From contig CAJONB010000002.1 of assembly GCA_905235715.1 (NCBI GenBank), positions 2,783-66,782 on the forward strand: a stretch of DNA of 64,000 nucleotides, read 5' to 3'. The notes beneath the pieces were generated by a model that searched no databases, had not been told where the DNA came from, and was given only the letters and a program-made list of their open reading frames with translations. The DNA comes from an uncultured Ruminococcus sp. (GTDB lineage: Bacteria > Bacillota > Clostridia > Oscillospirales > Acutalibacteraceae). Of this stretch, positions 1 through 64,000 are shown piece by piece. Numbering within the stretch: the stretch's first letter is position 1; each line of letters starts with the position of its first letter. Made by a program: the position numbers and the translations under genes.

Positions 1-414
1 GAGGACGTCGGACTGGCGTACCCGCAGATTATCCCTATTGTCAAGTCGTGCGTCGATATCGCGATGCAGGTCGGCTTTCCCGAAGCGCGGATTCCGCTTG
101 CGGACGCGGTGATCATGGTATGCCTTGCGCCGAAATCCAACTCGGGCGTCAACGCTGTTACCGCGGCGCAGGCCGACGTAAAGGCGGGACTGGGACAGGT
201 CGTTCCCCGGCAGCTCCAGAACGTTCATTTTGACGGCGAGGAGCGAGAAGAAAAGGGACAGAATTACATCTATCCCCACAACTACCCGAATCACTGGACG
301 TATCAGCAATATCTTCCGGACGACATCAAGGATCATCATTATTATCAGTACGGCGAGAACAAAACCGAACAGTCATACAAGGCGTACTGGGATAAAATCA
401 AAGGAAACGAGTAA
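1..414 (+). CDS. rarA: Replication-associated recombination protein A (RarA/MgsA AAA ATPase), C-terminal part, 5' end outside window
   Basis: Open frame from base 1 reads EDVGLAYPQIIPIVKSCVDIAMQVGFPEARIPLADAVIMVCLAPKSNS..., typical RarA C-terminal domain; stop TAA at 412-414. Confidence 0.85.
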   Translation, partial: EDVGLAYPQIIPIVKSCVDIAMQVGFPEARIPLADAVIMVCLAPKSNSGVNAVTAAQADVKAGLGQVVPRQLQNVHFDGEEREEKGQNYIYPHNYPNHWTYQQYLPDDIKDHHYYQYGENKTEQSYKAYWDKIKGNE

Positions 415-418
415 AGAA

Positions 419-460
419 GGGGCTGTCGCACTAAGAAATGCGATAGCCCCTATCTTTTTT
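419..460 (+). terminator. Rho-independent terminator after rarA
   Basis: ggggctgtcgca / tgcgatagcccc hairpin followed by tatctttttt. Confidence 0.75.
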
Positions 461-700
461 GAGTATTGAAAGACTTGATTGTTGGTGTTTGCCTCCTCGT
501 TAAGGGAGGCTGGCGGGACAATGGACACACGAGTCCGGCATCGTCCCCTACGAATACAACAAACGTTTCCGTTACAACGTAGGGGCGGATGCCTTTCCCC
601 GCCGGAGACGGCACCCCTCTGTCATCCTGCGGATGACATCCCACCGCCCGCTTGCAGAAGCGCTTCCGCTACATCCGAAGTTACGACTGCGGATAAATAC

Positions 701-728
701 AAAAAGCCTCCCTGCAGTACAGGGAGGC
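701..728 (-). terminator. Terminator of rpsF-ssb-rpsR operon
   Basis: gcctccctgcagtacagggaggc hairpin; minus-strand T-run at 705-701. Confidence 0.8.
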
Positions 729-739
729 GGGTGACTTTA

Positions 740-973
740 TCAGTCAGATGTGTAAGGTAAGAGTGCAAGATGACGCGCACGCTTGATAGCTACGGTCAGC
801 TCGCGCTGATGTGCCGCGCAGGTGCCGGTGACACGGCGGGGCAGAATCTTTGCGCGCTCGGACATATAGCGGCGAAGTCTTGCGATATCCTTATAGTCGA
901 TATTCTCGACCTTATCTACACAGAAGCCGCATACCTTGCGACGGCGTCTGTTACCCATAGGTCTGTCAGCCAT
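740..973 (-). CDS. rpsR: 30S ribosomal protein S18 (start at MADRPMG preferred over the longer ORF start at 991)
   Basis: [66 protein letters not shown]. Confidence 0.95.
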
Positions 974-1045
974 GGTGAGGTCTCCTTTCATAATATAAAA
1001 AGGTTCATGCAGCGGACGAGCAATGCTCTCCCCTACAAATCATTC

Positions 1046-1531
1046 TTAAAACGGTAAATCGTCATCCAGGGGCATTACCTGGAAATCGTCGGCGGAGCCT
1101 GCGGAATATGCCTCGGGCTGCGGCTGGGGCTGAGCTGCGGGAGCTGCCTGTGAGCCGTAGTCGTTATTGCGGGAGGGCTGGGCATAATTGCCATACGCGG
1201 AGGTAGAATCTCTGCGCTCGCCGGTAAAGCTGATGTTATCGGCGACAACCTCGATTGCGGTGCGGTTCTGTCCGTCCTTCGTCTGATACTGACGCGACTG
1301 GAGCTGACCGTCAATAGCAATCAGAGAACCCTTCGAAAAATTGCGGCATACAAACTCTGCCGAGCTGCGCCATGCGACGATATCAAAGAAATCCGCCTGA
1401 CGCTCCGCGCCGGCCTTCACATAGCTGCGATCTACAGCAATACGGAATGACGTCACGGAAATGCCTGTATTGGTTGTCTTTAACTCGGGGTCGGCAACAA
1501 GGCGACCCATTAATACTACTCTGTTTAACAT
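1046..1531 (-). CDS. ssb: Single-stranded DNA-binding protein
   Basis: MLNRVVLMGRLVADPELKTTNTGISVTSFRIAVDR...; acidic C-terminal tip DDDLPF. Confidence 0.95.
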   Translation of the reverse strand: MLNRVVLMGRLVADPELKTTNTGISVTSFRIAVDRSYVKAGAERQADFFDIVAWRSSAEFVCRNFSKGSLIAIDGQLQSRQYQTKDGQNRTAIEVVADNISFTGERRDSTSAYGNYAQPSRNNDYGSQAAPAAQPQPQPEAYSAGSADDFQVMPLDDDLPF

Positions 1532-1580
1532 AACTAAAATCCTTTCGTTCCGACTTGCGTCGTAATAATCACTTATTCAA

Positions 1581-2027
1581 TTAATCTGCGGCTTCTTCGG
1601 CAGCTTCTTCAACAGCCTCGGCAGCTTCTTCAACAGCCTCGACAGCTTCTTCAACAGCCTCGACAGCTTCTTCGACTGCTTCCTCGACTGCTTCCTCAAC
1701 CTCGGATTCTTCCTTAGCGGCAACAATCTCAGCGTCGTCGGGCTTGCGGATAATCAATGAACGCATAACGCCGTCGGTAATCTTGTAGATACGATCCAGC
1801 TCTGCGGGAAAATCGGGCTCAGCCTCAAAGTTCATCAGAACGTAGTAGCCCTCTGACTCCTTGTTGATGAGATAAGCCAGCTTGCGCTTGCCCCATTCGT
1901 CAACACTCTGCAGAGTAGCGTTCTTCTCGATAAGATTCTTGAACTTCTCGATGATAGCCTGGATACCTTCCTCGCCCTGCTTCATTGAAATCACCATTAC
2001 GGTCTCGTAATTAGCCTTCAATGCCAT
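1581..2027 (-). CDS. rpsF: 30S ribosomal protein S6 with long Glu/Ala/Val-repeat C-terminal tail
   Basis: MALKANYETVMVISMKQGEEGIQAIIEKFKNLIE...WGKRKLAYLINKESEGYYVLMNFEA; RBS gaggagg upstream. Confidence 0.93.
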   Translation of the reverse strand: MALKANYETVMVISMKQGEEGIQAIIEKFKNLIEKNATLQSVDEWGKRKLAYLINKESEGYYVLMNFEAEPDFPAELDRIYKITDGVMRSLIIRKPDDAEIVAAKEESEVEEAVEEAVEEAVEAVEEAVEAVEEAAEAVEEAAEEAAD

Positions 2028-2124
2028 GTTTACACCTCCTCTTGGACTAGTGGCGCCACACTGATCAATGCGGCGCAAGGTTAATATAATCGGTTACGGG
2101 CATAGTTGCACACATAACATGAGT

Positions 2125-2153
2125 ATTATATCGGAAAGATGCGCAAATGTCAA
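2125..2153 (-). promoter_or_regulatory. Consensus sigma-A promoter of rpsF-ssb-rpsR
   Basis: Minus strand TTGACA-N17-TATAAT (TGTCAA 2148-2153, ATTATA 2125-2130). Confidence 0.85.
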
Positions 2154-2164
2154 GAAAAATCTAT

Positions 2165-3064
2165 TTAATTTGTAAATCCCAGCCCCGAAATTGCCGTCGC
2201 GTTCGTCGTAATCACAAAGGCTTCCGGGTCGGCTGAGATGATGTGACCCTTGACGCGGTAGACGTCGCGCGTGTGCGTCGCGCAGAGAATCACGCCCTTC
2301 GGCGTTCCGGAATAGCCGCCGCGTGCGGACAGTACGGTCACTCCCCTATCCACGTCATGCGTCAGATGCTCCGCCATGCTGTCGGGGTCGGCAGTAATAA
2401 TAATCAGCAGCTTACCGTTATCGCGTGAAAAGCCGAATACCACCGCGTCTATCAGCTTTGATGACACAAAAATCGCGATAATCGCATACAGGCCCGATTC
2501 CAAACTATGATAGATGATTGTCGACAAAGTGATAACGATTGCGTCCGCTATCAGGATGATGCTGCCAACGCTGAGAAAGGGAAATTTATCGTGTAAATTG
2601 CGCCCGATAATATCGGTGCCTCCTGTGCTTCCTCCGCGCAAAAAGATGATTCCCAAGCCGGTTCCGCTGAGGATTCCGCCGAATATGGCAGCGATTAATT
2701 TATCTCCTGTGTAATGTATCGGCAAGAGGGTGAAAACGTCGATAAAAGCGGACACAAGAGTGCTGGCGATAACCGTACGAATAATAAACCGCGTTCCGCT
2801 TTTGATAGCGCCCCAGATAAACAGCGGGATATTCAGAATCAGCGAGGTCGCACCTATCGGAACGTAAATCAGATAGTGCAGCAGGGTCGCGATACCGGTG
2901 ATTCCGCCGGGTGCGATTTGGTTCGGCGCGGTAAAAAATTCAACCGACAGCGCATAGACCGCCGCGCCGAAAATTATCATCAGATAATCGAGAATCTCAG
3001 CGCCTATCGCAGGGAATCTCCTGTGAGAATCCTGCAGAAATCTTGCTCCGTCGGTTGTCATCAT
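2165..3064 (-). CDS. YitT family membrane protein (DUF161/DUF2179)
   Basis: Multi-TM, GGSTGGTDIIGRNLHDKFPFLSVG motif and C-terminal DUF2179-like GVTVLSARGGYSGTPKGVILC. Confidence 0.88.
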   Translation of the reverse strand: MMTTDGARFLQDSHRRFPAIGAEILDYLMIIFGAAVYALSVEFFTAPNQIAPGGITGIATLLHYLIYVPIGATSLILNIPLFIWGAIKSGTRFIIRTVIASTLVSAFIDVFTLLPIHYTGDKLIAAIFGGILSGTGLGIIFLRGGSTGGTDIIGRNLHDKFPFLSVGSIILIADAIVITLSTIIYHSLESGLYAIIAIFVSSKLIDAVVFGFSRDNGKLLIIITADPDSMAEHLTHDVDRGVTVLSARGGYSGTPKGVILCATHTRDVYRVKGHIISADPEAFVITTNATAISGLGFTN

Positions 3065-3067
3065 GTA

Positions 3068-3475
3068 TCACGCTTTACTGTTTGATATATAATTCAGTAT
3101 GAGCGCGAAAAGTTCTTTTATGCGTTCCTTGTCACCCTTCAGGTACAGATAGCCGAACAATGCCTCCAGACCCGTGGCGGCATGATAATCGGAAAGGGTC
3201 GAGTGCTTCGACGCGGAATTGACCTTGGCATTTCTTCCGCGCTTGTAGACCTCTGCTTCCTCCTCGGTCAGTATGGGAAGCAGGATTTTCGCAAATTCCG
3301 CCTGACTTTTGCAGTTGACCATCTTGACCTTCAGCCCGTTCAGCTCGCCGACGTGTGCCGAGCTTTCTGTTACAAGATGCTCCCGCACCAGTAAATCAAA
3401 CACGCCGTCGCCGACAAACGCGAGATTCAGGGTCGGGATCGCGTTCAGCTTGGATTTATCTTCAAAATTCTGCAT
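3068..3475 (-). CDS. mrnC: Mini-ribonuclease 3 (start at MQNFEDKSK)
   Basis: NLAFVGDGVFDLLVREHLV...RGRNAKVNSASKHSTLSDYHAATGLEALFGYLYL. Confidence 0.87.
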   Translation of the reverse strand: MQNFEDKSKLNAIPTLNLAFVGDGVFDLLVREHLVTESSAHVGELNGLKVKMVNCKSQAEFAKILLPILTEEEAEVYKRGRNAKVNSASKHSTLSDYHAATGLEALFGYLYLKGDKERIKELFALILNYISNSKA

Positions 3476-3479
3476 AGCA

Positions 3480-4760
<1,281 letters not shown>

Positions 4761-4809
4761 TCATGTAGGGACATACACGTCCGCGGACGACCGGTGGCCG
4801 CCCGTACAA

Positions 4810-4840
4810 ATAAAAATAAGGGCGGTTACTTAAACCGCCC
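4810..4840 (-). terminator. Terminator after rpmA
   Basis: gggcggtt...aaccgccc hairpin with minus-strand U-rich tail. Confidence 0.7.
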
Positions 4841-4847
4841 ATCATCA

Positions 4848-5132
4848 TTACTGCTCAACAGGATAAACGCTGGCGCGCTTTCTGTCCTTGCCCATACGCT
4901 CGAAACGGACAACGCCGTCTACCTTAGCGAAGAGAGAATCATCAGAGCCGCGACCGACATTGTTGCCGGGATGGATATGAGTGCCTCTCTGCTTGACGAG
5001 AATGTTGCCTGCCAGTACATACTGACCGTCGGCACGCTTTACGCCAAGACGCTTGGACTCGGAATCACGACCGTTCTTCGTTGAACCCATACCTTTTTTA
5101 TGAGCGAATAACTGAAGATTTATTTTAAGCAT
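4848..5132 (-). CDS. rpmA: 50S ribosomal protein L27 with Prp-cleavable N-terminal extension
   Basis: [62 protein letters not shown]. Confidence 0.95.
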
Positions 5133-5136
5133 TACC

Positions 5137-5454
5137 TTACACCTCCGAATATGTTACTTTAATATACTTTGGATACTGCTCCGCGAGGGAGCTGAGATGG
5201 AGCTTCAAGCCCTGCATGACATCATCACAGCGCCGAGCCTCCTGTTCAGTCTTTAGCTTCAGGTACATATCGCCGTCCTCCGCGGTCAGCTCAGGCTGAA
5301 TACCGATTACCTCTGTAATCAGATTCGCCGTCATGTATGCCGCGCTGGACACGCCCGCACAGATAACCTCGGGGCCGTCGGGATTTACATCCGAATGACC
5401 GGTGATATGAAAGCCGTAAACAGGCTCAGACCCGAAAAACTCGACTGTAATCAT
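5137..5454 (-). CDS. prp: Ribosomal-processing cysteine protease Prp
   Basis: ITGHSDV...[20 protein letters not shown]; located between rplU and rpmA. Confidence 0.9.
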
Positions 5455-5762
5455 CAGGCGTTGATTGCCTTGATTTCAACCTTTGTGTAAGGCTGTCTGT
5501 GGCCGATTCTACGCTTCTCACCCTTCTTGGGCTTGTAGGTATCGACATAAATCTTCTTGGTCTTGCCGGTCTTGATGACCTCGCCGGTGACCTTGGCGCC
5601 CTTTACATAAGGAGTGCCTGCCTTGATACCGTCGTCGGTGGAAACAGCAACAACGTCGAACTCAACTGTCGCGCCGTCCTCTGCATTGAGCTTTTCAATG
5701 TAGATAACGTCGTTCTGCTCGACCTTATACTGCTTACCGCCGGTCTCGATTACTGCGAACAT
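5454..5762 (-). CDS. rplU: 50S ribosomal protein L21
   Basis: MFAVIETGGKQYKVEQNDVIYIEKLNAEDGATVEFDVV...KKGEKRRIGHRQPYTKVEI. Confidence 0.95.
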   Translation of the reverse strand: MFAVIETGGKQYKVEQNDVIYIEKLNAEDGATVEFDVVAVSTDDGIKAGTPYVKGAKVTGEVIKTGKTKKIYVDTYKPKKGEKRRIGHRQPYTKVEIKAINA

Positions 5763-5849
5763 TTTATCATTCCTTTTATTCAGACTCGCTACTCGTCGGG
5801 TGTCAGTGCGGACGCACTGCGCTTCAAACCCACAGTATGCGGCTTATAT

Positions 5850-5878
5850 ACTATAGCATAACAGGTGTAGATTGTCAA
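5850..5878 (-). promoter_or_regulatory. Promoter of rplU-prp-rpmA
   Basis: Minus strand TTGACA-N17-TATAGT. Confidence 0.75.
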
Positions 5879-6360
5879 GAATTATTTTCCTCTTCTTCCC
5901 CATCCGCGCGATTTGCTCCCGGCAGGTTCTGTCTGCCGTAGAGTATCAAGCAAGCAGACATCAGCAGATTGAGAATCAGCGCAATCACGGCAAGGATATC
6001 GCCGAAGCCCATAATGAAAATCGACACAATATCCGTCAGCGTCACCACTGCATAGGCAATAAAGCCAATAATATTCTGCACCCTGTTCTCGGGGAGTATC
6101 AGGAAGCTCGCGGGACAGCCGAGCGACAGCACAACGACAAAGCAGATAAATACCGCCAGTCCCGCCGACCAGCTCTTCATGAACATCAGCGACTGAAACG
6201 CAACCTCAACGGATGGCGCAAAGGCGGTCAATCCTGCAACGCCCATCAGTAAAGACAGCACCGCCGCAAGCAGCTTGACGATCAGCCAGACCGTCAGCGT
6301 TACCTTTACCGCTGTTTTCCACGCGGGTTTATTCAGCCGTTCCGCCATTTTGAATCTCAT
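5875..6360 (-). CDS. Hypothetical multi-TM membrane protein
   Basis: 161-aa ORF with several hydrophobic segments; overlaps 3' end of folD. Confidence 0.6.
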   Translation of the reverse strand: MRFKMAERLNKPAWKTAVKVTLTVWLIVKLLAAVLSLLMGVAGLTAFAPSVEVAFQSLMFMKSWSAGLAVFICFVVVLSLGCPASFLILPENRVQNIIGFIAYAVVTLTDIVSIFIMGFGDILAVIALILNLLMSACLILYGRQNLPGANRADGEEEENNS

Positions 6361-7198
6361 ACGCCTTGAGCGTGTTCTGCATCAGCATCGCAATCGTCAT
6401 CGGTCCGACGCCGCCGGGCACGGGGGTGATATAAGAACATTTTTCCGCTACGGAATTAAAATCAACATCGCCGCACAGCTTGCCGTTTTCGTCACGGTTC
6501 ATGCCGACGTCGATAACAACCGCGCCGTCCTTGACCATACCGGCGGTGACGAACTTCGCCTTACCGACAGCGGCGACCAGAATATCGGCGTTCTTCGTCA
6601 GCTCCGCAAGCTTCTGCGTGCGGCTGTGGGTCATCACGACCGTGCCGTTCTCATGGAGCAGCAGCATTGCCATCGGCTTGCCGACAATATTGGAGCGTCC
6701 GATTACCACGCAATTTTTTCCCTCGACGGAAATCTGATAATATTTCAGCATTTCCATCACGCCCGCAGGCGTACAGGGCAAGAAGTCGTAGTCGCCGATC
6801 ATAATCTTGCCGACGTTGATTTCCGAGAACGCGTCAACGTCCTTTTTGACGTCGATAGCGGCAATCACCGCCTTATCGTCGATGTGCTTCGGCACGGGAA
6901 GCTGACAGAGAATCCCGTTGACGTCCTCTCTGCCGTTCAGCTCATGAATCAGCGCAATCAGCTCCTCCTGCGTTGTGCTTTCGGGCAGGGCATATTCCAG
7001 ACTGCGGAAGCCGACATACTCGCAGGCTTTCTTCTTATTATTGACATATACGCGTGAGGCGGGGTCGTCGCCGACGATAATGACCGCGAGGGTGATTTCC
7101 TTCCCCTGTTCCCTGTATACGGCAACCTCATCGCGGATTCTGTCCTTAACGCTCTGTGAAACGAGCTTTCCGTCCATTAACTGATACATAGCTATCAT
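6329..7198 (-). CDS. folD: Bifunctional methylenetetrahydrofolate dehydrogenase/cyclohydrolase
   Basis: AVIIVGDDPASRVYVNNKKKACEYVG; GILCQLPVPKHID; PCTPAGVMEML; VVIGRSNIVGKPMAMLL; TPVPGGVGPMTIAML. Confidence 0.96.
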   Translation of the reverse strand: MIAMYQLMDGKLVSQSVKDRIRDEVAVYREQGKEITLAVIIVGDDPASRVYVNNKKKACEYVGFRSLEYALPESTTQEELIALIHELNGREDVNGILCQLPVPKHIDDKAVIAAIDVKKDVDAFSEINVGKIMIGDYDFLPCTPAGVMEMLKYYQISVEGKNCVVIGRSNIVGKPMAMLLLHENGTVVMTHSRTQKLAELTKNADILVAAVGKAKFVTAGMVKDGAVVIDVGMNRDENGKLCGDVDFNSVAEKCSYITPVPGGVGPMTIAMLMQNTLKAYEIQNGGTAE

Positions 7199-8079
7199 CC
7201 CTTCGCTGTGGATTTTTTCTGTGATTGCTTCGGTTGTTTTTTCTTCGGCTGATAATTGCGCATACCGTCGTCCTTATTGCGGTTGATAATCAGCATCACG
7301 ATTCCGACGACAAAGAGTATCGCCGACAATACCTGCGACGCTCTGAAAGTTACGCCGAACACTGTCCAGTAAAGGCTGTCGGTGCGGAGGCCTTCGACAA
7401 TCATGCGTTCAAAGCCGTACCAAACAAGGTAGAGATAGAATATCTCGCCGTGGTATTTCTGGAACTTGCGGTTAAAGATATGCAGGAACACAAAGCCCAG
7501 CGCGCACCATACCGATTCATAAAGGAAGCACGGATGTACCGCGACCACCTTGCCGTCAATAACGGTATTCTCGCTGATCATACGGAACAGCGTGTCAGTT
7601 TCTCTGCCGAACGCCTCCTGGTTAAAGAAGTTGCCCCAGCGTCCGATTGCCTGACCGATCAAAAAGCCAATCATCGCGATATCGAGCAGCGGCAGAAACT
7701 TATGCTTGCGGATTTTTGCCATAATCAAGCCACCCGCCAGTCCGCCGATGATTGCGCCGTAGATAGCAATACCGCCGTCGCGGATATTGAAAATCTCGCC
7801 CCAGTCGCCCGCGTAACGATCCCATTCCGACAGGACATAGTACGCACGCGCGCCGATGACCGCGGTAATGATACCGACAATCACACAGTCAAAGAGCTTG
7901 TTGCGATCGACGCCGAATCTGTCGGCGTTCACATACGCGTAGACAGCCGCCAGCAGCAGACCCGTCGCAATCAGAATACCGTACCAGTAGACATTGAACG
8001 AGCCGATGGAAAACGCGACGCGGTTAATCACTAAATCATTGATTCCCAGTCCGGGAAAAGATACATGAAACATAAGCAT
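7195..8079 (-). CDS. lgt: Prolipoprotein diacylglyceryl transferase
   Basis: YWYGILIATGLLLA; GGIAIYGAIIGGLAGG; IGRWGNFFNQEAFG. Confidence 0.95.
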   Translation of the reverse strand: MLMFHVSFPGLGINDLVINRVAFSIGSFNVYWYGILIATGLLLAAVYAYVNADRFGVDRNKLFDCVIVGIITAVIGARAYYVLSEWDRYAGDWGEIFNIRDGGIAIYGAIIGGLAGGLIMAKIRKHKFLPLLDIAMIGFLIGQAIGRWGNFFNQEAFGRETDTLFRMISENTVIDGKVVAVHPCFLYESVWCALGFVFLHIFNRKFQKYHGEIFYLYLVWYGFERMIVEGLRTDSLYWTVFGVTFRASQVLSAILFVVGIVMLIINRNKDDGMRNYQPKKKQPKQSQKKSTAKG

Positions 8080-8095
8080 ACCTCTATATAATGTG

Positions 8096-8112
8096 CGGGT
8101 TCAAGTCCCGTC
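8096..8112 (+). other. tRNA T-arm/3' acceptor remnant
   Basis: gcgggttcaagtcccgtcactc: T-stem, TTCAAGT loop, then CACTC, with no tRNA body upstream. Confidence 0.4.
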
Positions 8113-8232
8113 ACTCAATAACAAACGTATTATAGCACAGCGCTCTGTGTCATTCAAGCACAAAACTCCCTAAAAAAGACGATTGCAATACAATTTTTTG
8201 CAACAAATTTTCAGCATTGAGAAAAATTGATA

Positions 8233-8261
8233 TTGACAATTGAAGATAAAAATGATATAAT
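8233..8261 (+). promoter_or_regulatory. Perfect consensus promoter for tRNA-Leu-like gene
   Basis: TTGACA (8233-8238)-N17-TATAAT (8256-8261). Confidence 0.8.
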
Positions 8262-8277
8262 TCGACTGTTCGATATG

Positions 8278-8353
8278 CGAGTGTGCTGGAATAGGCAGAC
8301 AGGCACGTTTGAGGGGCGTGTGTCTTTGACGTACGGGTTCAAGTCCCGCACCA
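8278..8353 (+). tRNA. tRNA-Leu(GAG)-like gene with missing 3' acceptor strand (possible pseudo-tRNA)
   Basis: GCGAGTG TG CTG-GAATAGGCAGA-CAG, CACGT-TTGAGGG-GCGTG anticodon arm, GTC-TTT-GAC variable arm, ACGGG-TTCAAGT-CCCG then CACCA; the expected acceptor complement CACTCGC is absent. Confidence 0.6.
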
Positions 8354-8360
8354 CTTCAGG

Positions 8361-8386
8361 AAGGGATATCCGCTTGGATATCCCTT
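8361..8386 (+). terminator. Hairpin downstream of tRNA-Leu-like gene
   Basis: aagggatatcc gctt ggatatccctt, 11-bp perfect stem. Confidence 0.6.
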
Positions 8387-8437
8387 TCATCTTGGTAACA
8401 GCAAAAATCCCGTTGAGACACTTTTAGGAGAATGTAC

Positions 8438-9808
8438 ATGAAATATGATATTATCATCATCGGAGCAGGCCCGGGAGGAATTTTCTCGGCTTATGAGCTT
8501 GCACAAAAGCGTCCCGACCTCAAGGTCGCTGTTTTTGAAACAGGCAACGCGCTGGAAAAGCGCAAATGCCCTATCGACGGCGACAAGGTAAAGTCCTGCA
8601 TTAAGTGCAAGACCTGCGCGATTATGTCCGGCTTCGGCGGCGCGGGCGCTTTTTCCGACGGAAAATATAATATCACCAACGATTTCGGCGGCACCATGCA
8701 CGAGTATATCGGTCGCGACAAGGCGCTGGAGCTGATGCACTATGTTGACGAAATCAACATGGCGAACGGCGGCGGCGACACAAAGCTCTATTCCACCGCA
8801 GGCTCGGATTTCAAGCGAATCTGCACCCAGAACCGTTTAAAGCTTCTTGACGCGTCCGTCCGTCACCTCGGCACAGACATCAACTATATCGTGCTGGGCA
8901 ATCTCTACAAAAAGATTTCCGGTAAAATCGACTTTCACTTTAACACGCCCGTCGAGCATATCGAGATCATCGGCGGCGGCTATCGCGTTCATCACAAAGG
9001 CGGATACGACGACTGTAAGAAGTGTATCGTATCGGTCGGCCGCTCCGGCTCCAAATGGATGGAAAAGGTCTGTGAGGAGCTGGATATCCAGACAAAATCC
9101 AACCGCGTCGATATCGGCGTGCGCGTCGAGCTGCCCGCGGTCATCTTCTCTCACCTGACCGACGAGCTGTACGAAAGCAAAATCGTTTACCGCACCGAAA
9201 AATTTGAGGACAACGTCCGCACCTTCTGCATGAACCCCAACGGCATTGTCGTTAACGAAAACACCAACGGTATCGTCACCGTCAACGGTCACAGCTTTGA
9301 GGATCCCTCTAAAAAGACCGAGAATACCAACTTTGCGCTGTTGGTATCGAAGCATTTTTCCGAGCCGTTTGAGGATTCCAACGGCTACGGCGAAAGCATC
9401 GCTATGCTGAGCAATATGCTGGGCGGCGGCGTTATCGTACAGCGGTTCGGCGACCTTGAGCGCGGCAGACGCTCCAACCGCAAACGTATTGAAGAAAGCA
9501 CCGTCCGTCCGACCCTTGAGGCGACCCCGGGCGATTTGAGCCTGGTACTGCCGAAGCGTATTCTCGACGACATTATCGAGATGATTTACGCGCTGGATAA
9601 AATCGCCCCCGGTACCGCGAACGACGACACCCTGCTCTACGGCGTTGAGGTCAAGTTCTATAACATGGAGGTCGCCCTCGACGAGAACCTCGAAACCAAG
9701 CACAAGGGGCTGTATGTAATCGGCGACGGCTCAGGCGTCACCCATTCCCTCTCCCACGCTTCCGCAAGCGGCGTCTATGTCGCGAGAAAAATCATGGAGC
9801 AATTATAA
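8438..9808 (+). CDS. NAD(P)/FAD-dependent oxidoreductase (COG2509-like); alternative start 8432
   Basis: MKYDIIIIGAGPGGIFSAYELA dinucleotide motif; GLYVIGDGSGVTHSLSHASASGVYVA. Confidence 0.85.
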   Translation: MKYDIIIIGAGPGGIFSAYELAQKRPDLKVAVFETGNALEKRKCPIDGDKVKSCIKCKTCAIMSGFGGAGAFSDGKYNITNDFGGTMHEYIGRDKALELMHYVDEINMANGGGDTKLYSTAGSDFKRICTQNRLKLLDASVRHLGTDINYIVLGNLYKKISGKIDFHFNTPVEHIEIIGGGYRVHHKGGYDDCKKCIVSVGRSGSKWMEKVCEELDIQTKSNRVDIGVRVELPAVIFSHLTDELYESKIVYRTEKFEDNVRTFCMNPNGIVVNENTNGIVTVNGHSFEDPSKKTENTNFALLVSKHFSEPFEDSNGYGESIAMLSNMLGGGVIVQRFGDLERGRRSNRKRIEESTVRPTLEATPGDLSLVLPKRILDDIIEMIYALDKIAPGTANDDTLLYGVEVKFYNMEVALDENLETKHKGLYVIGDGSGVTHSLSHASASGVYVARKIMEQL

Positions 9809-9981
9809 TTCTTAATCAGAATAATAAACCACAAAAAACAGCGCCGTTTTACAGGATACAAATATCGGAACCATTCCCTGCATCATCAGAACGCCGCTTT
9901 GTGTAACTCAAGAAAAAGCTTGTACTGATATTGATAAAGATTGATTTAAACGATAATACTTAAAAGCAATAAGGAGTAATT

Positions 9982-11100
9982 ATGGATATAACCGAGCACA
10001 GAAGAATATCCCTTATCATGTTAGATTTGATTGCTCTTATCGTCGACAATAAAGACGCATCAGATATTGTGCTTGAAGCTTCCGATTTTGATGCGCTATA
10101 TAAGATAGCCACATATAACGGTCTTGGTGCAATAACAGCTTTTGCGTTGAAAAAAGCAGGTTACCGTAATGAATATTTCGACATAATATATGCAAAAGCA
10201 CAAAGAAAGAACATCTTATTTGACAGGGAATATCATTTCTTATGTGAAAAATTGGATGAAGCTGAGATCAGATACCTCCCGCTTAAAGGGATTCTCCTCA
10301 AGCAAATTTACCCTTCTCCCTGTCTGCGCGAGATGACAGATATCGATATTTTTTTTGACAGTTCTCCCGAAAAGGTCAAGTCTGTTATGCTGCAATCAGG
10401 GTATTCGTGTGACCAATATGATAAAACAAATCATGACGTCTACCGGAAGGCTTCCCTTTTCTGCGTAGAAATGCACAGAAGCCTTGTAGATGAATCCTTA
10501 TTTCCGACACTATATCAATACTTTGAAAAGTTAACCTATGCACCTGCCGGGAACAGTTCTTTCCGTATGCAAATGACCAATGAACAGATGTACATTCACC
10601 TTATCTCACATGCCTATATTCATGACACCTTAGCAGGTACGGGGTTGAGGACGCTGCTTGACATTTATCTCTATTTGCAAGCCTATTCTGACCGGATGGA
10701 TATGGATAACATCCGCCGAGAACTGGAGTTAGCCGGATTAAGTGAATATGAAATGTCTTTGCGCAGCCTCTCGGAAAAGCTCTTAAGATATGATACAATG
10801 TCCTCTGAGGAAAAAGAGTTATTGGACTGCTACATTTTTGCGGGAAAGTACGGAAACCAAACAAGGTTCATCCAAAACAGAATAAAGCGCATTATGAGCA
10901 GCAGTGATAAGCCTTCAAAGCTGGCATATATAAGAAAGCGAATTTCTTATAATCAAAAAAATATAGAAATCAGTCCTTTCTATTCCAAGCATCCGGAGTT
11001 GGCTCCGTTATTATATATCACTCGCCCCTTCAATGCGTTATTCACCCGTCCCAAGTCAGTATTATTAGAGCTGAAAGAAATAAAAAAAGCAAATAAATAA
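9982..11100 (+). CDS. Nucleotidyltransferase family protein (NTP_transf_5-like)
   Basis: RYLPLKGILLKQIYPSPCLREMTDIDIFF...VEMHRSL. Confidence 0.75.
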   Translation: MDITEHRRISLIMLDLIALIVDNKDASDIVLEASDFDALYKIATYNGLGAITAFALKKAGYRNEYFDIIYAKAQRKNILFDREYHFLCEKLDEAEIRYLPLKGILLKQIYPSPCLREMTDIDIFFDSSPEKVKSVMLQSGYSCDQYDKTNHDVYRKASLFCVEMHRSLVDESLFPTLYQYFEKLTYAPAGNSSFRMQMTNEQMYIHLISHAYIHDTLAGTGLRTLLDIYLYLQAYSDRMDMDNIRRELELAGLSEYEMSLRSLSEKLLRYDTMSSEEKELLDCYIFAGKYGNQTRFIQNRIKRIMSSSDKPSKLAYIRKRISYNQKNIEISPFYSKHPELAPLLYITRPFNALFTRPKSVLLELKEIKKANK

Positions 11101-11112
11101 TATCCCCGAAAA

Positions 11113-11138
11113 AGCCCTAAGCCGTTCAGCTTAGGGCT
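11113..11138 (+). terminator. Terminator
   Basis: agccctaagc cgttca gcttagggct. Confidence 0.6.
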
Positions 11139-11430
11139 TCATTATATGGTTGTAATTTTAATAATACTAAGACCGCCAACAAAGTATTGCAGAAATCATT
11201 CTCATAAATCCCAGGCAGCTTTCTATCAAGGATTAGTATAAACAATTGTGTTTGGATAAGAGCTGTTTTTTGATTTTTGTCGCTCTGTTGAAAGCAATAA
11301 CGCCTTTTATTCAGCGTTTAACCTGCTCGGGTGTTACACTATCATAGTCAAAGAATAAATCCAGATACGCCGCGTCATAAATACAAAGGTTTTGTGAACC
11401 AAACGCTTCCCACTGCTTGTATGTGTCGAT

Positions 11431-11604
11431 TTACGGCAGCTCGTCTGAATCCACAACTTCAAAGTCAAGCTCCGGCATAACATAGGGAGCGCGAGGCTGC
11501 GCCGCCGGCTCTTCCATGTGCAGCTTCTGACGGTGCATCGTCACCGCGGTCATGATGAAAATTCCGACAATAAAGACACCGGCAGCAATCCCCGTCAAGA
11601 GGAC
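11431..11604 (-). pseudogene. 3' fragment of an unknown membrane protein gene
   Basis: Minus-strand reading VLLTGIAAGVFIVGIFIMTAVTMHRQKLHMEEPAAQPRAPYVMPELDFEVVDSDELP*; no start. Confidence 0.4.
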
Positions 11605-11701
11605 AGAGAAATAATTAAAAGAATATTACAAAGTAATAATTTAGAAGTTCCGCAAATTTTGGCTGGACAAGGGAATTGTCCTTTCAAGGTTTGCGGTATT
11701 T

Positions 11702-11850
11702 TTATGTCGATTTGTAGAGGCAATGTTTCTGCATGGGTGTCAGGACACCGAGGTTGCGCTGCAAGCGATTGAAGTTGTAGTAGCGAATGTAGTTTTCAAT
11801 CATAGCCACTAAGCTATCTCTGCCAGTAAATCGCCTGGGTTTGTTTACAA
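11702..11850 (-). pseudogene. IS3-family (IS150-like) transposase C-terminal remnant
   Basis: Minus-strand reading VNKPRRFTGRDSLVAMIENYIRYYNFNRLQRNLGVLTPMQKHCLYKST*. Confidence 0.75.
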
Positions 11851-11854
11851 TTAA

Positions 11855-12004
11855 GGGCACCTCTGAAAATTTCCGCAGCCCGATAGCACGATATCTTCAC
11901 GCCGCATTTTTATTCAAAAAGACTTGAAATACGTCAGTATTCCTGCGAAAAATTCAGCATAAATCTATGGCACTCTCAGACTACACGAATTTTTAGAGGT
12001 GACC
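11855..12004 (+). mobile_element. 150-bp MITE-like element with 17-bp TIRs and TTAA target duplication
   Basis: TTAA|GGGCACCTCTGAAAATT...AATTTTTAGAGGTGACC|TTAA (15/17 TIR identity). Confidence 0.75.
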
Positions 12005-12163
12005 TTAATAGTTATAGCAAAAAGAAATACAGTTTTTCAATAATAAATCGAAAAAATCGATCGAAATAAAAAAAATTATTGACAAATTTTTTGTAATGAT
12101 ATACTATATTTGTACAATGTATCTTTAGATAAGATACAGAATAAATATTTTTTAAGGAGGAAT

Positions 12164-12739
12164 ATGTCAATGACCTATGAAGAAAGAATCGCCGCTGCTC
12201 AGGCGAAAATGGAAACCCTTAAAACAAAAATGGCTTCTACCGCTGAGAAAGCAAAAGTTGCTCACGCAATGAAAAAAGAAGAGATTGCTGAAGCTATTGA
12301 GGGAATCAACGCTGATCTCGACGAGCTCGATGCTACTATCGCCGAGGATTACGCCGAATACGAAGCGGCTGTCAATGCTCAGATCGATGATGATATTGCC
12401 ACCGTAGAAGGCGACATAGCTGCCGCTAAGGAAAATATCAGAGAGGCAAAAGAGCGTAAGGACAGCAAAATCTACGCACTCAAGCTCAAGGCTCAGATGA
12501 AAGCCGATGTGCTGAAGGAGAAAATCGCCAAGAGACGCGCCGACAGAGATCAGGCTGCGACGGAATGCTACATCCTCGATCTGCTGGATTACGCCGAGTG
12601 CTGTGAGCAAATTGCTTTTGCCGCTGCAATCGAAGCCGACTTGACTCTGCTCGAAGCTGCCGAGGTCGCTGCCGAGTACATTGAAAAGTACGGCGAGAGC
12701 GAGATTGCCGAAGCTCCCGCAGAAGAGGTTGCTGAATGA
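12164..12739 (+). CDS. Acidic coiled-coil hypothetical protein
   Basis: RBS aaggagg; MSMTYEERIAAAQAKMETLKTKMASTAEKAK... heptad-rich; alternative ORF start 12110. Confidence 0.75.
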   Translation: MSMTYEERIAAAQAKMETLKTKMASTAEKAKVAHAMKKEEIAEAIEGINADLDELDATIAEDYAEYEAAVNAQIDDDIATVEGDIAAAKENIREAKERKDSKIYALKLKAQMKADVLKEKIAKRRADRDQAATECYILDLLDYAECCEQIAFAAAIEADLTLLEAAEVAAEYIEKYGESEIAEAPAEEVAE

Positions 12740-12960
12740 TTATTGAAGATTTGAAGGCAGATTTGAGCGAGGCTGCTCAGACCATGCTGAAGGATTTTAT
12801 CGGACAGGCTGTTGAGAAAAAGCTCCAGAAGGAAATGAAAAAAATCACAAAAAAACTTACTGTCAATTTTGTGATCACCGGCGTTGCGCTGCTCGGAGCC
12901 TTTACTCTTATCAATCATTCAGATAAGATTGCCGGTCTGCTGACACAATCAAAAGACTGA
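12736..12960 (+). CDS. Small basic amphipathic/single-TM protein, translationally coupled to previous gene
   Basis: ATGA overlap; MIIEDLKADLSEAAQTMLKDFIGQAVEKKLQKEMKKITKKLTVNFVITGVALLGAFTLI. Confidence 0.7.
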   Translation: MIIEDLKADLSEAAQTMLKDFIGQAVEKKLQKEMKKITKKLTVNFVITGVALLGAFTLINHSDKIAGLLTQSKD

Positions 12961-13014
12961 AATAGAGATTCAATGACGATAAGTTTTGACGCACTTTAAA
13001 GCTAAAAAACATGG

Positions 13015-13239
13015 ATGGTCGGCACCTTCTGGGCTATCGTAATTCTCGTTTATTATTTGCTTGCTGCATTACAACCGATAGATAAACCGATCGGCAAGCT
13101 GTATCCGATCTTCGGCGTTTTGCTGATCATGATGGCGGGCGTTGTCGTTGGCGGCATCCTTTTCTCGGGCGGCAAATATACCATTCCTGAGATTTCCTTA
13201 CAAAATCTTCATCCCGACGGCACCCCGATCTGGTCGTAG
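13015..13239 (+). pseudogene. Carbon starvation protein A (CstA) internal fragment
   Basis: GTFWAIVILVYYLLAALQPIDKPIGKLYPIFGVLLIMMAG...LHPDGTPIW then stop; no N- or C-terminal CstA sequence nearby. Confidence 0.65.
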
Positions 13240-13251
13240 AAGCGCTGTAGG

Positions 13252-13530
13252 GTGGCGCCTCTAATGTCGTTTATGAAATATCCACCGGCGTTCAACACCG
13301 AAACCGGCGCTCCTTATCCCCGGGAAGCAGGCAACGCGGAGAAAGTAACAGCGTATTTTGAGCTCCCAACGGGAAGCTACGATATTATTGTCAGCAAAAC
13401 CGAAGGCAGTAATGTTGACCGGTTGACGTCAACTCACGTTGATATCCCGGATAACGCGCTCACAACAGCGATTAACGTTTACTATGACACCGTCTCTAAT
13501 TCGGTTGATTATGAAACAGTGAATGAATAA
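13252..13530 (+). CDS. Hypothetical protein fragment
   Basis: 92-aa ORF with EKVTAYFELPTGSYDIIVSKTEGSNVDRLTSTHVDIPDNALTTAINVYYDTVS; followed by terminator. Confidence 0.35.
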   Translation: MAPLMSFMKYPPAFNTETGAPYPREAGNAEKVTAYFELPTGSYDIIVSKTEGSNVDRLTSTHVDIPDNALTTAINVYYDTVSNSVDYETVNE

Positions 13531-13546
13531 GATTTGAATAGCTTTG

Positions 13547-13578
13547 CAGCCTGCCCGAAAACGGCAGGCTGTTTTTTT
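13547..13578 (+). terminator. Rho-independent terminator
   Basis: cagcctgcc cgaaaac ggcaggctg ttttttt. Confidence 0.8.
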
Positions 13579-14097
13579 ATTTGATAGGAAACTACAACGA
13601 AGCGTAATAAAATACAAATTGTAAAAATTCATACTATTATCCGATTGAAAAGCAGATAACGATATGTAGATTCCTGTGAATAGTAAGCGTCAGAACAGCC
13701 ACCGATTATTCAATACGGTGGCTGTTTTGGCGGTTACAATAGACTATGTTTTCCACAGAAAGCCCAAGGAGCCGTGAAGAATGAAGCTAATAACTTCATT
13801 TCTTCACAGCCCCATTCCCCCATTCAATGATATAATAATTCTCGCAAAAAAGCGCGATGCACGCCGCCTGGTACAAGCGCGCTTTCAGTAGCGGAAACTG
13901 TCCGTATAGCGGATCCGGGCGGTTGTTCTTTGATTGTCGGCGATTTGAATAATCGTCCCGAATTTGGTTCTTAACTCAATGACATTGCTTGCGGAAAGAG
14001 AGCAGCTGCATCTCTTTTCACTTCTGACTCAGTTCTCCGATTCGTTGATTTCCGCTCTATAAGTCTTGAAAACAAGTGATAAAAGTATTATTATGTT

Positions 14098-15441
14098 ATG
14101 ATGAAAGCAGGTGAAAGCATGAAGAAGATGAAGCTGTTCAGCCTTGCGTGGCCGATATTTATCGAAACAGCGCTGTTTATGCTGTTGGGATTTGTCGATG
14201 TATTCATCCTCAGCAACTATGACGATCTGGCGGCGTCCTCTGTGAATACGGCAAATCAAATCGTATCCATTGTCACCATCGTCTTCAATATCCTGTCTAC
14301 CGCGAGCGCCGTGATGATCTCTCAGTATCTCGGCGCAAAGCAGCGTGAGAGCGCCTCTCAGGTCGCGGCGCTGTCGATTACCATGCAGCTGTTCTTCGGT
14401 ATAGTCGTCAGCGCGGTTTTCCTGCTGTTCAACCGGCCTATACTGCAGCTGATCGGCGCGGATGGACAGCTCCTCGATTATGCGAGTCAGTATCTCTCCA
14501 TCGTCGGCGGCTCTATCTTTCTGCAAGCATTATTAAGCGCCGTATCCGTCATCATCCGCAACCACGGCTTCACTAAGATCACCATGTTCGTATCCCTCGG
14601 GATGAACCTGCTCAATACCTCGATGGATGTGATCCTTGTTCCGCAGATGGGCGTCACGGGCGCGGCGATTGCCACCTGCGTCAGCCGAACGCTCGGCGGG
14701 CTCGTCCTTGCCGTGATTCTCTTCAAAAGAATCGAAAAGCCGTCAATCTTCAAGCTCCTGATTCCTTTCCCGTTCACACAGCTGAAAGCCATGCTGAAGA
14801 TCGGCGTACCATCAGCGATGGAAACCTTCTTCTACAATCTCTCTCAGCTGGTCATCACCTCCATCGTACTCAACTGCCTGACAGAAAACGAGCTGGTCGC
14901 CAAAACCTATGTGCAGAGCATCACGATGCTGTTCTATCTCTGCGCTATGGCAATCGGTCAGGCGTCGCAGATCATGATCGGACATCTGGTCGGCGCGGGA
15001 GAATTGGACGAAGCTTACCGTCAGGGTTATCGCTCTTACTTCGCGGCGCTGCTGATAACCATCATATCCTGTGCGTTCGGCGTACTGCTGCGTGTACAGC
15101 TTGCGGGCATCTTCACCGACAACACGGAGGTCATCGATATCTGCTCTACTATCCTGCTGATGAACTGTATTCTGGAGCTAGGCAGAACTACAAATATCGT
15201 GGTGATTGCTTGTCTGCGCGGTGCGGGAGATGTGTACTTTCCGACCATGTGCGCGATATTCTCCAACTGGCTCTTGAGTGTGCTTGGCTCCTATCTTCTT
15301 GCGGTTGTATGCGGTATGGGCGTCTACGGGATGTGGATTGCCCTCACTGCGGATGAATGTGTCAGAGGCGTCCTGATGCTTCTGCGCTGGAGATCCGGCA
15401 AATGGAGAGGCAAAAGTATAGTGAAAAATCAAACAGTATAA
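14098..15441 (+). CDS. MATE family efflux transporter
   Basis: 12-TM-like 447-aa ORF; LAWPIFIETALFMLLGFVDVFILSNYDD...; GQASQIMIGHLVGAGELDEAYR. Confidence 0.9.
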   Translation: MMKAGESMKKMKLFSLAWPIFIETALFMLLGFVDVFILSNYDDLAASSVNTANQIVSIVTIVFNILSTASAVMISQYLGAKQRESASQVAALSITMQLFFGIVVSAVFLLFNRPILQLIGADGQLLDYASQYLSIVGGSIFLQALLSAVSVIIRNHGFTKITMFVSLGMNLLNTSMDVILVPQMGVTGAAIATCVSRTLGGLVLAVILFKRIEKPSIFKLLIPFPFTQLKAMLKIGVPSAMETFFYNLSQLVITSIVLNCLTENELVAKTYVQSITMLFYLCAMAIGQASQIMIGHLVGAGELDEAYRQGYRSYFAALLITIISCAFGVLLRVQLAGIFTDNTEVIDICSTILLMNCILELGRTTNIVVIACLRGAGDVYFPTMCAIFSNWLLSVLGSYLLAVVCGMGVYGMWIALTADECVRGVLMLLRWRSGKWRGKSIVKNQTV

Positions 15442-15489
15442 TATACACAGTTGTTTTCCTTTATTTGTGTAGCATACATCTTGATAATA

Positions 15490-15651
15490 CCTCTCCCTCA
15501 CGGTAAAGGCGACGTGAAATCCGCTCAGATTGCTGCCGCAATCGGTATCCAACCGTCACGGACGAGAGATTATCTCAGCGAGTTGGTATGCGATGGTATC
15601 GTCATCGCCGAAGGAGCCAATCAGAACAGAGTTTACCGTCTGAAAAAATAA
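15490..15651 (+). pseudogene. Winged-helix C-terminal regulator fragment
   Basis: DVKSAQIAAAIGIQPSRTRDYLSELVCDGIVIAEGANQNRVYRLKK; no N-terminal domain present. Confidence 0.4.
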
Positions 15652-15735
15652 TCATAAATTACAGCAGTACTGTTGAATAAAAGGATTAAGCAGGTGGCGA
15701 TAATATCATCCGCTTGATCTTTTTTTCGTAACTCC

Positions 15736-15763
15736 TTCACAAATGCTCACAAATCGCCTGTGG
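15736..15763. repeat. 28-nt repeat, first copy
   Basis: ttcacaaatgctcacaaatcgcctgtgg. Confidence 0.8.
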
Positions 15764-15894
15764 CACGCTTTTATAGCTGAGGCGAGCTTCCCTTTTGCGA
15801 TTGAAAACCTCACACAAGCGCAAATGGCGTGGAAAGTATGGCGGTACTAACTTCTGCTATTCCCTATCAATCAAAAAAACTGCTTTAATAGTTC

Positions 15895-15921
15895 TCGAAA
15901 AACTATCGTCGAAAAACTATC
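15895..15921. repeat. Two direct 13-nt repeats upstream of the sigma factor
   Basis: tcgaaaaactatc at 15895-15907 and 15909-15921. Confidence 0.6.
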
Positions 15922-16014
15922 ATTCAAAATGAAACCATATCCGGCTTTTCGGCTACTGTATCAGTGAAAGGCTGCCGACTGATTTTTAAGCCGGTGTCGG
16001 GAGGGCGCCTCATC

Positions 16015-16569
16015 ATGCATGATAAGGAAATCATCTCTCTGTACTTTGACAGAGATGAGAGGGCAATTGAATATACCGAGCAGAAGTATCGGGCATATTG
16101 TCGGTCGATTGCAGACAAGGTGCTTCACAATGCTGAGGACGACGAGGAGTGCCTCAACGACGTATGGCTTGTAGTTTGGAACTCTATTCCGCCCAACAAC
16201 CCACCGTCTCTTGCAACTTATATCGGTCGTATCACGCGCAACATCAGCGTTCGCCGTCTAAGGTACATCAACCGAAAGAAGCGCGGCAAAGAACTCACCG
16301 TCTATATCGAGGAGCTGAACGAAGCTGTCCCGACAGAGAACGGTATTGAAGAAGCCCTCGAAAGCCAATCGTTGCGAGAGGTGCTGGAAAGCTTTCTGAA
16401 ATCTCAGAGCAAGCAAAACCGCAACATATTCGTATGTCGATACTACTATCTGGACAGTATCGCCGACATCGCGACCCGCTTCGGAATGACGGAGAATCAG
16501 GTCAAGCTGAGACTGTTCAGGCTGAGAAACAAACTAAAAAACTACTTAGAAAAGGAGGGTGTCGTATGA
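16015..16569 (+). CDS. Sigma-70 family (ECF-like) RNA polymerase sigma factor
   Basis: DEECLNDVWLVVWNSIPPNNPPSLATYIGRITRNISVRRLR (region 2), FVCRYYYLDSIADIATRFGMTENQVKLRLFRLRNKLKNYLEKEG (region 4). Confidence 0.88.
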   Translation: MHDKEIISLYFDRDERAIEYTEQKYRAYCRSIADKVLHNAEDDEECLNDVWLVVWNSIPPNNPPSLATYIGRITRNISVRRLRYINRKKRGKELTVYIEELNEAVPTENGIEEALESQSLREVLESFLKSQSKQNRNIFVCRYYYLDSIADIATRFGMTENQVKLRLFRLRNKLKNYLEKEGVV

Positions 16570-18102
16570 GAGCGGAAGATCTTTTCAACTCCTTTGACGA
16601 GTTGGACGCTGAGCTTTTATACGACGCTCACGCGAGACCTCAACGAAAGCAATATGTCATGCGTCGTATTGCGATCGCCGCATCCTTCGTTCTGCTGATT
16701 GCCGTACCCTTTATCATATACGGGCTGTTCATCGCCCCAACATCCCACATCTATCTCGACAGCCGTGAAAGCATCACGGTTACACTGAATGCCCGCGGTC
16801 GTGTCCTCCGCATAAAGGGGAATACCGACATCCACCCGGAACTGAGCGGAAAACGCTGTGACGAAGCCGTCGGCGAGCTGATAGCCGACATGGTGGAGAA
16901 CGGGAGCATCAACGTGTTGGAGAATACACTGATTATCGGTGCTGATAATCTGTCACAACCCAATCAGGAATCGTTGTTTACAACCACTATGGACGCCGTG
17001 GAGCAATATGACTTTGATGCAGCCGTTATCCAAATCAAATGTCATAGTAACGACAACAGAACAAATCAATCTCCTTCCGTCAGCAGAATGATAGAACTGC
17101 TTTGTAAAAACGACAGTTCACTTGATATGTATAATCTTTCCCGGCTCAGCTCAAACGACTTAGCCATATTATGGGCGGACAGAGATATCTCAGATCCCGA
17201 TATCTTCGTAAACGGAAAAGTCCGGTCACATCGGATTTGAAGCGGCGACAGCAAAGGCGCTCGCCATGAGTTCCTTCAAGCAAGCGGACATCGACGATAT
17301 CCAATTAAGCTACAGCGTCTACCACTACCATTTGATTTATATAGTCACGATAAAGAGCGGGAGTCACTGCGAGGCATATTTCATCAATGCGAATACAGGC
17401 TCAACGGAACAGGCGATAAAAGCGCCTACCGAACGGTTGAAAGAAGAAGTTGACCGTGAGATCAAGTCAGTGGGTGACCCAGCGTCGCCGGAGATGAATG
17501 ATACCTCAGAAACCTCATCAGCTATACAACCTTTTGAGTATTCTGCTTATGTTGAACCGACTGAAACTATTGAAGCCGAGACCCGCCCCTCGCCAACTCA
17601 GAAACCGACAGAAGCCGAAAGTGATGAATATTCTTCCGTTCCGATCACAATGAAGGAGCTTAGCTTCGTGGTGCAGGAGGTTCCAGAAAGCGCAGAACAG
17701 GCTGATTATGAAACCTTGTTCGAGGGGCAGTGCTTCAACAACCGCAACGGAGAAAAGCAGAATACCGGTACTGTCGCATTCTTAACGACATACGCAGCTC
17801 TGCAAAAGTATCTCTCAGATAATGCTTATCCTTACCTTGATAAAGATGGCAACAGTCCTCTAAAAGGTATTGATAAATCTTACTTTAATAATCACAGCAT
17901 CATCGCTGTGTCCGGCGTATTCTCGGACGCGAGCTATTACGCCTGTTTGACCGATATCAAGACGATCGACTCCGGTGTGTATCTGGAGGCAAGTCTCAGC
18001 TACGGCGAAAGCAAGAGCGGTGAGTTTTACTGCCGAGCCTTGACGCTCTACGGCGTCGATAAATACCTTATAACACCAACCGACCATATTATTGTGTATT
18101 AA
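16566..18102 (+). pseudogene. RsgI-like membrane anti-sigma factor, split by a 1-nt frameshift near 17216-17219 (ORF parts 16566-17240 and 17266-18102)
   Basis: ATGA overlap with sigma gene; TM IAIAASFVLLIAVPFIIYGLF; IYLDSRESITVTLNARGRVLRIKG RsgI-type domain; after removing one A the frame continues VNGKSGHIGFEAATAKALAMSSFKQADIDDIQLSYSVYHYHLIYIVTIKSG... (PepSY-like). Confidence 0.7.
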
Positions 18103-18135
18103 AAAATCATGCTTATTTTTCCGGAGAAATAACAC

Positions 18136-19044
18136 ATGAAGAAACAAATATCCTTTCTGCTTGTTTTGACGGTCCTTATATTGAGTTCTGTCATCCCTAT
18201 GCGCGCCGAAGAAGCCTTCTATTTCATCGGTGACGCCGACGTCGACGGATCCGTTACAATCCTCGACGCCACCCGTATCCAGCGTCAGTTAGTTGATCTT
18301 GCCGATGCCGACATACTCAGAAACTATCTCTCCGATGTTGACGGCGATAAAAACGCAACTATCCTCGACGCGACCTGCGTACAGCGTCGCCTCGCGGGCA
18401 TCGAGAACAAGTTCTGTAAAGAGAAGCTTTATACCTGGAGAGCATCCGTAACCAAGGTAGACACTACAGCACTCAGCTCTACTGTTCAGGTTGGAACCAC
18501 TGTAGGTTTTACCGTTGTGATGCCGGAACACGAGCTCATGGATGAATACGAGGTCTATGTCGACAGCCTACTGATAGTAGAGCGTACCGCGCACCGCTTT
18601 TTCAGATACTCCTTTGACAGAGAAGGCAGTTATCGGATATCCGTTGTCGCATATGATCCCTTTGGCGGGACAGACATCTATACGATCGATATGAATGCCG
18701 TGAAAAAATCCGAGCCTCCAATCATCACCTATGCAGCATACAATAATGCTACGAAACAGCTCACGGTCCGCGCGAGCGGAGGTGTCGCTCCCTATGAGTA
18801 TCAATATACCATTCGAAATAATATCGAACCTCCGCCGCCGGGGGCGACTTATACCGCTCAGTTTACCTTTGAGACCGACGAGGACGGTAACTATTATCTG
18901 CTCTGCCGCTACTGTCCCGACAGCACGGTCTTTATCCCGACCTATCTTTTGACCAATACATTATCCTATTACTGCGAGGTACAGGTGCGCGGTGCTGACG
19001 GCGCGGTCTCAGATACCAAACAGGTACAAATCATTTTTAAATAA
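18136..19044 (+). CDS. Secreted protein with N-terminal type I dockerin and Ig-like domains
   Basis: Signal peptide; GDADVDGSVTILDATRIQRQL...DVDGDKNATILDATCVQRRLAG duplicated Ca-binding dockerin repeats. Confidence 0.85.
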   Translation: MKKQISFLLVLTVLILSSVIPMRAEEAFYFIGDADVDGSVTILDATRIQRQLVDLADADILRNYLSDVDGDKNATILDATCVQRRLAGIENKFCKEKLYTWRASVTKVDTTALSSTVQVGTTVGFTVVMPEHELMDEYEVYVDSLLIVERTAHRFFRYSFDREGSYRISVVAYDPFGGTDIYTIDMNAVKKSEPPIITYAAYNNATKQLTVRASGGVAPYEYQYTIRNNIEPPPPGATYTAQFTFETDEDGNYYLLCRYCPDSTVFIPTYLLTNTLSYYCEVQVRGADGAVSDTKQVQIIFK

Positions 19045-19144
19045 TCTGTTATATCTATCGTCATCCATTATTCTGCATTATTCTTCAAGTGCCCGAAGAA
19101 GACTCAGAATGTCAGTATAAAAACAATGAAAAGAGGTAATCAAA

Positions 19145-21040
19145 ATGAAAAATCGCAACAGAATAATAATGGTTTCCCTCGCCTTCGTGCTGGTACTCTC
19201 GCTGATCTTCACGGTCACGTCCTCCGCGCTGAACGTGCGTGACATGGCGACTGTCGGGACGACCGATGACGAGATCGAGCGCGGGGTCGCGTGGGAGATG
19301 CTGAATAGCAAGGTTTATGATGCGAATGATCTGATCAATGCTGACGGCAACGACTTCTCCGACTATTACTATGCCACGCTCAGAAACTACGTCGCTTATG
19401 CAAATCATTTGCTCAACTCGTCCACATCTACCACGACCGAGCTCAATCAGATGTATGCCGACCTACAGTATATCATCAGCGAACAGAAGAATCCGGCCAA
19501 CCACGCCCGCTTCGGTCACTACACCGTTGTATTCACCAATAACGGTAGCTGGAGTGATCCCATCTACTTCTACAACTGGAGCGACGCCGGTAATGAAATG
19601 CTTCCGTGGCCCGGCGAAGCTGTAAACAGCCATTACACGAACGAATACGGAGAGAAGCAGTACTACAGCTTTATCCCGACGGACGTGACCAATATCGTCA
19701 TCAGCTCGAACCAACTCAAATCCACTGACCCAAATGTCGGCGTACCTGCCGTACGAATCCAGACCGAGGATATTTCGGTCATCCAAAATTCCGGCTTTTA
19801 TCTTACCGGTGAGCGCGACAATCAAGGGCACTACAAGGTTGCAGAATGGGAGCTTAAAAATCCGGTATATAAAATCTTCAATACCACCAATCCCGACCCG
19901 ACTCAGCCTACCGTAGTTCCTACTCAGAATCCTACTGTGAAGCCTACTGAGGCTCCGACACAGAAGCCTACCGAAAGTCCTACAACAATTCCCACTGAAG
20001 CTCCGACGCAAACGCCTACTGTAAAGCCGACCGTGATAACGACCAATCCCACAGAGCCGACGACCGCATTTGATATAGACGACTATCTGCCGCGTTATGA
20101 CGGAATGCTGGAGTTCTATGAACACGGCATCGAAAACGCTGTGCAACAGGATCTGCGCGAGTTGATCGTTGACGCGACCGTCATCCTAAGCCCCGGGAAC
20201 AATCACACCCCCGAATACAGCGAAAAGCTGCTGCGGGTACGCAACTTTGCGGTCACAGTATACAACGACAGCCGCTCAGACGGAAATGAACTGCTCGGAG
20301 CGATGGCGATGCTGCAAGCCGCGCTCGACGATAAGAGCTATGAGGAGATCATCGACATCATGTGTCAGTGGTTCAATATGCCGCTCATCATTATCGTACC
20401 TGATCCGACAACAGGTCCGACAGAAGCGCCGACCTCCGCCCCGACAAACACCTATCTGACCCAAGAAGAGCAAGAGTACACTAAGCTCAAGGATTCGCTG
20501 GAAGCACGAGCTTTCTCAACTGAAATGGGTGTCGACGGCGATTACGCTCAGTATCATTCGGAGCTCGGCTGGCTGCTGTCCGGCGTGCGCCACAGTATCT
20601 ATAATCTGAACGGAAAGGAATTTGTGTTAGGAAATTGGGACTACAAAATCTGCCTGCTGAACATCTTCAAGACTGCGATAGATATATACACCAGCGCATC
20701 TTCCACAGAGGAGGACTGTCAGCAGATTTTCGGCGAGCTTAATCTCGCCTACTCCGCTCTGATTCCGCCCGGTGACTATGAGGATGATCCGATCACTAAC
20801 CACATCATAGGTGATGCTGACGGAGACGGTGAAGTGACCATCCTCGACGCTACGAAGATTCAGCGGGTACTCGCGGGCTACGACAATAAAGATAAGACTA
20901 AGGTCGAACGCTTTGCCGCTCTGAGCGAAGGAGTCCTCTCTATCCTCGACGCAACCTCTATCCAACGCTGGCTAGCGGGCTTCAGCACATCGTATGCAAT
21001 AGGCAAGCACTTCCCGGTGAGCGGAGCTACAATTATCTAA
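19145..21040 (+). CDS. Secreted CBM26-like starch-binding protein with Thr/Pro linkers and C-terminal dockerin
   Basis: Signal peptide; YTVVFTNNGSWSDPIYFYNWSDAGNEMLPWPGEAVN...VRIQTEDISV (CBM26-like); PTEAPTQKPTESPTTIPTEAPTQTPT linker; GDADGDGEVTILDATKIQRVLAG...LSILDATSIQRWLAG dockerin. Confidence 0.85.
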   Translation: MKNRNRIIMVSLAFVLVLSLIFTVTSSALNVRDMATVGTTDDEIERGVAWEMLNSKVYDANDLINADGNDFSDYYYATLRNYVAYANHLLNSSTSTTTELNQMYADLQYIISEQKNPANHARFGHYTVVFTNNGSWSDPIYFYNWSDAGNEMLPWPGEAVNSHYTNEYGEKQYYSFIPTDVTNIVISSNQLKSTDPNVGVPAVRIQTEDISVIQNSGFYLTGERDNQGHYKVAEWELKNPVYKIFNTTNPDPTQPTVVPTQNPTVKPTEAPTQKPTESPTTIPTEAPTQTPTVKPTVITTNPTEPTTAFDIDDYLPRYDGMLEFYEHGIENAVQQDLRELIVDATVILSPGNNHTPEYSEKLLRVRNFAVTVYNDSRSDGNELLGAMAMLQAALDDKSYEEIIDIMCQWFNMPLIIIVPDPTTGPTEAPTSAPTNTYLTQEEQEYTKLKDSLEARAFSTEMGVDGDYAQYHSELGWLLSGVRHSIYNLNGKEFVLGNWDYKICLLNIFKTAIDIYTSASSTEEDCQQIFGELNLAYSALIPPGDYEDDPITNHIIGDADGDGEVTILDATKIQRVLAGYDNKDKTKVERFAALSEGVLSILDATSIQRWLAGFSTSYAIGKHFPVSGATII

Positions 21041-21070
21041 CACACCACAAACTGTGTCCTCTATTATTTC

Positions 21071-21109
21071 AATCGAAGGGGCTGTCTTAGCGCGACAGCC
21101 CCTTCGATT
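21071..21109 (+). terminator. Hairpin after dockerin cluster
   Basis: aatcgaaggggctgtc ttagcgc gacagccccttcgatt, 16-bp perfect stem. Confidence 0.6.
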
Positions 21110-21288
21110 ATCTGCTGAGAACTCAGCCGCAAGATAGCCGCATTTGAAAAAGCGGGAATAATCTTTTCGAAAAGGCTACATTATCCTTTGTCACCATAAA
21201 AATAGGCTATTCCATGAGCCAAACTACTTATTCGAGTTAAAACGTGTAAAATCGACCCGGCAAATGTAACACACTTTTGAAATAATTC

Positions 21289-21316
21289 TTGACAATTTTT
21301 CCATTAATGATATACT
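21289..21316 (+). promoter_or_regulatory. Promoter upstream of tRNA-Trp half gene
   Basis: TTGACA-N16-TATACT. Confidence 0.7.
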
Positions 21317-21379
21317 AATTCTCGCAAAAGAAAGGGCGCCGCACATCAGCGCGACACCTTATCGTTCAACTCAATATTT

Positions 21380-21417
21380 AGGGGTATGGCTCAGTTGGTA
21401 GAGCAGCGGTCTCCAAA
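21380..21417 (+). tRNA. tRNA-Trp(CCA) 5' half only; truncated at the 3' side of the anticodon loop
   Basis: AGGGGTATGGCTCAGTTGGTAGAGCAGCGGTCTCCAAA; no 3' anticodon stem, T-arm or acceptor. Confidence 0.7.
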
Positions 21418-21428
21418 CTTTCAAAAGC

Positions 21429-21451
21429 GACTTCGTATGAAGTCTTTTTTT
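21429..21451 (+). terminator. Terminator immediately after tRNA-Trp half
   Basis: gacttc gtat gaagtc ttttttt. Confidence 0.7.
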
Positions 21452-21530
21452 ATTGGCAAAATTCGAAATAATGGCTTAAACACTGACTTATTGTGCAATC
21501 CGCTTTATGGTTAGTGAGCATTTTTTAAAA

Positions 21531-22319
21531 TTATCTATGATCGAAATTTGATTGATTTATTGATTGACTGACGCTGTTATAATCCTCGTCCGACACGGGC
21601 TCCAACCACTCGTTACTTCCGTTTTCTCCCGGGATTTCAACCGCAAGGTGAGAAAACCACGAATCCGCCGCCGCGCCGTGCCAATGCTTTACTTCGGCAG
21701 GAATATTGACAACCTTTCCGGGCGTGAGTTCGATTGCGTCCTTGCCCCATTCCCGGTAAAAGCCCCTGCCGCCGACGCAAATCAGCATTTGTCCTCCTGC
21801 GGAATCCGCATGATGGATATGCCAGTTGTTTCTGCACCCCGGCTCAAAGGTCACATTGTATACAGGTATCTGTTCGGTGGAAACCGGTGCGAGATAGCTC
21901 TGTCCGACAAAGAATTCGCCGTAGGGATTCGCCTCACCGATCGGGAAGAAAACGGTGTTTTGAAATTTGTCCTTTTCGCTGAGAGCGGGCGCTTCCTCGT
22001 TCCAGACCTCCTTCGCAAGACGGAATACCGCCCAACCCTTCGGCCAGCCGACGTACATTGTCGCGTGTGTGATAATCGCCGCGATTTCTTCCTTTGTTAT
22101 GCCGTTCTTTTTCGCGTTTTGAAGATGATATGTCAAAGAAGAATCGGTAATGCCGGAAGCCATCAGCGAAACGACCGTAATCATGCACTTCGTTTTGATA
22201 TCAATAGCGCTCCCGTTCCAAACCTCACCGAACAGCACATCGTCGTTGAGGTGCGCGAACATCGGCGCAAAATCTCCGAGCTGTTCTCTGCCTGCTGTTT
22301 GTACAATCTTATCATTCAT
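21531..22319 (-). CDS. Carboxymuconolactone decarboxylase (AhpD-like) - cupin fusion protein
   Basis: CMITVVSLMASGITDSSLTYHLQNAKKNGITKEEIAAIITHATMYVGWPKGW; cupin NNWHIHHADSAGGQMLICVGGRGFYREWG. Confidence 0.85.
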   Translation of the reverse strand: MNDKIVQTAGREQLGDFAPMFAHLNDDVLFGEVWNGSAIDIKTKCMITVVSLMASGITDSSLTYHLQNAKKNGITKEEIAAIITHATMYVGWPKGWAVFRLAKEVWNEEAPALSEKDKFQNTVFFPIGEANPYGEFFVGQSYLAPVSTEQIPVYNVTFEPGCRNNWHIHHADSAGGQMLICVGGRGFYREWGKDAIELTPGKVVNIPAEVKHWHGAAADSWFSHLAVEIPGENGSNEWLEPVSDEDYNSVSQSINQSNFDHR

Positions 22320-22521
22320 TATATTCGTTCCTTTCTGTATCACAATCACAGGATTGGCTTTCCTTCAATCCATAGCTGTTTGTTTTTTGTTGTGTCTGTT
22401 ATTGCTTTATCCGCTCTGCCTTCAACCGGTAAAAGATCACTCCTTTTGCCTGTTCCTGAGTCAGATAAAGATCAGTACAGACGGCACGATACTGAGCAGA
22501 AAAGACAAATAGAGAGCAGAA

Positions 22522-24810
22522 TTATTTTACCTTCCTTTTCCGGTAGATGTTATAATATAAAACGATTACCGCTGCAACGATTATCATAATAAAGAGCATA
22601 GGAACAACCATGTTTTCACCTGTCGCTACAGCACCGCCGTTCACTGATGCCGATCCGCCGGCCGTTGAGGACTGTGCGTCGGCCGCTGCCTGTGCAGGAG
22701 AAGTTGGCGCGGGAGCTGTCACGGGCTCAGCCGGAGCTTCTGTCAGCGCTTCGGTCGCTTCCTCGCCGCCGGTCACAACAATCGTACATACCGCTTCGAG
22801 GCCGTTAATGCCGACCGTTACCGTTGTTGTTCCGGGAGCAAGAGCCCTGATTACGCCGTCGCCGAGAATTTCTATGATATCACTGTCGTCACTGAAATAA
22901 TTGAAATATGCCTCGCAGGGCTGTGGAGAAGCAGAGGCGACCACCTGGGCATATTCGCCGACCTTCATCGTGATTGTGGATTGTTCGAGCGTGATCGACT
23001 CAGGGCTGTTCAGCTGCGTTACATTTCCATCATAGATATGCAGCGTGTATGACTTTGAAAAGCCGGAGCTTAGGGTCGCGGTGATCCTGACCTCGCCGAC
23101 CTGCTTCATCGTCACAACACCGTCCTGATTGACCTCGGCGATATCGCTGTCGGATGAACTCCAAGTCACCTTCTTATCGTGCGCGTCCTCGGGGGTGACC
23201 GTATAAGAGGTAACGAACATATAATCGCTGATATCCGCCCACACGTCATAGCCGGAGAAGAAGATATGATCCGCGTGGATGACCTCGTCTTCGCTGAGGT
23301 AGCGGGCGGTGATGACCGTGTCATCCCATATAGCGGGGAGATCATACAGGTTGATCGGCTCCCCTTCATATTCCCAGCCGGTGAACAGATATCCGTCTTT
23401 TTCGGGCGCCTCAGGCAGATTACTCAGAGGAAGTCCGGTGAGCACTTGTCTCTGTTCAACCGTCTCTCCGTCAGCTGTAAAGGTAACGGTGCTATGTACC
23501 TTGCCGATAAGGTCGAGGTTCCCGTTGATCCACTCCTGTCTGTTTTTCATCCAAGAGCGCAGGCTTTCCATCTCAACATCAAATTCTGTATAGGGATTCT
23601 CGGAAAACGGAGCGTTATCCTCCCATGAATTTTTGATCTCAGCCATATAGGCGTCCAGTACGCCGCCGTCCTTCACGATATCGGTGATGATACCGTCAAG
23701 TGCAGCCCAGCGGTCGATTAAGAGCCGACGGAAGTTATCGTCATTTTCTCTCAGATAATCTAACCACGGCGTTTCACGCACGCCGAAGCCTTCGGTGAGA
23801 GTGATTGTCCTTCCCAAGGAAAGGTCAAAATCCCACAGAGGTCCCCAGTAGAGCTTATCATTACGGGGCTTATACAAATAAGTGCTGTCGGTGAAGTATG
23901 CGTCATAGTTATAGGAGAAGGTCTGTATCCACCAGTAATCTGCGGTGGATTGCAAATCCATATATTTCCCCGGATCGCCGCTGTAGATTGAGTCCTCGAC
24001 CTTTTGCAGATAATCGGCGATATATGATCTTTGCTCAGGGGTGCCTACCTCGTCTGTCGGGTCGTCGGACTCAAATTCGGGCGTATCGAAGAGGAAGCCT
24101 TCGCCTCTCTCGGTATAAAAGCGGTTCGCCTCCGGCTCATATCCGTAGGGCTTCATCCCAATCAGATAACCTCCGGTAATTTCAGGCTCGCTGTTGTCCT
24201 CAGGGGTCAGCTCGTCTATATCGACGCGGTTTTCACCTACTCTGACCTGTTCCGAGAGATAATAGCTGCCGAGGTATGCGCCGTTCATCACAACATCGAC
24301 CGGCAGCATCTTCGGCGTATAGGCAAGTCCCAGCTCGCTGCCGAGATAAGTGACGATTTTATTCCTAAGCAGTGTAGAATCAAAATAATTCGCCAGCAAA
24401 ACCCAATGCTTGTTCTTGCCCATGCCGAGCAGATCGGTCTTTTTGTCCAGCTTGAGCTTATAGGGCTTCTTGTCGTTCATCCATGTCGTATGACCCCTGC
24501 CGCGGATGTAATCGAGCTTCAGATCCTTTGTATCGCTCAGCGCGATATCGCTGTAGTAGCCGGTATAGCCGTCGGGAACGGTAATCTTGACCGTGCCGGT
24601 ACACTCGACGGAGTGGTCGGGACTGTTGTTCATCTCTTCAATCGTACCGTATCCCTCTGCACTCTCGTCGATCGTGATGTTCACGACCGGCAGACCGTTA
24701 TTTGCAAGAATATCCGGGACACTCTCAGCAGACGCAGACAGCATAGGAACCACCGTCATCGCAACAAGAAGCATTGCGAGCAAAACAGCAAATGATTTTT
24801 TCATGTCCAT
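22522..24810 (-). CDS. CotH kinase family surface protein with InlB-like and Big2-like repeats and C-terminal TM anchor
   Basis: Signal peptide; LDYIRGRGHTTWMNDKKPYKLKLDKKTDLLGMGKNKHWVLLANYFDSTLLRNKI...DLQSTADYWWIQTFSYNYDAY; VTWSSSDSDIAEVNQDGVVTMKQVGEVRITAT. Confidence 0.85.
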   Translation of the reverse strand: MDMKKSFAVLLAMLLVAMTVVPMLSASAESVPDILANNGLPVVNITIDESAEGYGTIEEMNNSPDHSVECTGTVKITVPDGYTGYYSDIALSDTKDLKLDYIRGRGHTTWMNDKKPYKLKLDKKTDLLGMGKNKHWVLLANYFDSTLLRNKIVTYLGSELGLAYTPKMLPVDVVMNGAYLGSYYLSEQVRVGENRVDIDELTPEDNSEPEITGGYLIGMKPYGYEPEANRFYTERGEGFLFDTPEFESDDPTDEVGTPEQRSYIADYLQKVEDSIYSGDPGKYMDLQSTADYWWIQTFSYNYDAYFTDSTYLYKPRNDKLYWGPLWDFDLSLGRTITLTEGFGVRETPWLDYLRENDDNFRRLLIDRWAALDGIITDIVKDGGVLDAYMAEIKNSWEDNAPFSENPYTEFDVEMESLRSWMKNRQEWINGNLDLIGKVHSTVTFTADGETVEQRQVLTGLPLSNLPEAPEKDGYLFTGWEYEGEPINLYDLPAIWDDTVITARYLSEDEVIHADHIFFSGYDVWADISDYMFVTSYTVTPEDAHDKKVTWSSSDSDIAEVNQDGVVTMKQVGEVRITATLSSGFSKSYTLHIYDGNVTQLNSPESITLEQSTITMKVGEYAQVVASASPQPCEAYFNYFSDDSDIIEILGDGVIRALAPGTTTVTVGINGLEAVCTIVVTGGEEATEALTEAPAEPVTAPAPTSPAQAAADAQSSTAGGSASVNGGAVATGENMVVPMLFIMIIVAAVIVLYYNIYRKRKVK

Positions 24811-24941
24811 ACCTCTTTTTTCTGATCAAAAAATATGCAGTTTGGATTATTTTATTATTATAGCAAACTTCGACTTCTCAGGCAAGTATTTGATACGCAC
24901 CCGATTGCCGACTTGAGTGCGCCACGGCGCGTGGTTCAGCT

Positions 24942-25106
24942 TCAAGTGGTTCGATAAGGCTCTTGAGGGTGATGGTGCAGACTTTGGGAGAAAAATCCCG
25001 AAAAAATGGTTTTGAGCACTCCGGGAGCAATCATGTGATATATTGCAATACTCAAAATTGCCAGCCCTTTTACCATTTCAACATATTTTACTCTTTTATT
25101 AGTCAT
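24942..25106 (-). pseudogene. Acyltransferase-3 family N-terminal fragment
   Basis: MTNKRVKYVEMVKGLAILSIAIYHMIAPGVLKTIFSGFFSQSL then unrelated residues and stop. Confidence 0.45.
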
Positions 25107-25381
25107 TTAATATCATCCTTTTCAAATTACTATTATGATATTTTGAGTTTATTAATAGCACTCAACAATAATGTAAAATTTCTTGTAAGGAATAAACCGG
25201 CTTCTGATATTATGGCTTTTTTAATAAATAGCAAAGCGCGTCATCCCGTCTCATGCAACCTCAAACGCGCCTGCGGCGCTATAAATTTCTTTCACAAAGT
25301 TACAATTTTTTCACAAAACTACAATTTCGGTCTTGCGCCCTTTTAACAGATATGGTATATTTTAAGATGTAAAATACATTT

Positions 25382-25626
25382 GATATGAATTCTGACGGTA
25401 ATCCGCTTCATATTTCTGTTAAGACCCGTAAGTCGAAGGGCGGCAGCGAAATTAGTATGAGAACGACGGAGCGGGTTATGATTCCGCTGATGACAACGAG
25501 CCGCATATCGCCCTGAATAATATTCGCCGGCGGCTTGAAATGATGTGCAAAAGCAAATTAGAGCTTGCAACGCGTGAAGGCGGAGGTGCATCGGTGAAAG
25601 TGACGGTACCGACGCACAATCAATAA
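25382..25626 (+). pseudogene. Sensor histidine kinase HATPase C-terminal fragment
   Basis: DGNPLHISVKTRK...(frameshift)...NDGAGYDSADDNEPHIALNNIRRRLEMMCKSKLELATREGGGASVKVTVPTHNQ*. Confidence 0.6.
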
Positions 25627-25707
25627 TACGAATATTAGTATGAAATTTGGTATTAATCGGCAGCTTTGCCATTAATATATGTAAAAAATCCAAAAAGAGG
25701 GGATGTC

Positions 25708-27465
25708 ATGTTCAAATTACTCTTCAAAAACATGAAGGCAAAAAACTGGGTTTCAGTTATCGCGATTTTTCTGCTGACGCTGGGCGAAGTTTTCTTCATG
25801 ATGCAAATCGTAAGCTACATCAGCTTACTTACCAACGCTGTCCAGCACAGCAGAGAAAACGGCGTAGCCGAGATTTGGTGGTATGGTCTGTATATGGTCA
25901 TTTGCGCTATTCTGATGGCGGCAATCGAAGTCATAATCCGATTTGTAGCCAGCGCGACCGCATCCAGCTGCGTTACCGGTATCAGACAGAAAATGTATGA
26001 GAGGGCAAACCGGTTTGCCATCTCGGACTTTGCTTCTTTTTCTACCGAGTCCTTGATCACCAGAACCACCAACGACATGAATAATGTCCATATTGCGTGG
26101 CTCACATTCTTAAAGACCGCGTTTTTAGCTCCTGTCGTAATGGTGTGGTCTATCATTCTTTTATTGCAATACGCCAGTACATCGCTGACGATCGTCACCG
26201 CTATCTGGTTGGTTCTCCTTATCGTTGCGGTTGTCGTTCTGCTTATGATGCTGACACCGAAGTTCAAGATTGTCCAGAAGCTGACCGACTCTCTGAACGT
26301 TGCTTCCAGAGAGAACCTGACCGGCGTCAGAGTCGTCAGAGCGTTTAACGCCGAATCCTATCAGGAAAACAAGTTTGAAAAGGTCAATACCGATTTCACC
26401 AAGGTACAGATCTTTGCCGGCAGAGTCATGTCCTTCTTTACACCGTTTGTTATGATGGTCATGACGGGACTGACCCTGTCCATCCTGTGGGCAAGCGCAT
26501 TCGTCCTCAACGGCATGGATATGGAAGCTGCTTCCCAGTCTTTCAGCGCGACAAACGCGTTCGTAATGCTCGCGAGCCAGATTATTATGTCCTTCATTCT
26601 GATGGTTACGCTGATCGTTATCTGGCCGAGAGCTTCTGTCAGTGCAAAGCGTATCTACGAGGTCATCACTCACGAGGTCTCTGTTCTGGATCCCGAGAAT
26701 CCCGTTGATTTCAAGAACAAGGGTACAATCGAATTCAAAAACGTCGGCTTTGCCTATCCCGGCTCAGATAAAGAGGCTGTCTCAGATATCAGCTTCAAGG
26801 TTAAACAGGGTGAAACCATCGCGTTTATCGGCGCCACCGGCAGCGGTAAAACGACTATCATCAATATGATTCCGCGTATGGCTGACTGTACACGAGGCGA
26901 AGTACTCGTCGACGGCGTCAACGTCAAGGACGTTCTCCAGAAGGATTTGAGAGACCGCATCGGCTATGCGCCGCAGAGAGGCTTCCTCTTCAAGGGCAAT
27001 ATCAAGGATAATATTGCCTTTAAGGATTCCGAAATGACTCTTATCGACGTAAGATGGGCTGCTGAAATTGCGGACGCTGACGGCTTCGTTATGAAGAAGA
27101 GAAACGGATATGATTCCGAAGTTGCCCAGGGCGGCTCGAACTTCTCAGGCGGTCAGAAGCAGAGACTCTGTATCGCGAGAGCGGTAGCTACGAAGCCTGA
27201 GATTCTGATTTTCGACGACTCCTTCTCGGCGCTTGACTATAAGACCGATAAAACCGTCAGAAGCCGTATTGCGGAACAGCTCCCCGATACCACAAGAGTT
27301 ATCATCGCACAGCGCGTCGGTACTATTATGGACGCAGACCAGATCGTCGTACTGGATAACGGTAAGATGGTCGGTATCGGCAAGCACTATGACCTTGTAA
27401 GAAATTGTCCTGTTTATCAGGAAATTGCATTATCACAGCTTAGTAAGGAGGAGTTAGGATTATGA
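25708..27465 (+). CDS. ABC transporter ATP-binding/permease protein (exporter half 1)
   Basis: 6-TM domain; GATGSGKTTIINMIPRM Walker A; NFSGGQKQRLCIARAVATKPEILIFDDSFSALD. Confidence 0.93.
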   Translation: MFKLLFKNMKAKNWVSVIAIFLLTLGEVFFMMQIVSYISLLTNAVQHSRENGVAEIWWYGLYMVICAILMAAIEVIIRFVASATASSCVTGIRQKMYERANRFAISDFASFSTESLITRTTNDMNNVHIAWLTFLKTAFLAPVVMVWSIILLLQYASTSLTIVTAIWLVLLIVAVVVLLMMLTPKFKIVQKLTDSLNVASRENLTGVRVVRAFNAESYQENKFEKVNTDFTKVQIFAGRVMSFFTPFVMMVMTGLTLSILWASAFVLNGMDMEAASQSFSATNAFVMLASQIIMSFILMVTLIVIWPRASVSAKRIYEVITHEVSVLDPENPVDFKNKGTIEFKNVGFAYPGSDKEAVSDISFKVKQGETIAFIGATGSGKTTIINMIPRMADCTRGEVLVDGVNVKDVLQKDLRDRIGYAPQRGFLFKGNIKDNIAFKDSEMTLIDVRWAAEIADADGFVMKKRNGYDSEVAQGGSNFSGGQKQRLCIARAVATKPEILIFDDSFSALDYKTDKTVRSRIAEQLPDTTRVIIAQRVGTIMDADQIVVLDNGKMVGIGKHYDLVRNCPVYQEIALSQLSKEELGL

Positions 27466-29249
27466 GTACAAACGTAAATGCTCCTGCTAAAGAAAAAAAC
27501 AAGCTGGGTAGTCTTGTCAAGGCGTTCAAGCCTTATTATGCTCCTTTTATTATCTCGATCATACTGCTGATCACCTCTGTTATCTTCACGATTCTGACCC
27601 CGGGTATGATCCGTAACCTGACCAACGAGATCTCACCGGTCGGTAAAGAGGCTGTCGCCGGTAATTTCGTTATCGACATGGGCAACGTGACCAATTATGC
27701 TTTGACTCTGGTAGCATACATAGGAGTATCGTTCCTTGCGGGCTTTATTTCCGCTTTTATCCTCAATACCATTATCCAGAAATTCTCAAAGGATTTAAGA
27801 AGACAGATCTCTTGCAAAATCAACAAAATGCCGCTCGACTATTTCGATACGACTCAAACCGGTGATATCCTCTCTGTTATCACCAACGATGTCGATATCC
27901 TCAGCACCTCTCTGCAGAACTCCGTAAGTATGCTGGTACAGTCCGGCGTCATGCTGGTCGGCGTATTCGCCGCGATGTTCATTGCCTGCTGGCAGATGGC
28001 GCTCGTCGTCGTAGCCTCGCTCCCCATCATGCTGATTATTATCTCGCTCACCTTCAAGTTCGCGCTGCCGTTGTTTGACAAGAACCAGAAGCTCATGGCT
28101 GAGGTCAATGCTGCCGTTGAAGAAAACTATTCCGGTCAGCTCGTTATCAAGGCTTTCAACGCCGAAGATAAAAAGATTGAGGAATTCAATGAGAAAAACG
28201 ATCAGTTCGGTGCTGTCCTGTACAAGTCTCAGGCTATCGGTACTTTGATTGAACCTGCTATGCAGTTTGTATCCTATTTGACCTATGCTGCGGTTCTGAT
28301 TACCGCGGGTCTGCTCTTCGCGAACGGCACCATCTCCGATATCGGCGTTATCACCGGCTTTATCATCTATGTATCGCTGTTCCAGGAGCCTCTGGCACAA
28401 ATCGGTCAGGCGAGCTCCACCATCCAGCTCGGTAACGCTGCGTGCAACAGAGTATTCACCTTCCTCGAGCAGGAAGAGCTTCCCGATGAGAGCGACAAAA
28501 AACAGCTTCTCGACCACAATCACATTCGCGGCGAGGTCGAATTCAAAGACGTATGCTTCGGCTACGACCCCAAGAAGCTTACCATCACCAACTTCTCCTG
28601 TAAGATCAAGCCCGGTATGAAGGTTGCGATCATCGGCCCCACCGGCGCCGGTAAGACCACACTGGTCAACCTGCTGATGCGCTTCTACGAAATCACCAGC
28701 GGCGATATCTTGGTTGACGGTGTATCTATCAAGGATATGTCAAGTCAGGAGCTTCGCGATATCTTCGGCATGATTCTGCAGGAAACATGGGTCATCAACG
28801 GTACTCTGAGAGAGAACATCGTTTACAACCTGAAGAATGTTGACGAAAACAGACTTAAGGAGATCCTTGAAGAGACCAACCTGAGCCACTATGTATCCAC
28901 CCTGCCGCAGGGAATTGATACCGAGATTCAGAAAGAGAGCGCGCTATCCGCAGGTCAGAAACAGCTTGTCACTATCGCAAGAGCCATGACCGAAAACGCT
29001 CCCATGCTGATCCTTGACGAAGCGACCAGTAACGTTGATACCAGAACAGAGATTCTGATTCAGAAGGCGATGGATTCGCTGACAAGCGGCAGAACGAGCT
29101 TTGTCATCGCGCACAGACTTTCTACCATCAAGAACGCCGATCTGATCATTGTTATGAAGGACGGCAACATCGTAGAAACCGGTAACCACGACTCCCTGAT
29201 GGAGCTCGGCGGACTTTACAGCGAAATCTACAATTCCCAGTTCAACTGA
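27462..29249 (+). CDS. ABC transporter ATP-binding/permease protein (exporter half 2)
   Basis: ATGA overlap with previous gene; GPTGAGKTTLVNLLMRFYEI; LSAGQKQLVTIARAMTENAPMLILDEATSNVD. Confidence 0.93.
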   Translation: MSTNVNAPAKEKNKLGSLVKAFKPYYAPFIISIILLITSVIFTILTPGMIRNLTNEISPVGKEAVAGNFVIDMGNVTNYALTLVAYIGVSFLAGFISAFILNTIIQKFSKDLRRQISCKINKMPLDYFDTTQTGDILSVITNDVDILSTSLQNSVSMLVQSGVMLVGVFAAMFIACWQMALVVVASLPIMLIIISLTFKFALPLFDKNQKLMAEVNAAVEENYSGQLVIKAFNAEDKKIEEFNEKNDQFGAVLYKSQAIGTLIEPAMQFVSYLTYAAVLITAGLLFANGTISDIGVITGFIIYVSLFQEPLAQIGQASSTIQLGNAACNRVFTFLEQEELPDESDKKQLLDHNHIRGEVEFKDVCFGYDPKKLTITNFSCKIKPGMKVAIIGPTGAGKTTLVNLLMRFYEITSGDILVDGVSIKDMSSQELRDIFGMILQETWVINGTLRENIVYNLKNVDENRLKEILEETNLSHYVSTLPQGIDTEIQKESALSAGQKQLVTIARAMTENAPMLILDEATSNVDTRTEILIQKAMDSLTSGRTSFVIAHRLSTIKNADLIIVMKDGNIVETGNHDSLMELGGLYSEIYNSQFN

Positions 29250-29283
29250 TATCAGGCATCTGCCATAAGTATTTCTAAGACTG

Positions 29284-29313
29284 ACACCACCGCTTACTTT
29301 CAAGCGGTGGTGT
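29284..29313 (+). terminator. Terminator after ABC exporter
   Basis: acaccaccgctt / aagcggtggtgt hairpin followed by ttt. Confidence 0.65.
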
Positions 29314-29663
29314 TTTACGGTTTGCAAAGTATATTATTTTATTCGGTTTTGGAACTCCCAAAAGGCAGAAAACGCCAGCATACTTTTCTCATCTTCTTTT
29401 TTCCTTTTTCTGTGGAACGCGCCGGAATCTTGCCGGGTCAAAACAATACAGACAAATAGTATTTCAGCCACCGCGGTTAGTTTCTACGGTGGCTATTTCT
29501 ATATCATTTGACGCTTCCTCAGTATTTCTGCAAAAGCTGTTTTGCATTATATAAGTTTTCGGGTTTTCTGAAATAATACAGCGCAAAATATGGAAATCCG
29601 CTATGATTTATGTTAAGATGTGACTATAAGAACGTATGACTGTGTTCAAAGGGAGATAGATCA

Positions 29664-30299
29664 ATGAATGTTTATGATTTTGACGGAACTATTTATTATA
29701 CCGATTGCACGATTGATTTTGGAATCCGGTGTATGTTCCGCCATCCAAAGCTGTTGTTTACATATTTTCCAAAAGCTATAAAGTATCTGATTCAATACAA
29801 AAAAGGGAAGGTTCCCAACTACCTGATGCAGCGCAAGGTTTTCAGCTACCTGACGATGATTGATGATTTTGACGTACAGATTGAACGGTACTGGGACAAG
29901 TATGAAAAGAAAATATCGGCGTGGTATCTTGCGCAGAAAAAGCCCGACGACCTGATTATCAGCGCTTCGCCGCTGTGTATTATCGAACCTATTGCTAAGC
30001 GGCTGGGTGTGCGCTGTATCGCGACGGAATTTGACCGTGAGTTCGGTGTTTTTACTAATAACCTGATGTACGCAAAGGAAAAATCAAAGTATATCATTGA
30101 CCACGGTTTTCCGAAAATTGATAACTTTTACTCTGATTCGCTTGCCGATACTCCGCTCGCATTATGTGCCGAAAAAGCCTATCTTGTAACAAATCACGCT
30201 ACAACGCTGACAGACTGGCCTGTTCTTGACGAGGAAACAAAGAAAAAGGTGAAAAAGAAAGTAAACACCGGTTGGAAAGTTCATCTCAGGGAGGAATAA
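29664..30299 (+). CDS. HAD superfamily hydrolase (phosphoserine phosphatase-like)
   Basis: MNVYDFDGTIYYTD motif I; LIISASPLCIIEPIAKRLG motif II. Confidence 0.8.
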   Translation: MNVYDFDGTIYYTDCTIDFGIRCMFRHPKLLFTYFPKAIKYLIQYKKGKVPNYLMQRKVFSYLTMIDDFDVQIERYWDKYEKKISAWYLAQKKPDDLIISASPLCIIEPIAKRLGVRCIATEFDREFGVFTNNLMYAKEKSKYIIDHGFPKIDNFYSDSLADTPLALCAEKAYLVTNHATTLTDWPVLDEETKKKVKKKVNTGWKVHLREE

Positions 30300-30302
30300 A
30301 CC

Positions 30303-31895
30303 ATGTATGTCATTATATATGATTTTGGCACCGGCAGCTTAAAGGCCTGCCTGTTTGATATTGACTCTGAAATCCGAATTATTGCCAACGCTTCGGCGCC
30401 CTATAATCTGTATATCCTTGAAAACGGCGGCGCCGAACAGGACACTGAGGAATGGTGGCAGGCGGTGTGTCAAACGACAAAGGAGCTGTTTGAACAGACA
30501 GATGTGAATCCTTCGGAGGTATCGGGGCTGGCTTTCTGCGCGCAGATGCAGGGCGTTGTGCTGGTGGATGAAAACGGAAAAGCGCTTAGACGTCCGATGA
30601 GCTATATGGATCAGCGCGGAGTTAAAGAGTTTAAGGCTTGTATGGGAAAGGGACTAATTAAGGTGTCCGGCTGCAGTCTGTATAAGCTGCTTAGAAACCT
30701 GCGCGTCAATTATGCAGGCTCAACAAGCGTCAAGGACCCTGTCTGGAAATACAAGTGGGTTGAAAATAATGAACCGGAGGTTTTTTCGAAGGTCTATAAA
30801 TGGCTTGACGTAAACGACTATCTTGTATCGCGCTGTACCGGTAAAATCATCCGGACGGCGGACTCGGCTTTTTCTACCATTCTATATGACACGCGCAAGG
30901 GCAAGGAAGGCTGGAACAAAGGACTTGTCAAGATGTACAAAGTGAATCCTGAGCATCTGGCGCCGATTATCAACTGTACGGATATGGTCGGCGGACTGAC
31001 GGAAAAGGCTGCAAGCGACCTCGGTCTGAAAGCAGGTACTCCTGTTTTCGGAGGGGGCGGAGACATCACCTTTGTCAATATCGGCGCAGGCTGCACCAAA
31101 CCGGGAGATACACACATTTATATCGGCACATCCGGCTGGGTATCGACGTATCTGGACTATCAGACGTTTGATATTAACGCAATGATAACCGGAGTTCTGT
31201 CGGCAAAGTACGGATACTTTAATTATTTCGCCGAGCTGGAAACAGCCGGAAAGTGCTTTGATTGGGTAATGAACCATCTTGCTCTGGATGAGATAGATAT
31301 ATATATCAAAAAGTCGAAGGTAACAGATAGCGTGGAGAGCAAATTCAAAAGCCTTTACGACTACCTTTCAGCTGAGGTCAGCAAGGTTCCCGCAGGCGCG
31401 AACGGCGTCCTTTTCACGCCGTGGCTTCACGGCAACCGCTGCCCGTTTGAGGATTCCAAAGCAGCGGGTATGTTTTTTAATATAAAGCTTGAAACAGGCA
31501 AGCGGGAACTGATTCGCGCGGTTCTTGAGGGCATCTGCTATCATTTGCGATGGCTGCTTGAATGTGAGGCAAAAAAGGTAAAAACCTCTGATACGATACG
31601 TTTTGTCGGGGGCGGCGCCCTATCGCCCGTTACCTGCCAAATGCTGGCGGATATTACCTGCCGCACGATTGAAACCGTCAACAACTCTCAGGAAGTCGGC
31701 GCTATCGGCACCGCTCTGGTTGTTGCGGCAGGTATCAATAATATGGATGTGCTGGAGCTCTCACAACAGCTCATAAAGCCGAACCACACCTATTTCCCCA
31801 ACCCCAAAAATAAAGAAGTCTATGAACGTAATTACAGCGTTTTCAAAAAGCTATACAAGTCCAACGCCTCTCACTTTAAGAACTTGAACGCCTGA
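30303..31895 (+). CDS. FGGY-family carbohydrate kinase (xylulokinase-like)
   Basis: YDFGTGSLKACLFD; GLAFCAQMQGVVLVDENG; RFVGGGALSPVTCQMLADIT. Confidence 0.88.
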   Translation: MYVIIYDFGTGSLKACLFDIDSEIRIIANASAPYNLYILENGGAEQDTEEWWQAVCQTTKELFEQTDVNPSEVSGLAFCAQMQGVVLVDENGKALRRPMSYMDQRGVKEFKACMGKGLIKVSGCSLYKLLRNLRVNYAGSTSVKDPVWKYKWVENNEPEVFSKVYKWLDVNDYLVSRCTGKIIRTADSAFSTILYDTRKGKEGWNKGLVKMYKVNPEHLAPIINCTDMVGGLTEKAASDLGLKAGTPVFGGGGDITFVNIGAGCTKPGDTHIYIGTSGWVSTYLDYQTFDINAMITGVLSAKYGYFNYFAELETAGKCFDWVMNHLALDEIDIYIKKSKVTDSVESKFKSLYDYLSAEVSKVPAGANGVLFTPWLHGNRCPFEDSKAAGMFFNIKLETGKRELIRAVLEGICYHLRWLLECEAKKVKTSDTIRFVGGGALSPVTCQMLADITCRTIETVNNSQEVGAIGTALVVAAGINNMDVLELSQQLIKPNHTYFPNPKNKEVYERNYSVFKKLYKSNASHFKNLNA

Positions 31896-32061
31896 ACTGA
31901 GTTTGCCGCAAGCTGCCGAACCATGCATAAAAATTATTACAGAACAGGATGGAAAGGTATTGCTATACGGATAAGAGATATGGTATAATATATATAACAT
32001 TATCGGTCAAAGTCGAAGTCGGATCAGCAAAGCCCTTTGTGTTTGAAAAGAGGAAAATGAT

Positions 32062-33330
32062 ATGAAACAGGGAAAAAAAGCCTTATCGGTTGTCTTTGCG
32101 ACCGTTTTAATTCTGGTGACAGTGGTTATCGCGGCAGGCTCTGCCTCCGCGGTCACCTATACGCTTGATTCGCCGACCATTGAATCGTTGGAGAATGTTA
32201 CTGACGGTGTGATGATTCGTTGGAAGGCGGTGGACGGCGCAGAAAACTATGCCGTTTACAGCCGCACAGGCAACGGTTCATGGGCGTCAAAGGGAAAGAC
32301 GCAGAACAATTACTTTGTCGATACCGCGGTCAACGGCGGAAAAACCTATGAATACAAGGTGAGATGTGTCAGCGACAGCGGCATATTTCTCAGTCCAAAC
32401 ACGGAGCAAACGCCTTCTGTCACCTATATCGCCGCTCCTTCGGTGACATCTCTCAGCAACGCTCTCGACGGAATTACCGTCAAGTTTACGCTGAGAACCG
32501 GTGCGACCGATTATCTCATTTATCGTCGCGACGCGTCACAGGCGGAGAGGTTTGTCGGAGTTGCCGAAAGCAGCAGCTTTACGGATACCACCGTCCGAAG
32601 CGGCGTAGCATACTCCTATGCCGTCAAGGCAGTCAGCGCGTCGAACGCCGCGGGAAGCGCATTATCCGCGTATTCCGACGGCAAAAAGTTTCTTTCGGCC
32701 CCGACGGTTACCAACAGGGTGAACAAAGCAGCGGGAGTCAGTATCGGCTGGGATGCGGTACCCGGTGCGGAATATTACTGCGTCCTGCGCAAAACCGAGA
32801 CCGGTTCATGGACGCGCAAGGCTGTCACCACCGATACGTCCTACCTTGATACGGCGGTCACGGGCGGCAAACGTTATCAATATAAGGTGCGCTGCTCCAC
32901 CTCGAGCGGCAACACTTATCTGAGCGCAAATCCGACGGATTATTCCGACGGGACGTTTCTCACAACACCCAAGGTCAGTTCGCTTACCAACACCGACGAG
33001 GGAGTACAGGTGAAATGGAATAAGGTCAGCGCCGCAGATGAATATGTGATTTACAGGAGGCTGTCCACCAAAACCACGTGGGTACAGAAGGCAACGCTGT
33101 CTGCAGAGCAGAACACATGGCTCGATACCAATACGTTCAACGGCTCGACCTATATCTATTCAGTCAGGGCGGTCAGTAATACGGGCAATCAAAGCTCGCG
33201 CTATACCGGCGGACTGTCAATCATGTTTTTGAAATCCCCTGAAATAAAAACAATCTCCAACCTTTCCACCGGCGTTAAAATGACATGGAACAGCGTTAAG
33301 GGCGCACAGGCACATGTGAGTTCTATGACT
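32062..33330 (+). CDS. Secreted fibronectin type III-like repeat protein, 3' end chimeric (ORF runs to 33432 out of frame)
   Basis: Signal peptide; repeated APxVxSLxNxxxGVxVxWxxVxGAxxYxVYR...YxYxVRxVSxxG units. Confidence 0.75.
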
Positions 33331-34607
33331 ACCGCGCCTGTTCCGGCACGCACGGCTATACTTCGACGGGCATTCCCGGCTTTGTCAAGGCGATGGAGCT
33401 TATCCATGGCGATTACGGTTCTGTCAGCCTGAAGGATTTGATTGAGCCGGCGGAATATTATGCGGAAAACGGCTTTATCATCAACGGAACGCTCGCCTAT
33501 CGCATCGAGGCCGGCGGAGATATGCTGTCATCCTACAGCGCGCTCACGGATAATAACGGTAATCTGCTGACCGAAGGCGCGACCCTCGTTCAGCCGGAGC
33601 TTGCTGCGACGCTTCGCACGATTCAGTCCGAGGGCGCAAAGGCGTTCTACAGTGGCTCCATTGCACAGGATATTGCCGCGCAGACCGATCTTAGCTTGGA
33701 TGACCTTGCATCGTATCATGTAAATAAGCGTACGGCGCTGCAAGGCTCTTTTAACGGTTATACTGTTTACGGAGCGGGTGTTCCGCTGTCGGGCGTCGTG
33801 CTGATACAAATGCTCGAGATGGCGGAAAAGCTCAATATTGCCGACCCGAAGAAGGATTCTCAAGCCTACCTTTCCGACCTGAAAAAATTGACGGAGGCAG
33901 CTTACTCCGACCGATATTATACCGTGACCGACCCGGATTTTTATGAGGATGGAACGGATGTATCTGCCTATGAGCAGAATCTGATTTCGGAGGAATATAT
34001 CAATTATCTGCTCAGAGATACGTCGACGGACGTACAAAACTATGATAAGGAAAGCCCCGAAACCACAAGCTTTTCTGTCGTGGATTCCAACGGACTGGTT
34101 GTGTGCGCCACCAACACGCTCTCGTCGTTCTGGGGCTGTCAGCAGATGGTCGATGGATTCTTCCTCAATAACACTAACACCAATTTTTCTTCCAACGGCG
34201 TCAACCGTTATGAAGCGGGTAAGCGCAGCCGTACCTTTACGGCTCCGACAATTATCACCGGTCCCGACGATTATGTTGTCGCGCTCGGTACACCCGGCGG
34301 CAACAATATCCCCAGCATACTGTTCAACACGATTGTAGATGTTATCCGCTTTAAGGAGGATCCGCAGGAGGAGGTTACCAAGAGCCGCATTATGTACCGC
34401 GACGGATATCTGACGGTTGAGGTTGATGAAAGTGGCGGCACATGGCTCGACTTATCGCAGATTTCCGAGCCGGTTATCTGGCGCGATTCAGGTTACTGGT
34501 GGGGCAGCGTTGCTTTGGCAGGCTACTCCGATACCGAGGGCGCCTTTGCGGCGTATGACTACCGCAGAGGGGCGACAAAGGCAGGGGTGTATAATCCCGA
34601 TAATTGA
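33310..34607 (+). pseudogene. Gamma-glutamyltransferase lacking its N-terminal region
   Basis: FYDYRACSGTHGYTSTGIPGFVKAMELIHGDYGSVSLKDLIEPA...TTSFSVVDSNGLVVCATNTLSSFWG (catalytic Thr region)...ALGTPGGNNIPSILFN. Confidence 0.75.
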
Positions 34608-34719
34608 CGGGCTGGATACGTTCAGGCATCTGCTTTCGGTGTTTGATATAGAAACGGATTGACAAATCGGGATTTGTAGAGTTATTCACGTATGAACATA
34701 GTGATAAAAAAGACGGAAG

Positions 34720-35010
34720 ATGCAAACCTATAGCTGCAGCACGCTGATTGTGTAAGACAAATCCAATCTTTTGAACTCTTTCACGGAGCATCTTTACGAT
34801 TTGAAGCCATTCCAGCAGATAGTCGGCGTACAGCATATCCGATCGCAACCCGTCCACGTGGACGGGCGGCTCGAACTCGTTGCGAATCTTTACCGGCATG
34901 GTTTCCGCCCACCTCTTGTTGCCCTTTTCGGGAAGCCCGGTGGCAACGTATTTCACGTGCCGCTTGCCACGGCTATCGTTGTAGCTGAGGACGGCGTAGT
35001 AATATCCTTC
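34720..35010 (-). pseudogene. Tyrosine recombinase/integrase N-terminal (arm-binding) fragment
   Basis: DEGYYYAVLSYNDSRGKRHVKYVATGLPEKGNKRWAETMPVKIRNE...LYADYLLEWL; no catalytic domain. Confidence 0.65.
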
Positions 35011-35106
35011 ATCAAAAAAGATATTAGCTTACGGCTGCGACACACAGCTCTTATACTAATTTCTAATAAAAAGCTTTAAAAAGATATTAGTGGAAAATTT
35101 CACAGA

Positions 35107-35148
35107 ACGAGGCGGAGGACGCAGGCAGGCAGGCGTCCTTCGCCTCGT
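35107..35148. repeat. Strong hairpin
   Basis: acgaggcggaggacg caggcaggcagg cgtccttcgcctcgt. Confidence 0.6.
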
Positions 35149-35276
35149 CTTGCAAAATCATCCTCGTTAATCTAAGTCCACTTTTTAATTGAGATTAGTA
35201 TAAAAGTAGACACAATCCAATCTCTTGAAGTAATGGATTTGATAACATCAGCAGATAGTGACCGGAGTAATCTTTT

Positions 35277-35414
35277 AATGGGACTGTGAAAAAACGTAGT
35301 CATTGCGGGGCTCCTCCTCTCCCCCGACACGCGAGGTCAAGGCGTACCTACAGGATACGCCTACCGAGCACGGCGAGCGACGACAATGGGTCGTCGTTTT
35401 TTCACAGTCTCATT
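35277..35414. repeat. 138-bp element bounded by 20-bp inverted repeats (MITE/REP-like)
   Basis: AATGGGACTGTGAAAAAACG ... CGTTTTTTCACAGTCTCATT. Confidence 0.6.
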
Positions 35415-35556
35415 TTGTTGCAACTTTTTCCAACTCTCCCAGACCTGTATTTTTCTGAATAGAGAACAAAAATCAGAATAGATTTTGCAAATAATGGTAT
35501 TGTATTTTCTACCAAATGTGATAATATTATATTAATCAAATTAGGGGGATAACGTT

Positions 35557-35817
35557 ATGGATAATAATCATTTTGATTGGATTGCTTTTTATGAGGAATT
35601 TGCAAAAAAACTTCTTGAATATAAGGTAATAGAGCAGAATTGATTCAAAAAATTTAAAGTGTTTATGAAATTGCCGGTATAAAAATGCCTACAATGGAAA
35701 GAAGCTTAGACATCAGTACAGATTTAATTGATATTGATCCGTTTACTGTTTTCGGAATGGACAGTATCGCCTGTGAGTACGGTAAAAATATACCGAAAAT
35801 TAAAATAGAGTTTTGAG
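35557..35817 (+). pseudogene. N-terminal fragment of a McrB-like AAA ATPase (restriction-type) with frameshift and stop
   Basis: MDNNHFDWIAFYEEFAKKLLEYK / NRAELIQKI*SVYEIAGIKMPTMERSLDISTDLIDIDPFTVFGM. Confidence 0.5.
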
Positions 35818-35845
35818 AAAAGCAAGAAAATATACGGAGGAAAAA

Positions 35846-37432
35846 ATGGATGTAGCAAAAAAGCGTTCCTTAGAGATTCCGCTGACCATTGACAACTATG
35901 AAACCGCTTTTGCATTTATTGAACAATGTCTCAGGCGAAATCATATAAAAGATGATAAAGCAATTACGGAAACTAATCTGCTGTTCGAAGCGATACTTAA
36001 TAATCTCATTGAGCAGGGATATGATCAGAATACTACATTGACGATAAAAGTAAAAAAATCATTCGGAGAAATATATATTAAGCTTGGCTTTGAGGGGAAA
36101 TCTTATGTTCCGGAAGATACGAAACAGGATGGGGTTTCGCCCGAATTAAAAATGATTCAAGTATATAACGACAAGATAAGCTATAGATACCAAATGGGCT
36201 ATAACAGCATTCGCGTAGTCGTAAAAAGAAATTACAGAAGCTCGCTGATGCACTGCGCGTTAGGAGCGCTTCTGGCAATTCTTACATATATTCTTATGAT
36301 TACGTTTATGAGCGAAGATCAACAGTTGGCGTTCGATAATACAATCATTTCGCCGTTGATTAAACAGTTTGCAAACGCGATGATGATGGTGGGCGCTCCC
36401 GTTACGCTTTTTTCATTAGTAAAAAACCTTACGGACATCTATATTGTTTCCGAAATGAATTCCTCGGGAAAAAAGCTTCAGATGAAAACAATCGCAACCT
36501 CCGTGATTGCAATTGTTTTAGCGCTTGTAACAAGTGTATTTGCCTCCGGGCTGATTAACACGCACGCAGGTTATCTGGGGACAGAAAATATTATAACCGC
36601 GGGAATTCCTTCCTTTGACTTTATTTCATCTATGGTACCGTCCAGTATTTTTGAGCCATTTCAGACGTATATGCCGTTTCCGATGATTATCGTCGCGTTG
36701 CTTATTACATACGCGTTCTGTTCAATCGGTAAGTACTTTGATGTTATGCAAAGAGTAATCGACATTTGTTATACACTCTTTTCAAGAATGTTGAAAGTTG
36801 TTATGTTTACTCTGCCGTTTTTCTTTTTTTTATCAATTATTACATCGCTTCTGGAGGACGGCTTCGAGGATTTGATTCTTATGGCACGGTTTATTGCTGC
36901 AGTATTGCTGAGCCTGATTGTTATATTTGCTTTTTATCTTATAAGGCTGTTGATTGGCGGTGTCAGGATAATTCCGTTTATTAAACACCTTATGCCGTTG
37001 ATTTGGGAAAACATAAAAATCAATTCAGCTATCGACGCGGTTCCCTTCAACATCAGATACTGCGCAAAAGAATATAAATATGACCTAAAGCGCCTTTCGG
37101 AGAAACTGCCGATTCTCGCTCAGACCAATCTGGACGGCAACTGTTTCTTGATTACGCTTGTCTCAATGCTGTTCATTTTCCTGCTTGGGATAGAGATTTC
37201 ATGGCTTCATATTATAGCAATAGCGATTCTTGTATTGTTCCTCTCCTTAGGCGCGCCGAACCAGCCCGGGTCGATGTTAATCGGTATTTTGATTATTACC
37301 TTTTTCCTTCAGGCGGACGATTTGATTGTAGTCGCGATTTATGCGGAAGTGTTTTTCGGGACACTTCAAAATATAATCAATGTAATTGGTGATATTGTAA
37401 CGGTAGCGATTGAGGAGCAGAAATCGGTATAA
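35846..37432 (+). CDS. Dicarboxylate/amino acid:cation symporter (SDF) fused to N-terminal HATPase-like domain; alternative start 35813
   Basis: RBS acggagg; N-terminal ~130 aa soluble ...TETNLLFEAILNNLIEQGYDQNTTLTIKVKKSFGEIYIKLGFEGKSYVPED; C-terminal LGAPNQPGSMLIGILIITFFLQADD...NIINVIGDIVTVAIEEQ. Confidence 0.75.
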   Translation: MDVAKKRSLEIPLTIDNYETAFAFIEQCLRRNHIKDDKAITETNLLFEAILNNLIEQGYDQNTTLTIKVKKSFGEIYIKLGFEGKSYVPEDTKQDGVSPELKMIQVYNDKISYRYQMGYNSIRVVVKRNYRSSLMHCALGALLAILTYILMITFMSEDQQLAFDNTIISPLIKQFANAMMMVGAPVTLFSLVKNLTDIYIVSEMNSSGKKLQMKTIATSVIAIVLALVTSVFASGLINTHAGYLGTENIITAGIPSFDFISSMVPSSIFEPFQTYMPFPMIIVALLITYAFCSIGKYFDVMQRVIDICYTLFSRMLKVVMFTLPFFFFLSIITSLLEDGFEDLILMARFIAAVLLSLIVIFAFYLIRLLIGGVRIIPFIKHLMPLIWENIKINSAIDAVPFNIRYCAKEYKYDLKRLSEKLPILAQTNLDGNCFLITLVSMLFIFLLGIEISWLHIIAIAILVLFLSLGAPNQPGSMLIGILIITFFLQADDLIVVAIYAEVFFGTLQNIINVIGDIVTVAIEEQKSV

Positions 37433-37575
37433 ATCAGGATTTGAGCAAACGGAACAGCAATTATTATATTGTTGCTCTTGTACACAAATTAAAAGGATGA
37501 TAAAAAGATATTATTAATTGCCTCAACTATTATTCCGCTGTAGCGGAAGTATTCATTCAGCAGAAGATATACAAC

Positions 37576-37682
37576 AAAAAGCGCACCGGAGAACGGGCAC
37601 GAAGCTAAGGTGCCCGGCTCTCCGATGCGCTCAACTTCATCTCAAAATACAATCCAAAAATTATTCAATCGTATTCGGTTGT
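37576..37682 (-). ncRNA. Candidate small RNA of about 107 nt
   Basis: Minus-strand TTGACA-N18-TATAAT (37718-37689) and terminator gcgcatcggagagccgggcac-cttagcttc-gtgcccgttctccggtgcgc-ttttt. Confidence 0.6.
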
Positions 37683-37688
37683 GAGGTT

Positions 37689-37718
37689 ATTATATCACAA
37701 AGAAAAAACGTCTGTCAA
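37689..37718 (-). promoter_or_regulatory. Consensus promoter of candidate sRNA
   Basis: TTGACA-N18-TATAAT on minus strand. Confidence 0.7.
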
Positions 37719-37787
37719 TAAGCTTCGAAATTTATGTTCGATATATTTGTGCGAATATTTTGTGAACAAGAACGTTTGCACAACCGT

Positions 37788-37815
37788 TTCACAAATGCTC
37801 ACAAATCGCCTGTGG
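37788..37815. repeat. 28-nt repeat, second copy of 15736-15763
   Basis: ttcacaaatgctcacaaatcgcctgtgg identical at both positions. Confidence 0.8.
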
Positions 37816-38077
37816 TGTGAGTTCATGTTTCACCTGAGTGTTATAAAAGCAATTATTTTAATAGCTTGAGTAAAGGTTACGATATCCGACTGCAACCCAT
37901 TTTTGCAAATATTGTTGATTATATCACAATTCATAGGATAACCTTAATTCTATTATATGAAATTACACTACTCTCAAACTGTTGCAAGAGAATGAGAATG
38001 ACGGACATAGTTTTACTACCTTATCCTCAAAGAACTGAACGCGTTAAAAAAACACGCTGATATAAGGTCGTTTCAAG

Positions 38078-38108
38078 AAAAGTTGCATAATTTTATGCAA
38101 CTTTTTTT
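38078..38108 (+). terminator. Terminator
   Basis: aaaagttgcataa ttt tatgcaactttttttct. Confidence 0.75.
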
Positions 38109-38151
38109 CTGTTTTTAACATTAGTGAGAGGCTGAATCAAATACAGAAAGG

Positions 38152-40167
38152 ATGAGAACCATCAGTATTACCAATCAAATTCTGCGCATAAGGAACAATA
38201 TCGAGTCTGCCTATGATGCGCTGAGTTTAAAGGGCGCTACCCTGCCGACAGTACGAAACAGCAACAACCTCGCCGATACAATTGACAGTATCAGCGGCAC
38301 GGGAACAACAGTGGAATACTCTCAGGTGAATCCATCGGTCGCGGCATATCTTGCCGAGGTCACCTATGATCCGTCCGACTATTCCGTGAGCCGTCTGGAT
38401 GAATATGTGACAGTGCCGACCGACTATGATAAGTCTAAGCCAGCGGGCGCGAACGTCAACGTTCCCGCGGCGGGTACGTTGATCCTGACCGACGGCAGCA
38501 GAAGCCTGTCAAAAAGCGTCAGCGTGGGAAATTGCGCCGTATATAATATCATCCCCGGGCACGCGGGCACTTATTTGATAAAAACTGCCGCTGATAAAAC
38601 AGTTTCCGCCGGAGTCTTAAAGCCCGACGGAGCCCTGCGTATGATTGACACGCAAGCGACCGCTAACGTCCGCGATCTCGGAGGATGGTCGTGTGACGGA
38701 GGTACTGTCAAATACGGTATGCTTTTCAGAGGCGGAGAAATCGGTGCAGCCGATACCGCGCTGTTCCATGATTTTTTGGGGATTCGCGCCGAGCTGAACC
38801 TGAGATGGGATGACGAGGTTACACGCGACTACTCGCTTATCGGTGAAGATGTGGATTTCAGACATATCAACGGCCCGTGGTATTCTGTCGGCAACAGCTC
38901 CAACTGGCCGCCGGACGCCCACAAGCAGATACTCAACTATGTAATGGATTATGTCATCGCGGGAAAGCCCCTGTATTTCCATTGTGCCGCAGGCGCGGAC
39001 AGAACCGGAACGCTTGCTTTTATTCTGGAGGCGATTCTCGGTATGTCCCAAAGCGATATGGATAAGGAATATGAATTGACCAGCTTTTACACCGGTATCG
39101 CTACAGACGCTCAGGCACGCCGCAGAAACGAGGATGAATGGAAGAACTATATGGCACAGTTCAACAGCTATCCGGGCAGCGTAATGCGCGACAAGGTTGT
39201 CAACTGGGCTTTGACGCTCGGAATCACGATTGATAAAATCAACGCCTTCCGTGCCGCTATGATTGACGGCACACCCGAAGTATTATCAAACAGCGCCGGA
39301 ACCGTCACGATCACAAAAGCGCTGACGAATGTTTCGGTGGATAACACCGCAGCGAGTATGGCAAGATATCAGCCGTACACAGCGAACATCACGCCCGACA
39401 GCGGATATGCGATATCTGCCGTGACGGTAGAAATGAACGGCGAGCCGGTCAATGTATTCATAGGGACGAAGACAGCTCTGTACCGGCGAATAACAAATAA
39501 TCTGAGCCACTGTCATACAAATAATTTAAAATACAACACTATTGACGGTCAATCATACGGAGCAGCTTTGGAGGCTGATACCGGATATACGCTTGACGGC
39601 GGTAGTATATCAATAACTATAGGAGGGGTTGAAATGGCAAATGTTTATTATTCCGACGGAAAAATTGTGATTCCCAATGTAACAGGAGATATCGTCATTA
39701 CTGCGGCAGCTGTACCGCAGGGGCCTACATATACGAATGTTTGGGATTTATATAAAGTTAATTCCAGACTAAACTCAGGAGAATCCGATCCCGAGAGCGC
39801 AGGTTCATTCATTACAGGCTTCATTCCCATATCGGCGGACGCTCTTGCGGGTTCGTCTATCGTTCTCCGCAGCAACATGAATCTGTTCAATTATACGGAC
39901 TTAGCAAGCTCGGGCGATTACGTTCGCCTCTATCCAACAGCCACGGCAGGAACACAGTCAGCCTCTGATATAATGTCAGCAAGTTCTAAATTTACCAAAG
40001 GCTACGATTCGACAACAGGAATATATTCTCTTACAATTAATCGTTCATTCTATTCATCTGTAGCCGGCACAGCACATTATCTTCGATTCTGTGCTCAAAT
40101 ATCCGATTCGGCTATCGCGTCATCATTGTTCGACGGCTGTATTTTGACGATTAACGAAGAAATGTAA
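38152..40167 (+). CDS. Tyrosine phosphatase domain (Y_phosphatase3-like, CX5R) inserted in a phage-tail-like structural protein
   Basis: N-term ITNQILRIRNNIESAYDALSLKGATLPTVRNSNNLADTI; VRDLGGWSCDGGTVKYGMLFRGGEI...HCAAGADRTGTLAFILEAIL; C-term RRITNNLSHCHTNNLKYNTIDGQSYGAALEADTGYTLDGGSISITIGGVEM. Confidence 0.8.
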   Translation: MRTISITNQILRIRNNIESAYDALSLKGATLPTVRNSNNLADTIDSISGTGTTVEYSQVNPSVAAYLAEVTYDPSDYSVSRLDEYVTVPTDYDKSKPAGANVNVPAAGTLILTDGSRSLSKSVSVGNCAVYNIIPGHAGTYLIKTAADKTVSAGVLKPDGALRMIDTQATANVRDLGGWSCDGGTVKYGMLFRGGEIGAADTALFHDFLGIRAELNLRWDDEVTRDYSLIGEDVDFRHINGPWYSVGNSSNWPPDAHKQILNYVMDYVIAGKPLYFHCAAGADRTGTLAFILEAILGMSQSDMDKEYELTSFYTGIATDAQARRRNEDEWKNYMAQFNSYPGSVMRDKVVNWALTLGITIDKINAFRAAMIDGTPEVLSNSAGTVTITKALTNVSVDNTAASMARYQPYTANITPDSGYAISAVTVEMNGEPVNVFIGTKTALYRRITNNLSHCHTNNLKYNTIDGQSYGAALEADTGYTLDGGSISITIGGVEMANVYYSDGKIVIPNVTGDIVITAAAVPQGPTYTNVWDLYKVNSRLNSGESDPESAGSFITGFIPISADALAGSSIVLRSNMNLFNYTDLASSGDYVRLYPTATAGTQSASDIMSASSKFTKGYDSTTGIYSLTINRSFYSSVAGTAHYLRFCAQISDSAIASSLFDGCILTINEEM

Positions 40168-40351
40168 TTGTTCATAAGAAATCGTGCGCACCAAGCGTGC
40201 GATTTCGTCTACCCATCGCTCGTGCGCACGCAGGGCGCAACTGAGCGGGGATTATAAATCTTTTTATTTGACAGGTGTTAAAAACTATATTACACTTCGT
40301 ATAATACAGAAAAGACAAATATTAAAGTTGTAATTTCCTGTCAAATAATAT

Positions 40352-40383
40352 AATCCCCCTAAGCCGAGAAAGCTTAGGGGGAT
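40352..40383. terminator. Bidirectional terminator
   Basis: aatccccctaagc cgagaaa gcttagggggat. Confidence 0.65.
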
Positions 40384-40397
40384 ATTCTGTTTCTTGT

Positions 40398-41690
40398 TCA
40401 AAGATTCTTTTCCGGGAATACGTCTTTCAAAAGAATTGCGTCCCAAATCAGCTTTACATTCGGTCTAAGCTCACGGAACATCAGCGGAAACACAAATATC
40501 GTTGACATCTGTGTCAAAAGCGACGCTATCGCCGCACCGTTAACGCTCCAGAGGGGAATCAACGTATAGTTCAGAATGACGTTCAAAAATGCCGACCCGA
40601 GATATAGGTACTTCAGATACTTTTGTTTTCTTTCACATACAATCCAAGCATCCCGCGCAACGCCGAGATAGGAAAACGCGACATACCACACCACAATCCT
40701 GAGAGGACTCACCGAGGGCAGATAAGCGCTTCCGTAGATGATTTCTATCAGCAGCGGCGCAACCAAACAAATCAGCAGCGACGCCCCTAAAGAAAGGTAA
40801 AATACAATCGCGTACATCCGTTTGTTCATCCTCAGGTACAGAGCCTTATCGGTATTATGATACTCCATTATCGGCGGCTTCATGGAATCGATGATTGCCG
40901 ACAGGACAAAAACCCACATCGAGCTGATCTGAACAGCAAGCGAGTAATAGCCGACGCTTGATTCATCCAGCATTTGCATCAGCATTAATTTATCGGTTGC
41001 CGAATAGATAGCGACCATCAGGCCGGACAGGATATAACTACTGCTGACCGACAGAAGACTCTTTGCTTTATTCAGGGAGAAAGAAAACGAGGGACCGTTC
41101 TTTTTTTTATAAAAAATGTACAAGACCAACGCCGCCAGAAGGTAATCGATGGAATTGGAGATTGCAAACCATTCCACGCTCATTCCCATGATGAGAAGGA
41201 GCGCCTTATATGCCGACGCTATCGTAAACGATATCAAGGTCGCAATAGCGTAATACTTTGATTGCAGCTTCGCCTGGAACCATTGTTGCAAGGTATCAAA
41301 TGCCTGGAACACCAAGCTGATGCTATACAGCGCAACGACCCGGATAGTAACCGTATCACCGCGGTCAACAATCGAAACGATCCCTATGATCGTCACAAGC
41401 GACAACACACTGGAAATCAGCCTCAGCGTCAAAGTTGTACCGATTGCTTCGCCTTCCTCATCGGGGTGGTCAACAAAATCCTTAATGATAACGGAATTAA
41501 TACCCAGTGTGCAAAACGCCGTGAAAAACGTGCAATACGCGGCGGCGTAATTCAATATTCCATAGTTTGCCGGTCCCAGATAACGCGCCATCAGCAAGCT
41601 CATCAAAAACGACAGGAACATATGGAATATCTTGCCCATCATCAGCCATCCGGCGTTTTTAACAATACTTTTTTGCAAAAAACGCTTCAT
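40398..41690 (-). CDS. Oligosaccharide flippase (Wzx-like, MOP superfamily)
   Basis: NAGWLMMGKIFHMFLSFLMSLLMARYLGPANYGILNYAAAY. Confidence 0.9.
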   Translation of the reverse strand: MKRFLQKSIVKNAGWLMMGKIFHMFLSFLMSLLMARYLGPANYGILNYAAAYCTFFTAFCTLGINSVIIKDFVDHPDEEGEAIGTTLTLRLISSVLSLVTIIGIVSIVDRGDTVTIRVVALYSISLVFQAFDTLQQWFQAKLQSKYYAIATLISFTIASAYKALLLIMGMSVEWFAISNSIDYLLAALVLYIFYKKKNGPSFSFSLNKAKSLLSVSSSYILSGLMVAIYSATDKLMLMQMLDESSVGYYSLAVQISSMWVFVLSAIIDSMKPPIMEYHNTDKALYLRMNKRMYAIVFYLSLGASLLICLVAPLLIEIIYGSAYLPSVSPLRIVVWYVAFSYLGVARDAWIVCERKQKYLKYLYLGSAFLNVILNYTLIPLWSVNGAAIASLLTQMSTIFVFPLMFRELRPNVKLIWDAILLKDVFPEKNL

Positions 41691-41699
41691 ATTTATTTG

Positions 41700-42536
41700 T
41701 TACGCAGCGACAAATTTGCTGTCATCTGCCAAATAGAGAAGAATGGTATTTGCATCCTCCTGCATTGTACAGAGTTCTTCAAAACGCGCTTTATCATCTT
41801 TATAGTCATTAAAGTCAAACGTCACAAGCCGCAGATCCTTACCGTCGTATGTTCCGACTGAGAAACCATCCTTGCCGCCGAACTGAAGCTCGAATACCTC
41901 AACGTCTTTGCTGAAAAACGCGACCGCATTGCCCTTTTCCTTAATCTCTACCTTATCCTTCCATCTTGAGGGATAATACAGCGTCGCCTGAGCGGTTTTG
42001 ATTGCGTAAACATCCTCTGACGCCTCGGTCGGCTTTGATGCGCCGCCAACGCTGAACGCGTAGTCCTCTGTCAAGCGGTTGAGAATCACGTTGACGTCCT
42101 CCTGTATTTCGCAGAGTTTGTCAAAGTCCTTTGACTTTGCATCCAGCTCAGCGTCCTCAACAAACACCTCTATATTCTCGCCGTTTAAGGGCAGGGTGCC
42201 GAGAAGATATCCTTCTCCCCCACCGAAGTGCAGCGAAAAAATCTCCTTATCGGTTCCTTTTGTCACAAAGCTGACAGTATACGGCTCGTCCTCAGAGATA
42301 GACACATCCACCTCGTCCTTCCACTTAGCGGGGAATTTCAGCGTCCCGTACTTTGTGTCTATCTTCATCATGTCCTCAGTTTCATCGATTTTTCCAATGA
42401 CTGTCTCGTCCTCTGCCGCTGTTGACGAAGAATTTGTACCGTCCGAGGTACTATCCTTTTGAGCGTCCTGCTTTTGGCATCCTGTCATCATCAAAAAAAT
42501 CAAAATCAACGCCAAGAGAATTACATATTTTTTCAC
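41700..42536 (-). CDS. Lipoprotein with duplicated domain
   Basis: Lipobox LMMTGC; two copies of xYxxKTxxxTLxxPxxWKDxVxV...FxLxFGGxxGxxxGT...LCxxQEDxNxIL. Confidence 0.75.
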   Translation of the reverse strand: MKKYVILLALILIFLMMTGCQKQDAQKDSTSDGTNSSSTAAEDETVIGKIDETEDMMKIDTKYGTLKFPAKWKDEVDVSISEDEPYTVSFVTKGTDKEIFSLHFGGGEGYLLGTLPLNGENIEVFVEDAELDAKSKDFDKLCEIQEDVNVILNRLTEDYAFSVGGASKPTEASEDVYAIKTAQATLYYPSRWKDKVEIKEKGNAVAFFSKDVEVFELQFGGKDGFSVGTYDGKDLRLVTFDFNDYKDDKARFEELCTMQEDANTILLYLADDSKFVAA

Positions 42537-42539
42537 AAA

Positions 42540-43694
42540 TCAACACCTGTCCTTCCAAGAATCGGATAGTATCCCCGCGCTGCTGCAGGGACCTTCCGCA
42601 AATAGTTCATTTGCCGGTTTGCCTTTTTGAATCATCTCAACCACCTTCAGCAACCGCTCGGCAGCTACCTCAGCGTTCCACAGCTCCGTGACGGTATGAT
42701 AGGCGTTCACAGACATCTGCGCCCGTAAACCGGGATTATTCAGCAGTAAAACCAACTTTTCGGTCAGCATTGTGAGGTTGCCGCACTCAAACACCTCACC
42801 GTTCTTCCCATCCTCCAGCAGATACGGTACAGCTCCGATGTTGTGCGAAGCCGCTACGGCACAGCCGCTGTTCATCGCTTCATTAATTACCGCGCCCCAG
42901 CCCTCCTGCTGATCGGAGGTACATAGAAAGATTTCCGCCTGCTCCATATAGCCGCGGACTTTATCATACGGCATAGCGCCCAAAAGACGAACCCTGTCTT
43001 CCAGCCGGTAGGAGCAAATCATTTTTTTCACCGTCGCCTCTTCCCCGCCGGTTCCAATCATATCCAGCGTTACATCAAATCCGCTGTCCTTCAGCGCTTT
43101 GACAGCCTTGACCGCCAACTCAGGATGCTTCCACGACAGAAAGCGACCGACCCATAGTAATGAAGCAGGCTTTTTCTTTTTAAGTAAATCGGAAAAGTCA
43201 GGATACTTCACGGTTTGGGGAAAGTATCCAAAACGGAACGCATTGCCCCGTAGCAGTCCGTAAGCGGCATAATCTGCAGCGACAAAAGCGCCCGCGCACA
43301 ATAGATACAGTTGTGCCTTTCGCGGATTATTCCTTCCCCATTTTAACCGTTGGAGCGGGTATTTCCACGATGCGTCTTTGTGCTTTATCAGACGCTCCGA
43401 ATAGCGAAAGACCAACTTTCCGCTTTTTAACCTTTTGCGAACCAACTCCGGAGGCGCCGAGCCGAGAATCACGGCGTCGGCTTCTTCAATAGCAGTTGTG
43501 ATTTCAGCCCTTCGGGAAGCATCGTCGAGATAAACAACATACGCAGCCTCAGGCGTCTGATAACCCAGCCGTTTTCTCTCTTCGCTCATTTGAGCGGTTG
43601 CGACAAAAAGGTATTTGTCCGTCATCCGATAAAGTGCGTCGGAGAGGGGCTTTTGATGGTGATTAAAATAATTGGATAAGAATACAATTTTCAT
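42540..43694 (-). CDS. Glycosyltransferase family 4
   Basis: MKIVFLSNYFNHHQKPLSDALY; LLWVGRFLSWKHPELAVKAVKAL; FLCTSDQQEGWGAVINEAMNSGCAVAASHNIGAVP. Confidence 0.88.
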   Translation of the reverse strand: MKIVFLSNYFNHHQKPLSDALYRMTDKYLFVATAQMSEERKRLGYQTPEAAYVVYLDDASRRAEITTAIEEADAVILGSAPPELVRKRLKSGKLVFRYSERLIKHKDASWKYPLQRLKWGRNNPRKAQLYLLCAGAFVAADYAAYGLLRGNAFRFGYFPQTVKYPDFSDLLKKKKPASLLWVGRFLSWKHPELAVKAVKALKDSGFDVTLDMIGTGGEEATVKKMICSYRLEDRVRLLGAMPYDKVRGYMEQAEIFLCTSDQQEGWGAVINEAMNSGCAVAASHNIGAVPYLLEDGKNGEVFECGNLTMLTEKLVLLLNNPGLRAQMSVNAYHTVTELWNAEVAAERLLKVVEMIQKGKPANELFAEGPCSSAGILSDSWKDRC

Positions 43695-43809
43695 AAATTG
43701 CACCAAAGTCCGGTTCAGCCGTTTTCACGTTGCCCACTGTACACCTCGCGGAGGTACCGGTTTTGTACAGCAACCCGACTGCCGTGGCAGCCGGGCGCTT
43801 TTTATGTTT

Positions 43810-46800
43810 TTAAAGGATAATTTTACCGTCTGCGTCGATGGTATAGGTACCTGCGGGAATCAGCCCGTTGGTTCTGGCTTCACCGATACCGTAGGTGCAG
43901 TTCTTGACAGCCTTGCGGGTGCTGTTGATGTAGTAGTAATTTGTACCGTCGGTGACAACGCCGGCATAGGTAGCCTCGCCGTTGACATAGTAGCGGATCT
44001 CGCCGTCATCGTCAAAGGACAGGCCGTCGTCGGGAGTTGTCGGCTCGGGATCCTGAGAAGGCTCGGGAATCACGATCTTACCGTCAGCGCCGATGGTATA
44101 GGTGCCAGCGGGAATCAAACCGTTAGTTCTGTTCTCGCCGATACCGTAAGTGCAGTTCTTGACAGCCTTGCGGGTGCTGTTGATGTAGTAGAAGCTTGTA
44201 CCGTCGGTGACAACGCCTGCATAGGTAGCCTCGCCGTTGACATAATAGCGGATCTCGCCGTCATCGTCGAAGGACAGACCGTCGTCGGGAGTCGTCGGCT
44301 CGGGATCCTGAGAAGGCTCGGGAATCACAATCTTACCGTCAGCGTCAATGGTATAGGTGCCGGCGGGAATCAGCCCGTTGGTTCTGGCTTCACCGATGCC
44401 GTAGGTGCAGTTCTTGACAGCCTTGCAGGTGCTGTTGATATAGTAGTAATTTGTACCGTCGGTAACAACACCGGCATAGGTAGCCTCGCCGTTGACATAG
44501 TAGCGGATTTCGCCGTCATCGTCGAAGGACAGACCGTCGTCGGGAGTTGTCGGCTCGGGCTCGTCGGAGGGCAGGTTGGTGATAACGCCGTTCTCGTCAA
44601 AGTCATAGGTGCCCGCGGGAATCAAGCCATTGGTCTTAGCCGGAGCGATACCGTAGGTGCAGTTGGTGACAGCCTTGTAGGTACTGTTGATGTAATAGAA
44701 GTTGCCCTCGTCATCCTGAACAACGCCTGCCTTCTGAGCAACGCCGTCTACACAATAGAAGGTACCGTTGGTTGCCTTGATTACGCCGGTGGTATCGAGC
44801 TTCTCGACCAGTGCGCCCTTGTCGGTAAACCGATAAGCCTCGGGAGCATTGTTGGAATAGCCGACTACCGCCAAGCCGGTATAAGCATAGCCGTCATAGT
44901 TGAATGCATAGGTTTCGCCGTCAATATCATACCAGCCGTTCTTGTAGCAGGAGGGACCGTAGAAGTAAGCATAGCCCTGAGCGTGCTGAATCCATCTGCC
45001 GGTGATAATCTTACCGTTGTCCTCAAACTCGTAAGCGATACCCTGATAGGTATAAGTGCCGGATACGCCTGCCAGAGTCTCGGGATCAAAGTAGTACCAG
45101 TCACCGTCCACCTGCTTCCAGCCGCTCTGGAGTTCGCCGAACTGAGCAAAGTAGGTCTTGCCGTCTTCTTCAAATACGCCGGTATACTTGCCGACTAAGG
45201 CGCCGTTATCGAATTCATAGTATGTGCCGTCAATTTCAACAATGCCGTCATAATCCTGAGCAATACCGTCGATGTAATACTTGTTATCTATGAAGCCTTC
45301 GAGCGCTACGCCGTCGACATAGGTCTTGCCGTCAGTAAATTCACCGGTAAAGAGTTCATCGCAGTCTTTGCACTTGAGAACGCCGTCGATTATCTCATAA
45401 GTATGACCGGTAGCGGGTACAACCTCGCCCCATTCAACGACAGAGTTACAGCCGTCGCAGAAGGTTCTGCCGGTATAGCCGTCCTCGGTGCAGGTAGCGG
45501 GCTTATCGTCAACAGCGTGAGCGGTATGCTCATGCCAGGAGGTAACATTCATGGTGCCGCCTTCGTTGCCCTTGTTCTGACCGATGTAGCCGTATTCGCA
45601 CATCGCCTCGGAGTCGATCTGGATCTTATCTGCGGAGAACGCGCCGATAGCGCCGGAATTATTGACAAAGTCAATAGAACCCGCTTTGGTTACAAGCTGG
45701 ATATCCATCGGATATACGCACTTCTTAGAGGTGATGATCCAATTGGAATCCTTGCCCAACGCATTGTGCGGATACCATGCGCGAATCGGGACAGAAGCCA
45801 GAACCGCCTCACCGCTCTCTGTAACGTCACCGGTCTTGGTGATGGTTATGGTAAGCTCGCCGGCGTCGCCGGGCTCGGTAGCATATTCAAACGCAAAGCC
45901 GTCGGCAACAACAGTGCCCTGAGGCTCCCAATCGTTGACGTTGTTGACCTTTAGAGTCGCGGTAGCCTTGTTGACGTTAGCGATATCGGTAGCTACGAGG
46001 TCGATATAGTACAGAGAACCAACAGCAGTCTCTGTCAGAGATTCGTCATGCGGTTTCACGATGATGGTATCATAGCTACTGCCGGTAGCTACATTGAAGG
46101 AAAGATTCTTGTAGCCCATATTGCCGTTATTGTCCTCAATCGTGAACTTAACGGTGTGGGGACCGTCAGCCAGAACGAGCGCGTTATCAATCGCAATCTT
46201 ACCGCTCTTATAGGTGCAGGCAACCTCGTTGCCGTCAATATACGCCTTAGCGGAGGAAGCTTTGATACCGGAAGCGTTCGTTGTGGGAGTATAAGCGGTT
46301 GCACCGCCGGCGAGCTTTCTGGTAGCGTCGGCAACATCAATGGTGAAGTCGATGTCGTTTCTGCTCATGGTCATACCGTCGGTAAATTTCGCAGCCTCCC
46401 ACATTCCGTTTGTCGCGTATACGGCAGAACCGAATTCGGGAGCCTCTCTGTCTTCAACTACCGAAGAATAATCAACGGTGTAGTTATCAATGAAGAGAGT
46501 GAACTTGGAATTAAAGGATTTGTTCTGATAGGATTTCCATGCGGAATCCTCAACATAGAATTCGAAGCAGCCACCTGCATAATAATCAGTAGGATAACCC
46601 TTTTGACCGTTCTTGGTGGTAGCGTTCTCGTTAAGAGGTCTGGATGCCTGCAGGGTCAATGCGGCATAGGAAGAATAAGCAGAAAGATCCGCGTAGTAGT
46701 AATACCAGTTGTCGGTGGGCAAATGCTGAACATCAACGAGCAGCTTCATGCCGCTGGTACCGCGGGTATACTTCGCGTCAGAAGCGTTCTTCTTAAAACC

Positions 46801-48657
46801 GAAGAAGAAGCGGGGATTCAAGCCCTTCGCGTCAATCTCGTCGGGAATATACATCCACATACCGATACCGGTAGCGCCGGTGATGTTGATAAAGTCCTCC
46901 GGAGCGCCGCCCATAGTGGAACCGTCTGCGTCAGCTGTATTGCCATGAGCCTTCATCGCCTCTGCGTTATAGCAGAACATCAAATCGATATAATCCTCAT
47001 AGTAGGTAAGCTGAGAGAAATCATAGTTGATAGCCAGCGCATAATCGCCGTTATGTACCTTACCGGTAGTGGAATCAACAATTTCAAGACTGCCCTGAAC
47101 GCCTGAGTTGTAGTAATCAAACAGGCTCATTTTCTCGGTAGACTGATCCTCAAAGTCCCAGATAACCTCGCTGCCCTTACCGACCTGCAGTTCAACGGTA
47201 GCGCTGACGCTGGGATTACAGTTAGTAGCAACCGTCAGAGTAGACTTGGTGGAAGAAAGCGGCTCGCTGGTAGCAGTAAAGGTCATCGCAGCAGCGTCGA
47301 TCGTACCGAATGTATTGTTACCCAGCGTGAAAGTGACATTATCAGGTCCGAAAGCGACCTCATGAACACCGTACATGGGTACAACGCCGAGATCGGTCGT
47401 CTTGCCGTAAGGACAGGCAATGCTTGCGCTTGTGAATGAAATGCTGTCGGGAACAACAACATTGACCTCACAGGTACCGACTACACTGCCGTTGTAAATC
47501 ATAGAAATGGTGTCGGTGCCCGCCTCAGAACCGGCGGTATAAATACCGTCAGCAACGGAACCGTTCTCTGCCGTATAGGTTACATCTTCGGGAATATCTG
47601 CAGATGTACCTGCGGGAGATACACCGGTAGCTGTAAACGCAACCGAAGCACCGGGCATTACATAGTCGTTCTCAACGGAAATAACCGCATGATCAAATAC
47701 ATCGGAGGGCGCCGCAAGGGAAGCGATAATCAGACCGTTCGAGATAGCGCGCTCGGAGCCGTCGGAGGGACGGTTGACGATAACGCAGTCATCTGTACCT
47801 TCGTTCTTAGCCATGTAAGTGGTAGAGCCGCCGCCGTCGAGGTTGAAGGCATACTTAGCGCCCGCTTCTATCATAATCTGAGCCAGCTCAGCCATGGAAG
47901 CGCCGCAGGAGAAGGGCTCCTGACGACCGTCGACAACAACTAAGATAACCTTGTTGTCTTCGGTAATACCCATCATGGTACGGGAAGCGCGGTCGGTATA
48001 ATAAGAGCCTGTCGCGCTGACAGCGGGAGCGCCGTCCCATACAAGGATAGAACCAAAAGCGTTGATAGCTTCCTCGATACCGGGATTCGCCTTGTAAGCA
48101 TTCCACTCGGCTACGGTCTTACCCATAACCGGAGTGCCGTCCTTCAGGATAGCAAAGAAGCCGGTGCTGCCGGTATAATTCTGGATAACCTCTCCGCCCA
48201 TCGCCCAAACGCCGGAGGGCTGACCGGTGGTCATGTTGTAGCCGTTACCGTTAGTAGCGGAAACAACGGAGTAGTACTCGCTGATGAAATCTTCGTCTTC
48301 CGGATCGGAATACTTCGCGTTAGCGGTAGCAACAGTCTGCGAAAGCTTTTCCATACCGAAGGTGTCATGCTGCATATCCTTGTAGGAAACCTGAAGCATA
48401 ACGTCATCACGGGTAACGTCCGCAGTGGTTACATAGTACACTAACTGCTTGTCATCAGCTTTGGTGTAAGCATAGTTCGTATACTGTGTTACACCGGGAG
48501 CAAGATTTTGTTCCGTGTGTTTGAACACGGTGTGTGTTGTGGACTCATAGTCAGCGTTGTAATTATCTACCGCTGCCGAAGCCGATATACTGAATACCGA
48601 CAGCGCCATAATCAACGCCAAAACCAGAGCCAAAACACGTTTTGAGGTTTTTTGCAT
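43810..48657 (-). CDS. Giant secreted phosphodiester glycosidase (NAGPA) protein with cell-wall-binding-like repeats and three 85-aa C-terminal tandem repeats
   Basis: Signal peptide MQKTSKRVLALVLALIMALSVFSISASAA; GNGYNMTTGQPSGVWAMGG...GASMAELAQIMIEAGAKYAFNLDGGGSTTYMAKNEG; GWKQVDGDWYYFDPETL. Confidence 0.85.
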   Translation of the reverse strand: MQKTSKRVLALVLALIMALSVFSISASAAVDNYNADYESTTHTVFKHTEQNLAPGVTQYTNYAYTKADDKQLVYYVTTADVTRDDVMLQVSYKDMQHDTFGMEKLSQTVATANAKYSDPEDEDFISEYYSVVSATNGNGYNMTTGQPSGVWAMGGEVIQNYTGSTGFFAILKDGTPVMGKTVAEWNAYKANPGIEEAINAFGSILVWDGAPAVSATGSYYTDRASRTMMGITEDNKVILVVVDGRQEPFSCGASMAELAQIMIEAGAKYAFNLDGGGSTTYMAKNEGTDDCVIVNRPSDGSERAISNGLIIASLAAPSDVFDHAVISVENDYVMPGASVAFTATGVSPAGTSADIPEDVTYTAENGSVADGIYTAGSEAGTDTISMIYNGSVVGTCEVNVVVPDSISFTSASIACPYGKTTDLGVVPMYGVHEVAFGPDNVTFTLGNNTFGTIDAAAMTFTATSEPLSSTKSTLTVATNCNPSVSATVELQVGKGSEVIWDFEDQSTEKMSLFDYYNSGVQGSLEIVDSTTGKVHNGDYALAINYDFSQLTYYEDYIDLMFCYNAEAMKAHGNTADADGSTMGGAPEDFINITGATGIGMWMYIPDEIDAKGLNPRFFFGFKKNASDAKYTRGTSGMKLLVDVQHLPTDNWYYYYADLSAYSSYAALTLQASRPLNENATTKNGQKGYPTDYYAGGCFEFYVEDSAWKSYQNKSFNSKFTLFIDNYTVDYSSVVEDREAPEFGSAVYATNGMWEAAKFTDGMTMSRNDIDFTIDVADATRKLAGGATAYTPTTNASGIKASSAKAYIDGNEVACTYKSGKIAIDNALVLADGPHTVKFTIEDNNGNMGYKNLSFNVATGSSYDTIIVKPHDESLTETAVGSLYYIDLVATDIANVNKATATLKVNNVNDWEPQGTVVADGFAFEYATEPGDAGELTITITKTGDVTESGEAVLASVPIRAWYPHNALGKDSNWIITSKKCVYPMDIQLVTKAGSIDFVNNSGAIGAFSADKIQIDSEAMCEYGYIGQNKGNEGGTMNVTSWHEHTAHAVDDKPATCTEDGYTGRTFCDGCNSVVEWGEVVPATGHTYEIIDGVLKCKDCDELFTGEFTDGKTYVDGVALEGFIDNKYYIDGIAQDYDGIVEIDGTYYEFDNGALVGKYTGVFEEDGKTYFAQFGELQSGWKQVDGDWYYFDPETLAGVSGTYTYQGIAYEFEDNGKIITGRWIQHAQGYAYFYGPSCYKNGWYDIDGETYAFNYDGYAYTGLAVVGYSNNAPEAYRFTDKGALVEKLDTTGVIKATNGTFYCVDGVAQKAGVVQDDEGNFYYINSTYKAVTNCTYGIAPAKTNGLIPAGTYDFDENGVITNLPSDEPEPTTPDDGLSFDDDGEIRYYVNGEATYAGVVTDGTNYYYINSTCKAVKNCTYGIGEARTNGLIPAGTYTIDADGKIVIPEPSQDPEPTTPDDGLSFDDDGEIRYYVNGEATYAGVVTDGTSFYYINSTRKAVKNCTYGIGENRTNGLIPAGTYTIGADGKIVIPEPSQDPEPTTPDDGLSFDDDGEIRYYVNGEATYAGVVTDGTNYYYINSTRKAVKNCTYGIGEARTNGLIPAGTYTIDADGKIIL
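43822..44580. repeat. Tandem 255-bp (85-codon) repeats inside the phosphodiester glycosidase gene
   Basis: cggctcggga anchors at 44041, 44296 and (diverged cggctcgggc) 44551, exactly 255 bp apart. Confidence 0.85.
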
Positions 48658-48703
48658 GGTTTTTCTCTCCTTTTTTTTATTTATATTTAAAGCTAAATAT
48701 AAG

Positions 48704-49519
48704 CTAAAAATATTCTGTATAAGGGTGTTCCAAATCACACACTGTATAAAAATGATGTCCGACCTTTTCCTCCTCGGGCAAGTCGGCACGCCAGTCGCCG
48801 TATTTCTGCGTAAGATAGGCGTCATACTCTGCCGGAACAGTTACAGCAAATCCTTCAAAGGTCATTTCAGTTCCTTCGCCGTACTGTTCCCGGGGTGCGT
48901 ATTCTTTCATCCCCTGCCAGTTGCCGTGATTGCACCATACTGCAGAGGACCCGGTCGGGTATGCGGATACCAGCTCCTCCAGTTTTCGCGCGGTCGAGGC
49001 GGTGCGGCGATGATAGCCCAGCGCCCTCAACGCCAGAAAATACAGTCCGGTAGTTATCTTCTGACCCTTTTCAAAGGCGTTAGCAGAGTCAAGCCGGATT
49101 TTATATCGTCGTTTTTTTCGCTCAAGCCGCTTGATTTCACTTGCCTGCGCCGGACAGCCGTCCAGAGGAAAAACATCAATAAAAACACCTTGGTGGATAT
49201 TACGATGACGCATACTTCTTTCGATATAAGCGGTGCGGGAGTCCCTCAGCTTAGCAAATATTTGCGGGTACTCGGGATCTGTTGCATAAGTTTGCAAAAA
49301 GCACCATGACGGCAAAAATTCTCCCGCTCGTTCGATAAAGGTACGGTAATCCTCGCGAGGCATCCCTACGTCGATATCATCGTCCCAGGGGATAAATCCT
49401 CCGTACTTTACTGCGCCCAGCGCGGAACCGCAAACAAGATAATACCTGAGCTCCAGCTTACCGCATACATCAATAAGGTTCCTAAGCAATTCCAACTCTG
49501 TTTTTTGCAGCCGATTCAT
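48704..49519 (-). CDS. LicD family phosphotransferase 1
   Basis: LRYYLVCGSALGAVKYGGFIPWDDDIDVGMPREDY. Confidence 0.9.
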   Translation of the reverse strand: MNRLQKTELELLRNLIDVCGKLELRYYLVCGSALGAVKYGGFIPWDDDIDVGMPREDYRTFIERAGEFLPSWCFLQTYATDPEYPQIFAKLRDSRTAYIERSMRHRNIHQGVFIDVFPLDGCPAQASEIKRLERKKRRYKIRLDSANAFEKGQKITTGLYFLALRALGYHRRTASTARKLEELVSAYPTGSSAVWCNHGNWQGMKEYAPREQYGEGTEMTFEGFAVTVPAEYDAYLTQKYGDWRADLPEEEKVGHHFYTVCDLEHPYTEYF

Positions 49520-50628
49520 ATTGTCTCCCAAAAGAATTTATAATGACTGATTTCCAACTGATTGGGAATTAACGTCTCGGTGATAAAAAGAAACAGTAAA
49601 AATAAAATCAATCCGATTTTCAGAATTGTCCTTTGTTCCTCCTTATACTTCATCAACATATTGGGCAGCAGCGGCACCATCAGTATCACGAAATAATTGA
49701 CCGTGCGAAGCATAGAGTCGCCGGAAAAAAGGATTTCTCCGAAGACACACAGCTCTGACACTCTCATGCACATTGTATCTTCAAACACAATCTCAGACGG
49801 TTGATTTGCCAATGCTCTTTTTGAGCCGAGAATCCCTAAGCCGTAATATGTCTCATACGTAAACACACAAAATATCATTACCCCAACCAAAAAGATAAAA
49901 TTACCACCCAGAGTAATTGAAGTATTGACGTCAACCGTCTTCATCAATTGGTTGACAGCCGACCAAACAAATACTCTGCCGAATATCGATATAAGCAGTA
50001 TGCTCAAAAAGACGAACAGATTGAATCTGACGAATTTTTTGCTGTAAATCATCACAATGGGAATGATGTAAAAAATATACGCCGACCGGTGTATCGTTAT
50101 CGCTAAAGCGATGATGAAAATCCCCAAAATGACAGGGATTGGTTTTTGTTTATAAAACAGGAGATATGCGAATATACACATCGACATTGCCAGAGTCTGA
50201 CGCAGTCCGCTCATGGAAAACACGAACGACAGATAACAGACAAATATCAGCAGCGACATCATCGCGTCGCTCGAAAACTTGCTGATAAACAGATACAGCG
50301 CAAGGCACTCTACAAAGTATATCAGCGCTGCAAACAGCTGAAAACTGACCCCGAGCTTTGAGAAAAACTTTTCAAGGAGAATATATCCTGTCTCAAAGAA
50401 AACATAGTCGTTGTTCGACCAAGACATATAGCGGCTGATATAGTATTGCTCCCGATAGCCCATAATGTCGCTGCCGACGGTGGGGGATTTTAATGAAAAG
50501 ATCAAAAAGATGAACGCAACGCCAAGGAAAGCTATCCATTTTTGCCTTTTATCATAGTCCGGGATAATCGGTTGCAAAACGAGGGGAAGGAGAAAAATAT
50601 AAGCAAGCAATATGAAATAAATAATCAT
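49516..50628 (-). CDS. EpsG family polysaccharide polymerase-like membrane protein
   Basis: Multi-TM, SLKSPTVGSDIMGYREQYY...MSGLRQTLAMSMCIFAYLLFYKQKP. Confidence 0.8.
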   Translation of the reverse strand: MIIYFILLAYIFLLPLVLQPIIPDYDKRQKWIAFLGVAFIFLIFSLKSPTVGSDIMGYREQYYISRYMSWSNNDYVFFETGYILLEKFFSKLGVSFQLFAALIYFVECLALYLFISKFSSDAMMSLLIFVCYLSFVFSMSGLRQTLAMSMCIFAYLLFYKQKPIPVILGIFIIALAITIHRSAYIFYIIPIVMIYSKKFVRFNLFVFLSILLISIFGRVFVWSAVNQLMKTVDVNTSITLGGNFIFLVGVMIFCVFTYETYYGLGILGSKRALANQPSEIVFEDTMCMRVSELCVFGEILFSGDSMLRTVNYFVILMVPLLPNMLMKYKEEQRTILKIGLILFLLFLFITETLIPNQLEISHYKFFWETI

Positions 50629-50649
50629 ACGGTCTCCTTCTAAATAGTG

Positions 50650-51882
50650 TTAAGATTCTTTCATCAGGCGTGAGTATTCGTAAAACTTTGTTTTACTCTC
50701 AAAATCCGCCGCTCTACGTACACACGCTTCACGGGAATACGGACGGTTTTGGCAGATATGCCGTATCTGCAGCTGCAGCTCGTCAACGTCATACTGCTCT
50801 GTTACACAGCCGCAGGTTTCATCAATAATCTCAGGGCTGCCGCCGGTAGGAAAGGTCACCACCGGCGTGCCGCAGGCGAGCGCTTCGATATTCACCGTCG
50901 GGAAGGTATCCTCCCGTGACGGATTCACCAGCACATCTGCGGCGGAATAGACGCCGGCAAGCTCTTTGATGTCGGCGGTCCTTTGTATCGGAATCACTTC
51001 CGGCGGGAGCTTTCTGTCCACGGCGTCGTCTGTGCCGACCAGTACAACGCGATATCCGTCGCCCAGAGCGGAGGACAGCGCACAAAACACATCCAGTCCC
51101 TTTTTATCGTTCCATCCGAAGGCAACGCCCAACACCATATATTGTTCTTCTATATCATGCTGTTTTTTAAAGTCCGATTCAGCCGGTTTGAATTCCGACA
51201 AATCGATACCGTTGTGTATGACCCGGATGGGATAGCATGAGAGAAAGGATTCCCGCACCCGGTCTCTGAGCCACGTGGACGGCGTTACCAGCGTCATGTT
51301 TCGTACGCCGAGAAACCATCTGCGCTTGAAACGGTACATTTTCTTTGACGTATCAAATAATGTCTTCGGATATTCGTGATAAAGCGGACACCGGCTGCAT
51401 TCTGTTTTCCATTTGTCACATCCGGCAGACACAAAGTGCGGACAATGCCCGGTAAATGCCCAGCAGTCATGCAGCGTCCATATCACCTTTATTTCTCGTT
51501 TTTTGATATATCGAAACAGCAGCGGCAGATTGATAAAACCGCCATGCAGGGTATGTAAATGAATGATATCTGGAGAAAAAGCCGTTATCTGTTTCAGCAT
51601 CCTTTTTGTCGCAAAATAAGCAAAGCAACCCTGCAGCCCTGTGATACGCTCCGCAAGAACACTCAGCCGGCGTGAGCGAAAGCTGCCTATTTTGTTATAT
51701 GGATGCTCCGGCTCGGCGTCACGGTTTGTGGTCGTTACGGGAGAAAAGCAGAGCGTCTCATGCCCTTCTCCGGTCAAAGCGTCGGCAATCCCGAACATGA
51801 TACGCCCGGTGCTTCCGAACACTCCTCCGTTTATCTCAACTATTTTCAAAGCCTGCTCCCTAATCTTCCGTAAAGAATTCAA
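50650..51882 (-). CDS. Glycosyltransferase family 4
   Basis: VEINGGVFGSTGRIMFGIADAL; VLVNPSREDTFPTVNIEALACGTPVVTFPTGGSPEII. Confidence 0.9.
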   Translation of the reverse strand: MNSLRKIREQALKIVEINGGVFGSTGRIMFGIADALTGEGHETLCFSPVTTTNRDAEPEHPYNKIGSFRSRRLSVLAERITGLQGCFAYFATKRMLKQITAFSPDIIHLHTLHGGFINLPLLFRYIKKREIKVIWTLHDCWAFTGHCPHFVSAGCDKWKTECSRCPLYHEYPKTLFDTSKKMYRFKRRWFLGVRNMTLVTPSTWLRDRVRESFLSCYPIRVIHNGIDLSEFKPAESDFKKQHDIEEQYMVLGVAFGWNDKKGLDVFCALSSALGDGYRVVLVGTDDAVDRKLPPEVIPIQRTADIKELAGVYSAADVLVNPSREDTFPTVNIEALACGTPVVTFPTGGSPEIIDETCGCVTEQYDVDELQLQIRHICQNRPYSREACVRRAADFESKTKFYEYSRLMKES

Positions 51883-52663
51883 ATCCGAATTTTCTCAGGA
51901 CCTTTTTGATACGCTTATGCAGCCACATCGGGGTATTGCGGGCGACGAAAGTTTGTATCATCAGCCTCATCTCATAGCTCAGCGCGTTGACATCTCTGTC
52001 CCCTTGATACAGCTCGGGGTGCTTTTTCAGATACCTCGAAGAGCGGTGCAGCAGCTTACCCTTTCTGACAACATCAAGGATGACAAAATCCTTTTTCTTG
52101 TCGACTGCGAGGGACGCATGATATCGCTGCGCCATCTCGGGCAGAGCTACCTCAAATTTCCATGCGCTCAGGCTGCAATCCGCACAGTAGCGCGCAAAAT
52201 CGATTTTCCAGATACCCGCGTACATATTGACGCAGTAGTACAGGGTGTTGTCGACGCGATGAACGCCCCGGTGATTGCCCAACTGCTCTCTTGTCGCGCG
52301 CTTGGGATGTTTGAACAAACGGATATAGTCAAGCTGATACTCGTCCATAATCGCAATCAGCTCGTCTATTCGCTGATTATCCACTTTTTGAATCAAAAAG
52401 TAATCGTCTAATGTAATAAAAACATATTCTGTTCTGACAGTATCCAAAGCTGCTCTCAGCCGTTGTGACCATTCGGCGTCTTCTCCCGCCGCCAATATCG
52501 TAACATTCTCATAAGCTTTCTCAGTCGGTTTATCTGTAACCAGTATGGTCTGATCGGTCTGCCGGTCGCCCCAATAGCGCTCCAGCAGCTTGATGTGTCC
52601 GTCCCATAAATCCGAAAAGCTGTCACAAGAGGATATAATAACAGTCAACTTATTCTCTTTCAT
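51860..52663 (-). CDS. Glycosyltransferase-like protein of polysaccharide locus
   Basis: MKENKLTVIISSCDSFSDLWDGHIKLL...YVFITLDDYFLI (DDx-like). Confidence 0.6.
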   Translation of the reverse strand: MKENKLTVIISSCDSFSDLWDGHIKLLERYWGDRQTDQTILVTDKPTEKAYENVTILAAGEDAEWSQRLRAALDTVRTEYVFITLDDYFLIQKVDNQRIDELIAIMDEYQLDYIRLFKHPKRATREQLGNHRGVHRVDNTLYYCVNMYAGIWKIDFARYCADCSLSAWKFEVALPEMAQRYHASLAVDKKKDFVILDVVRKGKLLHRSSRYLKKHPELYQGDRDVNALSYEMRLMIQTFVARNTPMWLHKRIKKVLRKFGFEFFTED

Positions 52664-53960
52664 GATTATAGCCTTTCATTATTGCAGAGCAGATAATACT
52701 CTCGGATTTTTCACAGCTGCGGGACAGGTTGTGATTCTTCTCGGTGATTTCCTTCTGCCGGCGATAGTATTCTTGTCTAAGCGCTTGATCTTCAATTATT
52801 TTTTTGATACAAGCTGTCAGCGATTCGCGATCGGTGCAAACCATTGCGGCGCCGGTACTTTTCATATATTCAACGATGCCGCATTCTTCGCTGCCGTAAA
52901 CAAGTATCGCACAGCCGCTCGCAAGGGCGTCTGCCGCCTTGGTAGACAAAGAATACCGCGACTGGTCGATGTCCTTCTTTTTAAACCCTTCGACGATAAC
53001 CGTGATATCGCTTCGCGTCATTTTTTCCTGAACCATACTGTATGGTACAGAGCCTCCGTACACGATATGCGGATTATCCTGAAGCATCCTGTAATAGGAC
53101 GCGTCGTTTTCGTTGGAATAGACCTCCAGCCGGTAAGAGGGATCGAGCTCGGCAAGGCTGTCTGCGATATCGCAGAGCGATCGGTTCCTGCCCATCCTGA
53201 TATTGCCGAAATAGGTAATAAGAGGACGCTCTGTATTGAATTCCGTATACGGTTTTCTCTTTACCGTTGAGGTCAGATAGACCGTATCGCCGTTAAGCCC
53301 GAAAGCTCCGTTATATTTATCCCGTATTTTATCGCTGATATAGATTGCGCTGCCGGGATACCGGAACAATCTGCGTATCATTCGGCGATATGCCGGCTTG
53401 TAAATCCAATAGAACGGATTGAACGAAAAATGCACGTTAAAGTAGTAATCGTCTCCGATACAGGAAATGATAGGGATTTGATACCTCTTCGCAACATACA
53501 TCGCAATCTTCGGAATGAAAAAATCATCTGAAAACGCAAGGAAAACCGCTTCGGGCCGAAAGCTGTCAAGCCAATCGTTCAGCTCGGGAGTACACCAGTT
53601 CTTTTTGCGCCACAAAACACCTCTGAGCAAATGCGTCAAAGCAGTATGCTTCGCGCCGAGGTGATAAGCCTTTGACGCCGCGCCGTTCACCTCGGGGCTG
53701 CTGTCTGCCCAGCTGTCCGGCAAGTCGTCGTAGTGAAAAATCTTTCCTGTTTCGCACTGCCTGCCCAAAAAGCGTTGCAGCATCCGCTGATCCGTTATCT
53801 GATACAGCTCGCCGCAATGTCCCTTGCACGGGGTTTTTGTATGGGAAAAAATCTGGGCGATGTTTTCCTTTTCCCAGTTGTGAAAATAAGCATCAAAGGC
53901 ACGGGAAGATGATTTCTCATTATAAGGAACCGTCCCGACAATCAAAACCCGATGATGCAT
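52650..53960 (-). CDS. Glycosyltransferase (group 1-like)
   Basis: RVLIVGTVPYNEKSSSRAFDAYFHNW; YFGNIRMGRNRSLCDIADSLAELDPSYRLEVYS; STKAADALASGCAILVYGSEECGIVEYM. Confidence 0.75.
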   Translation of the reverse strand: MHHRVLIVGTVPYNEKSSSRAFDAYFHNWEKENIAQIFSHTKTPCKGHCGELYQITDQRMLQRFLGRQCETGKIFHYDDLPDSWADSSPEVNGAASKAYHLGAKHTALTHLLRGVLWRKKNWCTPELNDWLDSFRPEAVFLAFSDDFFIPKIAMYVAKRYQIPIISCIGDDYYFNVHFSFNPFYWIYKPAYRRMIRRLFRYPGSAIYISDKIRDKYNGAFGLNGDTVYLTSTVKRKPYTEFNTERPLITYFGNIRMGRNRSLCDIADSLAELDPSYRLEVYSNENDASYYRMLQDNPHIVYGGSVPYSMVQEKMTRSDITVIVEGFKKKDIDQSRYSLSTKAADALASGCAILVYGSEECGIVEYMKSTGAAMVCTDRESLTACIKKIIEDQALRQEYYRRQKEITEKNHNLSRSCEKSESIICSAIMKGYNHERE

Positions 53961-53979
53961 TTTTTCACCTCCGTCGCTT

Positions 53980-54852
53980 TCAACATTCCATATAGGAACG
54001 CGTTAAATCCATCGAGATAAAATCATGATGTGTAACCTGTTTTTCCTTAGGCGGCAGCTGTCGCCAATCTCCGTAGATATTTGTCAGATACTCGTCATAA
54101 CGCTCAACGCCCATAACGGTCATATTCTCAAAAGGATACCCGACAGGCACGCCGATAATTGTACGGCTGACCAGCTCACGCTCGCCCCACGCGCCCAAAA
54201 GATTGCCGACCCAAAGGGAACGGTCAAAGTCATCCTGCGCGCACATCCGGTCAAGCTTTATCCTCACCTGCGTCGGATTAACGATTCGTTTCGGAATTAT
54301 TCGAGCCGCGAGCACAACAGCGTTTTTGAACACGCTCCTGCCCTTTCGGATACCGCCGATAAGTGAAATATAGAAATAATACTGTTTTAAAATCCTTCTC
54401 AGACGGCGTTTTCCCTCTTCCAAGTCGTTTCCCACGCCGTCGAGCGGAAATATATCAAGGAAAACGCCTCTTTTCAGGGGTTTTCTCTTATGCTCGATTA
54501 ATGTTGTCGTTGTATCATACAGCTTACAAAAGGGATAACAAAAGCTGTCGTCTGCGGTCTTGGGAGATTCAAGAAGATAGTTATCAAGCCGTTTATCTCC
54601 CATAAGAGACTGAAGCTTTTCATAGTCCTTACGGGGCATCGCTAAGTCGATATCGTCATCCCACGGGATAAATCCGCCGTGACGTACTGCGCCCAGAAGC
54701 GTTCCGCCGACAGCATAGTATCTCAGTTGGTTCTCACGGCAAAAGCCATCGAACCAGCGCAGCATCTCCAGCAGCTTTATCTGCAGGGGAGACAATTGAG
54801 GGTTCATGATATCAGCCTCCGGAAACTCATTTCTTTTTCGGTATTCTGCCAA
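53980..54852 (-). CDS. LicD family phosphotransferase 2
   Basis: LRYYAVGGTLLGAVRHGGFIPWDDDIDLAMPRKDYEKL. Confidence 0.92.
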   Translation of the reverse strand: MAEYRKRNEFPEADIMNPQLSPLQIKLLEMLRWFDGFCRENQLRYYAVGGTLLGAVRHGGFIPWDDDIDLAMPRKDYEKLQSLMGDKRLDNYLLESPKTADDSFCYPFCKLYDTTTTLIEHKRKPLKRGVFLDIFPLDGVGNDLEEGKRRLRRILKQYYFYISLIGGIRKGRSVFKNAVVLAARIIPKRIVNPTQVRIKLDRMCAQDDFDRSLWVGNLLGAWGERELVSRTIIGVPVGYPFENMTVMGVERYDEYLTNIYGDWRQLPPKEKQVTHHDFISMDLTRSYMEC

Positions 54853-55864
54853 ACAGTATCAGGCTAAGATAACGGTTTGCGTCTAAAAGCCCAGCGACTA
54901 TCGTAACGGTCGTTACCGTAATCACGAAATTAACTGCAGTCAGTGCAATTCCTCTTGCTGAAAAGCACGCCGGAGTCGCGGCAAGCATAACCGGATTCAA
55001 AAAATAATAATGTAGCATATATACTTCTATGGTATGGGAACCAATCCAGCCGACAAACCGATACACCGGAGAAGTATTTTTGACAGTTCTCATCATTCCG
55101 CAGACGGCGATGCATCCGCACAGCGAAACTCCCGCGCGCAGCAGGAAATCCGAGACATCGGTATCGGAAAGCGAATAGAGATTCAGCTTAACAATCGCGA
55201 CGATCCATATTAAGGCAGCCGCAGCCACGGCAATCGAAACCGCTGTTGAAAAGCGTTCCTCTATTTTATCATGGTAAAAGCCGTACAAATACCCTAAAAA
55301 GTAGAACGGCATATAATACAGCGTCAGTTTGATACAGAAGAAATCAAAGCCGGCAAAATATCCCAGTCCGCTCAAGAGCACCATACCTATCAGGTAGAAG
55401 CATAAGGTCACCCAAGGGACTGATTCGGCTCTGCGGCAGAGCTTTGACGCTGCGAACCGTGCGAGAATAAAAATCACGCTGATAGTCCACAAGGTAATCA
55501 GAAACCAGTATCCTCTGTCCATCTGCCGGAATAATGCCTCAGGTGTCAAAATCTGTTTACCGAGAATCAATCCGTTAAACAATACGGTGAAAACGAACCA
55601 CGGCAAAAGATATGCAAGCGTTCGTTTTCCGAGCAGGGCGAACATCTCACGCGCGTTTGTCGGCGCGCGCCCGTAGCGGGTCACATATCCGCTGATTAAA
55701 ATAAACAACGGCATCTGCAGCGACCAGACAATATTGAACAGCACGCTGTCCGTTGAGCCTGTCGTTGATTCGGCCATCGTGTGACCAAATATGACAATCA
55801 GCATGGCGATACCACGCAAAAAGTCAACATAGGAATCTCTTTTTTTATATGTGTTCATATCCAT
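54827..55864 (-). CDS. Acyltransferase family 3 membrane protein
   Basis: YVDFLRGIAMLIVIFGHTMAES...; ISGYVTRYGRAP. Confidence 0.88.
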   Translation of the reverse strand: MDMNTYKKRDSYVDFLRGIAMLIVIFGHTMAESTTGSTDSVLFNIVWSLQMPLFILISGYVTRYGRAPTNAREMFALLGKRTLAYLLPWFVFTVLFNGLILGKQILTPEALFRQMDRGYWFLITLWTISVIFILARFAASKLCRRAESVPWVTLCFYLIGMVLLSGLGYFAGFDFFCIKLTLYYMPFYFLGYLYGFYHDKIEERFSTAVSIAVAAAALIWIVAIVKLNLYSLSDTDVSDFLLRAGVSLCGCIAVCGMMRTVKNTSPVYRFVGWIGSHTIEVYMLHYYFLNPVMLAATPACFSARGIALTAVNFVITVTTVTIVAGLLDANRYLSLILFGRIPKKK

Positions 55865-55878
55865 AACCTAACATACTA

Positions 55879-56685
55879 TCAGTTTGATCTGAGCAGGCGA
55901 TAAACAGATTTTCTCATGCCGTTAGGAAGAAAGCATACCGTCGCCTGAGGCAAAGCAGACAGGAGATAATCCTTTCGGCTGATCCAGCCGGATTTTCTCA
56001 TGTGAGCATAAAACCTCAGCGACATCTCTGCATACTCTCTGCCGCCGCGTCGCTTATACGAATCATCGGATACGCGCATTCTTACGAGGACGTCGGAAAG
56101 ATTACGGCTCTTTGTCCCGTTTTTCAGCATACGGAACCACAGGTCATAATCCTCGTTGAAATGGTATTTTTCGGAATACCCTCCGGCGGCGGCAACGGCG
56201 GATTTTTTATACATCACCGCAGGGTGATTGAAGGGACAACGCCTTTTGCTGAAGGCGACAATATCCGCGTGCGCGCAAGGCAGGCGGCGCTTTTGCATCA
56301 CTTCACCCGTCTGCTCAGAGAATTCTTCGATTGTCCCGCTGATAATTCCCAGCTCGCTGTCCTCGTCAAACGCCCTGAGCTGTCGCTCACAGCGATCGGG
56401 CAGGCTGATATCATCGCTGTCCATACGGGCTATCAATTCATTGCTGCAATGCCGCAATCCGATATTCATTGCTTCTCCCAGCCCCTGATTCTCTTTCAGA
56501 CGGACTACGCAAAGCTCTTTTTGATAATCTTCAATAACAGCGTCCAGCTGCTCTGTCAAAGGGCCGTCGCACACCAAAACAATCTCGTCAGGCTTCACGG
56601 TCTGGCACAACACGCTGATAATCGCTGTTTTCAGGTAAGCAGGGTTATCCGAATAATATACCGACATCAATACAGAATATTTCAT
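55879..56685 (-). CDS. Glycosyltransferase family 2
   Basis: YSVLMSVYYSDNPAYLKTAIISVLCQT; IARMDSDDISLPDRCERQL. Confidence 0.9.
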   Translation of the reverse strand: MKYSVLMSVYYSDNPAYLKTAIISVLCQTVKPDEIVLVCDGPLTEQLDAVIEDYQKELCVVRLKENQGLGEAMNIGLRHCSNELIARMDSDDISLPDRCERQLRAFDEDSELGIISGTIEEFSEQTGEVMQKRRLPCAHADIVAFSKRRCPFNHPAVMYKKSAVAAAGGYSEKYHFNEDYDLWFRMLKNGTKSRNLSDVLVRMRVSDDSYKRRGGREYAEMSLRFYAHMRKSGWISRKDYLLSALPQATVCFLPNGMRKSVYRLLRSN

Positions 56686-56747
56686 TATTCAGATACTCCT
56701 TTACAATTCTTTGAACAATTCCGATAAGCGGCAGAGCAAGCAATCAT

Positions 56748-57479
56748 TCAGGCGAGTCCGGATTCGTGTATAAAATCCTGCGCCTCCTGCAGGTGTTGCC
56801 GGTATTCCTCTTCGGTGATTTTCCCGTGAGCAAGCAGCCAGTCGCCGAAATCCATATCGGAAGCAGTTCCTTTACGGACAACATCCTCTACCTTAACGAC
56901 CTTGAATACGGTTCTGAAAAGGATTTTCAAGTCATTTTTGAGCGTAATCCCGTTATCTATGTATTGTAAATCTAAATCAAATTTCTGTTCCCAAGAGATA
57001 TTGTTGCGGCCGTTGACCTGTGCCAGTCCCGTGATTCCCGGTCTGACAGTGTGCCTTCTGCGCTGTTCGGGAGTCATGAAGGTCATATCGCGCACCAACT
57101 GGGCACGAGGCCCGACAAAGGAACATGACCCCATCAGTACATTGAAAATCTGCGGCAGCTCGTCAAGGCTGGTATGCCTCAAAAATTTTCCGTATCTGTT
57201 CAGGCGCTTGCTGTCCGGCAGAAGTCTGCCGTCAGCAAATGTAATATTGGACATTGATCGGAACTTTATCAGATAAAATACCTTTTCCCTGCCCGTTTTC
57301 GGATCGATTCGCCCGGGGCGCAGCTGCACAAAAAAGGGATTCCCGTGCATCGCAATCGCGCCCGTTATGCTCAAAATAAGAAAAACCGGTAACAATACAA
57401 AGGAAAACAACAGCGCAAAAATAAAGTCAAATATTCTTTTGAGATAACGAGCATATATTCCGCTTTTCGTCGCAGTCAT
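56748..57479 (-). CDS. Sugar-phosphate (undecaprenyl-phosphate) transferase
   Basis: YLKRIFDFIFALLFSFVLLPVF; YGKFLRHTSLDELPQIFNVLMGSCSFVGPR; GLAQVNGRN. Confidence 0.93.
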   Translation of the reverse strand: MTATKSGIYARYLKRIFDFIFALLFSFVLLPVFLILSITGAIAMHGNPFFVQLRPGRIDPKTGREKVFYLIKFRSMSNITFADGRLLPDSKRLNRYGKFLRHTSLDELPQIFNVLMGSCSFVGPRAQLVRDMTFMTPEQRRRHTVRPGITGLAQVNGRNNISWEQKFDLDLQYIDNGITLKNDLKILFRTVFKVVKVEDVVRKGTASDMDFGDWLLAHGKITEEEYRQHLQEAQDFIHESGLA

Positions 57480-57535
57480 TGTTCCTCCACTTAGTAACAG
57501 AGCATATCGTTATCGAAAGGCGCACTACATTGTTA

Positions 57536-58113
57536 TTATTGAAAACAACTCCTGACGATATTGATAACACAATCCTGTATTTCGGGCGTCATTTTGTTAT
57601 CGCTGGGCAGGCAAAGTCCCCGCTCGAAAATATCCTCGCACACGCTGAACGAATCATCAATGCTTACTGCGGGACAATCCTTATAAACCGGCTGCATATG
57701 TAAGGGCTTCCAGATAGGTCTGCTCTCGATATTCAGCTCAGCGAGCTTTTCGCGTATTTCTTCGCGGCAGGGTTCATATTCCACGTTTCATATTCCGAGT
57801 CAATCAATACGGGGATTCCGCCCGCGTACACAACCGGATTGGCGGTAGCGCAGAAGGTCATATCCGAGCAGAACACATGGTCTCCGGGCTTGACTCCTGC
57901 TTCCATAACCGCCAGATGCAGCGCCGCCGTGCCGTTGATTACCGCAACGGCGTATTGACTGCCGGTTTTCTCGCAAATCAATCGCTCGACCTCTTCGATA
58001 TTTTCTCCTACAGTCGATTTCCAGTTGGTTTCGATTGCTTCGGTGATATAGTCAATTTCCTCTTTGTGATAGGTCGGTGTGGACAGCCACACCTTATTTT
58101 TAGATGATTCCAT
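57536..58113 (-). pseudogene. DegT/DnrJ/EryC1/StrS aminotransferase with internal deletion and frameshift
   Basis: N-terminal part ...VLIDSEYETWNMNP joined out of frame to C-terminal VEYEPCREEIREKLAELNIESRPIWKPLHMQP; PLP-lysine region absent. Confidence 0.8.
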
Positions 58114-58173
58114 ATACCGTTACCGCAACTTTCATTTTTATTGAGATTAGGTTTTGAATTGCAGTCCAAAAAC

Positions 58174-58899
58174 TCAAGGGTTCTTTCTGTAATAATACTT
58201 ATTGTAATAGTAGCCTTTACCCTTTTTATAATACGACTTTTTATTGTTCTTACCGTTGTAGACAAAGCCGATAATTTTTCCGTCTGTAAATAATAATTTG
58301 TGGATTGCTTCGTCCACCATCTTGTACTCGGAGTTCTCGTGGCGCACAACTATGAGATAGCCGTCTATTACGTCGGACAGAAGCGCCGCGTCGGATACGA
58401 TGTTGATAGGAGGAAAATCGAAGATAATATAATCATATTCCTCCTTCAGCTTTTGAATCAGCTCCAGCATTTCATCCGAGCTGATCAGGGTTGTCGAATC
58501 CGGCGGCAGGTTGCCGGAGGGGATAACGTCAAAGCCTCTTGTGTAATCATGAATCACCGGGATTTCGGTAACATCTCCCGACAGATAGTTGGAGATTCCG
58601 GGCGTTGACTTTATGCCGAGCTTCTGCGCAATCGTAGGCAGACGTAAATCGCAGTCAATCAAGATTACCCTCTTGTTGATTTGCGCCAGTGAAACCGTCA
58701 GGTTGACGGCGATAGTACTCTTGCCGTCGCCCCGGTCGGCGGAAACAACACCGACGCATTTGCAGTCCGTACCGGGAAGCGAAAAGGTGACGTTCGTTCG
58801 AAGCGTTTTGTAGGCTTCCTGTACCGAGAAAGGAGATTTATTGGACAGCAGCATTTTATTTGCGTCAAAAATAACGTTAGACGATTTTTCCTGCTTCAT
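58174..58899 (-). CDS. CpsD/CapB-type tyrosine kinase
   Basis: VVSADRGDGKSTIAVNLTVSLAQ Walker A; VILIDCDLRLPTI Walker A'; Tyr-rich C-terminus KKSYYKKGKGYYYNKYYYRKNP. Confidence 0.9.
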   Translation of the reverse strand: MKQEKSSNVIFDANKMLLSNKSPFSVQEAYKTLRTNVTFSLPGTDCKCVGVVSADRGDGKSTIAVNLTVSLAQINKRVILIDCDLRLPTIAQKLGIKSTPGISNYLSGDVTEIPVIHDYTRGFDVIPSGNLPPDSTTLISSDEMLELIQKLKEEYDYIIFDFPPINIVSDAALLSDVIDGYLIVVRHENSEYKMVDEAIHKLLFTDGKIIGFVYNGKNNKKSYYKKGKGYYYNKYYYRKNP

Positions 58900-59681
58900 A
58901 TTTCTCTCTCCTTCCCTTCTGAACTTTTATCAGAACGCCCTGTGCCATAGCTACCGTAATAGCCGTAACCGGATTTTTCCGTCTGGGTGACATCCGGTAT
59001 CACGCCGAGCACCGGGAACGAAAAATACGCTTCCAACTCGCCCTCGCCCTTAACGGTATCATCCCGGAAATACCGGATAATCACAATCACCACAACGGCA
59101 AGAAAGCCGAATAAAAAGCCAAGCATCCCGTACTTCATATAGTTCGGCCCGTAGGGTGACTCGGAATACACCGGATAATCAATAATTTTCATCGAGCTAC
59201 CCTCAACCACGTCGGCGATTTTGGGCGGTGCGGTTTTAGAGAGGGCAACCGCGAGATCATACGCCACCTCAGGGTCCTTGCTCACAACATAAACCACAAG
59301 TATTTCGGTTTCATTCATAATGCTGGTAGAAACCATAGACCTGAGTGCTCTGATGCTGTAATCCAACCCGATTGATTTTGCCGCTGCGGACAATATAGAA
59401 TCAGACGAAATGATTTGGCTGTGGGTTCGTACTATCTCTTTCGAAGCGGTGATATCCGATCCCGAAAGGTAGTCGATATTCGTCTGTACCTGCTTGTTGT
59501 TGACGTAAGCTGTGAAGCTGCTTCTGTATACCGGCTCTATTACCGCTTTTGTCGTTGCAAAAACTGCAGCGCCGCAAAGAATGCCGACCAGAATTGCCAA
59601 CCATGCTTTTGATACAATCGCCTTCAATAAAGGCAAAATATCAATCTCTTTTTCATTTTTGTGCTTTTCATTTTTATCCAT
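58896..59681 (-). CDS. Wzz/CpsC-type capsular polysaccharide chain length protein
   Basis: EIDILPLLKAIVSKAWLAILVGILCGAAVF; second TM MKYGMLGFLFGFLAVVVIVII. Confidence 0.88.
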   Translation of the reverse strand: MDKNEKHKNEKEIDILPLLKAIVSKAWLAILVGILCGAAVFATTKAVIEPVYRSSFTAYVNNKQVQTNIDYLSGSDITASKEIVRTHSQIISSDSILSAAAKSIGLDYSIRALRSMVSTSIMNETEILVVYVVSKDPEVAYDLAVALSKTAPPKIADVVEGSSMKIIDYPVYSESPYGPNYMKYGMLGFLFGFLAVVVIVIIRYFRDDTVKGEGELEAYFSFPVLGVIPDVTQTEKSGYGYYGSYGTGRSDKSSEGKEREI

Positions 59682-59793
59682 TATCCTTCACCCTTCTCTG
59701 CAAAAAAATACAATCGCCGCTGTAACATAGCTCTGATAACAGTAGATCTGATAACAGTAGATATATAATCGTTATCCTTAAGTATTTTGAGCT

Positions 59794-60326
59794 TCAACTT
59801 ATGAAACCTTCTCCAATACTAAAGTGTAATTCATTTATAACCACTTTGATTTCATAACCGTTGGGAGCCTTATAATCATAAGGCACATTCAAATGTCCGT
59901 AAGCGTTGTAAAAATCTTTAGCGAGCTTATATGCTTCGTACCATTTCTTTTCGGTCAATGAATACCATTCCATGCCGATTTCATTTAATGCGGTTATCTT
60001 ATCTTCGGTTAGATAACCGTGATTTTGTTTCTTATATTCAAGCCTGATTCTTCGCAGCCAAAGCGCGACCGATTTGCTGTTTGTATATAATCGGGAATCC
60101 GGCCGTCGGAATCCTGTTTGAGATTTTCCGGTTGCGTATTAAAAATATATTCTGACGGCGACAGCCAACAGATAGTCTTATCCGGGAACTGTTCGCACAG
60201 CTTGAAGCCGATATATGACTTACCGGTGCCTGTCGGATGAACGGCAGCGGCTTTGCCTGTCTCGGAAAGCATATCCAAAGCCGCGTCAAAGGCAGACTGA
60301 TTATGTTCAAATAGCTTGATACCCAA
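59794..60326 (-). pseudogene. DEAD/DEAH helicase N-terminus joined to helicase-associated (HA) domain; core deleted and frame-shifted
   Basis: AAAVHPTGTGKSYIGFKLCEQFPDKTICWLSPS; other frame SVALWLRRIRLEYKKQNHGYLTEDKITALNEIGMEWYSLTEKKWYEAYKLAKDFYNAYGHLNVPYDYKAPNGYEIK. Confidence 0.7.
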
Positions 60327-60722
60327 TTCAGCTCTCCTTCGTCAAAACTGTCATGAAGTAATCTGCTTCATTATCGTGAAAATATCATAATTCACCACAA
60401 TAATCTTTATCCTATATATTATATACATAATTCTATCTAAAGTCAACTATGAAAAAACAGCATATTCTTGCTTGTAGTTCCTGTGGTCAATAATTGTCTT
60501 TGCATTTTATTCACTCCTTGTTGCATTTTATTAGTTCAAAACAATACCATATTTCGTTCTGAATATCCAGTAAAATCTTTCAAATAATTGTTGCCCTATT
60601 CCTTGTTTGGCACTAAAATAAGTGTAAATTCCTTTGTTTCTCCCTCAACGACACAATATAAAACTTCTTCCCGGAATTCCAGCCAAGCTTTCATACATTC
60701 ATTTAATGTAGCTTTTGACTCT

Positions 60723-60754
60723 TTATCGTGCGCAAACATTATCGTGCGCAAACA
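60723..60754. repeat. 16-bp perfect tandem duplication
   Basis: ttatcgtgcgcaaaca x2. Confidence 0.8.
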
Positions 60755-60966
60755 TTTTAGAATAACGCGCAGCAACAGGATCACTCCCGCCGTTTGTTTT
60801 CCCGGCTTAGCAGAAGAAATGATCATAGCATTGTCCAATCCACAATCTTTCATCAGAAATTCGCAAGCTTCTGCGAAACTTTAGCTTAAATCGAAGAAAC
60901 CGTCTTGATTTTTGGGTAAACACGGTGGTATAATACAATAGATTTTCATTCACGAGGTGCATATAG

Positions 60967-61194
60967 TTGGTTTATTCTATCAATTACAACAAGCTTTGGA
61001 AGCTGCTCGTCGATAAAAAGATGAGCAAAGCGGATCTGCGAAAGGCGGCAGACATCTCACCCAACACGATGACGAAGCTGCGCCGCGACGAGGATGTGTC
61101 GATGACGGTGCTGCGTAAGATATGCGAATATCTCGAATGTGATATCGGTGATATTTGTGCGTTTATACCGTCGCCGAACGAAGAAACAAGGTGA
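60967..61194 (+). CDS. HTH-XRE family transcriptional regulator (Cro/CI type)
   Basis: YNKLWKLLVDKKMSKADLRKAADISPNTMTKLRRDEDVSMTVLRKICEYLECDIGDIC. Confidence 0.9.
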   Translation: MVYSINYNKLWKLLVDKKMSKADLRKAADISPNTMTKLRRDEDVSMTVLRKICEYLECDIGDICAFIPSPNEETR

Positions 61195-61295
61195 GGTCAT
61201 GAATAAAGCGTGTTCCGCCTTAATAACGGCAATATGCCTGTCTGCATGATTGATAAAATCATAAAAATATGTGATTGTATTAGAGGTAACGGAAG

Positions 61296-62219
61296 ATGTC
61301 AATAAAGGATTTGTTCAATAAACAGAATATCGAGCCGCCAGAATGTGGCGGAACCGACACGACGCAGGATCCCGAAGCGCCGAAGGAAATCGTATCGGAG
61401 GATATGATTCTCTTTGACGTCACCTCAGCGCTGGATTGGGATTACATACCTTCATCTGAAAAAGAAAGCACATTGGAAGCGCTTGAATTTGTTTCGGCGT
61501 TTGCAGTCCCTGCGGGCAACCATACTTTTCTGTTTCTTGAAACAGAAGATCGCTTTGAAGGCCGCGCAGAGAATATGCGCTCGTGGGCGTATGTGAAACA
61601 AAACATTTTCCCGTCCCTCGTGAAGCTTGTGCGCGACCGGAATATCGCCAAAAGCAACGGGTATCACTCCACAACGCACGGACTTCCCGAAAATTTCGGC
61701 GGCAGCGTCGATATTCGCTATGCAAGCGGCGAGAAAATCAGTTTTTCGGATAACGGGTGTCCCATTCTCACGTTTGAGACTGCCGCCGAGATTGTAAAGC
61801 TGTTTACCGAAGCGCAGCAGGGCGAAAGGGTCGAGCTCCCTGGCGTTTCTGCGCTCAAAGAGATCCGCTTTGAAGAGCTTCGGGAAAACGGAGGATTTAC
61901 GAAAGCGATTCTTACGATTCAGTCCGACGGTACCGGTATCAACGCCAAGCAATCCCGCTACGACGATCCGAAGGTTTACGAAAGTGAAAAGCCGGTTGAC
62001 GCCGGAACGATCGCCGCAATCAAAAAGAATATTGAGAAAACGGGTATACTTGCGTGGAGCGGACTGCCGTCAAACGGTTATTCCTTCGGCGAAAATAAGC
62101 AGATTACGTTTGTGTTTGGAGACGGCGCGGAGATCGCCGTAAAGGACGGCAGACTTCTCCCCGGTCAAATCAGCCAAGGCTTTTTCAACATTGAGCTTGA
62201 AATGGTCACTAAAAATTAA
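61296..62219 (+). CDS. Hypothetical protein
   Basis: 307-aa ORF, long and uninterrupted, coding-like composition. Confidence 0.6.
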   Translation: MSIKDLFNKQNIEPPECGGTDTTQDPEAPKEIVSEDMILFDVTSALDWDYIPSSEKESTLEALEFVSAFAVPAGNHTFLFLETEDRFEGRAENMRSWAYVKQNIFPSLVKLVRDRNIAKSNGYHSTTHGLPENFGGSVDIRYASGEKISFSDNGCPILTFETAAEIVKLFTEAQQGERVELPGVSALKEIRFEELRENGGFTKAILTIQSDGTGINAKQSRYDDPKVYESEKPVDAGTIAAIKKNIEKTGILAWSGLPSNGYSFGENKQITFVFGDGAEIAVKDGRLLPGQISQGFFNIELEMVTKN

Positions 62220-62404
62220 AGGCGTACATCAATATAGCCACAAATGATATATGAGAATTTTGACATTATATTGCAATTTTCATTATAAATCGGTATTATG
62301 ATTATGGATTCTTTCGCTTTGCATTATGATAAACTGAGAGAAAAGACGAAAAAGGGCAGCCCTATACGATACCGTTTGATAAAAAGCACTGAATGGAGGC
62401 AACC

Positions 62405-63037
62405 ATGAAAAGCATAAACAAAGAACTGAACGGCGCATGGGAAGAACGCGGCGTAATCGGGACAAGAGTTGAGATTGAAGATAAGAAGATCACTGTTCTT
62501 TGGAGAAACGCTCCCGTGCTTGAAACCACTTTCAAGACAAAAACTGAAGGCGACAGCTTGAAGCTCGTGCTTTCGAAAAACGGTCTGCGCTACCGCGGTA
62601 CATTCTCGGATTATGCTAAGATCACCGAACTGAAATATGATGACGGACAGCTTGAACTGACCGAGTATTTTCCGATTTCGGGAGAAAGCAAAGCAACTCT
62701 GTCCAAAACCGAAAACTCCCGTTACGGCAACTATGACGTCGTGGATGCCGTTCTGAACGAACTGCAGGGCAAGTGGCAGGACGGGGACGGCTATTTTGAA
62801 CTTGAATTCAGTAAAGACGAAATGATCCTGAACGGCAGAAAGACAAAGATACATGTATTGAGGTCAAAGGACGGGCCGGATCATCATTATCTCATTGCCG
62901 ACGCGGATCCGTCGGTTTACGAACTGCAGGGCTTTTCAAGGTTTTCATTTGACGGCAACACAATTGCCGGCTTAATGACGATTCTCGACGCGCCGGCGCC
63001 GAAGATCGTTATTTTCAGTAAATCGGACGAAAGCTAA
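62405..63037 (+). CDS. Hypothetical protein with two similar beta-rich halves
   Basis: MKSINKELNGAWEERGVIGTRVEIEDKKITVLW... and ...LNELQGKWQDGDGYFELEFSKDEMIL. Confidence 0.6.
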   Translation: MKSINKELNGAWEERGVIGTRVEIEDKKITVLWRNAPVLETTFKTKTEGDSLKLVLSKNGLRYRGTFSDYAKITELKYDDGQLELTEYFPISGESKATLSKTENSRYGNYDVVDAVLNELQGKWQDGDGYFELEFSKDEMILNGRKTKIHVLRSKDGPDHHYLIADADPSVYELQGFSRFSFDGNTIAGLMTILDAPAPKIVIFSKSDES

Positions 63038-63232
63038 AAACTATATCGACAATAGCCGTGGCTGCATACAATGACGAGCAGACTTCCTACGAAAACTGCG
63101 GATTCAAAAAAGCAATGACGCTTCCCCGATGTTCATTACATCACTATGAACGTAAATCAAACGAATTCCGGTTTTGCAGGGTGAATATATGAAAAAGTAT
63201 TTCAACGAATTCCGCTTCAGGGAGATAAAGAA

Positions 63233-63733
63233 ATGAAACAAATCAGGAGAATCGTATTGATGATATCGTGTTTTATGTTTTTATTTGGTGGGTGCAGTAA
63301 AAGCATAGAAGAAACCGTTACAAACAGGAAAATTCCGCTTGATGATGTTACGGAATTTTACTACACTTATGAGAATATCAACTTCGACGCTTCTTTCCAA
63401 AGGTACCGTTTTTACAGAGAAGACGGGAAATATATGTTCCAACATGAAACCCGTGAAAGACCCGGCAAATACGGACCGACTACGGAAGAGGATATCACAA
63501 ACAGCGGGACTTTTGAATTGACCGCAGAAGAATGGAAGGACTTTTTGACATTCTTGAAGGACGGTACGGTGAGCGCCCGAAATGATTTCAGCGAATCCGG
63601 AAGTTCCGGACCGTGGATGTTCCTATACTGGAAGAACGATAAAGGAAAATATCAGGTTTTTGAATTTTCGAATTATGTTGCAAGGGCTCAGTTTGAAGAG
63701 TACTGCTCCTCGCTTGCGCAGGCAGAGCGTTGA
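63233..63733 (+). CDS. Putative lipoprotein
   Basis: Signal with lipobox FLFGGC; 166 aa. Confidence 0.65.
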   Translation: MKQIRRIVLMISCFMFLFGGCSKSIEETVTNRKIPLDDVTEFYYTYENINFDASFQRYRFYREDGKYMFQHETRERPGKYGPTTEEDITNSGTFELTAEEWKDFLTFLKDGTVSARNDFSESGSSGPWMFLYWKNDKGKYQVFEFSNYVARAQFEEYCSSLAQAER

Positions 63734-63793
63734 TTTTCAGGCTGTGACGACGTTCAGGCTCGCCGGGAAAACGACCGTTGAAGGTGTGAGCTT

Positions 63794-63859
63794 ATGGCAA
63801 GCGATAAATACGACGATATAATAGACCTCCCCCACCATGTTGCCAAACGGCACTGACAG
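63794..63859 (+). pseudogene. YolD-like N-terminal fragment
   Basis: MASDKYDDIIDLPHHVAKRH* then unrelated sequence. Confidence 0.45.
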
Positions 63860-64000
63860 GCTTGAAGTGTATGAACGGACGACCGACTGGTCGGAGTTCT
63901 TCGACAATGGGCATCACGCTGTATCCGGCGTGGAAGGAACAGGATACTTTGAGCCTTGTGACAAATATCAATTTGTACGGAAGAAACGATAGTAGATCCC

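Follow-up and report, generated by a model that had tools for sequence, protein, structure and literature searches.

A putative siphophage tail-tip phosphatase encoded by an orphan gene beside an exopolysaccharide cluster in a Ruminococcus sp.

The open reading frame at 38152–40167 on the forward strand of the window, as the whole stretch of 64,000 nucleotides analysed here is called, probably derives from a siphophage, in which its product would have been a receptor-processing phosphatase of the tail tip acting on a phosphorylated surface glycan; the chromosomal copy would now be an orphan and mainly a leftover. The phage tail-tip origin of the gene is well supported by comparison of sequences; the substrate and current function of the protein we infer.

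The open reading frame and its relatives in phages and cells

The gene is a single open frame of 671 amino acids, an extent matched by a full-length homologue. This nearest homologue, L077 (genome G306, same genus), also has 671 residues and is 47% identical from end to end over 691 columns. The two proteins have a four-part layout in common, including an unusual junction of two Ig-like repeats; frame damage at that junction was considered and ruled out, since L077 has the identical one. From its N-terminus the window protein comprises the N-module (residues 4–50, 38161–38301), read as a phage tail-tip adaptor from its matches in prophage tail genes and viral contigs; a beta-rich domain (residues 52–160, 38305–38631) seen in structure model me4990cba5983 (pLDDT 91.5); the phosphatase domain (residues 161–381, 38632–39294), recognized by PF13350 and by Foldseek matches to 8dhi, 8dhj and 1ywf; the two Ig-like repeats (residues 384–524, 39301–39723), delimited by alignment of tail proteins; and a C-terminal domain (residues 525–671, 39724–40164), which alignment shows to be the most divergent part. 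Identity with L077 is highest in the phosphatase part (65%) and lowest in the C-terminal domain (33%), a contrast typical of receptor-binding proteins. The model of the full-length protein (pLDDT 67) is poorer than that of the beta-domain and phosphatase.

Assignment to the Y_phosphatase3 family, made in the initial annotation from the motifs RDLGGW (residues 174–179) and HCAAGADRTG (residues 277–286), agrees with the Pfam scan, in which PF13350 matches residues 166–345 with an E value of 1.1e-22 (81.6 bits, cut-off 22.2). The same annotation had noted the lack of a signal peptide; the first 80 amino acids are weakly hydrophobic (maximal 12-residue Kyte-Doolittle mean 0.92), so the window protein can be taken to have none. 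The Pfam scan and the N-terminal hydrophobicity gave no dockerin or membrane anchor, and PHROGs and NCBIfam scans returned no usable family for the protein.

Both flanks of the phosphatase had been likened to phage-tail repeats. For the N-terminal flank the likeness holds: the N-module, about 45 amino acids without a Pfam or PHROGs family, matches the prophage tail genes L033 and L257, the gene that follows the tail protein of L065, and viral contigs L143 and L149. It fails for the C-terminal flank, whose Ig-like repeats are found also in large bacterial surface proteins bearing signal peptides, and therefore the N-module alone is diagnostic of phage origin.

The phage-tail scaffold itself was borne out, the same architecture being found in prophage tail operons and in viral contigs. 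L077 is preceded by a tail-type gene. L065 has a complete head-to-tail operon (portal to tail), which ends with a BppU_N-like tail protein containing the phosphatase unit; in L067 a tape measure gene and two tail genes precede the phosphatase; in L099 a tail-type gene is followed by the phosphatase, a small holin-like gene and a GH25 lysozyme; and in L115 three tail genes stand between the tape measure and the phosphatase gene, after which come a holin and an endolysin. The tail module from tape measure to lysis is thus seen whole or in part at these four loci, and it is absent at the window locus. Most of these gene names are our reading of the proteins; PHROGs confirmed the tape measure and a tail protein of L115, and the holin was confirmed by a Pfam match in the L064 cassette, which is nearly identical. 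Single-sequence scans of genome contigs and viral contigs gave no match; profile A2 did match, and the profile scan of viral contigs yielded 37 loci, 28 of them non-redundant after removal of near-copies. Among the neighbours of the phosphatase the commonest PHROGs families are tail proteins, endolysins and amidases. Some of the phosphatase-bearing viral contigs are 100–390 kb long, and two very large phage contigs, L150 (387 kb) and L151 (302 kb), carry distant copies. In BFVD, the best matches to the full-length model are three phage proteins of about 600 amino acids named as tyrosine phosphatase family.

In all, 143 distinct units from phages and cells were compared. The initial annotation had named the regular presence of signal peptides in homologues as speaking against it, and this was not seen: among proteins with complete starts, an N-terminal hydrophobic stretch occurs in 0 of 36 phage-type copies versus 76 of 95 cellular copies. 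The window protein and L077 form a pair in the tree (98% support) within a clade of 37 phage and nine cellular sequences (99%), where the cellular sequences are nested at several places, a pattern that suggests repeated transfer of the unit between phages and cells. Phage pairs give pN/pS values of 0.12–0.21 over whole genes, that is, purifying selection. Rumen Bacteroidales (L162–L231) carry the beta-domain and phosphatase in secreted proteins, some of more than 1000 amino acids. In L096 and L054, phosphatases with a long histidine run are encoded beside lysine-pathway (DapA/DapB-like) genes.

The chromosomal locus and the recurrence of N-module genes

The window gene stands alone between two terminators, as first described, and no phage genes adjoin it. 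A dicarboxylate symporter lies upstream. Downstream is a convergent polysaccharide flippase (40398–41690, reverse strand; Pfam Polysacc_synt), the last gene of an exopolysaccharide cluster that extends to about 59.7 kb and holds one gene for a NAGPA phosphodiester-glycosidase domain protein (1671 amino acids, 43810–48825), two for LicD phosphotransferases (48704–49531 and 53980–54852), all on the reverse strand, and a tyrosine-kinase-like pair (58174–59681). The hairpin search placed one terminator-like hairpin at 38075–38108 (forward strand), 43 nt upstream of the ATG, and a bidirectional terminator at 40353–40383, between the phosphatase and flippase genes; ten terminator-like hairpins were found in the window, with 3.3 expected from shuffles.

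The start of the gene appears to have changed. The Shine-Dalgarno-like sequence AGAAAGGA (38145–38152, forward strand) is well spaced for a codon at 38161 and overlaps the annotated ATG at 38152. Relatives start at the position matching 38161, with ATG or TTG, or with ATT in L074 (N-module gene in the region of 9633), and the window gene has there ATC (38161–38163), a probable decayed or weak start codon; alignment of the relatives indicates that this was probably the original start. No promoter-like site was seen between the upstream terminator and the reading frame.

A phage remnant is the reading we favour, because of (i) the ATC start, (ii) the lack of a promoter-like site nearby, and (iii) the lack of portal genes of PF04860 and PF05133, the two families searched in this genome of about 95% completeness, a result on which a prophage elsewhere in the genome was also rejected. 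The search for flanking direct repeats that might be attachment sites returned just short repeats at chance level. Partial remnants of such phages do occur, as in G238, where a 2.4-kb piece carrying the phosphatase gene and the holin shows 95% DNA identity with phage contig L115, has abrupt ends and adjoins a repressor-like gene and bacterial genes. Against this reading, the 671-codon frame is intact, which that of a long-dead remnant need not be.

Domestication would mean that the host has retained the tail-tip phosphatase for trimming the phosphate of the exopolysaccharide that it makes, or for masking or altering the receptor of a phage, and that gene and polysaccharide locus move together. 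A domesticated effector or surface enzyme was possible in the initial annotation; we now hold it unlikely, though it is a rival to be taken seriously. The gene is the sole PF13350 match in the genome (1.81 Mb in 152 contigs) and closes an exopolysaccharide cluster with LicD and NAGPA; at the corresponding place G200 and G235 encode a secreted dockerin-phosphatase from the same clade. The window protein, however, has no export signal, its start codon is changed and weak, no promoter-like site is close upstream, and in other species no phosphatase gene adjoins the symporter orthologue, so that a remnant is the simpler explanation. What keeps host use alive is that orphan tail-tip genes, similar to the window gene but not orthologous, recur at polysaccharide loci, which hints at retention. 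Counting against host use, the N-module gene at one of these loci is decayed (L293), whereas it is intact at the related L289.

The N-module has 25 matches in 19 genomes of the genus, and their surroundings are not random. As we read the adjoining genes, polysaccharide loci account for about nine matches, a neighbouring TasA/SipW-like operon for six and prophages for three or four. The orphan genes at exopolysaccharide loci (L254, L256, L259, L287, L289, L290, L291, L293 and the window) have no head or tail genes alongside. At least two marker genes were present at 8 of the 25 N-module loci versus 2 of 34 arbitrary control stretches from the same genomes (Fisher P=0.013), an optimistic value because some of the markers (nucleotidyltransferase, RmlA and RmlB) had been drawn from the tested loci; for the same reason the association with polysaccharide loci is a lead, not a result. 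The genes beside the conserved TasA/SipW-like operon (L071, L072, L074, L075, L288 and L295, in six genomes) include several with leucine-rich-repeat-type parts, L295 being a fragment only, and small holin-like genes lie nearby in L071 and L075. At the polysaccharide locus L259, positions 1654–4116, adjoining phosphonate-synthesis-like genes, encode a tail-like orphan of 820 amino acids that contains a zinc carboxypeptidase domain (Peptidase_M14). A broader proposal, which we consider quite improbable, is that orphan tail-tip proteins combining a phage adaptor with an enzyme domain (phosphatase, zinc carboxypeptidase or others) would be working parts of the exopolysaccharide loci of the genus, modifying or guarding the adjoining polysaccharide, or would travel with it as pairs of receptor and receptor-binding protein exchanged with phages.

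Catalytic unit and candidate substrate

In an alignment of 11 unit sequences the beta-domain and the phosphatase are conserved jointly, as one unit. The model of the unit finds its best solved matches in a Clostridioides difficile PTP and Mycobacterium tuberculosis PtpB (MptpB), and the former (8dhi, 8dhj) is the nearest solved structure both by sequence profile (E 7e-16) and by fold. The P-loop HCAAGADRTG (38980–39009, forward strand) contains the nucleophile Cys278, Asp283 and Arg284 according to the alignments, and its H, C, G, A, D, R and T are invariant in eight tail proteins and the 11 unit sequences. It presents the HCXXGxDR signature, a CX5R loop with a catalytic-type Asp, with Ala at position 5 instead of the Lys of HCXXGKDR. 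This Ala is found in 38 of 38 phage-type copies with the motif, a uniformity partly due to selection since matches in the collection were partly chosen by the GADR pattern; members of the genus found through whole-protein search likewise have it. From residue 193 to residue 277 the tail-protein alignment shows no Asp conserved throughout, and hence no WPD-loop Asp. Enzymes of the MptpB family lack the WPD acid; their catalytic Asp is in the P-loop, whose Lys binds phosphoinositides (PMC3091653). From the invariant Asp, the lack of one upstream and the change of Lys to Ala we infer that the tail phosphatase is an active phosphomonoesterase not tuned to phosphoinositides.

The surroundings of cellular phosphatase genes suggest a glycan substrate. 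In G236 such genes have NAGPA and a flippase as neighbours, in G296 they are flanked by LicD and NAGPA, and in G210 they adjoin LicD; the G200 homologue of the 1671-residue NAGPA protein appears to continue into a phosphatase domain. The two LicD genes and the NAGPA gene of the window's own cluster point the same way. For the tail enzyme this argument is indirect, because in the tree the phosphatases of G236, G296, G210 and G200 belong mostly to another subfamily. The phosphate monoesters that such phosphatases remove could be laid bare by NAGPA. NAGPA-family proteins with a Y_phosphatase-type C-terminal end are encoded at L102 (8008–12000) and L069 (3–4364), in exopolysaccharide clusters related to that of the window.

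It is doubtful that the domain on the tail is a lectin or a pseudo-enzyme, or that its substrate is a phosphoprotein or lipid and not a glycan. The invariance of Cys, Asp and Arg in the aligned tail proteins argues against loss of activity, and the Ala in place of the Lys tied to phosphoinositide binding argues against a lipid substrate (PMC3091653); on the other side, the family is named for tyrosine phosphatases and its fold relative MptpB acts on phosphotyrosine and phosphoinositides (PMC3091653). An ordinary cytoplasmic regulator of capsule synthesis, CpsB- or Wzb-like, would suit a gene adjoining a cluster with a tyrosine-kinase-like pair, but it is very improbable and was rejected, given the tail adaptor, the Ig repeats, the different phosphatase family and layout, the convergent orientation and the gene's own terminators. 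Least credible is an assembly artefact joining phage reads onto a bacterial contig: although the assembly is fragmented, bacterial genes flank the gene to either side within a contig of 77.7 kb, and the pattern recurs in other genomes.

Proposed role and comparison with known systems

The range of cells open to a phage depends in part on the enzymes of its tail. We propose that the window gene is an orphan chromosomal copy of a tail-tip (receptor-binding) protein from a siphophage of Ruminococcus-like gut bacteria. In the virion, the N-module adaptor would fix the protein to the baseplate and the variable C-terminal end would bind the cell surface, where Cys278, with the P-loop Asp283, would remove phosphate monoesters from a phosphorylated surface glycan and so help the phage to bind or to pass the coat. 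The presence of the unit in at least 28 viral contigs suggests that these phages strip phosphate from the host surface on attachment. The chromosomal copy would be mainly phage DNA left beside the exopolysaccharide cluster, poorly expressed at best.

If this proposal is true, the tail tips of gut phages would bear a cysteine-based phosphatase, which would add a class to the known tail enzymes, and phosphate on the surface glycans of gut Bacillota, for which few tools exist, would be a candidate receptor or barrier. No published tail-borne enzyme of tyrosine-phosphatase type was found in the open-licence literature. Glycerophosphodiester phosphodiesterases (GDPDs) on the tails of Gram-positive phages are thought to act on phosphate-bearing wall polymers, and the text of their survey does not mention a phosphatase (PMC10194240). 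They resemble the window protein in that an enzyme domain is carried on the tail, but they are unrelated phosphodiesterases, whereas the window protein is a phosphatase of the cysteine-based PTP fold. With the atypical lipid phosphatases MptpB and Lmo1800 it has in common the PTP fold, the CX5R motif, the catalytic Asp of the P-loop and the lack of a conserved WPD-type Asp (PMC3091653); it differs from them in the P-loop Lys that defines them, in its additional N-terminal beta-domain and in being built into a tail protein. The C. difficile PTP, unlike the window protein, is a stand-alone enzyme of about 250 amino acids. Closest in size and nature are the BFVD phage proteins A0A8S5QN55, A0A8S5V632 and A0A8S5T7U1, the first two of which align along nearly the whole length of the window protein; no reported function or virion role was found for the three, whose names apparently come from routine annotation, and such uncharacterised phage tyrosine phosphatase entries would gain a testable role. 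In gene order and adaptor logic the window protein and its relatives, one of which has a weak BppU_N match below the Pfam cut-off, resemble the BppU-type adhesion modules of siphophage baseplates and tail tips.
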